From the NCBI GenBank assembly GCA_903827375.1, contig CAIKHZ010000290.1, forward strand, positions 1 to 42,624: 42,624 nucleotides of DNA, written 5' to 3'. Shown piece after piece: positions 1 to 42,624 of the stretch (its first letter is position 1; each line of letters starts with the position of its first letter). This stretch comes from Akkermansiaceae bacterium. GTDB taxonomy: Bacteria > Verrucomicrobiota > Verrucomicrobiia > Verrucomicrobiales > Akkermansiaceae. The translations under genes and the position numbers were made by a program. The notes beneath the pieces are model-generated. The model made no database searches, had not been told where the DNA came from, and worked only from the letters and a program-made list of their open reading frames with translations.

Positions 1-1096
1 CCTTGCCATCATAACTCAACTCGGGAGCGAGAAACCCGTCTTTGGAGGTGAGGGTACGGCCCTTGTAACGGCCGTTCTCACAGACGGATTTTTCCAACAC
101 ATTGCGAGTGGTCGGTTTGTCGGAGAACGGGTTTTCGAGGACGAACAAACCACCGCCGCGGATCGCGTTGAAGCCGAAGTATTGGTCGCACATGTGGTTG
201 CCGGTGGTCTCGGCGTTGGGGCAGAAGTGGCGTTTGATGAAGAGGATTTTATCAAAATCGAGCAAGGGATTGGCGAAGGCCACCTTGCGGCGCAGGGAGC
301 AGGCGGCTTGCAGGAGTTCAGCGCGCTGAGGAGTGGCGAGTGCGACCTGGCTGGCCTGTGCCTTCAACCCTGCGAGTTGCTGGGCCTGCGGTTTGAGGTC
401 TGGGCATTTTGGCAGTGTTTTGAGATGATCGAGCAGGGCCCCGACGCGCCGCAGCACTGCGTCCGCCTCATCCTTGTCGGCGGGATCAGGCAGGGAATTT
501 TTGTCAAACACCTGATCTGCGGCCGGCCAGTGCTGGGGCTCGGTGTTAGGCGGGCGGACCGGTTTAGGCGCAACCTTCGTCGCCGGTGCCTTGTCGCCCT
601 GGTATTCAATTTTGGCGTCGGCCCAATCCGAGTGGTCAAAGGCGAAGCCGTCGGGGGTGGTGTCCACGACTAGGTCGAGGACTTTGACGCCCTTGATATC
701 GAGGTCGCAAGATTTGAGTTCGCCGCCACCAGTTAGCACTCCGCTGGACCAGAGTTTTTTATCATCGCCCATGACGATGAATTCGACGGTTCCCTGCTTG
801 CCGACTTCATCATCAACCCCGGCAGTGGCTTGAAATCGCAGGCCGTGGCCATCCAGATCAATGCGCAGACTGCCCGGCGGATGGGTGCCGATGCCCCGCT
901 CGTGGACCGTGCCGCGCAAGGTGATCGGATGATTGTCGATCGATTTTTTTGCCTGAGTGGTGCCCCAACCGGAGGTTGCCTGGCTCAAATTCATTTCATC
1001 GAGCCAGATGATCTTATTGGCAATGGCGTTCGGCGTGAACACCCCCCCAAGCAGGCATGCCAGGCTGGCACAAACAGTGGTCACATTCAGTTTCAT
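1..1096 (-). CDS. NPCBM-domain HzsA-related exported protein (3' end beyond the window)
   Basis: This reading frame stays open from an ATG at 1094-1096 to the left edge, so only the first 365 residues are present. It starts with a signal peptide (MKLNVTTVCASLACLLGG, about residues 1-26). Residues about 30-165 look like an NPCBM/NEW2 carbohydrate-binding-type domain (ERGIGTHPPGSLRIDLDG; later VLDLVVDTTPDGFAFDHSDW). A proline-rich linker and helical stretch follow, then LLDFDKILFIKRHFCP and DQYFGFNAIRGGGLFVLENP. That block is typical of the start of the HzsA-related propeller region found in Planctomycetota and Verrucomicrobiota. The heme or catalytic part would lie outside the window. It is probably transcribed with the related gene upstream, 324 bases away. 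The function is unknown; relation to hydrazine synthase alpha is by fold family only. The NPCBM call is firm, the HzsA relation fairly firm. Confidence 0.8.
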   Translation of the reverse strand, partial: MKLNVTTVCASLACLLGGVFTPNAIANKIIWLDEMNLSQATSGWGTTQAKKSIDNHPITLRGTVHERGIGTHPPGSLRIDLDGHGLRFQATAGVDDEVGKQGTVEFIVMGDDKKLWSSGVLTGGGELKSCDLDIKGVKVLDLVVDTTPDGFAFDHSDWADAKIEYQGDKAPATKVAPKPVRPPNTEPQHWPAADQVFDKNSLPDPADKDEADAVLRRVGALLDHLKTLPKCPDLKPQAQQLAGLKAQASQVALATPQRAELLQAACSLRRKVAFANPLLDFDKILFIKRHFCPNAETTGNHMCDQYFGFNAIRGGGLFVLENPFSDKPTTRNVLEKSVCENGRYKGRTLTSKDGFLAPELSYDGK

Positions 1097-1420
1097 GTTG
1101 TTGTCGTTAGGATGGAAAATCGATTTGCGACCGCCCCCCCGAGGCGTCCAGACTTGGATTTATCGTTGAGGCAGAAGCATGGCAACCGCCCGGCCGCGTG
1201 AGCGGACGAGGTGATTCAAGCGGAATTTCCCTACACCGCGAGGCCTGATTGCCGAAGTTCGCAACTTAGCCAATTGGTTTCGTGAAATAGACACAGGTTA
1301 CCGGGCGTGGTCGTCAGGGCTTTCAACAATTTTCTATCAATTCACTGAGCATTGAGCCGCACGAACAACCTGCCGTTGACCGGGGCGGCGGTGGCGGTGA
1401 CTGTCTAACTTATAGAAATA
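1097..1420. other. Intergenic region between two HzsA-related genes
   Basis: This 324-base gap separates two same-strand (minus) genes. I see no coding sequence, strong hairpin with T-tract or clear sigma-70 promoter. It includes a C-run near 1133-1140. The minus-strand start at 1096 has no Shine-Dalgarno sequence; the bases before it are A/C-rich (acgacaacaac). The length leaves room for a separate promoter for the downstream gene. Confidence 0.4.
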
Positions 1421-4400
1421 CTACTTACTGTCTTTCCAGCTGGGATAGGGGTTGATATTGGAAGTGGCCATGTCGAACGTTTGTGCGGGGCGGAAGTCGG
1501 ACAGGCCCTTGAACTTCAGGTTGCGCCGGCCCCACCAACTGCCGTAATACTGGCCGTTGGTGTCCACCCAGTTAGTCACTTTTAGAAGTTCAGCTGGGGT
1601 TAGGTGGATGTCCTTGTGGACCTCCGCAAGCTTGGTGGCACGCTGCGCCTGTTTGGGATCAGCCAACGTCACCTTACCCTTGCTGAGCATCGCCACCAGC
1701 ACACTGCTGTGCGAGCCCAGCGAGCGGGCCGGCAGGTATTCAATATTGCCGGTTTTCGGGTGGTTTTCGCCGACAATCAAGCCTAACAGCCCGGCTTCGG
1801 GCCGTCGCTCTGTGATCAGGCTTTCGTAAGACACATTGAACAACTCGGTCATTTCGCCGCTCAGGTTGAGTTTGCCCTTAGGCTCCTTGCCGCTATGGCA
1901 TTTCTGGCAATTCTTATCCCACACCGGTTGGACGTCCTGGGCATAGTCCAGCGTGCGGTGACCATCCTTCTCTCCGGGTTGGGGGCCCGGCACGGATGGT
2001 GGCCGCTTGAGCGCCATGGGCATACCGCGTTGGCCTGCGGCTTGGGCGACGGACTGCTGGGTTTCATGGCAGCCGATGCATGAGCGGACTTCGCCGGGCA
2101 TATAGTTGACATACGTGCGTTCGGTTTGGACGGCCATGAAGTTTTCATCCAATACCTGGAAGAAGATACTGGCATCGGCGGGCACCAAAAAGCTGGCAGA
2201 GCCGTCCGGTTCGACGGGCACGATGCCATGTTGGACCTTGAGGGCGAGATGGGTGTCCTTGGTAATCACGGCGTGTTGCTGGTCGTAGAGATCGCCATCG
2301 TAGTAGCGGCGGGCCGTCCATGGGCGTGGCCGTTGTTCCAGCACACGGATGTGTTTGATCGACCCGCGAGGCACATCTTCGAGGCCATGATAGACGTCGG
2401 TGATGATGCACTTTGCCAGTTTTTTTTGTGCCAGATCCTTGTCACTTGTGGACGAAAGCACTGGCGGCACTTTGCGCGGCTTCAATGGATAGGGAACCCA
2501 ACATGAAATGGCCGGATCCTTGTAAACCAGTTGCAACTTCCCATTTTCATCCAACAACGAGATGCCGTATCCGTTTGGCTCAGTCAGCGGCGAGCCTGCC
2601 GGCTTGTGTGCAACCAGGAAATGGCTCTTTGACAACGGGAAAGGATCCCGGAAGAGCGGCCCGCGACCCCAGCCATCGCCATACCACTTGCCGTTGTCGT
2701 CCAAGAATTCGAACCCGCCCTCGCCCCGAATATCGGTATAGGGAGTCATGTATGTCATGGGTTCGCGGGTCCGCATGTTTTTTGTCATATCGAGGCGGAT
2801 GACCGGGCCCACGCCCATCTGTGGAAAGTGTGGAGCGCCAAGCAACACATATCCCGCTGGTTCGCCGGGAATGCCCCGCGGTTGGGTCATGGTGGGGGGC
2901 AGGGCGATATCGGCCCCGTACACCTCGCTCGATCCGCTGCCATCGGGATTCATGGACCAGATGCATTTCACGCTCACCGCGCCTTTATCCACATACTCCC
3001 AGCGGGAATAGAGGATTCGGCCATCCTCGGTGGCGATGGGTGTTTGCTCGCTCAAGGCGCTGGTGGTCAGTTGTCGCAGTTTGCTGCCGTCTGCATGCAT
3101 CCGGAACAATGTGGTGGAGGTGAAGCAATCGGGATTGTCACAAAGCGTGCCATATTGGCTGCGTGTGGAGACAAAGCAAATACCGCCGTCGGGCAGATAG
3201 CATGGGCTCATGTCATCAGTGCCATGATGATAGCCATTGCTGTAGCGGCGGACCAACTCCTTCTCATCCGCAGGTGGCATGAGCACTTGGCGGAGGCCAC
3301 TGCCATCCACATTCACTTCGTAGATGCGGTAGCCGACGTCGTTGGATGCTTTCCATGCGAAGATCAATTTTGTAGCGTCGAACGAGATATCGAAGCGTTC
3401 GAACACGCCGTTTTTCATTTCTGGAACGAGTTCCTTCACCGATCCATCCTTGAGATTCAATATGCAGAGGTTGCCGCCGGGTTGATAACTTCCTTGGATA
3501 TATTCCGTGTAGTAATGGCCACCGTTGTAGGTCAATCGCTTGATGAAGGCGATCTTGTCGATTCCCTGTGAAAGCAGCCACTTGGCGGAGATGGCTTGTT
3601 GGAGTTGGTCAAAGCCCTCGGCCCACTTCGTTAGGGAATCAACCCGGGTCTGGTCGTTGAGTGTGCGGCTCTGACGGCCCACCTCCTCCAGTTGCTTCAA
3701 ATAGGGTGCCGGATCCAATCCCTTTCCCGGCATCTTTTGAAGCTGGGCCAGATAGCTTGTGGCCAAGTCGATTTGTGCAGGTGCTGTTGCCGCCTTGTGT
3801 CGTTGTCCCTGATTCCACTGACAGGCCTTGAGATATATTTCACGAACCTGTTCAACCCGGCGGTAATGATCCGCCTTTTCGGCCCGCTTGGCGGCTTCTT
3901 CGGCCATGGCGGGGCAGCGTTTTGCGGTAGCCCCGGCATATCGCTGCGCCTCTTGGGCAGGGCCATCGGTTAATTCCAGCAATCCATCTTCTTGCGTCCA
4001 CTTTCGTTCTTCGGGTGAGCCGTCGAATCTGAATGAGCAGGGTTTCCATTGGATGCGGCTCAAATCCGCTGCCACCTCGAAATACCCCCAACCGTTGAGC
4101 ATTGCGGCGCGACCCAGTTTGCCCTCGACAAATTTCAATTGCTCGCCGCAGCCGAGACGCGCCACTTCATCCGGGTCGCCATCCAGTTTTAGGCGCAGGG
4201 CAGGGGCACCCATGGCGTCGATGTTACCTCCCTGCATTGCGTTGCGGATCTCTTCAGCCGATAGCGCCCTGCCGTGCAAGCGGAGGTCATCGATCTTGCC
4301 GACATAAGAGAACAGGGTGTTGCCCATCTCCTCGTAGCCACGTCCGACTAATAAAGGAGCGCCTGGAGCGTCTGGCTTCATGTCACAGGTTCCCGTCTGC

Positions 4401-4753
4401 TTTAACTCGCCATCGACATAGATGTATTGCTTTTTCGCCTGAGGATCCCCAACAAACGCGACGTGATGCCATTGCCCGTCGCAGGCTTTGGCGCGGGCGT
4501 TGAATCCACCGCTGGCATTGCCTGAGAAGAAGATTTCCTCGCCCCAGGTATGGAGTTCCTTCCAAGCAGGGCGGGTCGCCTGATCACCCGCTGACGTTGA
4601 AAATAGCGTGCTGTTGGGATGCTCCGGATTGATCCACGCCGCAAACGTGAATGCCCCTCCACACGGACCCGCAGCCTCCGCCGCTTGCAGTGGTTGGACC
4701 AATCCGATAGACCCCATCAAGACCAAACCGATTCTTAGTGCTGTTATCTTCAT
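1421..4753 (-). CDS. LamG plus HzsA-related propeller/cytochrome c exported protein
   Basis: I start this protein (about 1110 residues) at the second in-frame ATG because MKITALRIGLVLMGSIGL gives a clean signal peptide; an ATG five codons upstream (4766-4768) is also possible. Residues about 25-200 form a LamG/concanavalin-like domain (FTFAAWINPEHPNSTLFS, DGQWHHVAFVGDP). After a helical linker comes a TolB/WD40-like propeller of the HzsA-related type (GGNLCILNLKDGSVKELVP, YHHGTDDMSPCYLPDGGICF, GRILYSRWEYVDKGAVSVKC). Two heme c motifs follow, CIGCH near residue 890 and CQKCH near 950, so covalent heme in the periplasm is expected. Such proteins are widespread outside anammox bacteria and have no established activity. 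An electron-transfer or oxidoreductase role is inference. Only short spacers separate it from the propeller genes upstream. Confidence 0.85.
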   Translation of the reverse strand: MKITALRIGLVLMGSIGLVQPLQAAEAAGPCGGAFTFAAWINPEHPNSTLFSTSAGDQATRPAWKELHTWGEEIFFSGNASGGFNARAKACDGQWHHVAFVGDPQAKKQYIYVDGELKQTGTCDMKPDAPGAPLLVGRGYEEMGNTLFSYVGKIDDLRLHGRALSAEEIRNAMQGGNIDAMGAPALRLKLDGDPDEVARLGCGEQLKFVEGKLGRAAMLNGWGYFEVAADLSRIQWKPCSFRFDGSPEERKWTQEDGLLELTDGPAQEAQRYAGATAKRCPAMAEEAAKRAEKADHYRRVEQVREIYLKACQWNQGQRHKAATAPAQIDLATSYLAQLQKMPGKGLDPAPYLKQLEEVGRQSRTLNDQTRVDSLTKWAEGFDQLQQAISAKWLLSQGIDKIAFIKRLTYNGGHYYTEYIQGSYQPGGNLCILNLKDGSVKELVPEMKNGVFERFDISFDATKLIFAWKASNDVGYRIYEVNVDGSGLRQVLMPPADEKELVRRYSNGYHHGTDDMSPCYLPDGGICFVSTRSQYGTLCDNPDCFTSTTLFRMHADGSKLRQLTTSALSEQTPIATEDGRILYSRWEYVDKGAVSVKCIWSMNPDGSGSSEVYGADIALPPTMTQPRGIPGEPAGYVLLGAPHFPQMGVGPVIRLDMTKNMRTREPMTYMTPYTDIRGEGGFEFLDDNGKWYGDGWGRGPLFRDPFPLSKSHFLVAHKPAGSPLTEPNGYGISLLDENGKLQLVYKDPAISCWVPYPLKPRKVPPVLSSTSDKDLAQKKLAKCIITDVYHGLEDVPRGSIKHIRVLEQRPRPWTARRYYDGDLYDQQHAVITKDTHLALKVQHGIVPVEPDGSASFLVPADASIFFQVLDENFMAVQTERTYVNYMPGEVRSCIGCHETQQSVAQAAGQRGMPMALKRPPSVPGPQPGEKDGHRTLDYAQDVQPVWDKNCQKCHSGKEPKGKLNLSGEMTELFNVSYESLITERRPEAGLLGLIVGENHPKTGNIEYLPARSLGSHSSVLVAMLSKGKVTLADPKQAQRATKLAEVHKDIHLTPAELLKVTNWVDTNGQYYGSWWGRRNLKFKGLSDFRPAQTFDMATSNINPYPSWKDSK

Positions 4754-4895
4754 GCTGAAAAATGACATAGATTGGGATGCAGCAGCGATTCATGCCACTG
4801 ATTTCAGATGGATGGCCAATCGCGCGACAGAAGGCCCCTGTCGATGATCGAAACCTGTCGGCGGACAGGGCCGACTCTTTATCAAGCGCTGCCCA

Positions 4896-5834
4896 TCAAG
4901 GCGCTCCACTCGCGATGAATTTCCCGGTGGCTTCCGGTGTCAGCACCTTCACATGGGTGGGATGGCCAATGGCCGGGTTCTGGAATTTCCAGACGACTTT
5001 CTTGTCTGGGCTGACCTCGAAGATCGGGAATTTGCTGGTGTAGGCGGCGACCACTGTGTTGCCGTTAGGCAGGCGCAGGCAACCGGCCGAGTAGGCGAAG
5101 CCGACGTCCGGCACGTCATCGGCGGTGAGTTTCCAGACGATTTTATCGGATTTATCCACTTCGATGACGGGCATGCCATAGGCCCCCCCGATGAGGAGGT
5201 TGCCGTTAGCCAGGAGTTCCGCGCTGTGGACGATGGGCCACTTCACGCCTTGGCTCTCGATGTCTTTGCCTAGCAAAACGCGCAGTTCCTTGCCCTGGGC
5301 GTCGAACTCGCGGATGTTATTTTCGCCTGCGGCGGTGACCAGATAGTTACCGGTCGGGGTTTTGCGGACTTGGCGCATGTGGCTGTGGGCATTGCCACCC
5401 AAGGTGAGTTTGATCTCCTTGGTGATTTTCCCCTGGTTGTCCAATTCGAGCAGGCGGCAAGTGCCGCCCTCGCCGATGAGGGCACCGCCGCCGGGCAAGG
5501 GTTGGCAATTGTGAATTTCCACCGCCACTCCCTTGGGTGCCTCATATTGCCAGACGATCTTGTGATCCGCAGAGACTTCCCGCACCTGGTTGCCGCCGCT
5601 GAGCAGGATGTGATTGTTAGGCAGCAGCCAGGCGTCTTGGCAAGGGCCGGGCATCTTGGGCGATTCCCAGACGACCTTGTCGTCGCCGGCGGCGACGATG
5701 TAGGCGGCATTATTGGAATAGCTCGCGATGAGCAGGGCCGGGTGTTGGCCAGCAGCTTGCTGAGCGGGGGCTGCCGGTGAGAGGGCCAGGAATTGAGCGG
5801 CCGCCAGCGCGGCACAAGAGCGTTTCATCGTCAT
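4896..5834 (-). CDS. Exported PQQ/ASST-like beta-propeller protein
   Basis: This 312-residue protein begins with a signal peptide (CAALAAAQFLALSPAAPAQQ). The rest is a series of short beta-propeller repeats of about 45 residues carrying the pattern D-K-[IV]-V-W: DDKVVWESP, DHKIVWQYE, SDKIVWKLT, DKKVVWKFQ. Between them are LPNNHILLSGG, LLANGNLLIGG and LPNGNTVVAAY strands. This pattern belongs to PQQ-like and arylsulfotransferase-like propellers. No catalytic residues can be assigned, and it may only bind ligand or partner proteins. It sits 55 bases after an SMP-30-like propeller gene and 142 bases before the heme-containing gene, all on the minus strand, which suggests one transcript. An in-frame ATG two codons downstream (5828) is an alternative start. 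Confidence 0.8.
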   Translation of the reverse strand: MTMKRSCAALAAAQFLALSPAAPAQQAAGQHPALLIASYSNNAAYIVAAGDDKVVWESPKMPGPCQDAWLLPNNHILLSGGNQVREVSADHKIVWQYEAPKGVAVEIHNCQPLPGGGALIGEGGTCRLLELDNQGKITKEIKLTLGGNAHSHMRQVRKTPTGNYLVTAAGENNIREFDAQGKELRVLLGKDIESQGVKWPIVHSAELLANGNLLIGGAYGMPVIEVDKSDKIVWKLTADDVPDVGFAYSAGCLRLPNGNTVVAAYTSKFPIFEVSPDKKVVWKFQNPAIGHPTHVKVLTPEATGKFIASGAP

Positions 5835-5889
5835 GTGGGTTCCGATTTTGTGCCGGCCTCGGCCGCGTTGTTAGCTAACTTCTAAAACC

Positions 5890-7194
5890 TCAAGGAAGCT
5901 CGAAGTAGGAGACGGTGATAGGGTCGTCGTGCTTGGAGTTGATGAGGCCGGGGAAGGGCATGTCGAAGTTGACCACAATCAACTTATTGCCTAGCAAGCA
6001 GGCCGTGCACGGTTGGTCGAGCAGGCCGTCCTTGCCATCGGAGTCGGCGTTTTCCCAGATCATTTGCAGTGTGTGGTTGCGGGCGTCATAGATATGGACC
6101 GAGTTGCGGGCCGAGTTGGCCATATAGATCTTGTCGGTTTTTTGGTCGCACCAGATGCCGTCGCAGCATTGGAACGAGGCATCGTCGATGATTTTGACGT
6201 TACTCTTCACGGTGCCGTCAGCATTGAAGGTGATTTTGAAGAACTGTCCGTCGCCGAAGAGTCCGCAATACAGGTTGCCTGCGCTGTCGAAGGCGAGGCC
6301 GTCGGCACCGGCTGCTTGGTCGAAGCCGCCGTCGGTTTTTGCGGGTTGCGGTTTACCGGTGAAGGTGGTGATGATATGCGGGTCTTTGGCGAGGGGGAGG
6401 ACCTTGACTGTGGGTTTGCCGGCACCGATTTCGGTGAGGGAGAAGCACCAGATGCCGCTTTGGTCGCGTTTATCTGGCAGGTCGAAGAAGGTATCCGTCA
6501 TGTAGAGTTTGTCGCCCTTGAAGCGGATGCCGTTAGACAGTTTGGTGCCTTCGACGGCGATTTCGCAGGACACGGGTTTGCCGTCCTTGACGATGACGCG
6601 GAGGATGCGGGACTGATGGTCCTTATCGTCGAAGTACTGGTTATCACAGACATAGAGGTTGCCGTCGGGACCGAATTCCATGCCCATCGGATGGACCTTG
6701 CCGGTCTTCGGATGCAGCGGCAGGTTCACAAACCAGTCGCTGACTTTGCCGGCATCGTCGAGCATGGCGATTTTTGGGGTAAATTTCTCGTATTCGAGGC
6801 AATTGGGCATGGAGACGAGGATATGTCCCTTGCCATCCAATGCGAGTTCATCGGGGATGGCGCACTCGCCGGTGAGGTCGCAGAAGAGTTTGGGTTTGAG
6901 GTTGAGCGGCGGCAGCAGGGTCACTTTGCCGGGATCGGCCTTGGCCAGCGCGTTGGTCCCAGCAGCGGCCGCTTGGGCGGGTTTGGCCGTTTGGGCGGGC
7001 TTGGCCGCTTCGGCGGATTGGGCGGCGGCCGTCTCGGCTGCTGCGGCCGGTTTGGGGGCTTCCTTGCAGCTTGAGCAAACCACCGCAGTGGCGACCGCCA
7101 TGACTGCTAGGAGTTGCTGAGACGGCTTGGCACCGAGGTAAAAACCAAGGGGCGTGGCGGCGGGCGGGCAGGCTGGGGTTGGATGGATAGGCAT
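5890..7194 (-). CDS. Exported SMP-30/gluconolactonase-like propeller protein
   Basis: This is a 434-residue protein. A long N-region precedes a hydrophobic stretch (LLAVMAVATAVVCSSC, about residues 28-43). An alanine/proline/lysine-rich low-complexity linker (about 44-90) contains repeats of AAKPAQTAKPAQ type. From about residue 95 it is a six-bladed propeller of the SMP-30/NHL kind (GMEFGPDGNLYVCDNQYF, DGLAFDSAGNLYCGLFGDG, SARNSVHIYDARNH). Family members include lactonases and non-enzymatic propellers; no lactonase activity can be claimed. The Cys after the hydrophobic segment could be lipidated, but CSSC is a poor lipobox. It is probably the first gene of the exported propeller cluster, starting 115 bases after yebC ends. 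Confidence 0.78.
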   Translation of the reverse strand: MPIHPTPACPPAATPLGFYLGAKPSQQLLAVMAVATAVVCSSCKEAPKPAAAAETAAAQSAEAAKPAQTAKPAQAAAAGTNALAKADPGKVTLLPPLNLKPKLFCDLTGECAIPDELALDGKGHILVSMPNCLEYEKFTPKIAMLDDAGKVSDWFVNLPLHPKTGKVHPMGMEFGPDGNLYVCDNQYFDDKDHQSRILRVIVKDGKPVSCEIAVEGTKLSNGIRFKGDKLYMTDTFFDLPDKRDQSGIWCFSLTEIGAGKPTVKVLPLAKDPHIITTFTGKPQPAKTDGGFDQAAGADGLAFDSAGNLYCGLFGDGQFFKITFNADGTVKSNVKIIDDASFQCCDGIWCDQKTDKIYMANSARNSVHIYDARNHTLQMIWENADSDGKDGLLDQPCTACLLGNKLIVVNFDMPFPGLINSKHDDPITVSYFELP

Positions 7195-7264
7195 GGCTTA
7201 GGTTGTTAGCGGCCCGACCCTACACAACTTGGGCGATGTGCCAAGTCCTATTTTTGTGAGATGA

Positions 7265-7285
7265 GGTGTCCAGACTCAGGACACG
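7265..7285. repeat. Small inverted repeat between yebC and the SMP-30-like gene
   Basis: GTGTCC at 7266-7271 pairs with GGACAC at 7279-7284 around a 7-base loop. It lies just after the yebC stop on the minus strand. There is no T-tract, so a terminator role is only possible. Confidence 0.3.
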
Positions 7286-7309
7286 ATGAGAACGCCTGCT
7301 GGAGGCGGC

Positions 7310-8020
7310 TCAGGCGATGTTGGTGAACACCGCCTGCACGTCATCATCGTCCTCGATGCGGTCGAGGATTTTCTCCACATCCAACATTTGCTCCTCGCTC
7401 AGATCGATGGGTTGGCTGGGCAGGCGCTTGAGGCTGGCCTTGGGGGTGGGGATGCCCAATTGTTCCACGGCTTGGCAGAGGCTGGCGAAGGCGCTGTATT
7501 CGCCGATGACCGAGACGATGCCCTCTTCGACCTGTAACTCTTCGAGGCCGGCGTCGATGAGTTCGAGTTCGAGTTCATCGAGGTTGGTGCCATTTGGGAC
7601 GGGAAATTCGATGACAGTTTTGCGGGAGAACATGAAATCCAGTGAGCCGGAGTTGACCAGTTGGCCGTTATTTTTGTTAAAAATCGTCTTCATGTTGGTC
7701 ACCGAGCGGTTTGAGTTATCGGTGGCGCATTCGATGAAAAACAAGGATCCGTGAGGGCCTTTGCCTTCGTAGGAGACTTCCGAGATATCGGCGCCGTCCT
7801 TGCCAGCGGCCCGCTTGATGGCGGCCTCGATATTTTCGCGCGACAGGTTTTGGGCCTTGGCGTTGTTGATGGCGACTCTCAGAGGGGCGTTGCTTTCTGG
7901 ATCGGGTCCGCCGTTTTTAGCGGCGAGGGTGATGGACTTGGCCAGCTTGGGAAACACCTTGGACATGGTGGCCCAACGCGATTCTTTGGCTCGGCGGCGG
8001 CATTCAAAGGCTCTTCCCAT
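7310..8020 (-). CDS. yebC: YebC/PmpR/TACO1-family protein
   Basis: This 236-residue protein is a DNA/ribosome-associated YebC family member. Recent family work links it to translation of polyproline stretches and older work to transcription regulation. I chose the ATG at 8018-8020 because MGRAFECRRRAKESRWATMS matches the N-terminus of the Bacteroidota/Verrucomicrobiota form, which replaces the MAGHSKWANIKHRK start of proteobacterial YebC. An upstream in-frame start would add 46 residues with no family similarity. Characteristic segments are NAKAQNLSRENIEAAIKRA (about 65-85), YEGKGPHGSLFFIECATDN and the acidic C-terminus EKILDRIEDDDDVQAVFTNI. It diverges from the PEP-CTERM gene, and no Shine-Dalgarno precedes the ATG (gaaccATG). 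Confidence 0.9.
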   Translation of the reverse strand: MGRAFECRRRAKESRWATMSKVFPKLAKSITLAAKNGGPDPESNAPLRVAINNAKAQNLSRENIEAAIKRAAGKDGADISEVSYEGKGPHGSLFFIECATDNSNRSVTNMKTIFNKNNGQLVNSGSLDFMFSRKTVIEFPVPNGTNLDELELELIDAGLEELQVEEGIVSVIGEYSAFASLCQAVEQLGIPTPKASLKRLPSQPIDLSEEQMLDVEKILDRIEDDDDVQAVFTNIA

Positions 8021-8133
8021 GGTTCGTGAGGTGCGGGTGTTGGCCGGGTTGCAGTCCCGGTTCGGCGAGTGAAGCATGCCGGGCGAGAAACTCAAGCGCG
8101 GAAAATCCGCCCTGGCTGGGAACCATGGATCAC

Positions 8134-8152
8134 GAAAAAAACAATTTTTTTC
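8134..8152. repeat. A7/T7 inverted repeat in the yebC/PEP-CTERM divergent region
   Basis: Seven A (8135-8141) and seven T (8145-8151) face each other around a three-base centre, flanked by G and C, in the divergent region between yebC and the PEP-CTERM gene. Such A/T tracts could bend DNA or act as an UP-like promoter element; this is inference. Confidence 0.3.
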
Positions 8153-8246
8153 TCGCAATTGGCCTAATCCCTGCTTGAATATGAACGCCGGGGCGGGGTT
8201 CCAGATGAAGAAACGAGGTATCCGCCGCCCGGCACACCAACTACCT

Positions 8247-8837
8247 ATGAAAAGTAACAGAATTCAACGCGCCATGCATTGTGGCGTATTCGCTGGCGGG
8301 GTTTGCTCCGTCCTCTTTTTCGCAAGCATGACGGTCAGCCAGGCGGCGATCGCCCTGACTTGGTCCGGCGGCAATGGGTCACCGCTGTCTGTCACGCTGA
8401 ACGACCCGGTGACCTTTGTCGTGGGCACCGCGGCCACCCAAGAGGGTTTCGATATGGTGGGAGTGGGCAACTTAGGGTTAGGATATTCTAGCGCGACTGG
8501 GTTGGCCTACTCGGTCAACGGCGGGAGCAATCTATTCATCATCAATACAATCAGCTCTTCTGGGAATTCCGCTGGTGACGTATCTGCCAATGACACGTAC
8601 TTCTTTGGCGATTTCGCAAACTTGGTGCCTGGCGATGTGGTGACTCTCAATGCCGGTACCTTGACGACAGCGCTTCCCTTTGCGGCGGCCCCACCGTCCA
8701 ACTCCAGCGTGGAGATGTTTGTGTTCGACACGGTGGGCATCAATATAGGAGGAGGAACGGCGGTGCCGGAAGCTTCCACGGCTCTGTTAGGCGGACTCGG
8801 CCTGTTGGGTCTGCTGCGCCGCCGCCGTCGCGCATAA
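8247..8837 (+). CDS. Small PEP-CTERM sorting-domain exported protein
   Basis: The protein is 196 residues from the ATG at 8247; an ATG at 8205 is an alternative. It has a signal peptide (CGVFAGGVCSVLFFASMTVSQA). The middle is a Gly/Ser/Thr/Asn-rich beta domain of about 130 residues with no recognised enzyme motif. The C-terminus is a PEP-CTERM sorting signal: VPEASTALLGGLGLLGLL followed by an arginine cluster and stop. In other bacteria this signal is recognised by an exosortase, which cleaves and anchors or exports the protein, often with exopolysaccharide. No exosortase gene is present here. Two inverted repeats follow the stop codon. The sorting signal is certain; the function of the beta domain is unknown. 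Confidence 0.88.
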   Translation: MKSNRIQRAMHCGVFAGGVCSVLFFASMTVSQAAIALTWSGGNGSPLSVTLNDPVTFVVGTAATQEGFDMVGVGNLGLGYSSATGLAYSVNGGSNLFIINTISSSGNSAGDVSANDTYFFGDFANLVPGDVVTLNAGTLTTALPFAAAPPSNSSVEMFVFDTVGINIGGGTAVPEASTALLGGLGLLGLLRRRRRA

Positions 8838-8854
8838 CATGGATTTCCTCGATT

Positions 8855-8889
8855 CTCCGGCAAGCTCGCGTTATCGCTGCTTGCCGGAG
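8855..8889. terminator. 11-bp perfect stem-loop after the PEP-CTERM gene
   Basis: CTCCGGCAAGC (8855-8865) and GCTTGCCGGAG (8879-8889) form an uninterrupted 11-bp stem with a 13-base loop, 18 bases after the stop codon. There is no T-tract, so it could be a weak terminator or an mRNA 3'-end stabiliser. Confidence 0.5.
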
Positions 8890-8910
8890 TCTCAGAAGTC
8901 GCTGTTCGAC

Positions 8911-8957
8911 CTCCCCGAGGAGCATACCCTGGGAACGCCGGGGCCCAGCTCGGGGAG
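8911..8957. repeat. Nested inverted repeat
   Basis: An outer stem CTCCCCGAG (8911-8919) / CTCGGGGAG (8949-8957) encloses an inner CTGGG (8929-8933) / CCCAG (8944-8948). The nested layout resembles the other palindromic elements in this window (33651-33694 and 42370-42451). Confidence 0.5.
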
Positions 8958-9153
8958 AACTCGCTTTGCAGGCCAAGTTCCTCAATTTTTCAATCCTTCA
9001 GCCCGCGCCGGGGTTTTTGTGCTCAAAACAGCGACGCTGCACTGCGGGACAGGAGCCCCGAATCATGGGCGATCATAAATGGAGCCGCGCCCACGGTCAC
9101 CGATCGAATCCTAAGCTTGCGCAGAGTCCGAAACCGGTTAATTCTGCGCCGCC

Positions 9154-11133
9154 ATGACACACGACCCGGACCAACATGCCTCGCTAGGGGCGATGTATTC
9201 GGACTACTTCCTCGATTACGCCAGCTACGTGATTTTGGAGAGAGCCGTGCCGCATCTGCTCGACGGGCTCAAACCCGTGCAGCGGCGCATCCTGCACTCG
9301 CTCGATGAGTTAGACGATGGCCGGTACAACAAGGTGGCCAACGTGGTGGGCAACACGATGAAGTACCACCCGCACGGCGACCAATCGATTGGCGACGCGA
9401 TGGTGCAGCTCGGGCAGAAGGATCTGCTCATTGACACTCAGGGAAACTGGGGCAACACGCTCACCGGCGACGGTGCGGCGGCACCGCGCTATATCGAGGC
9501 TCGGCTGACGAAGTTTGCGTTGGAGGTGCTTTTCAATCCGAAGACGACGCAGTGGGTGCCCAGCTACGATGGCCGCAACAAGGAGCCGCTGACGTTACCG
9601 GTGAAGTTTCCGCTGTTGCTGGCACAGGGCGTGGAAGGCATCGCCGTCGGGCTGGCCTGCAAGATATTGCCGCACAACTTCAACGAAATCATCACCGCCT
9701 CGATCGCGGTGCTTCGCGACGAACCATTCACCTTGCTGCCCGACTTCCCCACCGCGGGAATCATGGATGCCAGCGAGTACCGCGATGGCCTGCGCGGCGG
9801 TAAAATCCGCGTCAGGGCACGCATTTCCACCGATAAAAAAGGACTGCTGCGCATCACCGAAATTCCTTTCGGCACCACCACCGGCGCACTGATGGAGTCG
9901 ATCGTGGCCGCTGCCGACAAAGGCAAAATCAAGATTGCCAAGATCGAGGACAACACCGCTGCCCACGCCGACATCCTGGTGCATCTGCCGCCTGGCGCGG
10001 ATCCGGATACCTCACGCGATGCGCTGTACGCCTTCACCGATTGCGAGTTATCGATTTCTCCGAACGCCTGCGTGATAGCCGAGGGCAAACCGCAGTTTCT
10101 CGGAGTATCTGAGATTTTGCGGCGTTCCACCCATCAGACGCGCGACCTGCTCAAACGCGAACTCGAAATCAAACTCGGCGAACTCGATGAGAAATGGCAC
10201 TTCAGCTCGTTAGAGAAGATTTTCATCGAAAAGCGCATCTACCGCGACATTGAGGAATGCGAAACATGGGAGGCTGTGATCAAGGCCATCGACGACGGCC
10301 TCACCCCCTACAAAAAGCTCCTCAAACGCGAGGTCACCACCGAGGATATTGTCCGCCTAACGGAAATCAAGATCAAGCGCATCTCCAAGTTCGACGCCTT
10401 CAAGGCCGACGAGGAAATCCGCAACCTTGAAAAAGCGATAGAGGAAACCGCCAAAAATTTGCGCAATCTCACCCGATTTGCGATTCGCTGGTTTGAAGAA
10501 CTCGGCAAGAAGTACGGTGCCGAGCGGGAGCGCCGCACTGAGATTGCGGCGTTCGAGCGGGTTGATCGGATGCAGGTGGTTGCCGCCACCGAAACTCTCT
10601 ATCTTGATGCTAAAAATGGCTTCGCTGGTTACGGTCTCAAAAAAGAGGAACCCGTTGAGAAGTGTTCCACCATCGACGACATCATCACTTTCACTCAGGA
10701 TGGCAAAATGCGGGTCCTCAAAGTCGCCGAGAAAGTCTTCGTCGGCCAACGCCCGCTGCGCGTCGCCATCTTCCGCAAAGACGAGGACTTGATCTATTCG
10801 ATGATCTTCCGTGACGGCCGAGACGGGCCTATTCTCGCCAAACGCTTCACCGTCGGTGGGGTCACCCGCGACAAAGAATATGACCTAACCAAGGGCAAAC
10901 CCGGCACCCGGGTGCTGTACTTCGCAGTCCACAAGACCAATGAGGAAAGCTCCGCGCAAATGCTGCTCATCCACCTCAAGTCCGGCCTGCGGATGCGCAA
11001 CCTCATCCGCCCGCTGCATTTTGCCGAGTTCGGCATCAAGAGCCGCGCCAGCGGCGGCAACCTCGTCACGAAACACGGCATCGAAAAAATCGTCCGTGCC
11101 CCCAAGGACTACGATCCGGCGGCCGGGGCCTGA
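9154..11133 (+). CDS. parC: Type IIA topoisomerase subunit A (ParC-like)
   Basis: This 659-residue DNA topoisomerase IV/gyrase A-type subunit cleaves and religates DNA. The breakage-reunion domain starts at once (YSDYFLDYASYVILERAVPH, GLKPVQRRIL, YHPHGDQSIGDAMVQLGQKD). The catalytic tyrosine is in the AAAPRYIEARLTKF segment (about Y113). A coiled-coil tower region spans about residues 330-470. The C-terminal domain is short (about 200 residues) compared with GyrA, and the DGRYNKVANVVGNTMKYHP wording resembles Bacteroidota ParC, so I favour ParC over GyrA. A ParE partner would normally be adjacent but is not here. Its stop is 15 bases from the converging ROK gene. Confidence 0.85.
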   Translation: MTHDPDQHASLGAMYSDYFLDYASYVILERAVPHLLDGLKPVQRRILHSLDELDDGRYNKVANVVGNTMKYHPHGDQSIGDAMVQLGQKDLLIDTQGNWGNTLTGDGAAAPRYIEARLTKFALEVLFNPKTTQWVPSYDGRNKEPLTLPVKFPLLLAQGVEGIAVGLACKILPHNFNEIITASIAVLRDEPFTLLPDFPTAGIMDASEYRDGLRGGKIRVRARISTDKKGLLRITEIPFGTTTGALMESIVAAADKGKIKIAKIEDNTAAHADILVHLPPGADPDTSRDALYAFTDCELSISPNACVIAEGKPQFLGVSEILRRSTHQTRDLLKRELEIKLGELDEKWHFSSLEKIFIEKRIYRDIEECETWEAVIKAIDDGLTPYKKLLKREVTTEDIVRLTEIKIKRISKFDAFKADEEIRNLEKAIEETAKNLRNLTRFAIRWFEELGKKYGAERERRTEIAAFERVDRMQVVAATETLYLDAKNGFAGYGLKKEEPVEKCSTIDDIITFTQDGKMRVLKVAEKVFVGQRPLRVAIFRKDEDLIYSMIFRDGRDGPILAKRFTVGGVTRDKEYDLTKGKPGTRVLYFAVHKTNEESSAQMLLIHLKSGLRMRNLIRPLHFAEFGIKSRASGGNLVTKHGIEKIVRAPKDYDPAAGA

Positions 11134-11148
11134 TCCCTCACAGCGCCC

Positions 11149-12168
11149 TCACTGAAACAGCTCGCAGGCGGCGTAGGCCATGCCGATGGCAGCGGCGGCA
11201 TCACCGCCGCTGGCCCATTCAAAGCGAGTGGTCACTTGGTCTGGATCCAGAGGGCTGAAGCGATACACGGACCAGGCGCGGTCAGCGAAGCCCTCCTCGA
11301 TCCAAGTCATGTAGAGGTCGCGGAAGGATGTTTCGGCCAAGCCGCCGCCGATGATCACCAATCCCGGATCAAATACCCGGACCAAGTCGGCGATCAAGTA
11401 ACCCAAAATAAACCCTTGCTGCCGGAAAATGCTCACCGCCAACTCGTCGCCATCCTGCGCAAACTCCCTCAACCGAAACGCTTTCTCCTCAATCGAGGCG
11501 GCAGTTTGATTGAGCGGATGCGCCGCCCATTGCGGCTTGGCCAACTCCAACCCAAGCCTGCGGCGCAGCGCTACTAACGACACCCAGGCCTCCGAACAAC
11601 CGGTCAATCCGCACGAGCACGTCGGCAGACTGCCATCATCCTCGCGGAATGGCACAGTGACGTGGCCCACTTCCAGCGCCATCCCATTGACGCCTTCATA
11701 ACAACGACCGCCGGGCAACACCAAGCCACCGCCCAAGCCAGTGCCGGGCGCGACAAGCATCAAGCTGCTGCTGTGATCCTTGCGCAGGGCATACTCACCC
11801 ACTGCGGCGGCATTCCCATCATTTGTCATATAGACCGGCATGCCCAAGCGGGCCGACAACAGCCCGCGAATATCGGTGCCCACCCAGTCATCGCCTAAAT
11901 TTGCCCGGCCCCAGATGACTCCGTTGCTGTTGGGTGCCGGCACGTCCAAGCCAATCCCGGCGATGGCTTCGCGCTCGACACAGGCACCAGCCGCCAGTTG
12001 CTCAAGGGCCAACTCCAATTGGCCAAACGTCGCCGCGTAGCCATCCTTCACCAAGCTCCGCACTTCCACCAACGTCCCGGCCTGTTGGCCCTGCGAATCA
12101 ACCAAAATAGCTTTGACCGTTGTTCCTCCGATGTCGAGTCCGGCAAAATAGGATATCTTGGATTTCAT
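11149..12168 (-). CDS. ROK-family sugar kinase (glucokinase-like)
   Basis: This 339-residue ROK protein starts at MKSKISYFAGLDIGGTTVKA, with the ATP phosphate-binding DIGGTT loop near residue 12. An upstream in-frame TTG would only add unconserved sequence. The zinc-binding ROK signature is present as CSCGLTGCSEAW, and the sugar/ATP sites appear as TNDGNAAAVGEYALR and APGTGLGGGLVLPGG. There is no N-terminal helix-turn-helix, so it is an enzyme rather than a ROK repressor. The usual substrates are glucose or another hexose; the exact one cannot be told. It lies downstream of the GH127 gene on the same strand (163-base gap), consistent with using released sugars. Confidence 0.85.
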   Translation of the reverse strand: MKSKISYFAGLDIGGTTVKAILVDSQGQQAGTLVEVRSLVKDGYAATFGQLELALEQLAAGACVEREAIAGIGLDVPAPNSNGVIWGRANLGDDWVGTDIRGLLSARLGMPVYMTNDGNAAAVGEYALRKDHSSSLMLVAPGTGLGGGLVLPGGRCYEGVNGMALEVGHVTVPFREDDGSLPTCSCGLTGCSEAWVSLVALRRRLGLELAKPQWAAHPLNQTAASIEEKAFRLREFAQDGDELAVSIFRQQGFILGYLIADLVRVFDPGLVIIGGGLAETSFRDLYMTWIEEGFADRAWSVYRFSPLDPDQVTTRFEWASGGDAAAAIGMAYAACELFQ

Positions 12169-12331
12169 GGCAGTCGTTTTTTTAGGGGGATGGTGGTTGG
12201 GCTGGAACGATCCTCGGGGGCAATATCTCCGAAGGCCGAGAAGCCTCTCCAGCCCGGCCCACTTTGTCAAGACCCCGGATCATTTGTCCGTCCTTCTGCC
12301 AGGGTTTGCCTCCGGGCCACAGGGCTTTGGC

Positions 12332-14794
12332 TCAGTCGAGCCGCCAGCGGAAAAGGCCACCGCAACGAGTCGGCTGGAACTGGATTTCCATTTTGATGGC
12401 GGTTGTGGTGACCGGATCAAAGGTGGCGTCGTTATACTTATCCATCTCGCAAGCCAGGCCCTTGGGATTGGGGACGGGCTTCCATGAGTCGCCGTCCTTG
12501 TAAAACAGGGCGATGGATTGGGGAACACGCACGCCGCCGTTAGGATACTGCTCGTCCATCCAATAGGTGCGGCTTTTCGACAGGCTGCGGGGTTTGTCGA
12601 AGGGCATGATGATCCACTGTTTGGAGCCACCGAGGCTCGAGCCGTACATCAAAAAGCACTTGCCGTCGCCCCGCGAACTCCTCGGGTCGCTCGCATCCGT
12701 GATCGTCTTCAAAATCCCCACATCCTCAGACCACGATGACACCGGCTCCTGATACTTCGGCCACGGCTTGGCATCCGCACCCTCGCCAATGACCGGCAGC
12801 GCGGTCAGACGCAGGCGGCAGGCACCCATCGGCAGCATCGTCACCGTCTCGGTCTTGGTGTCCACTTTGACGGGGGATGACTGAAGCCGGTCCACAGTGC
12901 CCCAGTAGTTTTCGCCCCATGTCGGAATCCGGCGGGCGTTGGCCTTCAACTCGAGCGGCGCAGACTCCAAGGCAAACGGTTGCTCGTCGGCCGGCCAAAC
13001 TTTTTTCACCAATGTGAAGGATTTGGCGGGTTGCGCCGCATCCACCACCAGCCCGTAATTCCATGGCGACGTCGGCTTAATCTCCCAAGCCGGCCATGCT
13101 GCCTTCGGGTCCATATTGCCGTGGCGCACGTAGTTTTCACCAATCTTGATAGAATATGTTAGCGGTCCGCGGTTGACCGACACGCTGTCCTTGTTCTTGG
13201 CCCAGCGAGTGAGCTTCACGGGCATCGGCAACTCCAGAACGAGCTTGTCGGCGTCCTTCCATGTGCGCTTGATGCACACCAGTTGCCCACCCTTGGCCGT
13301 CACTGTGGCTGCGGCTCCGTTGATCTTGATAGACGGGGCGTCGCACCAGGCCGGGATGCGCAGATAGAACGGGAAGGCGACGTTCTTGGCCAGCTTGAGG
13401 TTGAACTGGATGGCTTCCTCAAACGGATACTTGGTGGCTTCCTCGATGGTTACCTTGCTGCCGTCGCCCACCTGGGCGCTGAGCGTGCAGGGTGCGTACA
13501 TCACGGCGGCTAGGCCGCTATCTGGGGTGGCTTCAAACAGGCTTTCGACGAAATGCGGCCAGCCGACGCCGACGTTGTGCTGGCAGCAGCGGTGGTTGTG
13601 CGGGTCCATCACCTGCATCTCGCCGTCATTGCATAACGAGGGGGCCTTGCTGCGTGCGTCGGAGTTGGACTGGTTAGGGCTGGTCAGGTATCGCAGCGCC
13701 TTGCCGTCGGCGGTCATGGTGGCCGGGAACGTGTTGAAGGCGATGTTTTCGCAGCGGTCCATCCATTTGAGGTCGCCGGTGATGCGGAAGAGGATTTGTT
13801 CGGAAAACATCATCTCCACCGCACCGCAGGTTTCTATCGCCTGCTTCGGGTCGCCATAGCCCGGCCGGGCAAACTCGTCGCCACCGAACATGCCGCCGGG
13901 CACCTGGCCGTACTGGTCATAGAGCGCCGTCCAATTGGAATCGGCGATTTCCAGGTATTTCGGGTCCTTGTTTTGCTGATAGAAAACAGCTGGTTTGCGG
14001 AACCCCTGGCAGGTTTGCACATTGTGGCCGCCACCGATTCGGTCCATCCACTTTTGGCCGGTGCGCATGAGTTTTTCACCGAGCTCTAAAAGCTTGGGAT
14101 CGCCGGTGCGGTTGTACAGCCAGTACACCATGTCCATGTTATCACTGTTGCGCGATACCCCCCAGCCACCCTGGAAAAACTTCTTGTCGTCCAACGTCAG
14201 TTCGTAATGGCAGAACTTCGTTAGTAAATCGAGCACCCGCTTGTCGCCACTATAATCATAGTAGAAACGATAGGCATACATCATGTTCAAATGCGGCATC
14301 AAGTCCGGCTCCTGCCCATTCAGCCCGGATAGTGCCTCCGTGCCGAAGTAGCCATTGGGCCTCTGGCCGGCCAGCGACGGCTCGAGCCAGGCCTTGGCCT
14401 CGGCTACCAGCTTGGGATCATCGAGCAAAAATGCCGCAGCCGCATAGCCGCGCAGCCAATACGGCACTTCCTCCCAGAAATTGTCTCCTTTGCCGGCCGG
14501 ATCCAGCCATGCGTTGTTCTTCTTGGTGAGGAACGGACTGATTTCTCCGAGGTGGCCGTGGAAACCGTTAGCTTGTAGCTGCAATTGTTTGAGCAACCAG
14601 CCCTGGGGTTTGACCGTGCAGAGGGGTAGCCGGATGTAGGGGCTGGCCAGCAGCGGTGCCTTGTTGCCAGGATAATACGGGTTGGTCGCGGCAACGTCGG
14701 GCCGCTCAACGACAGCCACGCTATCGGCGGTGGCAATTCGGGCACCCAGAGTCAGGGCAATGGCGGATAGAACAAGGAGGTGTTTGGGGGACAT
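12332..14794 (-). CDS. GH127-family (DUF1680) glycoside hydrolase, exported
   Basis: The protein is 820 residues with a signal peptide (MSPKHLLVLSAIALTLGARIATA). The (alpha/alpha) barrel typical of beta-L-arabinofuranosidases covers about residues 45-430, followed by beta-sandwich domains (PFYLRIPAWCDAPSIKING, SVNRGPLTYSIKIG). In characterised GH127 enzymes a zinc ion is held by Glu-x-Cys and a Cys-Cys pair, the first of which is the nucleophile. Here ETCG is at about 321-324 and HRCCQHN puts the pair near 403-404. The GGDE glutamate 14 residues before ETC is a candidate acid/base. Arabinofuranosidase activity on plant or glycoprotein arabinan is likely but not proven. It is followed by a ROK kinase on the same strand. 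Confidence 0.88.
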   Translation of the reverse strand: MSPKHLLVLSAIALTLGARIATADSVAVVERPDVAATNPYYPGNKAPLLASPYIRLPLCTVKPQGWLLKQLQLQANGFHGHLGEISPFLTKKNNAWLDPAGKGDNFWEEVPYWLRGYAAAAFLLDDPKLVAEAKAWLEPSLAGQRPNGYFGTEALSGLNGQEPDLMPHLNMMYAYRFYYDYSGDKRVLDLLTKFCHYELTLDDKKFFQGGWGVSRNSDNMDMVYWLYNRTGDPKLLELGEKLMRTGQKWMDRIGGGHNVQTCQGFRKPAVFYQQNKDPKYLEIADSNWTALYDQYGQVPGGMFGGDEFARPGYGDPKQAIETCGAVEMMFSEQILFRITGDLKWMDRCENIAFNTFPATMTADGKALRYLTSPNQSNSDARSKAPSLCNDGEMQVMDPHNHRCCQHNVGVGWPHFVESLFEATPDSGLAAVMYAPCTLSAQVGDGSKVTIEEATKYPFEEAIQFNLKLAKNVAFPFYLRIPAWCDAPSIKINGAAATVTAKGGQLVCIKRTWKDADKLVLELPMPVKLTRWAKNKDSVSVNRGPLTYSIKIGENYVRHGNMDPKAAWPAWEIKPTSPWNYGLVVDAAQPAKSFTLVKKVWPADEQPFALESAPLELKANARRIPTWGENYWGTVDRLQSSPVKVDTKTETVTMLPMGACRLRLTALPVIGEGADAKPWPKYQEPVSSWSEDVGILKTITDASDPRSSRGDGKCFLMYGSSLGGSKQWIIMPFDKPRSLSKSRTYWMDEQYPNGGVRVPQSIALFYKDGDSWKPVPNPKGLACEMDKYNDATFDPVTTTAIKMEIQFQPTRCGGLFRWRLD

Positions 14795-14981
14795 GGCGGT
14801 GAGAGATGTTCACGCCGGACAGCATGCCTGCCCGGCCAACCCGCCCATGAGACTAAATCCCGGGAGTTGGGACAACAGTCATTTTGCGAAACCGCTGTCC
14901 AATTTGCGAAATGCGCGATCGTATTCGGTCAGTGAGATCATCCGGGCATGGCAGAAATGCACCAGCACCGCGCAGCAGGTC

Positions 14982-15005
14982 CTCTTCAGCTCTTCAGCTC
15001 TTCCG
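14982..15005. repeat. 8-nt tandem repeat, three copies
   Basis: CTCTTCAG occurs at 14982-14989 and 14990-14997, followed by the variant CTCTTCCG at 14998-15005. It sits in the 240-base gap between the speA stop (15035) and the GH127 start (14794), both genes on the minus strand. Confidence 0.6.
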
Positions 15006-15034
15006 GCATCCCCTAACGTCTGTTAGCTTGAGAC

Positions 15035-16996
15035 TCAGCTCTCAAAGTAGGTATAACCGGCCAATCCGGCGCGATACATGTCGAGGATCTCACGGCGCTC
15101 CTTCGGAGTGATCAGCCCGTCGGCCACCGCTTGCTCCGCAAACGAACGGAAACGAGTGACCAACTCCTTCGGGTCGAATTCCACATAAGAAAGCACGTCG
15201 GCCACCGTGTCACCCTCGACCTCATGGGTGTACACCGGCTTGCCTTTTTCCAGATGCACGCCCACCACGTTGGTGTCACCTAGCAAATTGTGCAGGTCGC
15301 CCAGAGTTTCCTGATAGGCCCCGACCAGGAATACCGCCACATAATACGGCTCATCCGGCTTGAGCCCGTGCAGAGGCAACACCTTCGCCACGTCCTCCTT
15401 GTCAATGAAATGATCGATCTTGCCGTCGCAATCGCAGGTGATATCTGCCAGCACGGCTCGGTTTTTCGGTTTCTCATCCAAGCGGTGAATCGGCATTACC
15501 GGGAAGATCTGGTCAATCGCCCATGAGTCCGGCAACGACTGGAACAAACTGAAGTTGCCGTAATAGAAATCCACCAGCGTCGAGGACAGTTCGCGCAAAT
15601 CCTCCGGAATATCCTCCAACTCGGCGATCAGTTTGGAAATGCGCGTGATGATGTGCCAAAACCACGCTTCCGCCAACCCCCGCTCCCGCAACGTCGCACT
15701 GCCGTAGAAAAACTGGGCACGCATTTGATCGCGATAATAGGCGGCATCGTTGAAGCACTCCTGCAGGTTTTTTTTGCTAACCACCTTGTTGACGTCAATG
15801 AGATTGAGCAAACTTTGCGGCGCTTGCTCCGGCACCAATGGCGCTTTGTCACTGCTTTGCGCACTGGTCACATCCAATATATTGAACACCAACACCGAGT
15901 AATACGCCACCACCGCACGCCCACTCTCCGATACCAACGTCGGATGCGCCACCCCGGCCTTGTCACACACCTGCGTCACCACTTCCACAATGTCCATGCA
16001 ATACTCAGGAATCGAGTAGTTGCACGAGGAATGGAAATTTGTGTGAGACCCATCATAATCCACAGCCATGCCACCGCCAATATCCAGCACACCCATCGGT
16101 GCCCCCTCCTTGACCAAATCACAATACATGCGCACCGCCTCTGTGGCGCCCTCGCGGATCGCTGCGATGTTAGGAATCTGCGACCCCTGATGATAGTGCA
16201 GCATCTTCAAACAGTCTAACCTGCCTGCATCCTTGAGCCGGTCCACCACGTCGATCACTTGTGACGCGTTGAGCCCGAACACGGATTTATCACCCGCGCT
16301 GTCCTGCCAGTGGCCCGAGCCACGGGTTGAAAGCCGCACTCGGATGCCCAGGTTGGGTTCCACTCCAATTTGCCGCGAGCGCTCCAAGATCAACTCCAAC
16401 TCAGTCGGCATCTCCAACACCAACATCACCTTTAGCCCCATCTTCTTGGCGTGCAGCGCCAAATCAATGAACTCCTCATCCTTGTAGCCATTGCAAATGA
16501 TGTAGGCTTCCGGATCGTGCATGTGTGCCAGCGCCGCGATCAGCTCCGGCTTCGATCCCGCCTCCAACCCGTAATGGTACTTCTTCCCAAACTCTGAAAT
16601 TTCTTCGATGACCTGCCGCTGCTGGTTCACCTTGATCGGGTAAACCCCCCGGTATTCGCCCGTGTACCCGTGCTCCCTGATCGCCTTGCGAAACGACAGG
16701 TTGATTTCCGTAATGCGCGAATGCAACAAATCCCGGAACCTCAAAAGGACCGGCAAATGCGTGCCACGATCCCGCAACCCCTCGATCACCTCAAACAGCG
16801 CCACTTCGGCCCCGTCATCGTCATCGGCCAGACGCACGGTGACGTGCCCCTTCTTGTTGACTCCGAAAAATCCATGGCCCCATTGTTCGACGCCGTAGAG
16901 TTCGGCGGATTGCTCGGGCGTCCATGCCTTGGTGACCTTTCCCTTGGTGACCTTGCGCTTGACGGGTTTTCTTGGAGTGATGGATGGCGGAACCAT
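15035..16996 (-). CDS. speA: Biosynthetic arginine decarboxylase
   Basis: From the ATG at 16994-16996 the protein is about 653 residues, the normal size for SpeA. It decarboxylates L-arginine to agmatine with PLP (alanine-racemase fold) and feeds polyamine synthesis. The PLP lysine lies in GVYPIKVNQQRQVIEEI. The glycine loop is GVLDIGGGMAVDYDGS, preceded by KMLHYHQGSQIPN, and the catalytic-cysteine half is ITCDCDGKIDHFID. A basic Lys-rich N-terminal tail (PRKPVKRKVTKGKVTKAW) precedes the domain. An in-frame ATG 20 codons upstream (17056) is possible; a GGAGG-like run near 17029 lies too far from the chosen ATG to serve it. The gene follows glnB by 199 bases on the same strand. No speB or aguA is present. 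Confidence 0.92.
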   Translation of the reverse strand: MVPPSITPRKPVKRKVTKGKVTKAWTPEQSAELYGVEQWGHGFFGVNKKGHVTVRLADDDDGAEVALFEVIEGLRDRGTHLPVLLRFRDLLHSRITEINLSFRKAIREHGYTGEYRGVYPIKVNQQRQVIEEISEFGKKYHYGLEAGSKPELIAALAHMHDPEAYIICNGYKDEEFIDLALHAKKMGLKVMLVLEMPTELELILERSRQIGVEPNLGIRVRLSTRGSGHWQDSAGDKSVFGLNASQVIDVVDRLKDAGRLDCLKMLHYHQGSQIPNIAAIREGATEAVRMYCDLVKEGAPMGVLDIGGGMAVDYDGSHTNFHSSCNYSIPEYCMDIVEVVTQVCDKAGVAHPTLVSESGRAVVAYYSVLVFNILDVTSAQSSDKAPLVPEQAPQSLLNLIDVNKVVSKKNLQECFNDAAYYRDQMRAQFFYGSATLRERGLAEAWFWHIITRISKLIAELEDIPEDLRELSSTLVDFYYGNFSLFQSLPDSWAIDQIFPVMPIHRLDEKPKNRAVLADITCDCDGKIDHFIDKEDVAKVLPLHGLKPDEPYYVAVFLVGAYQETLGDLHNLLGDTNVVGVHLEKGKPVYTHEVEGDTVADVLSYVEFDPKELVTRFRSFAEQAVADGLITPKERREILDMYRAGLAGYTYFES

Positions 16997-17195
16997 GATG
17001 CGGTGTTTCGAGATGTTATCCCGCCCTCCGGACGGGGCGGCAGTATGCCCCCTCATCCCAAGGGTTCAATCTCGAACATCCGCAAAATCCAATTTTACGA
17101 CGGGCGTTGTCTCCGGCTCCTCTCACAGCCAAGACCGCTACGTTCCTTGATGGACCGTCTCGGCCCAACGCGCATGCCGGGCCGGGTTGCCATCC

Positions 17196-17711
<516 letters not shown>

Positions 17712-17790
17712 TCAGTATTGAGATTGCACGCAACTTTGCTTGATCTTCCGGCTTGCCTGCCGACACAAAATAGCGTTTGTTCCCCGTCCC

Positions 17791-18928
17791 ATGTCCTTAC
17801 TTCCTACCGCCGACCTCCTGGCGCTCGACATCAGCGGCTTGAAACGCCGCCTGTCGATGCTCAGGAGGTATCTTTGACGTCCCGACCCTTGAAAACGAAA
17901 TCAACACGCTTGAGGAGGCCATGGGCTCGCCGGCATTCTGGAACGACTCAGACCACGCCAAATCCGTCAGTTCAAAGGCCAGCGGCTTAAAGAAGAAGCT
18001 TGAAAGTTTTCTCAAGCTAGAGGCGAGGGTGGCAGATATCGACGAAGGAGTGGCCCTGGCCAAGGAATTTGACGATGCCGAGCTGGCGCGCGAGGCGATC
18101 CACAATGCCAAGACACTCGAGGATGACATTCGCTCATATGAATTGCTCACCCTGCTTGACCAACCCGGCGACAATTCGTCGTGCTTTCTAGTCATCCAGG
18201 CGGGAGCTGGCGGCACCGAGGCTTGCGACTGGGCGCAAATGCTCCACCGCATGTACTGCCGCTGGGCCGAGCGCCGGGGCTTCACTGTGGAGACGCTTGA
18301 TTGGCAAGACGGCGATGAGGCGGGCCTGCGTTCCTGCACGCTGCGCATTGCCGGCGAATATGCCTACGGCTTTCTGAAGTGCGAGCGCGGGGTCCATCGC
18401 TTGGTGCGCATCTCCCCGTTCGATGCCGCTGCCAAACGCCATACCTCGTTCGCGTCGATCGATGCCAACCCGGAAATTTCCAAGGAGATCAAGATTGAAA
18501 TCAACCTGACGGACATTGAGATCACCACCACGCGTTCGGGTGGCAAGGGGGGGCAAAACGTCAATAAGGTGGAAACCGCAGTCCTGCTACGCCACCTTCC
18601 CACCGGAATTCTGATTCGCTCCACCGCCGCCCGCTCACAGGGTGCCAACCGCGAACTCGCTTTCGAGATCCTCAAGTCCAAGCTCTACACCATCGAGGAA
18701 GACAAACAACGCGCAGAATCAGACCGCGCCTACAGCGAAAAGGGCGACGTCTCGTGGGGCAACCAAATCCGCTCCTACGTCTTCCAACCCTATCAAAAGG
18801 TCCTCGACCTCCGCACCGGTGAGGAAAGCGGCAACATTCAGGACGTGATGGACGGCGACCTGGACGCCTTCATCGAAGCCAAACTCCGCGGCAAGGTCCG
18901 CGTCAAAGGCGCCAAGGATGAAGAGTAA
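17791..18928 (+). CDS. prfB: Peptide chain release factor 2, with programmed +1 frameshift
   Basis: Release factor 2 recognises UAA and UGA. Frame one runs from ATG 17791 through 28 codons to an in-frame TGA at 17875-17877. Skipping T17875 (join 17791..17874 and 17876..18928) gives a 378-residue RF2. The shift site is the classic one: AGGAGG (17863-17868), three bases, CTT (17872-17874), then TGA followed by C. This matches the E. coli autoregulatory site, where low RF2 favours frameshifting. Downstream the protein has the SPF stop-codon-recognition tripeptide ([15 protein letters not shown]) and the GGQ peptidyl-hydrolysis motif ([15 protein letters not shown]). Starting at the internal ATG 17921 would drop the N-terminal helices. 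proB starts 33 bases after the stop. Confidence 0.95.
17863..17878 (+). promoter_or_regulatory. prfB programmed frameshift site
   Basis: An internal Shine-Dalgarno AGGAGG is followed at three bases by the slippery codon CTT, the stop TGA and a C. RF2-limited pausing at the poorly terminating TGA-C promotes a +1 slip to GAC, giving RF2 feedback control. Confidence 0.95.
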
Positions 18929-18961
18929 ATGGTTTGTTATCCAGCCTCACCCATACCTCCC

Positions 18962-19726
18962 ATGTCTTCTGATCTAACTCTCATCAAGGCCGGCACCGGC
19001 GTTCTGACAAAATCCGCCAGCGGCACCTTGGATCGTGCCGCGCTGGTCCATCTGGTAGCTGCAATTGCCGGACTGGTCGATGCCGGCCACCGCTGCTTAT
19101 TCGTGTCCTCCGGTGCGGTGGGATCGGGGCTGGCGGCATTCGGACTCTCCGAGTATCCGCAGGAAACCGCCACCCGCCAAGCTTGTGCGGCAGTCGGCCA
19201 AGCCCAGCTCATGCAGACGTACAGCAGCTTGTTTGCCAACTTTGAAATCACTATTGCCCAAGTCCTCCTGACTGCTGCGGACTTTGGCACACCCGAGCGG
19301 GCCACCTACGTCAGCGACACGTTTCGCCGCTTGCTCGTCGAACCTCGCATCCTGCCCATCATCAATGAAAACGACTCGGTGGCCGTCGAGGAGTTGAAGT
19401 TCGGGGACAACGATATGCTATCCGTCCAAGTGGCAAAACTCGTTCAGGTGCGCCGCATCATCCTGCTCACCAGCACCGACGGATTGCTGGACCCGGAAAC
19501 CAACACGCTCATTCCGGAAGTTACCGACATGGATCGTGTCATCCATCACGTGCGGCTAGACAAGGGCCGGTTTTCCATGGGCGGCATGGCCTCCAAGCTC
19601 GGGGCCATCCGTTACGCCGTGGATGCCGGCATCGAAACCCACATCGCCAACGGCCGGCATCCCGAGCGCCTCGCTGGCATTCTCGCCGGTTCGGGCATCT
19701 CCACACGCTTTCACCCACGGGTCTAA
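18962..19726 (+). CDS. proB: Glutamate 5-kinase, short form without PUA domain
   Basis: This 254-residue enzyme catalyses the first step of proline synthesis, phosphorylating glutamate. I start at ATG 18962 (MSSDLTLIKAGTGVLTKSAS), since the 11 codons before it are unlike the family. The amino-acid-kinase fold is complete: SSGAVGSGLAAFGL, NENDSVAVEELKFGDND, LTSTDGLLDPET, and GRFSMGGMASKLGAIRYAVD (nucleotide and glutamate sites). The protein stops after this domain, whereas the E. coli enzyme (367 residues) has a C-terminal PUA domain. It sits 33 bases after prfB and 75 before proA, forming a proBA pair. Confidence 0.92.
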   Translation: MSSDLTLIKAGTGVLTKSASGTLDRAALVHLVAAIAGLVDAGHRCLFVSSGAVGSGLAAFGLSEYPQETATRQACAAVGQAQLMQTYSSLFANFEITIAQVLLTAADFGTPERATYVSDTFRRLLVEPRILPIINENDSVAVEELKFGDNDMLSVQVAKLVQVRRIILLTSTDGLLDPETNTLIPEVTDMDRVIHHVRLDKGRFSMGGMASKLGAIRYAVDAGIETHIANGRHPERLAGILAGSGISTRFHPRV

Positions 19727-19801
19727 CGCATCCCACCAGCGCCCGCCCTCTGGCTCGCCGAATCGCCGCCCCTGCCGCCTATCGCCTGCTACCATCCCGC
19801 C

Positions 19802-21088
19802 ATGTCCGCTTCCATTTCCGACACCATCCACCTGATGGGCCGCCAAGCCCGCGCGGCAGCCTATCGCCTTGCCCAGCTCAACAGTGAGCAGAAAAATTCC
19901 ATCCTGAGGGCCATGGCCGCCGCCGTCCGTGACGCGACCCCATCCCTGCTTGCCGCCAATGCTCTGGATATGGCAGCTGCGGCAACACCCGAAAAGGCAC
20001 TCTCCGCAGCGATGTTGGACCGTTTGCGCCTCGATGAAACCCGCCTCGAAGCGATGGCCGCCGGCATTGATCAAGTGGCCACACTGGCCGATCCAGTCGG
20101 CCAGATCATCGACTCATGGCAGCGCCCCAACGGCCTGAACATCGAGCAAGTGCGGGTGCCCATCGGCACCATCGGCATCATCTATGAGAGCCGCCCAAAC
20201 GTCACTGCCGACGCTGCCGTGTTGTGCTTCAAAACCGGCAACGCAACGATTTTGCGCGGCGGCAGCGAGGCAATCCACTCAAACCGCGCCATTGCCGCAG
20301 TCCTGCAAGCGGGCGGATCGGCAGCTGGCCTGCCCGAACACGCAATTCAACTCATCCCTTTCACCGAGCGGGAAAGCGTGGCGGTGCTCGCCCAGATGGA
20401 CCGCTGGCTCGACCTCATCATTCCGCGTGGTGGCAAGGGCCTTATCGAAACCGTGGTGTCCCTGGCACGCATGCCCGTCATCAAACACTACGACGGCATC
20501 TGCCACCTCTTCGTCGATGCCGCAGCCGATCCCGCAATGGCTGTCTCCCTAACCGTGGACTCAAAAACCCAGAAATGCGGTGTCTGCAACGCTCTGGAAA
20601 CCTTGCTCGTCCATCGCGACGTCGCCGCTAGCTTCCTGCCGCGCGTCGCCACCGCACTGCAGGCCAAACACGTGGAACTGCGAGGCTGCCCCACCACCCG
20701 AGCTATCCTAACTGACATTGCGGAGGCCACCGAGGACGACTGGCGCTGCGAATACCTCGAACTGATCCTTTCCATCAAAGTTGTCGATTCGCTGGATTCG
20801 GCGATTGCCCATATCAATGAGTACGGTTCGCACCACACCGACACCATCGTCACTGCGGACCAAGCCGCCGCCGGACGGTTTCTCCGCGAAGTGGACTCCG
20901 CCTGCGTGTTTCACAATGTTTCAACCCGCTTCGCCGATGGCGGCGAATTTGGCTTCGGCGCGGAAATCGGCATCTCCACCGACAAACTCCATGCCCGGGG
21001 CCCCATGGGCCTGCGGGAACTCACGTCCTATCAATACCGCGTCCGTGGCAACGGCCAAACCAAGGGCGGTGCAGTGATCGGTTCATGA
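19802..21088 (+). CDS. proA: Glutamate-5-semialdehyde dehydrogenase
   Basis: This 428-residue gamma-glutamyl phosphate reductase performs the NADPH-dependent second step of proline synthesis. The aldehyde dehydrogenase-like fold is recognisable from IGTIGIIYESRPNVTADAA and GNATILRGGSEAIHSN near the coenzyme site. The catalytic cysteine lies in KTQKCGVCNALETLLVH (the VCNA motif); the residue before GVCNA is Cys rather than the common Pro. The C-terminus has NVSTRFADGGEFGFGAEIG and HARGPMGLRELTSYQY. Length and motifs are complete. The start has no Shine-Dalgarno (cccgccATG). It pairs with proB. Confidence 0.95.
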   Translation: MSASISDTIHLMGRQARAAAYRLAQLNSEQKNSILRAMAAAVRDATPSLLAANALDMAAAATPEKALSAAMLDRLRLDETRLEAMAAGIDQVATLADPVGQIIDSWQRPNGLNIEQVRVPIGTIGIIYESRPNVTADAAVLCFKTGNATILRGGSEAIHSNRAIAAVLQAGGSAAGLPEHAIQLIPFTERESVAVLAQMDRWLDLIIPRGGKGLIETVVSLARMPVIKHYDGICHLFVDAAADPAMAVSLTVDSKTQKCGVCNALETLLVHRDVAASFLPRVATALQAKHVELRGCPTTRAILTDIAEATEDDWRCEYLELILSIKVVDSLDSAIAHINEYGSHHTDTIVTADQAAAGRFLREVDSACVFHNVSTRFADGGEFGFGAEIGISTDKLHARGPMGLRELTSYQYRVRGNGQTKGGAVIGS

Positions 21089-21145
21089 TCGCGCACCAGC
21101 CAGCCCCCTGAGCAACTCAACGTTCATCAATCAGCAATCATCAAG

Positions 21146-21189
21146 CGTTCGACTGAGCTCACGCCGAAGTCGTTCGACTGAGCTCACGC
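21146..21189. repeat. 19-nt direct repeat pair in the proA-pfkB gap
   Basis: CGTTCGACTGAGCTCACGC occurs at 21146-21164 and again at 21171-21189, separated by CGAAGT. It is similar in wording to the hairpin at 30501-30531 (GAGCTC and CGCCGAAGTC shared), suggesting a dispersed intergenic repeat family. Confidence 0.6.
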
Positions 21190-21270
21190 TTGGTTTGAGA
21201 CTCCACCTCGCTAAAGTTTAAGTTCCTGCCCACTCCATGCCCCCCCCGGGCCCCAGCCTCTCCCGTCTAG

Positions 21271-21305
21271 CCAATAGCCAATAGCCAATAGCCAATAGCC
21301 AATAA
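21271..21305. repeat. Heptanucleotide tandem repeat abutting the PfkB gene start
   Basis: Four exact CCAATAG units (21271-21298) are followed by CCAATAA (21299-21305). The array ends 12 bases before the ATG at 21318, where a ribosome-binding site would normally be. Confidence 0.85.
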
Positions 21306-21317
21306 CCAACACCCACC

Positions 21318-22259
21318 ATGTCCCCCATCATCATCGGCGGCACCGTCGCCATTGACCACGTTAAAACCCCCACAGCAGAGGCCGCTAACCTACTCGGCGG
21401 ATCCGCTTCGTACGCCGCACTCGCCGCCTCCTACTACACCAACCCGGTGCATCTCGTCGGCATCATCGGCAAGGATTTTCCGCAGGAACACCTCGCAATG
21501 TTAGAAAGCCGCGGCATCACGCTCGACGGACTCGAACGCTCAACCGGCGATTCCTTCTCCTGGTCCGGTGAATACCATGAGAACATGAACGATCGCACCA
21601 CCCGCCAAGTTGATATCAATGTGCTGGAAAATTGGAGTGTCAAAGTGCCCGCAGCGCTGGCCGGTGCGCCGGTGATCATCCTCGCGAACATGGCTCCGGA
21701 GAACCAAATCCAGATGCTCGACCAATGCACCGCGGCCCATCCGTTCGTCGTGGCCGACACCATGGACCTGTGGATTCACATTGCTAACGAGCGCCTTCAC
21801 GATGTGCTCAAGCGCATCGACCTTCTAGTCATCAACGAAAGCGAGGCCCGCGAATTTGTGGCGACTAGCAATCTAGTGGTGGCGGGCCAGCGCCTCCTTG
21901 CCAAAGGGCCGCGGTTTGTGGTCATCAAGCTGGGTGAGTTCGGGGCAATGTTGTTTGCCGCCAGTGACACCCCTAGCCTCTCATCATCCAACTTTTTCCG
22001 TTGTGCGGCCTTTCCGCTGCACGAGGTGGCAGACCCCACCGGAGCCGGCGACTCGTTTCTGGGCGCGCTGGCTGGCTTTCTGGCCGCTACTGACCGCGAT
22101 CAATTCACCTTTGACGACATCCGCCAGGCGGTGGTCGAGGGGTCGGTGGTGGCGTCCTTCACTTGTGAGGCATTTTCGACCCGTCGCCTGCAGGAAATCA
22201 CCCGCGCCGATATCGATCTGCGCCTCGCCTTCCTCAAATCCATCACCCACTGGCCGTAA
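21318..22259 (+). CDS. PfkB-family carbohydrate/nucleoside kinase
   Basis: This is a 313-residue ribokinase-like sugar kinase. The N-terminal glycine-rich signature is LLGGSASYAALAASYY with GIIGKDFPQEHLAMLESRGI. The C-terminal PfkB signature is DPTGAGDSFLGALAGFL, whose Asp is the catalytic base. LLVINESEAREF and VVIKLGEFGAMLF are typical of the family. The substrate cannot be deduced; adenosine/ribokinase-type members have similar length. The start is fixed by MSPIIIGGTVAIDHV, and the upstream region is a tandem heptamer array rather than a Shine-Dalgarno. It follows proA by 229 bases and converges on the MauE-like gene. Confidence 0.85.
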   Translation: MSPIIIGGTVAIDHVKTPTAEAANLLGGSASYAALAASYYTNPVHLVGIIGKDFPQEHLAMLESRGITLDGLERSTGDSFSWSGEYHENMNDRTTRQVDINVLENWSVKVPAALAGAPVIILANMAPENQIQMLDQCTAAHPFVVADTMDLWIHIANERLHDVLKRIDLLVINESEAREFVATSNLVVAGQRLLAKGPRFVVIKLGEFGAMLFAASDTPSLSSSNFFRCAAFPLHEVADPTGAGDSFLGALAGFLAATDRDQFTFDDIRQAVVEGSVVASFTCEAFSTRRLQEITRADIDLRLAFLKSITHWP

Positions 22260-22277
22260 TCTCAAAGGTCCTCAGTT

Positions 22278-22315
22278 CCGAGCCTGCGGCCGCAGGGAAT
22301 GCCTAAAGGGCTCGG
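22278..22315. terminator. Palindromic region between convergent genes
   Basis: CCGAGCC (22278-22284) pairs with GGCTCGG (22309-22315), and a 12-base palindrome CTGCGGCCGCAG lies at 22284-22295. It is between the converging PfkB and MauE-like genes, so a bidirectional terminator is plausible, although there is no T-tract. Confidence 0.4.
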
Positions 22316-22331
22316 GGCTCTGGCCCTAAAC

Positions 22332-22790
22332 TCAGAGCTTTGAGTTCCGAACCTCGATCCACCAAAGGAAGGCAAACGCCTCGTAATAGGCATAAAACTC
22401 CAATACTTTCCACCAATATTGGATCGGCTCGTCGCCGCCATGGCAGCCACAGGCGATGTTGAGTTTATGACGCCAAGCCCAACCGATGGCCACCGCAAAG
22501 GTGGTTACCAATCCACAGCCCGCTAGAATCGCACCCCGCCGCGGCTGGCCCAGCGCCAGGCAAGCGCCCGTGACTATCTGGAACCACGGCAGGGTGTAGG
22601 CAATCAGCGCATCCCAGGGGGCTCCCACTATTTTGTAGTTGCCCACAGCCTGAGTAAAGTGCGTCAAACCGCTGACAAAAACCAACTGGTAGCCGCTCCA
22701 GATAAACCACAGCCCAAGGCCGACACGCAAGCGCAGCGCCAGCAACGATAGATAATCCCGTCTCCTGTCCATGGCCTGAGCCTGCGCCAT
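22332..22790 (-). CDS. MauE/DoxX-like integral membrane protein
   Basis: About 152 residues from ATG 22788-22790 (MAQAQAMDRRRDYLSLLALR); MDRRRDY at 22772 is an alternative. An upstream start that would overlap the fusion gene region has no support. Four membrane segments are visible (LRVGLGLWFIWSGYQLVF; ALIAYTLPWFQIVTGACLAL; GAILAGCGLVTTFAVAIGWA; FYAYYEAFAFLWWI). The loop after helix 3 carries CGCHGGDE, a cysteine pair that may be redox-active. The length and four-helix layout fit MauE and DoxX-like proteins, some of which serve disulfide or quinone redox chemistry. The function here is unknown. It is divergent from the fusion gene at 22909, sharing a short promoter region of about 120 bases. 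Confidence 0.7.
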   Translation of the reverse strand: MAQAQAMDRRRDYLSLLALRLRVGLGLWFIWSGYQLVFVSGLTHFTQAVGNYKIVGAPWDALIAYTLPWFQIVTGACLALGQPRRGAILAGCGLVTTFAVAIGWAWRHKLNIACGCHGGDEPIQYWWKVLEFYAYYEAFAFLWWIEVRNSKL

Positions 22791-22908
22791 CGCTGTGCGC
22801 CGGGCAAGCTCATTGTGTGGCGCAATCCTTTGACGATTGGCTTGGCAGCGAGGGAATCCTCGCACACACTCAGGTCCGCAACCGTTCATTTCCGCCCCCA
22901 CTCCCACT

Positions 22909-25900
22909 ATGACCATGTCCCAATTGATTGTTGGAAGCGCCCTGCAACTCGGCCTCTGCCTGGGTGCCCATGCCGCCGAAGCCACGCCGGAACCGCCCAA
23001 GCCCGCCTCACGCAGTATCCGCTCCATCGAAGGTTGGAACGTGCGCGTCGATGACCGCCTCCTCCAGCCACCCAACCAGGAATTGGGCACCCGCATCCTG
23101 AAAAACCTCGAGGCCCGCCTCTCAGACATCAAGGCAGTCGTCCGCCCGTTTTGCCTGGCCAAGTTGCAAGGCGTCACCATCGTGCTCGACCTGACTCACG
23201 GCAAACTGCGGCCCATGCAGTACCACCCGGAGGCCGAGTGGCTGGCCGAAAATGGCTATGCCGCCGACCTCGCCCATTGCGTCCACATCCCGGAGGCCAC
23301 CGAGTTGCTAGAACCGCGCCAGATTAACGTCCAACCCTGGTGCGTGCTCCACGAACTCGCCCACGCCTATCATGACCAGGTGCTAGGCTTCGACGAAGCT
23401 CGAATCCGCGATACCTACACCCGCTACAAGGCCAGCGGCCACGGCGATTCCGCCCTTCTCATCACCGGCCAACACGTCCGCCACTACGGCCTGACCGACC
23501 ACAAAGAATTTTTCGCGGAAATGACCGAGGCATATTTCGGCAGCAACGACTTTTTCCCGTTCAACCGCGCCGAATTGATGACCGCGGAACCTGATATCTA
23601 TCAACTGATGACGACCATCTGGGGTCCCGTCCAAACCGGTTTCGAGAAGAAGCAGCCTGGCAACCACCCGCAGCCGGTCCACCCCACGTTGAAGCCCGCA
23701 GCCGCGGCCACCACGATGTGGTACGCACAGCCGGCCAGCAAGTGGATCGAAGCGCTGCCGGTGGGCAACGGTCGGCTCGGGGCGATGGTGTTTGGCGGCA
23801 CCGCCAGCGACCGCATCAACCTCAACGAGCAGACGATCTGGACCGGCGGTCCTTATGATCCGAGCCGCAGTGGCGGCCCTGCGGCGTTGCCCGAGATTCG
23901 CCGCCTTGTTTTCGCCGGCAAGGAATGCGACGCCGAGGCCTTGTTTAACAAAACCATGATGGGCAAGCCAGTCGATCAAATGAAATACCAACCGCTCGGC
24001 GACCTGCTGCTGGAGTTTCCAAAAGATCACAAATCCGCCACCGCTTACTGCCGCGACCTCGACCTAACCACGGGAGTTGCCAGCGTCACCTATCAATCCG
24101 GCGGCACCGAGTTCCGGCGCGAGGTGTTTGCCAGCGCCCCTCATCAGGTGGTGGTCGTTCGCATCTCTGCTAACAAGCCTGGCTCGGTCACCGTTGCCGC
24201 CAAACTCGCCGGCATCCCTAACACCAAGGAGCCCGGCGACGAATCGTTCACCACCGAGGTCACCCCAGAGGGAGAACTGGTGCTGCGCGGAAAAACCGGC
24301 AGCATGGCGGGCATCGAGGGCCGCGTCCGCTACGAGGGCCGAGCCCGGGTCCTGGCCGAGGGTGGCAAGCGCGTTGTTAGCAAGGATGGCGTGTCTATCG
24401 AAGGTGCCGACGCTGTCACCTTGATCATCGCTGCTGCAACCAACTTCAAGCGCTACAATGACGTTAGCGGCGACCCCGCTGCGAGGGTCCGCGACTACCT
24501 CGCCCATGTCGATAACACGTCATTCGAAACGTTGCGTTCCGCGCACGTCGCCGACCACGAAAAATTCTTCGGGTCGGTCAAGCTGAGTTTGCCAGAGACG
24601 GCGGCTTCTGCGCTGCCGACGGACCAGCGGCTCACCGACCACATTCCGGCGAACGACCCGCAACTGGCGGCGCTGATGTTCCAGTACGGCCGCTATCTTT
24701 TGCTAGGCAGCAGCCGTCCCGGTTGCCAACCGGCGAATCTGCAAGGGATTTGGAACGAGGATATGAACCCGTCTTGGGAAAGCAAGTTCACCACCAACAT
24801 CAACACGGAGATGAATTACTGGCCGGCGGAAACCACCGGCCTGCAGGATTGCACTGAGCCATTGCTGCGGATGGTCACCGATTTGTCAGAAACCGGTGCC
24901 AAAATTGCCAAGGTTCACTACGGTGCCAACGGCTGGGTTTTCCATCAGAACACCGACCAGTGGCGCGCCGCCGCCCCGATGGATGGAGCCACCTGGGGAA
25001 CTTTCTCTGTCGGTGGCGCATGGCTGTGCACTCATCTGTGGGAGCACTATCAGTTCAGTGGCGACAAAGACTATCTGCGCCAAATCCAGCCCCTCCTCAA
25101 AGGTGCCTCACAATTTTTCCTCGATACACTGGTCGAGGAACCCAGCCACAAATGGCTGGTCACCTGCCCATCCACCTCACCCGAAAACTTCCCGGCCAGT
25201 CCCGGCAACGGCCCGCACATCGTTGAAGGCATGGGCTACGACGTCCCCGGCACGACCATTTGCGCGGGCTCGACGATCGATTTGGGAATCGTCAAGGACC
25301 TGTTCACCGCCTGCAGTGAGAGTTGCAGAATTCTGGCCGTGGACGAGGAGTTCGGCAAGAAAGTGGCGGCGGCGCGGGCTCGCATGGCCCCGATGCAGGT
25401 TGGCAAAAGCGGCCAGCTTCAGGAGTGGTTGCAAGATTGGGGTGTGCTGGAAAGCCAACACAGGCATATCTCCCACCTCTACGGCTTATACCCTAGCAAC
25501 CAAATCACCCCCGCCTCCACCCCCGAACTGGCACAAGCCGCCAAGGCAGCTCTCAACATCCGCGGCGACGTCGGCACAGGCTTCGGCATGGCTTGGAAAG
25601 CCGCCTGTTGGGCACGCCTCTACGATGGTCAACACGCGCTAAAATGCTTATCTAACCAAATCGCCCTGCAAACCACGCCCAACCTATTTTCCAAATGCTT
25701 CCGAGCGGCGCAGGTGGACGGCGTTCACGGTGCCACAGCGGCCATCGCCGAGATGTTGCTGCAATCCCACGTCGGCGAAGTGCATCTGCTACCCGCACTG
25801 CCCAAGGAATGGGCCACCGGCTCAGTCAGCGGACTGCGTGCCCGTGGCGGCTTCAGCGTGGATTTGGAGTGGAAGGATGGCCAACTCACCAACGCAGTCA

Positions 25901-26001
25901 TTCACTCCCAATCCGGCAATCCGTTGCGAGTTCGCTATCAGGACCGCGTCCGCGACGTCACCCCTGCCAAGGGCGAGGCCTTCCGTTGGAACGGAAAATA
26001 A
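22909..26001 (+). CDS. Fusion: zinc metallopeptidase-like domain plus GH95 alpha-L-fucosidase, exported
   Basis: The 1030-residue protein starts [20 protein letters not shown], giving a signal peptide; I prefer this to an ATG 24 codons upstream. Residues about 30-250 form a separate domain with [10 protein letters not shown] (zinc HExxH at about 148-152) and a downstream [13 protein letters not shown] that could supply the third ligand. It resembles lethal-factor-like or gluzincin peptidases found as stand-alone proteins. After a proline-rich linker, residues about 268-1030 are a GH95 glycosidase: [75 protein letters not shown]. The Asn pair in TNIN, the Glu in SPEN and a late Asp are the likely catalytic residues. 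No frameshift separates the two parts. The next gene starts 14 bases later. Confidence 0.85.
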
Positions 26002-26015
26002 ACGAACCCAATTTT

Positions 26016-27596
26016 ATGCTAGTCAGTATTTTCAATGATGTCATTGGCCCGGTGATGCGCGGGCCATCCAGTTCACACTGTGCCGCCGCATTGCGCATCG
26101 GCCGTTTGGCCCGCGACCTGATGGACGCGGACTTCAGCGATGTTCTGGTTGAGTTCGACGTGAACGGCTCGCTGCCTAACACCCACGATACCCAGGGCTC
26201 TGATATGGGCCTGTTCGGCGGGTTGCTAGGTTGGGATGCGGCAGATGCACGCCTGCCGGACTCGCCGCAGGCGTTGCGCGCCGCCGGGGTTTGCCTCTCC
26301 ATCGAGACGGTGGACGCCGGGGATCCGCACCCTAACACCTATCGTCTCACGCTGCGAAGTTCTCGGGAAACTCATACCTTGCGGGCCATTTCGACCGGCG
26401 GCGGCATGATGGAAGTCATTGACCTCGATGGCTTTCCGGTATCGATGTTCGGTGATTGCTATCAGACTTTGTTGTGGGCGGAAGGACCGGCTGAGGAGCT
26501 AATCGCAGTGCTGGAAACCCGCTTCACTGCCGATGCCATCCTGCTCCACAAGACCGATGGCAGACAACTCATCGAAGTTAAAGCCCCGGAGTTTGTGAGT
26601 GATCATATTCTATCAAAGATTCCCGGCATCCGGTCGATTAAACGCTTGGGGCCGGTGCTGCCGGTCATGTCGCGCAAGGAAACGGCGGTGCCATTCGGCT
26701 CCTGCGCGGAAATGTTGGATCACGACGCCGGCCGCGGCACCCCATTGTGGCTGCTGGCCGTGGAATATGAGATGGCGCGCGGCGGGATCAGCGAGGCGGA
26801 GGTCGTCGCCAAGATGCTGGACATCGTGCGAATCGTGCGGCACTCCATTGCCGCTGGCATCGCCGGTACCCAGTACGACGACCGCGTGCTAGGCCACCAA
26901 TCCGGCCGCTTCGATGAATTGCTGAGAGCGGGAAAATTGCTAGATGGCGGTGCATTGAACCGCATCATCCTCTATGTCACGGCATTGATGGAAGTGAAAA
27001 GCTCGATGGGCGTGATCGTCGCCGCACCAACCGCCGGGGCCTGCGCGGCACTGCCCGGAGCGGTCATTGCGATGGCCGAAGCCATGGGCCTGGACGAGGA
27101 GGCGATGGCCAAGGCATTGTTAGCTAGCGGTCTCATCGGTGTCTTCATTGCCACCCGCTGGACGTTTGCCGCAGAAGTCGGCGGCTGCCAGGCCGAGGGG
27201 GGGTCCGCCGCAAGCATGGCCGCCGCCGCTCTGGTGACTCTAGCTGGCGGCACTCTGGCACAAGCCGTGGCTGCCTCCTCGATGGCCTTTCAAAACATGC
27301 TTGGTCTCATTTGTGATCCAGTGGCCAACCGCGTCGAAGTCCCCTGCCTCGGCAAAAACGTCATGGCCGCCAGCAACGCCTTGGCCTGCGCCAATATGGC
27401 CCTCGCCGGCTTCGACCCGATCATTCCGCTCGACGAAGTGATCGATAGTGCCAAGCACGTTGCCAGCCAGATGCCGCGCGAAGTCCGCTGCACCAACCTC
27501 GGCGGCCTGTCCATCACTCCCACCGCCATCGCCCTCGAAGCCAAACTCGCCGCCCGCCGCGCCAGCAGTTGCGGCACCGGTTGCGGCTGCGGCTGA
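26016..27596 (+). CDS. sdaA: L-serine ammonia-lyase, iron-sulfur dependent, single chain
   Basis: From ATG 26016 the enzyme is 526 residues and deaminates L-serine to pyruvate and ammonia using a [4Fe-4S] cluster. The beta domain comes first (SIFNDVIGPVMRGPSSSHCA, GSLPNTHDTQGSDMGLFGGL), followed by the alpha domain (MGVIVAAPTAGACAALPG). Cluster cysteines correspond to those in AAEVGGCQAEGG, LICDPVANRVEVPC and the preceding segment. The C-terminus ends in a cysteine-rich SSCGTGCGCG. In Legionella L-SD a C-terminal cysteine occupies the active site, so this tail may be comparable. The long in-frame extension upstream overlaps the GH95 gene and was rejected. Spacing of 14 bases before and 15 after suggests co-transcription. 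Confidence 0.9.
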   Translation: MLVSIFNDVIGPVMRGPSSSHCAAALRIGRLARDLMDADFSDVLVEFDVNGSLPNTHDTQGSDMGLFGGLLGWDAADARLPDSPQALRAAGVCLSIETVDAGDPHPNTYRLTLRSSRETHTLRAISTGGGMMEVIDLDGFPVSMFGDCYQTLLWAEGPAEELIAVLETRFTADAILLHKTDGRQLIEVKAPEFVSDHILSKIPGIRSIKRLGPVLPVMSRKETAVPFGSCAEMLDHDAGRGTPLWLLAVEYEMARGGISEAEVVAKMLDIVRIVRHSIAAGIAGTQYDDRVLGHQSGRFDELLRAGKLLDGGALNRIILYVTALMEVKSSMGVIVAAPTAGACAALPGAVIAMAEAMGLDEEAMAKALLASGLIGVFIATRWTFAAEVGGCQAEGGSAASMAAAALVTLAGGTLAQAVAASSMAFQNMLGLICDPVANRVEVPCLGKNVMAASNALACANMALAGFDPIIPLDEVIDSAKHVASQMPREVRCTNLGGLSITPTAIALEAKLAARRASSCGTGCGCG

Positions 27597-27611
27597 TGCT
27601 CCCAAGTGATC

Positions 27612-29327
27612 ATGCCTCAACCCTATCTGGACCGCACTTCTCCTGAGTTATTCTCTTCAGACGTCTTTCTCGGCGCGGACGTCGAGCGAATGAAATCCTC
27701 CTCAGGACAAGAACGCGGGGCGATTTTCACCCGCCCGGAGGTGGTTTGCTTCATCCTCGATCTAGCTGACTACACCGCTGATAAGCCGTTGTGGAAATTT
27801 CGCTTGCTGGAGCCATCCTTTGGCACAGGGGATTTTCTTTTGTCAGCGATCGAGCGGCTTCTCATTTCCGCCTCCCGCGACAACATTCCAGCAATCCAAC
27901 TTTCGGGCGCGATCCGCGCGATTGAACTTCACCGCGAGACGTTTGTTGCCACCCGCCAACGGGTTTTCACTTTGCTTGTCGCGTTTGGCATGACGCATCC
28001 GGACGCAGTTGAATTGGCCGATGCATGGATTAGCAACGGGGATTTTCTATTGGAAAATTTGCCTGAAAACTTTGATTTTGTAGTCGGAAATCCACCCTAT
28101 GTCCGGCAGGAAATGATTCCGGCACCTTTGCTTGCGGAATACCGCCGACGCTACACCAGCCTATATGATCGCGCCGATCTGTATGTGCCGTTCATCGAGC
28201 GGTCTTTGCAACTCTTGAGCAACGGTGGGGTGCTTGGCTTCATTTGTTCTGATCGCTGGATGAAAAACCGTTACGGCGGACCCTTGCGGCAATTGGTCTC
28301 ACGAAACTACACCCTCAAGTATTATATCGATATGGTTGGTACCCATGCGTTTCAATCCGAGGTTGTCGCCTATCCAGCCATCACCGTCATTGAGCGAGGA
28401 AAAATGGGCCGCTCTCGTATTGCCCATCGCCCGGAAGTAACAACCGAATCATTAGCTCGTCTGCGCGACCAAATCACTGGCCCTACCCAATACTTCACTG
28501 ACACGATTTTCGAGATATCCGGTGTCACAATAGACCAGCGCCCATGGCTGCTAGAGGCTGATGCCCAATCATCTCTGTCGCTTGTGCGGCGACTCGAAGC
28601 GGAGTTTCCCACTCTCGAAGATGCCGGTTGCAGCGTCGGCATTGGTGTTGCTACCGGCGCTGACAAGGTCTTCATCGGCCCAATGGCTGATCTAGCAGTG
28701 GAAGACGAGCGCAAGCTGCCACTGGTCATGACCCGTGACCTTCTCAATGGTGCCGTCCATTGGCATGGTCTCGGCGTGGTGAACCCGTTTGAAGAGGATG
28801 GCTCGCTTGCCGACTTCGCCCGTTACCCACTCTTCGCCGCCTTCATGGAAAAGCATGCAGCCCAATTGAAGGCCCGTCACTGTGCCCAGCGCGGAAATGG
28901 CTCGTGGTATCGCACGATTGATAGGATCACCCCCTCATTGGCCCGCACGCCAAAACTGCTCATTCCTGATATTAAGGGCTCGGCCCACATTGTCCTCGAA
29001 GATGGGCTACTCTATCCCCATCACAATCTCTACTTCATCGTGGCTAAAGAATGGCCTCTTCCAGCGCTGCAAGCAGTGCTTCGGGCCGGTATTGCACACC
29101 TCTTCGTGCGTGCCTATTCGACCAAGATGCACGGCGGTTGCCTCCGGTTCCAAGCCCAATACCTCCGCCGAATTCGTCTGCCGCATTGGCGGGATATCTC
29201 CATCGACAACCAACAAGCACTTGGATCTGCCGCCGCTAGTAATGACGTGGATACGGCGCTTGCCATCGTAGGCCAAATCTATCATCTTGACCCAACGGAG
29301 AAACAATATCTAACTGAAGCTAAATAA
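27612..29327 (+). CDS. N6-adenine DNA methyltransferase, XhoI/PaeR7I-type
   Basis: This 571-residue DNA methyltransferase transfers methyl from SAM to adenine N6. The SAM motif is [13 protein letters not shown] (about 66-78), and the catalytic NPPY is at 160-163 ([12 protein letters not shown]). A TaqI-like target-recognition domain follows (SFSYS-type end here reads [15 protein letters not shown]). Because the next frame begins like an XhoI/PaeR7I endonuclease, its likely target is CTCGAG; this is inference. Codon use is visibly more AT-rich than in neighbouring genes (for example around 28050-28090), consistent with horizontal transfer. A GTG two codons upstream is an alternative start. Only one base separates it from the next frame. 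Confidence 0.85.
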
Positions 29328-29328
29328 A

Positions 29329-29532
29329 ATGGGTCTGTATCTCGCAAATTCCGAAGCCAAGACCAAGGCGGCAGTCAAAGCCTTCTGGAAAGGCCGCAGC
29401 GCCGCGCACAGCAAACAAATTGAGTCAGGCAAGGCTGATCAAGGCGGACGTTCAGCCGTCACCGGCGGCAAGAACATGGACGGCATTACCATCACGCCCC
29501 GAGACGCTGGCGGTCGGCTAACAACCCGCTGA
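29329..29532 (+). pseudogene. Truncated XhoI/PaeR7I-family restriction endonuclease
   Basis: This 67-codon frame starts one base after the methyltransferase stop. Its first 52 residues read like the N-terminus of R.PaeR7I/R.XhoI: an AVKAFWKGR helix, Q[11 protein letters not shown], then [11 protein letters not shown]. The normal enzyme is about 245 residues and contains its catalytic D-(x)n-ExK further on. Here similarity ends at about base 29484 and the frame continues for 15 unrelated codons antisense to the tail of the DUF58 gene. So roughly three quarters of the gene, with the whole active site, is missing. I infer a 3' deletion with a junction at 29485-29492. No nuclease activity is expected. 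A short functional peptide is possible but unlikely. Confidence 0.75.
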
Positions 29533-30391
29533 GAAACACGGCGGGGGGCTGTTCGGTGGTGGCAATGCGGTAATCCACCCGCAGGGCACCGCAGCGAGCC
29601 CGGAAGCCGGCAATGGCGGAATCGATGGCGTCACGGTAGGCCCGGCGCACCAGCGCGGCGTCGGCCTCGAGGCGCTCGCCGGTTTCCATGTCGATGAAGT
29701 CGGACACACCGTCGAAGGGCAGCGTGAGCTCGGCCGGGTCCAGGACGTGAACAAGCACCACATCGTGGCCACGACGGCGGAAATGGGCCAGTGCGCGAAA
29801 AACCGCCTCGGGATCATCCAACAAATCAGACAACATGAACACCAAACCGCGCCGGGCCATGCCTTCGGCGAGGGCCTCGAGGGCCTTGCCGGTATCGGTT
29901 CGGCCGGCCGGTTGATGGGCTCCAAGGGCGTCGAGGAAATTTCTAACATGACGACTGCCGCCCTTGGTGGGCAGCCAGCGGCGGACTTGGTCGTCGTAGA
30001 TGACGAGGCCGACGGAGTCCTGTTGGTGGTGGGCGAGATAGGCGACTGCGGCGGCGAGTTCACGGGCGAAATCAAACTTGCTGGTTAGGCCGGAATGCTG
30101 GAATGCCATGGAGGCGGAGGCATCCAGCACGAGGTGGACGCGCAGGCTGGTTTCCTCCTGATATTGCTTGATGAAGTAGCGTTCGCTGCGGCCAAATAAC
30201 TTCCAATCGAGGTGGCGGAGGTTGTCGCCTTGGACATAATCCCGGTGGTCACGGAATTCAACGCTAGCCCCTTTGAGCACACTCGAGTGACGACCGGCCC
30301 GCCCGCCCTCCGCAGTCCAGCGTGAGCCCAGCGCAAGGTGATCAAGACGGCGCATCGTCTCGACTGATAGAAAATCACTGAAGGTGGACAT
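29492..30391 (-). CDS. DUF58 domain protein (VWA-like)
   Basis: This 299-residue protein has the DUF58 core near the start: [17 protein letters not shown], then [20 protein letters not shown] von Willebrand A-like fold follows, with a MIDAS-like LVLDASASM (about 96-104). Another typical stretch is [19 protein letters not shown]. In many bacteria DUF58 proteins are encoded with MoxR-type AAA ATPases and Bat proteins and are thought to help complex assembly or stress tolerance; no MoxR gene is present in this window. Its stop codon lies within or beside the 15-codon non-homologous tail of the restriction-enzyme remnant. A GGATGAA-type heptamer array sits 10 bases before the start. Confidence 0.85.
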
Positions 30392-30400
30392 TTCTAATGG

Positions 30401-30433
30401 ATGAAGGATGAAGGATGAAGGATGAAGGATGAA
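30401..30433. repeat. Heptanucleotide tandem repeat abutting the DUF58 start
   Basis: Four exact ATGAAGG units (30401-30428) plus five bases of a fifth. On the minus strand the array ends about 10 bases before the DUF58 ATG at 30391, in the position of a ribosome-binding site. Confidence 0.85.
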
Positions 30434-30500
30434 TTATTAGATCTAGAGTCCTTGAAAAGCAAAGTTGCTGTCGTTAGGTCAAGTTTTCTGCTCTTGGGCG

Positions 30501-30531
30501 TTCGGCGAGCGGATCGACCGAGCTCGCCGAA
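30501..30531. repeat. 10-bp inverted repeat
   Basis: TTCGGCGAGC (30501-30510) and GCTCGCCGAA (30522-30531) form a perfect 10-bp stem around an 11-base loop in the DUF4159-DUF58 gap. It shares words with the direct repeat at 21146-21189. Confidence 0.6.
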
Positions 30532-30554
30532 GTCTCAGCCGAGCCGTCTTCAAG

Positions 30555-30575
30555 TCTTGCGTCTTGCGTCTTGGG
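30555..30575. repeat. Heptanucleotide tandem repeat, three copies
   Basis: TCTTGCG at 30555-30561 and 30562-30568, followed by TCTTGGG at 30569-30575. It is located 18 bases past the DUF4159 stop codon on the minus strand. Confidence 0.65.
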
Positions 30576-30592
30576 TCTGAGGCGCAGCCTCG

Positions 30593-32068
30593 CTAGCGGA
30601 CAAGTGCATGGAAGAGGATGTTAACGCCGATGGCGGTGGAGTCGGCGGCCTCGTAACCGATGGCGTATGGGGCGGGAGCCTGCTCCCAGCCGGCGGCCAG
30701 GTCGCGTGGGCAATAGATCACGGCGGTGGCACCATTGACCTCGGCAGCCAACAACTCCGGAGCAGAGGAGCTTTTTTTGTCGAGTTGCGCGGCGAGGGCG
30801 GGACGTAACTTGACCGTCGCCACTTCGTTAGGTTGGTGGAAAAGTGAGGCGGAGGCGGGCAGAGGCAGCAGCGGATGGTCGGGCAGCACCTTGGCCATTT
30901 CCGCGCGGAAGGCCGTGTCGAAAGTCGCGCGGCCATCGCCAGCCTCGGCAAACAGGACGCCACCCTTCATGAGGAATTGCCGGAGATTGGCGCGTTCGTT
31001 TTCGCCGAGCGAAAAATCCGTGGTGCCAGTTAGATAGAGCAAGGGTGTCTCGAACATGGATGCGTCGGACAAGGCAACCTCGCGCCATTCGAACGAGACC
31101 GGGGCACCGGTTTGCTCGTTGAATTTCCGCAACAACATCGGTAGCGCAGCTGGCCGAGTTTTCCACGGACCGACATGGGCGACCCAACCAACGCGCAGGC
31201 TACCGGCCTTGGAGCCGCCGGCATCGGCGAGTTCGACGCTCTTGCCAGCACTCCGGCCGGCCTCCTGCATGGCGGTGACGTACGAGAGCAGGTTGGCACC
31301 GAGGCGTCGGGCGTCGGCATCCTCGTAGCCCCAGCTGTCATGGCGGTTTTTTTCCCAGCCCATGGCGATGTCGAAGCGCGAGATGATGATGGCGCTGCGG
31401 TTGTCTATATCCACGGCGTCGATCCACGGATAGGAGTCACTGACCACGCCGTCGGCGATGGCCCGCTCGCGGTATTTCACTTGCTTGATGTCGTTGTAGG
31501 CGTGAAATAGCGGATGGTCGAGGCGCAGTCGATAGAGCGGGCTTTCCGGCAGAACCTGCCGCGCGGCTTCCATCGCGGATTGATAGAAATCGGGGTGACC
31601 GACGAGCGCATTAAAGATGACGGTGCCGCCGTTGCGGAGGTACTCGCGAAGGCGGGCGGCTTCCTTGGGTTCGAGTTTAAACGGTTTGTAGCCGGACCGA
31701 TAGAGGACAGGGTTTTCGCGTGGGTTGGTGGAAATTTCAGCCCAGGATTTTATGTTAGATGTGAAGCTGGCACCCATTTCCCCGCTCATCCACTCGAGTA
31801 GTTTTTTCAAATCGTGAGGTGTGCGGGCCCAGTCCTCGGCATCGGCAGTGCGGATTTTGGTTAGCAGCACGGGCGGCTGCGGTGGGTTCTTGCGTTCTTG
31901 ACGCTTCTGCGGAACCACCGGATAAGGGAGCGGCGGCATCCCCTCCGATGACGAAACTTGGGCCGGTGGCGGCTTGGGTTCTTCCAAAGGCGGAGGTTCC
32001 GGCGGCTTTGGGACGGCAAGCGCCGCCGCCGCGAAAACCAGCCCCGACAAAGATGTTAGTAACTTCAT
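30593..32068 (-). CDS. Exported protein with two tandem DUF4159 domains
   Basis: From ATG 32066-32068 (MKLLTSLSGLVFAAAALAVP, a signal peptide) the protein is 491 residues; the upstream in-frame ATG would bury this signal. A proline-rich segment (PKPPEPPPLEEPKPPP) follows. DUF4159 copy one spans about residues 95-270 (TPHDLKKLLEWMSGEMGASF, LREYLRNGGTVIFNALVGHP). Copy two covers about 300-491 (LLRKFNEQTGAPVSFEW, LRQFLMKGGVLFAEAGDGRA). The two copies share the pattern 'leucine-rich helix, then R-x-FL/YL-x-x-GG-x-x-F', so an internal duplication is likely. The family has a glutamine-amidotransferase-like fold without a known activity and often sits with DUF58 and MoxR genes. Here it is followed by DUF58 after 201 bases. 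Confidence 0.82.
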   Translation of the reverse strand: MKLLTSLSGLVFAAAALAVPKPPEPPPLEEPKPPPAQVSSSEGMPPLPYPVVPQKRQERKNPPQPPVLLTKIRTADAEDWARTPHDLKKLLEWMSGEMGASFTSNIKSWAEISTNPRENPVLYRSGYKPFKLEPKEAARLREYLRNGGTVIFNALVGHPDFYQSAMEAARQVLPESPLYRLRLDHPLFHAYNDIKQVKYRERAIADGVVSDSYPWIDAVDIDNRSAIIISRFDIAMGWEKNRHDSWGYEDADARRLGANLLSYVTAMQEAGRSAGKSVELADAGGSKAGSLRVGWVAHVGPWKTRPAALPMLLRKFNEQTGAPVSFEWREVALSDASMFETPLLYLTGTTDFSLGENERANLRQFLMKGGVLFAEAGDGRATFDTAFRAEMAKVLPDHPLLPLPASASLFHQPNEVATVKLRPALAAQLDKKSSSAPELLAAEVNGATAVIYCPRDLAAGWEQAPAPYAIGYEAADSTAIGVNILFHALVR

Positions 32069-32466
32069 TTTTAACTTGGAAGCTGGGATTGTAAAAACAA
32101 TTGGGTCAGCTGCGGAAGGCACAAATTGAACGAACTTGGGTTTCGGTTCCATGGCTGGGTCAATGATGGACTGGATTGCAGGAAATGAAAGTCTCAAGAT
32201 TTAGCGGCTCATGCGACGCCCTCGCAAGGAATGCGGCGGGAAGGGCGGAGGGGCTACTCGGCGGTCACAGACACGCCTCTATCAACCGACAAACAGACTT
32301 GTGCGGCTCCTGAGCTTGACCGCTGAGTTCTGGGCATAACGATCGAGCCAAAAACGCGCTTCCTCAACACGAGGGCCTCGCTCCCTGTTTGGAAAATATG
32401 GCTTTGTCGCGGGGGCCTAAGCCGCTAGACCTTGACGTCGCCGAAGCGGTGGTTCAGCCTGCGGCG
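32069..32466. other. Divergent intergenic region between DUF4159 and DUF3142-like genes
   Basis: About 400 bases between divergent starts. The right-hand 78 bases could be coding if the DUF3142-like gene begins at 32389. I see no clear sigma-70 boxes, tRNA or repeat. Promoters for both genes should lie here. Confidence 0.4.
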
Positions 32467-33876
32467 ATGGTTGGGGCGAGGATCATACTTTTGCTGGGTT
32501 GGCTGCTGGTGCAGGGGGCGGGCGGCGGCACGGGTTGCTGGGTATGGAACCGCAGCACGCCTCTGACCGCCGCCGAACTGCGTGCCGTGCCGGCGGCCGG
32601 GATCAGCACGCTCTACTGGCACTTGGCTGAAATCGAAAACCACAGCGGCAAATGGACATGGAAAAGCCGCCTCGCCCGGTTGCCACAGCCAACAACAGCG
32701 GCGCTGCGTGTGGTGCCGGTGATTCGCTTGGAAACCTCGGCCAACGCGCCATTTGCAGCAGAGGCCCGTGCGGCGCTGCGCCAACACATCATTGCTGCGT
32801 TGCAACCCCTGGAAGCCGACGAATGGCAACTGGATTATGATGCGCCCGACCGGTTGGTAGGTGACTACGCGGTGTTTCTATCGGAGTTGCGGGAGGCCGC
32901 ACCAAAGCTCACTTCGACGGCGCTTGCGGGTTGGGTGCGGCTGCCGGAATTCGGCCGCCTTTGCGCCAGCGTGGCGGAACTCTATCCAATGTTCTACGAT
33001 CTGGAACCTGATACCGCCGCCGCACTTCGCCCATTGCTAGAACCGGACACCACGGTCGTTTTGCTAGATGCCTGGCGATCCCACTGTCAGATCCCGTGGA
33101 AAGCCGGACTGCCGTGGTTCGCCCGGCTCACACTCTACGGCAGCGACGGCAAATCGCGGGGGCATTTGCGGAACTGGGCGTGGGATGAGGTGGTGTTTCG
33201 CCGGGAATTGCACCTGATTACCGCCCCCGCACATGGTATCACTGAGTTCCGCGCGGAAAAAACCTTCGCGATCGGGCATACCACGCTGCAGGCCGGCGAG
33301 ACGCTAGTCGCACGCCGACCGGATCCAACGGACTTGGCGCGAATCGAACAAGCCGCGGCGCGGGACCTCGTGTTTTTCCGTTTGCCGGATGCCACAGCAA
33401 TGGGCGGCGGGTCGTTGAGCGAGTTCGCACACCGAGCCACCACCAGGGCCGCCCGCCTGACCCTCACCCACGCTGACGGGCATCTCACCCTAACAAATGT
33501 GGGCAATCTCGACCTGCAACCACGGGTCATCGGCGACGGGCCATCGGATCGAGGCTATGCGCTCGAGGTGGATGCCACAGGTCCGGTTTTTCGCGAATCC
33601 GGGGCAGGTGAATTTTTCCGGGTCGTCGGACACCGGTCCCCCGATGAAACGACAGGCTCAAAGCCCGTCGTCCCTGACGGGCAGGCAGCCTGTCCATCCG
33701 TGCCGCTGGCCACCTCCACCCGGTTGACGTTCTGGTTCAGCGCGTTACCCTCTGGCAGTTCGCTGGAATCCGGGATATTCCAACTCGCCCCGGCCGCCGC
33801 CGCATTGCCGCTGCGCTACCGCATTCTCAACTCCGAAGCTCACCCACCATGGCTACCCCTCGCCCCCGCCCCTTGA
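32467..33876 (+). CDS. DUF3142-like exported protein
   Basis: About 469 residues from ATG 32467, where MVGARIILLLGWLLVQGAGG gives a signal peptide; GTGC could be a lipobox. An ATG at 32389 would add 26 residues and is the alternative. The body has features of DUF3142: CWVWNRSTPLTAAEL at the start, then EWQLDYDAPDRLVGDYAVFL and LTSTALAGWVRLPEF, reminiscent of a TIM-barrel glycosidase-like protein. No catalytic residue can be assigned. Residues about 395-410 (TTGSKPVVPDGQAACPS) are encoded by a nested palindrome at 33651-33694 that looks inserted. The gene overlaps the next one by 28 bases, so the two are probably translationally coupled. Confidence 0.65.
   Translation: MVGARIILLLGWLLVQGAGGGTGCWVWNRSTPLTAAELRAVPAAGISTLYWHLAEIENHSGKWTWKSRLARLPQPTTAALRVVPVIRLETSANAPFAAEARAALRQHIIAALQPLEADEWQLDYDAPDRLVGDYAVFLSELREAAPKLTSTALAGWVRLPEFGRLCASVAELYPMFYDLEPDTAAALRPLLEPDTTVVLLDAWRSHCQIPWKAGLPWFARLTLYGSDGKSRGHLRNWAWDEVVFRRELHLITAPAHGITEFRAEKTFAIGHTTLQAGETLVARRPDPTDLARIEQAAARDLVFFRLPDATAMGGGSLSEFAHRATTRAARLTLTHADGHLTLTNVGNLDLQPRVIGDGPSDRGYALEVDATGPVFRESGAGEFFRVVGHRSPDETTGSKPVVPDGQAACPSVPLATSTRLTFWFSALPSGSSLESGIFQLAPAAAALPLRYRILNSEAHPPWLPLAPAP
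33651..33694. repeat. Nested palindromic element inside the DUF3142-like gene
   Basis: An outer stem GACAGGCT (33651-33658) / AGCCTGTC (33687-33694) encloses CCCGTC (33664-33669) / GACGGG (33676-33681). It keeps the reading frame and looks like a small mobile or REP-like element. Confidence 0.6.
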
Positions 33877-36800
33877 TCCAACTCATTAGCCTCGCCATCC
33901 TGCTAACAGCCGTCCGCGTGGCCGCCAGCGGGGCGTGGTTTGACGATGAACCACCCCATTCTCTTGCCGGCGATTTGGACCGATTGCCCGCCAAATCGCT
34001 CGGCGAAATTTTGCTGGAAACTGCCGCCAAAATCCCGCCAACGGAAGCACCCAAGCCGGTAGCACCCGAGGAAGTCACCGCCATCATCGAGGACATTGGC
34101 AGCGCCAAACCCGCGGCTTTGGCCGCCCGCATCGATGATCTAGCGATGCGGGCTCGCGCCACCTATCCAAAAACCTCAGAGTTGTTAGCGATGCTCTACG
34201 ACGTCCGAGACGCGATCACCGCAGCCGGGCCGGACAAGGCCGCGTGCCAAGCCTATGCGCAAGAGCGGGTCGCCAAACCACCGCGGGCCACAACGAAAGA
34301 CGCGCCGGATGCTTTTGCCAAGGGAGATGCCATGCGGGCGCATCGGCTCTATCTGGAGGGTGCCGCGCGATTCACCAACGGCTCCCGCGTGGAATGCCGC
34401 CCCTGGTTTGAGGAAATTGTGAAGCAGCACCCGGCCCATCCCCGGGCAGAGACAGCGTGCTTCCTGCTGGCCCGCTGCGATTTGTGGTCGGCCCGCTACA
34501 CCGGCGAGGATCTCAGCGAGGCTGAAGAAGTCGAACGCATGGCCGTCGCCGAGGCTGCATTCCGGGATTTTCTCCGGCTCTATCCAGATGGCCGCTACTC
34601 TGCCGACGCACACGGCTGGCTCGGCGGGATTTTTTGGAAAACCCGCCCCGACGAGGCGCTCGGGCATTTCATCACCCAGCTCGAGGATCCGGCCCATCCG
34701 GAATGCGCGAAATCCGCCGCCCACATGATCGAGCGGGTTCTCAGCCGCATCGTCGCCAACCCCGAGGACCCCAACGAGGCGGTCCTCAAGGTCGTGGCTC
34801 AGCATCCGCGCATCGCCCAGGCCGCCGTGTACTTTGTCCTCAACGCTCCGGAAACAGACCCCAGCGACGGCAAATACGACACACCCGACGCCTTGAAACA
34901 ATGGCGGCTCAAAGGATTACCCAAACTCGCCACCGCCGTCTCCCACGAACAAAAAATCTATCAAGGTATCTGGGCCTGGCGCCTGCGTGCCATGCTTGCC
35001 CAAGCCGCCAGCGCCGCCGGCCACCAACAAGAAGCTATCAAACTAACGGATCCAACAGGCAGCGAACTGACCCAAAGCGATGATTTGCTTTTTGCACGAC
35101 TGGTGGCGCTCCAACGCGCCGGCATGACCCAAGAGGCCATCGATGCAGGTCTGTTGTTTTTAAAAACCTACGACGCCTCACCGTTGCGCAGGGCAGTGCC
35201 CATCCGCCTCGCCCAAGCACTGGTGGACGCCCACCGCGCCGGCGAAGCCTATTTCTATTTGAGCCAGGTAGATCTAACTGAGCTAAACCGCTACTCGGGC
35301 GTCTATCCACCGCCTGAGAACGACCTAGGTCTAACGAGCAGCGCCGTCTATCCAGCCATTGACGGCACGGATGCTGGCGCGACCTTGAAGGAAACCATAG
35401 TGAACTTCGCGCCTTTGCCGGAACTTGAGGCAGTTCTGGATCGCAAGGAATGGCAGAAGAAGGCCAATGAGTTTGCCGACTTCAAGCAAATCCTGGCCGG
35501 GCGAAAATCGGCTAACGAGGATTTTTCCGGGGCGGCACACCTCAGTGCCGAGCCCAAGTTTCTAGCCCGCATGACCCGCTACACCGAGCTGCTCAATGCC
35601 ACGTCACAGGGCGACGTCGCCGCCCGTGCCCAGGCCATGATAGCACTCGGCGATGCCTTTGCCGCCGACACCGAGGCCTATCCGGCAGGCCCTTATCTGA
35701 TTTGGCGCGACAACGCCCGTGCCCTCGGATTTTCCGATCCAGACCAAGAACTGGAAAGCCGAAATTTCAAGCGCCATGCCACCGGTTGGTGGTTGCGTGC
35801 GGCCCGAAGACTGCCTGCCACCGAGCTATCCGCCAAGGCGCGTTTCAAGGTGCTCGAAGGCATCGAGCGCACCGCCAGATGCAGTGATTACGATTTCACC
35901 CGTGCCATTGAGTCGAACCTCGCCAAGGCATCGCGCGACATCCTAACCGTGCTTCGCAAAGAATCGCCGAACTCACAGGAAGCCCGCGACGCGGTATCGT
36001 GGAATTTTGATCCGGCTCCCAAGCCGGACCCACAACCAGGCACAGCCGAAGATCCGGCGCTGGAAATCACCTCGTGGAGTGTCTTGGGTGACTTCGATAG
36101 AGAGCGTGATTTTCAGGCGGCCTCACTGCTCGGTGGCTACCATGCGCTGCCCTATGATGCCTTCGGCGACTTCGAAGCTCTGAGTGAAATGGATAACCCG
36201 GACAACCCCGACACCGCTGCCCTGGTGAAAGAATTGGATGAGGTGGCGGTGGACCCCACCGATCTGCCAACCCAATTTCCCGCCACCTTGGTTCGCCAGG
36301 CATTTGAGACGGCACTCACCACCGCACAAAATGCCACCCAAATGAAACTCGCCAATCTCTTTGAGGATCTAACGCTCTTTCAGGAACTGCCGGACCTCAA
36401 CGACTCCGCCCGCAACAAATACATCCAGCTGCGCTTGCGGGCGGATGACTTCCCGGCCTTCAATCACTGGGAACCTAACAAAAAAGACCCGCGCCCCACA
36501 TTTTGGGAATTGTTAGCAAATGCCCGAAAAAACCCGCAACTCGCCACCGTCCCCGACTTCATCGACTATGCGGAACTCTATGCCAACGAAGCCGACCGCG
36601 GACCCGACGGCGCCATGGAACCGCGCTATCCATCGTACCGCTCGGTCGAGAAGGGATGCCGCGCGTTTCTTGAGAAATATCCCAAGTCGCCACGCCGCCA
36701 AGCTTGCAGCCTGTTGCTGCTGCGCGCCATCTATCGCCAATTGCCCGAGCGCTTCGGCCATGCCGAAAAATCCGACGTGGAAACCGATAGTTATACCATC

Positions 36801-37232
36801 GTGGAATCCACGGAACCATTCCGTCCCGCCTCTCTGCTCGCCGCCATCGCCGCCTATCAAAAGGAATTCCCCCAGCCGCGCTATCCCGCCGAAATCCGCA
36901 ACTTCGCCGCCATTATCGCCTGGCGAACTGGCCACTATGGCAGCGCCCTCGACCTAACGATCGAGCAACTCGACGACGAGCGCCACCCCGACCTGCGCCG
37001 CGAGGCCGCCGTGCGCCTAGCCAATCTGTTTGCTGACTTGCGCGACCCTCGCTATCGCAACGCGATACTCGAAGCCCTCCGATCCCGCCCTGCTGCCCAG
37101 GCCAAACTCAAGCTCTATCTCTCCGTCGCTCCGCACCACGCCCAGCACCCGTTGCGCTGCCTCAGCGATTTTCTGACCACTGCTCTAACACCCAAGCCGG
37201 AAGACTCAAAGAGACAAGAAAAGGGCCGGTAA
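33849..37232 (+). CDS. Large exported TPR-like repeat protein, unknown function
   Basis: This 1127-residue protein has a signal peptide (LIQLISLAILLTAVRVAASG). The rest is mainly alpha-helical with degenerate tetratricopeptide-like repeats, for example AETACFLLARCDLWSARY and AFRDFLRLYPDGRYSADAHG (about 200-260), RLAQALVDAHRAGEAYFYLS (about 455), CRAFLEKYPKSPRRQACSLL (about 935-955) and AIIAWRTGHYGSALDLTIEQ (about 1025). The xFLxxYPxxxxxxxA pattern is that of BamD/YbgF-type TPRs. A central acidic region (about 700-850) has no recognisable motif. No enzymatic site is visible, and a scaffold role in the periplasm is inference. It overlaps the DUF3142-like gene by 28 bases, which implies linked function. 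I do not recognise a named family. Confidence 0.75.
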   Translation: MATPRPRPLIQLISLAILLTAVRVAASGAWFDDEPPHSLAGDLDRLPAKSLGEILLETAAKIPPTEAPKPVAPEEVTAIIEDIGSAKPAALAARIDDLAMRARATYPKTSELLAMLYDVRDAITAAGPDKAACQAYAQERVAKPPRATTKDAPDAFAKGDAMRAHRLYLEGAARFTNGSRVECRPWFEEIVKQHPAHPRAETACFLLARCDLWSARYTGEDLSEAEEVERMAVAEAAFRDFLRLYPDGRYSADAHGWLGGIFWKTRPDEALGHFITQLEDPAHPECAKSAAHMIERVLSRIVANPEDPNEAVLKVVAQHPRIAQAAVYFVLNAPETDPSDGKYDTPDALKQWRLKGLPKLATAVSHEQKIYQGIWAWRLRAMLAQAASAAGHQQEAIKLTDPTGSELTQSDDLLFARLVALQRAGMTQEAIDAGLLFLKTYDASPLRRAVPIRLAQALVDAHRAGEAYFYLSQVDLTELNRYSGVYPPPENDLGLTSSAVYPAIDGTDAGATLKETIVNFAPLPELEAVLDRKEWQKKANEFADFKQILAGRKSANEDFSGAAHLSAEPKFLARMTRYTELLNATSQGDVAARAQAMIALGDAFAADTEAYPAGPYLIWRDNARALGFSDPDQELESRNFKRHATGWWLRAARRLPATELSAKARFKVLEGIERTARCSDYDFTRAIESNLAKASRDILTVLRKESPNSQEARDAVSWNFDPAPKPDPQPGTAEDPALEITSWSVLGDFDRERDFQAASLLGGYHALPYDAFGDFEALSEMDNPDNPDTAALVKELDEVAVDPTDLPTQFPATLVRQAFETALTTAQNATQMKLANLFEDLTLFQELPDLNDSARNKYIQLRLRADDFPAFNHWEPNKKDPRPTFWELLANARKNPQLATVPDFIDYAELYANEADRGPDGAMEPRYPSYRSVEKGCRAFLEKYPKSPRRQACSLLLLRAIYRQLPERFGHAEKSDVETDSYTIVESTEPFRPASLLAAIAAYQKEFPQPRYPAEIRNFAAIIAWRTGHYGSALDLTIEQLDDERHPDLRREAAVRLANLFADLRDPRYRNAILEALRSRPAAQAKLKLYLSVAPHHAQHPLRCLSDFLTTALTPKPEDSKRQEKGR

Positions 37233-37242
37233 ACCTCATGTA

Positions 37243-37264
37243 CCGCCACTGCATGGAGTGGCGG
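37243..37264. terminator. 8-bp hairpin between convergent genes
   Basis: CCGCCACT (37243-37250) and AGTGGCGG (37257-37264) with a 6-base loop, 11 bases after the TPR protein stop and before the converging heparinase-like gene. There is no T-tract, so this is a possible bidirectional terminator. Confidence 0.45.
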
Positions 37265-37362
37265 AAAGGGCCAATACGGTTGTAGGAGGATAGGCTACCA
37301 TCACAGGCAAGATGGCAATTTTCCGCCAGAGAGCGCTAAATGGACAGTATTGGGGGCACGGG

Positions 37363-39096
37363 CTACTCGGCGGCGATGCGCACTGCGAGCGTTAGGTCGG
37401 CGGTGGCAGGCGCGGTGATGGAGAGGATACGCCTGTTAGGATTGGACTTCTCGGCCTTGTCTGGTGCTGTGGCGTCGGCGATTTGCCAGACCAGAGCGGG
37501 ATTCGAACAGGTGAGAACGAGCCGGTGACCCTCCTTTTCCAAGGTTGCAACTGCACCGGCGATGCTCACCTGCGCATCGGTGACGGCTTGCCAGCGGACC
37601 GGGCCGGCAGGGGCGAGCAGGTGGTCGGTGAGAGTGATTTGCGGCGGGCTGGCGGAGAAATCCACCTTGCGGATTACCTGCTCGCACTGGTCATGATAGG
37701 CGTTGGTTAGGTCGATGGTGGTGTTGGCAATGGAGCCACGAATTTGGATGGGGGAGAGCGGGCAAGGTTTTGCCTTAGGGGTTTGGAGTTTGCCATCGAT
37801 AACCAGGGAGTTGTGAGAAAGGTTTTGCAGACGAAAGTACGAAAACCGCTGCTTGCCGAAATATCCGGGAAGATTGTAGTTGTCGGACCCCAAGTCGTGA
37901 AACCAGCGGGAACCTGCCCAATCGAGGACAAACGACCCGCAATCCATGTGTCCGTGGGAAGCGGCCGGAGTGCCCCCCTTGATGCCCAGCCAGAGGGCGT
38001 TGGCACTCCAATCGCTGCGGAAAAATGCCAGCGATTGTTCCCCTTGAAAACTGGCGTGAAGCGCAGCACTCGGGGCGGGCGAAGCCGCCGGCAACCACAG
38101 CAAGGTAAGCGGCAGGAAGCGATCGTTCGGTGGGCGCTTTTCCGCATAGCGGCGGTTGAGCAAGTCGCGTACCGCATTGCTGGCTAGCGGATCCCGGGTG
38201 CGGCTGGCAAGCCATGTCTGGGCCGGCGAACATTCAGCTTGGCCGGGAGACGCATCAGCAAAATTAAATGGCATGCCGCTCGGACCCGTAGCCTGCAGCA
38301 GGAAATGGCCAGTCATTTTCCATATCGGATTCAGCGTGAGCGGCGCGTCTCGTTCCATCAGCGCCATCGCCAGCACTTGATAGGTGGTGCCGTAATGCCA
38401 ATAGCTCGGCCCTTCAGGAAAGGCCCCCTCTGGTTGATAGAAACGCTCGCAACTTTGGATGATGCGGCGGGTGTGATCCATCGTTTTTTTCGATAGATCC
38501 GGCTCCACCTCGCTCACTGCGTCGGCCGCGAGCATCATTCCACCACTGCACACCTGCGACCAATTGTTCGTTGGTCCCTGCCACCAACCGTCCTTGCGCT
38601 TGGCAGCTGCGGCCAAGCCATGGGTGACAAGGGCGTCTTCGTAGCGCTGGCGTTGAGCAGGGCTGAGTTTCGGATAGAGCCAGTCATAACCGATGGCCAC
38701 TGCCGTGGTCATTTCCGCCACGTCGAGAAAGTGGTCCGGGTGCCAGTCCTTGAAAGCGCAGGCGGCATCCAATTCGGCGACGCAGCGGTTAAAGAAGCGG
38801 GAGTCGTCAATCATGCGCCAAGCATAAGCAGTGAGGAGGACGCAACGGATCGCCCGGCGGGATTCCGGTAGCAGGCGCTTGCCATCGGCAATTTCATAGC
38901 GGACGGCTCTCTCGCTCAGGCAGGCTTCGGCCTGACGCATCGCGCTAACATCGAGTTGTTTCGCCAAGGGGTCGGATGCGAACCGCTGTTTGAGAGGTGC
39001 GACGGCGGAAGGCGGGAAAAACAATCGTGGATGGGGTGGCAGAGTCGCCGACAGACAACACCCCAAGGAGAGGAAGAAACCGAACAAGATACGCAT
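37363..39096 (-). CDS. Heparinase II/III-like exported polysaccharide lyase
   Basis: From ATG 39094-39096 (MRILFGFFLSLGCCLSA, a signal peptide) it is 577 residues. The longer in-frame extension would overlap hemL and is rejected. Residues about 20-340 form an (alpha/alpha) toroid (HPRLFFPPSAVAPLKQRF, YDWLYPKLSPAQRQRYEDAL, NNWSQVCSGGMMLAADAV, YYQPEGAFPEGPSYWHYGTT-like region). A beta-sandwich follows with the heparinase II/III signature region: LGIKGGTPAASHGHMDCGSF, DLGSDNYNLPGYFG and NLSHNSLVIDG. The Asn-Asn and His/Tyr residues in these segments are the usual catalytic candidates. Related families (PL12, PL15, PL17, PL21) act on uronate-containing polymers such as heparan or alginate, and the substrate cannot be told apart here. 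It is 100 bases downstream of hemL on the same strand. Confidence 0.8.
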   Translation of the reverse strand: MRILFGFFLSLGCCLSATLPPHPRLFFPPSAVAPLKQRFASDPLAKQLDVSAMRQAEACLSERAVRYEIADGKRLLPESRRAIRCVLLTAYAWRMIDDSRFFNRCVAELDAACAFKDWHPDHFLDVAEMTTAVAIGYDWLYPKLSPAQRQRYEDALVTHGLAAAAKRKDGWWQGPTNNWSQVCSGGMMLAADAVSEVEPDLSKKTMDHTRRIIQSCERFYQPEGAFPEGPSYWHYGTTYQVLAMALMERDAPLTLNPIWKMTGHFLLQATGPSGMPFNFADASPGQAECSPAQTWLASRTRDPLASNAVRDLLNRRYAEKRPPNDRFLPLTLLWLPAASPAPSAALHASFQGEQSLAFFRSDWSANALWLGIKGGTPAASHGHMDCGSFVLDWAGSRWFHDLGSDNYNLPGYFGKQRFSYFRLQNLSHNSLVIDGKLQTPKAKPCPLSPIQIRGSIANTTIDLTNAYHDQCEQVIRKVDFSASPPQITLTDHLLAPAGPVRWQAVTDAQVSIAGAVATLEKEGHRLVLTCSNPALVWQIADATAPDKAEKSNPNRRILSITAPATADLTLAVRIAAE

Positions 39097-39196
39097 AACT
39101 CGGGGGCTACGCTCCATGGCCCACGGATGTTTCAACCAGAAATCCGCAATCCGTATTTGAAACCCGATCCTGAGATCCGCGGATCTGAGGGTCATT

Positions 39197-40492
39197 TTAG
39201 ATTTCGGCCAACACCTCCTCAAACACCGTGAGCGTGTCATCCACATCAGCCTCACTGTGTGCTAGAGATAGAAAACCGGTTTCGTAGGGGCTCGGCGCGA
39301 TGTAAACCCCCTTCGCCAGACATCCCCAAAAGAATTTCTTAAACAACCCGAGGTCTTGTTGCATCACATCGCTCACATTGATGATGTCTCGATCAACAAA
39401 AAACAGGCAGAACATCGAACCGACGCGATTGACGCGATGCGCGACACCCTTGGCGCTGAGCACTGCGCGAAGACCCTGCTCGAAATGCGCTCCCAAGGCA
39501 TCCAAGCGCGCAAAACCCGAGGAGCGCTCGAGCTCGCGCAACTGAGCCAAGCCGGCGGCCATCGCCAGCGGGTTGCCGGAGAGCGTGCCCGCCTGATAGA
39601 CCGGGCCGATCGGCGCGAGATAATCCATCACGTCGGCCCGGCCACCGAAGGCACCGACGGGCAAACCACCGCCGATGACCTTGCCGAAGCACGACAGGTC
39701 GGGCGTAAGATTTTCGAGCCCTTGGACGCCGGCCTTGCCGAGGCGAAAACCGGTCATCACCTCGTCAAAGATGAGCAAGGCACCGTATTGCTTGGTGATG
39801 GATGAGAGACGCTCAAGGAAACCGGGCTGCGGAAACACCAAGCCGGCATTGGCGGGGTAGGACTCGACAATGATGGCAGCGATTTGCTCGCCACAAGCGG
39901 CAAAGACCGCTTCGAGGGCGGCGGGATCGTTGTAGGGAAGCACCAAGGTGTGCTTGGCAAAATCCTTGGGCACACCCGCCGAATCCGGCTCGCCATGGGT
40001 CAGCGCACCGGAACCGGCTGCCACTAACAAAGAATCGCTGTGGCCGTGGTAACAGCCATCGAATTTGACAATCTTATCGCGTTTCGTGAATCCGCGGGCG
40101 AGTCGGATAGCGGACATGGTGGCCTCTGTGCCGGAATTGCACATGCGCACTTTTTGGACTGATGGCACCCAGTCGCAGATGGTGCGGGCCATTTCCACCT
40201 CAAAGGGATTGGGGATGCCGAAGGAAATCCCGTCTTTGGCCACCTCATGAATGATATTGGTGATGACGGTGGGCGCATGACCTAAAATGTTCGGCCCCCA
40301 CGAACCGATGTAGTCGATGTACGTCTTCCCGTCGATATCCTCGATCCGGCAACCCTTGGCACGGCGGACGAAAAACGGCTCGCCACCGACGTTGCGGAAG
40401 GCGCGCACCGGCGAGTTGACGCCACCGGGAATGAGTTGTTTGGCAACGGCGAAAAGCTTCGAGGAAAGACTGGCTGATGAATCCGGAATCAT
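39197..40492 (-). CDS. hemL: Glutamate-1-semialdehyde 2,1-aminomutase
   Basis: This 431-residue PLP enzyme of the C5 heme pathway converts glutamate-1-semialdehyde to 5-aminolevulinate. The start is MIPDSSASLSSKLFAVAKQL; an upstream extension has no family similarity. Hallmarks are PGGVNSPVRAFRNVGGEPFF, RMCNSGTEATMSAIRLAR (PLP phosphate region), CYHGHSDSLLVAAGSGALT, IFDEVMTGFR, and the PLP lysine in CFGKVIGGGLPVGAFGG. The C-terminus APSPYETGFLSLAHSEADVD is canonical. Its presence implies tRNA-glutamate-based heme synthesis. The start is SD-less (ttgccATG). The gene diverges from the SH3-like gene. Confidence 0.96.
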   Translation of the reverse strand: MIPDSSASLSSKLFAVAKQLIPGGVNSPVRAFRNVGGEPFFVRRAKGCRIEDIDGKTYIDYIGSWGPNILGHAPTVITNIIHEVAKDGISFGIPNPFEVEMARTICDWVPSVQKVRMCNSGTEATMSAIRLARGFTKRDKIVKFDGCYHGHSDSLLVAAGSGALTHGEPDSAGVPKDFAKHTLVLPYNDPAALEAVFAACGEQIAAIIVESYPANAGLVFPQPGFLERLSSITKQYGALLIFDEVMTGFRLGKAGVQGLENLTPDLSCFGKVIGGGLPVGAFGGRADVMDYLAPIGPVYQAGTLSGNPLAMAAGLAQLRELERSSGFARLDALGAHFEQGLRAVLSAKGVAHRVNRVGSMFCLFFVDRDIINVSDVMQQDLGLFKKFFWGCLAKGVYIAPSPYETGFLSLAHSEADVDDTLTVFEEVLAEI

Positions 40493-40730
40493 GGCAAATG
40501 AGCGGCAACGCGCCGCGCGGCGAGTGTTGCGCAGTGGCGGCCTGCGCGTCAAGTGAGCGGTTTGGGGAAACGATCGCCCCAGACGAACCTCTCCCTGCAA
40601 GCGGACTTCTGTGCAGGATCGCCGCGTCGTGGCGAAAATACCTGAAATTTCCCTGAATGAGATGGCGGGGCTGAGCGTCCTAGTGTCGATTGCCATTTTA
40701 TATTTTGCAGAATTGTCGTACCATCAAGTC

Positions 40731-41453
40731 ATGAAAACCTCCCTGTTCGCCGTTGTTTCCCTGTGGCTGGTCGTTTCCGCCGGTGCTGAGATTAAACCCG
40801 CCAAGGACCGCAAATCGTTGCTCGATAGCGATCCAGATGTGGTCTATCTCTCGCAAACCGTCAAAAAAACCATCGAACTAACGGTCATCAAGGAAGCCCC
40901 GGTTTTTTCCGACAAGGGTGGCAAAAGCCGCATCGGTACTCTCAAGACCGGCCAAACCCTGCCTCTCGAAGCCATGAGCGACAAAGCCTACAAAGTGCGC
41001 GGCCAAGGGACCCGCAATGACATCGCCGGATGGGTGGCACCCTGGGCATTTTCCTCCAAAGACCCCGACTTTGTCGAAAACCTCAAAAAACTCTACACCC
41101 GCCAAATCGACGTCCAGGCCCTCATCGCAGCTAAAAAAGTGGCCATCGGCATGACCCTCGACGAAGTGAGCTTGGTCAAAGGCAAACCTACCAAAACCAC
41201 CGTCCGCCGCACCAATGCCGGCCAAAGCGGCTCTTGGGAATATGTCGATTTCGAAACCGTTAACCACTACACCACCCGGATCGACCCGCGAACCGGCCAA
41301 GCATTCCGCCAGTTCGCCTATGCCACCCAGGAAGAACGCGGCAAAGTAGTCATCGAATTCACCAACGATGTGGTCAGCGCCATCGAGGAAAGCGAGGACC
41401 ACAAGGGCGGAAACGTGCGCGTCATCGGGCCACCGGTGGTCTTCGGCTGGTAA
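40731..41453 (+). CDS. Exported SH3-like domain protein
   Basis: This 240-residue protein has a signal peptide (MKTSLFAVVSLWLVVSAGAE). Residues about 50-105 have the pattern of a bacterial SH3 domain (APVFSDKGGKSRIGTLKTGQ, YKVRGQGTRNDIAGWVAPWA). A C-terminal domain of about 100 residues contains IGMTLDEVSLVKGKPTKTTV, which resembles the GMTxxEVxxxxGxP signature of SmpA/BamE-like lipoprotein domains. Charged Lys/Asp-rich stretches are common. Function unknown; cell-wall or outer-membrane association is inference. The region upstream is AT-rich (40690-40720), unlike the rest of the window, and may hold the promoter. A strong intrinsic terminator follows the stop. Confidence 0.75.
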   Translation: MKTSLFAVVSLWLVVSAGAEIKPAKDRKSLLDSDPDVVYLSQTVKKTIELTVIKEAPVFSDKGGKSRIGTLKTGQTLPLEAMSDKAYKVRGQGTRNDIAGWVAPWAFSSKDPDFVENLKKLYTRQIDVQALIAAKKVAIGMTLDEVSLVKGKPTKTTVRRTNAGQSGSWEYVDFETVNHYTTRIDPRTGQAFRQFAYATQEERGKVVIEFTNDVVSAIEESEDHKGGNVRVIGPPVVFGW

Positions 41454-41474
41454 AATAGATTCCCGGCCTTGACA

Positions 41475-41514
41475 TACGCGGCAGGCTGATCCCAGTCTGC
41501 CGCGTACTTTTTTT
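41475..41514 (+). terminator. Intrinsic terminator after the SH3-like gene
   Basis: TACGCGGCAG (41475-41484) and CTGCCGCGTA (41497-41506) make a perfect 10-bp stem, 12-base loop, followed by C and seven T (41508-41514). This is the clearest Rho-independent terminator in the window. Confidence 0.92.
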
Positions 41515-41525
41515 GTTTGTCAGTT

Positions 41526-41549
41526 TTTTTGCGTTTTTGCGTTTTTGTG
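41526..41549. repeat. 8-nt tandem repeat abutting the nagB start
   Basis: TTTTTGCG at 41526-41533 and 41534-41541, then TTTTTGTG at 41542-41549, only three bases before the ATG at 41553. It replaces any ribosome-binding site and lies just after the intrinsic terminator. Confidence 0.75.
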
Positions 41550-41552
41550 TTT

Positions 41553-42434
41553 ATGAGTTTTCCATCGATTTGTGTGTTTGATAGCGCTGAAGCCGCCGTG
41601 CGTGAGCTGGCCGGGGAGATAAGTGAATTGATTCGCAACCGCGCCAGAGAGGGGCGCATGGCTGTGCTCGGGTTGGCCACCGGCAGCACCCCGCTGCCGC
41701 TCTATCAGGAACTCGTCCGCCTCCACCGCCACCAAGGACTGTCCTTTGCCAACGTGGTGAGCTTCAACCTCGACGAATACTTCGGGTTGGCCCGCGAGCA
41801 CCCGCAAAGCTATTGGGCCTTCATGCACCGGCATCTTTTTGATCACATCGACGTTCCGGAATCCCACATTCATTTGCCCAGTGGCATCCTGCCCGAGGCG
41901 GACATTGCCGCTCATTGCGCTGAGTACGAAGCTCGCATTCGCGATGCCGGTGGACTGGACTTTCAAGTGCTCGGCATCGGCGGCACCGGCCACATCGGTT
42001 TCAACGAACCCGGCTCACCCAAGGACTCACGCACCCGTCGCGTTCTCCTTGATGAACTCACCCGGCGAGACGCCGCATCGGCATTTGGCGGCATCGACCA
42101 AGTTCCAACCCAGGCCATCACCATGGGCTGCGGCACCATTCTCGGAGCCCGCCGCATCGTCCTGCTCGCCTGGGGCCCGCACAAGGCTGCCATCGTTCAT
42201 ACCGCACTCAGCGGTCCGCTCACCGAGCAAGTGAGCGCCTCGTTTTTGCAAGAACACCCGAACACCTCGTTTTTTCTGGATCGTGGCGCTGCCTCCGCCT
42301 TGGAATCCCTGCCTGCCGCAATTCACAGCGCAGCTGCTGCTCTGAGAAAGCCGCTCGCTCCAACGATGCCCGTTCGGCAAGATGCCGAACGGTGCCGCCA
42401 AGATGGCGGCGCTCCCCGTCAAATGCGCGGCTGA
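41553..42434 (+). CDS. nagB: Glucosamine-6-phosphate deaminase
   Basis: This 293-residue enzyme converts glucosamine-6-phosphate to fructose-6-phosphate and ammonia. Sites are GLATGSTPLPLYQEL (phosphate loop), VVSFNLDEYFGL (catalytic Asp) and LGIGGTGHIGFNEPGSP (catalytic His and Glu). Where E. coli NagB has Asp in this last motif the protein has Thr, as in many Bacteroidota NagB proteins. The family fold ends near residue 265; the last about 25 residues (from KPLAPTMPVRQDAERC to the stop) are encoded by the palindromic array at 42370-42451 and probably do not belong to the original gene. I use ATG 41553, since upstream codons in the same frame are the T-rich repeat. Confidence 0.9.
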   Translation: MSFPSICVFDSAEAAVRELAGEISELIRNRAREGRMAVLGLATGSTPLPLYQELVRLHRHQGLSFANVVSFNLDEYFGLAREHPQSYWAFMHRHLFDHIDVPESHIHLPSGILPEADIAAHCAEYEARIRDAGGLDFQVLGIGGTGHIGFNEPGSPKDSRTRRVLLDELTRRDAASAFGGIDQVPTQAITMGCGTILGARRIVLLAWGPHKAAIVHTALSGPLTEQVSASFLQEHPNTSFFLDRGAASALESLPAAIHSAAAALRKPLAPTMPVRQDAERCRQDGGAPRQMRG

Positions 42435-42451
42435 CATGCGTCGGGGAGCGC
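42370..42451. repeat. Array of three inverted repeats covering the nagB 3' end
   Basis: Repeat 1 is a 10-bp stem at 42370-42379 / 42383-42392 with loop AGA. Repeat 2 is GCCGCCA (42394-42400) / TGGCGGC (42404-42410), loop AGA. Repeat 3 is GCGCTCCCCG (42409-42418) / CGGGGAGCGC (42442-42451). Both short loops are AGA, which suggests a REP-like family. The nagB stop codon lies inside repeat 3. Confidence 0.8.
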
Positions 42452-42533
42452 TGTGGATTGCGGCATCCTGTCGCCAAGAACCCCTGTTAAATAAGAAGAA
42501 ATAAGGACTCTCGGATAATTTGTGTTTGCTTGC

Positions 42534-42575
42534 GCCAGCTAGCTGGCTGCAGTTTTGGGTACAGCAGCCCCAAAA
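42534..42575. repeat. Palindrome and hairpin just before the recombinase start
   Basis: GCCAGCTAGCTGGC (42534-42547) is a perfect 14-base palindrome. TTTTGGG (42553-42559) pairs with CCCAAAA (42569-42575). They lie within 50 bases upstream of the ATG at 42580 and could be an operator or part of an att region. Confidence 0.5.
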
Positions 42576-42579
42576 CACA

Positions 42580-42624
42580 ATGGCCAGCATCTACAAGACG
42601 AGTCAGAGCCGGTTCTACTTCGCA
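42580..42624 (+). CDS. Probable tyrosine recombinase/integrase, first 15 codons only
   Basis: The frame MASIYKTSQSRFYFA is open to the right edge. Many phage-type tyrosine recombinases in Verrucomicrobiota and relatives begin MAS[IV]YKR followed by S-x-[FY]-[WY]-x-A, so this is likely an integrase start. Only 15 residues are visible, so the call rests on that pattern. The two palindromes just upstream and the position after a repeat array fit an integrated element beginning here. Alternatively it could be a short hypothetical protein. Confidence 0.45.
   Translation, partial: MASIYKTSQSRFYFA

Follow-up and report, generated by a model that had tools for sequence, protein, structure and literature searches.

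The PaeR7I restriction-modification system recognizes CTCGAG, where 6-methyladenine is placed at the fifth base, and it is described as causing post-segregational killing in Escherichia coli (PMC3031569). Another report states that deletion of its methyltransferase gene did not kill the cells carrying the system (PMC3488263). As these published accounts of losing the methyltransferase (M) first differ, an order of decay in which the endonuclease (R) goes before M need not be forced by the toxicity of R. Restriction-modification systems can act as addictive elements, and how a host sheds one is therefore a real question. As for solitary methyltransferase genes, a study of 43 pan-genomes reports that they rarely derive from the decay of complete systems (PMC4176335).

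Here, we describe a locus in a draft genome (6.1 Mb, 370 contigs, 96% complete) that very probably represents the in-place decay of a Type II restriction-modification system of the PaeR7I/XhoI type, with M left as an orphan predicted to mark CTCGAG. The window, which is the whole stretch of DNA analyzed, equals contig C290 with a length of 42,624 bases. A search of the restriction enzyme and methyltransferase literature (PaeR7I, orphan methyltransferases) showed none on this locus among the listed titles. Its M shares 55.5% identity over 96% of its length with the product annotated as paeR7IM on plasmid pRSB105, and the order of M and then R is the same, with paeR7IR lying directly after paeR7IM on that plasmid. 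The locus differs from PaeR7I in that its R is cut to 52 codons and in that a serine dehydratase gene, instead of an invertase gene such as paeR7IN, precedes M. Among relatives with a complete system, L022 (G454:C8, Verrucomicrobia MAG LacPavin_0419_WC70L_MAG_62_22) is the nearest. Its M is 80% identical to that of the window, whereas its R retains the full length of 244 aa and its gene neighborhood is a different one. This intact R is about 63% identical to plasmid R proteins, some of which are annotated as "PaeR7I family." Like other solitary Type II methyltransferases, the window M has no cognate R found in its genome; in contrast to them, an R remnant is still attached to it, so that the origin by decay is visible.

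Results

An open methyltransferase gene is followed by a stub of the endonuclease gene

The system is placed between an L-serine dehydratase gene (SDA, with the Pfam domains SDH_alpha and SDH_beta; positions 26,016 to 27,596, plus strand, start approximate), an upstream neighbor outside the system, and a convergent gene for a DUF58 (VWA-like) protein of 299 aa (29,492 to 30,391, minus strand). The M gene (27,612 to 29,327, plus strand) encodes 571 aa, and its frame is open from the ATG at 27,612 to the stop ending at 29,327, in line with the initial annotation, which had called the gene intact; the list of open reading frames starts the same frame at an upstream GTG. M scored 748 bits against the PADLOC model MTase_II PDLC03313 and 87.9 and 24.9 bits against the Pfam families Eco57I and N6_Mtase, both above the cut-off. 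A search of NCBIfam gave no match above the cut-off for M and none at all for the 67-codon frame that follows it. M carries the motif EPSFGTG at residue 67 and NPPY at residue 160, and it belongs to the Type II adenine-N6 DNA methyltransferases of the PaeR7I kind. Its dN/dS was 0.115 in comparison to L022; two other pairs gave values of 0.136 and 0.095. With L024 as the outgroup, 28 changes were exclusive to the window and 27 to L022; at 235 otherwise invariant columns, the counts were 4 and 2, respectively. The sequence of the window M thus suggests no clear relaxation of constraint.

The 67-codon frame (29,329 to 29,532, plus strand; 67 aa) matched PF04555 (XhoI) with 30.1 bits (cut-off, 25) at profile positions 1 to 25 of 191, and PADLOC REase_II with an E value of 2e-14 at profile positions 1 to 51 of 247; two PADLOC REase_II models matched its first 53 to 54 residues. 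Comparison with the intact L022 R assigned codons 1 to 52 only (29,329 to 29,484) to R, and 48 of these 52 residues (92%) were identical, in agreement with the roughly 52 R residues recognized initially. The homology stops at 29,484 and is followed by a junction of 7 nt (29,485 to 29,491), which leads to the DUF58 stop codon (29,492 to 29,494, minus strand). The position of this stop codon was conserved in 11 of 11 relatives read. The tail of the frame (29,492 to 29,532) is not homologous to R, and the last ~13 codons of the frame run antisense to the DUF58 3′ end, as also described in the initial annotation. The repeat list contained no long repeats at the junction.

Beside M, no full-length XhoI-family R with catalytic residues was found: residues 1 to 52 of 244 are kept, and D91, E105, and K107 are gone. 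The stub retains an N-terminal helix and lacks the predicted active site. When the own genome was searched with a full-length R at E values of up to 10, the stub alone was matched, and a PF04555 search gave the same result; no cognate R was therefore found within a 96%-complete draft, in which a copy elsewhere could be missed. We also considered the reciprocal product of the break, i.e., the remainder of R at another site. It was found at an E value of up to 10 nowhere in the own genome, and a same-genus genome (G028) yielded, besides the stub, which was matched in two pieces, a single weak match (E value, 0.2; 34%; residues 133 to 196). Taken together, the PADLOC and Pfam matches, the comparison with L022, and the genome search bear out the initial annotation, in which the locus was read as a decayed XhoI/PaeR7I system whose methyltransferase is orphaned. 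The M of this lineage is predicted to be an orphan m6A methyltransferase that marks CTCGAG, a specificity deduced from homology, both that of M and that of the R stub. It should be considered that assignment of motifs by homology is reported to have failed for some environmental methyltransferases (PMC6329791).

The predicted active site of R lies in the missing part

D91, E105, and K107 (L022 R numbering; D91...E105-x-K107) were invariant in 35 aligned R proteins and were among the columns that were at least 97% identical in 64 R proteins. In an AlphaFold model of the L022 R (mean pLDDT, 90.5), these residues are located next to strand 92-96 and within strand 99-109, which is followed by a helix (114-137). 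The strand-strand-helix order and the invariant residues fit a PD-(D/E)xK core. A Foldseek search with the model gave no PDB match at an E value of ≤0.001; weak top matches (E values, 0.03 to 0.4) included the nucleases BstEII, BsmI, FokI, and MGME1, which presumably have the PD-(D/E)xK core in common. As these matches are weak, the assignment of a nuclease fold to R is based chiefly on its family, the motif, and the model. Sequence searches of solved structures with the stub and with the intact R resulted in no match. The earlier statement that the active site was lost agrees with the position of all three predicted residues in the missing part.

A second genome carries the same junction and has lost most of M

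The same-genus genome G028 contains a contig (G028:C659, locus L125) of 3,464 bases that comprises DUF4159, DUF58, the R stub, M, and, up to the contig border, the end of SDA. Its junction between R and DUF58 is the same as that of the window except for one 1-nt deletion (29,486). The G028 stub differs from that of the window by one substitution (29,406) and one frame-breaking 1-nt deletion (29,383). In addition, the G028 M lacks 1,499 bp (27,711 to 29,209), and a 5-nt repeat (GACAA) is found at the break. Since G028 has the same junction together with a deletion in M, the most parsimonious order has R broken prior to the separation of the window and G028 copies and M lost later in G028.

The two contigs were then compared on both sides of the junction. 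The genes past it were 93 to 95% identical, and synonymous differences per site amounted to 0.19 for DUF58 and 0.22 for DUF4159, in contrast to 0.03 at the 3′ end of SDA and, for the two remaining pieces of M, 0.00 and 0.04 (24 to 39 synonymous sites each). One substitution in the 156 nt of the R stub also differed from the DUF58 synonymous sites (Fisher test, P ~ 8e-10, with the stub entered as 1 of 157). The less diverged block comprises window positions 27,439 to 29,491, and the similarity to G028:C659 changes close to the junction. A stub that had been decaying freely since the divergence of the flanks should differ far more, and the simplest and likeliest reading is therefore that, after their split, the two lineages exchanged an SDA-M-R block in a recent event. 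Compared to the L022 R, the stub showed a pN of 0.033 and a pS of 0.528. These values and the low divergence of the block suggest that R was functional until recently and that the truncation may be recent.

The event that joined R to DUF58 may have been larger than a deletion

In none of 11 same-genus loci, examined over 2.2 to 4.0 kb beyond DUF58, was SDA found next to DUF58. The sequence after DUF58 contained a BatA-like frame (recognized by eye) in 5 of the 11 loci and other sequence in 6. Because SDA was not found beside DUF58 in these loci, the event that joined R codon 52 to the DUF58 3′ end may have been either a deletion or a larger rearrangement. The initially proposed deletion near 29,485 to 29,492 is therefore correct with respect to its place, whereas the event itself joined R to the DUF58 3′ end and may have been a larger rearrangement. 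A BatA-like gene is found on another contig of the own genome (C79), 55 nt from the contig start and behind a "caatcccc" repeat, and its G028 counterpart lies 142 nt from the start of G028:C205. We checked if the breakpoint had moved this gene; no R sequence was present in the short stretches upstream, either on C79 or on G028:C205. A DUF4159 frame adjoins DUF58 in 10 of the 11 same-genus loci read (window region, 29,492 to 32,197). A short tandem repeat of GGATGAA (30,399 to 30,428) is located just upstream of the DUF58 start, and a shorter version is present in G028:C659.

CTCGAG sites are neither avoided nor enriched

All six CTCGAG positions quoted initially (12,636, 14,381, 18,116, 23,107, 29,666, and 30,282) are present. 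Twelve sites were observed in the window, with 10.5 (standard deviation, 3.2) expected, and CTCGAG is neither avoided nor enriched there. Close pairs of CTCGAG in the genome were rarer than in a reversed-pattern control (7 versus 14 per strand). Enrichment or clustering of the motif was thus rejected on the basis of the counts in the window and in the genome.

R is decayed or absent at 15 of 79 related loci

A survey by similarity to one M yielded 80 M loci in GTDB genomes other than the window. A full R frame followed M in the same order in 64 of them. One locus (L030) was left out of the count since its R is cut by the contig end and reads on across the contig ends. In the 79 judgeable loci, R was decayed or absent in 15 cases, of which 11 had a partial R and the other 4 yielded none. 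Among the 15, L037, L072, L075, and L087 keep all 244 R residues with a frameshift or stop, which could be sequencing errors; counting losses of sequence only, with L094 included, resulted in 11 of 79. In L094, R lacks residues 1 to 51 and M runs into the contig end. At none of the 80 loci did the best matched stretch of M contain an internal stop, and the M match was shortened in three (L086, L094, and L100). The L086 match begins at query residue 65 and its upstream M start was not seen, so that this M may be broken too.

On a quick M tree, the 16 decayed cases (window included) correspond to 13 changes, at least 8 of which are forced by well-supported branches. The decayed cases are hardly clustered on this tree (14.9 changes on average after shuffling, with equally low values in 49 of 500 shuffles). 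Several close pairs were unlike in R: L040 is intact and L055 decayed, L026 is intact and L025 decayed, and L073 is intact and L099 lacks R. The survey was built through M and cannot show how often M goes first, which limits the R-first order as a general rule. For the reverse view, a phylum search of 387 genomes detected 23 XhoI-family R loci besides that of the window, 16 with and 7 without a match to this M (flanks of up to ~1.4 kb per side). Some of the seven (L104, L106, L107, L108, L109, L113, and L120) may have a methyltransferase of another family.

Two further observations were made. In an unrelated host (Pirellulaceae; L038, 5,660 to 5,872), R breaks at residue 50, at most two residues from residue 52 of the window, and the L083 R breaks at 43 to 57; the near-coincidence of the L038 and window breakpoints is probably due to chance. 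The XhoI-type M and R of L030 are carried by a contig of 5,422 bases with ends that overlap exactly by 127 nt. This contig is therefore circular or an assembly-graph loop, and it may be a small plasmid by which the system is carried within the same genus.

The distribution of M fits gain and loss

The initial annotation had taken the AT-richness of M to suggest acquisition by transfer. The composition was confirmed (GC content of 0.539 versus 0.591 for the rest of the window); however, in all 8 relatives compared, M likewise exceeded its flanks in AT content. The AT-richness is therefore largely a family trait and weak evidence for transfer. Patchy occurrence constitutes better evidence: a long DNA match to M was found in 6 of 73 same-genus genomes (own genome included), in addition to the G028 remnant. 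A protein search covering 36 other genomes of the same genus revealed a more distant M (38 to 39%) in four more (G015, G022, G031, and G035), and G015 and G035 also showed a match to the R stub at the M locus. The G454 copy, which is L022, has another gene neighborhood. This distribution fits gain and loss. In the M tree, the window copy falls into a well-supported group of 12 rows, of which the other 11 are all Verrucomicrobiota, and the source of the window M is thus likely to lie within this phylum. A phage source was also considered; 26 phage records matched M, none over 80% of the query, and 10 listed matches showed ~24% identity.

Discussion

In our preferred explanation, a break joined R codon 52 to the convergent DUF58 3′ end and removed everything beyond this codon, as the sequence shows. 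Restriction would have been lost because the predicted catalytic residues are gone with the rest of R. M would survive as an orphan m6A methyltransferase with putative CTCGAG specificity. With R gone, M would no longer be needed for protection of the chromosome and could be lost, as in G028. An R-first order would be expected, as loss of M under an active R should expose the chromosome to cutting.

An assembly or binning artifact, with an intact R adjoining M in the real genome, could be suspected in a draft fragmented into 370 contigs. We consider this very improbable, since the junction is common to a second same-genus genome that carries mutations of its own and since other R sequence was found in neither assembly, except for the weak match in G028 (E value, 0.2). 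It is at least as hard to believe that the 67-codon frame yields a small protein that still functions, with an N-terminal R domain kept, e.g., to regulate M. Its first 52 codons are in frame and close to L022; however, the G028 copy has the frame-breaking deletion in the stub and another deletion at the junction, the tail is antisense to DUF58, and the low divergence is explained by a recent truncation.

More weight can be given to the possibility that M is not a leftover and is kept by selection as a solitary, domesticated methyltransferase with a regulatory or protective role, which we nevertheless regard as unlikely. M is intact, with a low dN/dS and without a marked excess of changes on its branch, and orphan CTCGAG methyltransferases of Nocardia are described together with motif clusters between replication genes (PMC4752239). 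In the window genome, CTCGAG shows no enrichment in the window and its close pairs are rarer than in the control, and M has been lost in G028. Moreover, the truncation looks recent, as judged from the near-identity of the stub to that of G028 and its pN and pS values compared to L022, and this leaves too little time to tell. An intact M with near-equal branch counts is what is expected from recent orphaning, with or without a new function. Since the truncation may be recent, the intact M is no proof of domestication.

Under decay in place, which remains our favored reading, the locus holds an orphan methyltransferase of an ordinary kind, the cause of which is visible with unusual clarity. New here are the sister genome with a second decay step and the count of similar cases. 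For the family as a whole, we lean toward the view that XhoI-type systems have become solitary methyltransferases by in-place loss of R, repeatedly and recently, with both steps displayed on nearly identical DNA by the window and G028. The PaeR7I/XhoI-type family looks different in this respect from the conclusion reported for 43 pan-genomes, with the caveat that the loci were found through one M; if true, repeated in-place loss of R would contradict the rarity of an origin by decay as stated there (PMC4176335). The window and G028 together constitute an ordered, sequence-level record in which the endonuclease goes first and the methyltransferase second, and the fraction of loci with R decayed or absent provides a countable test of the in-place decay origin of solitary methyltransferases. 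For the organism itself, the prediction is that CTCGAG would carry an m6A mark without restriction.
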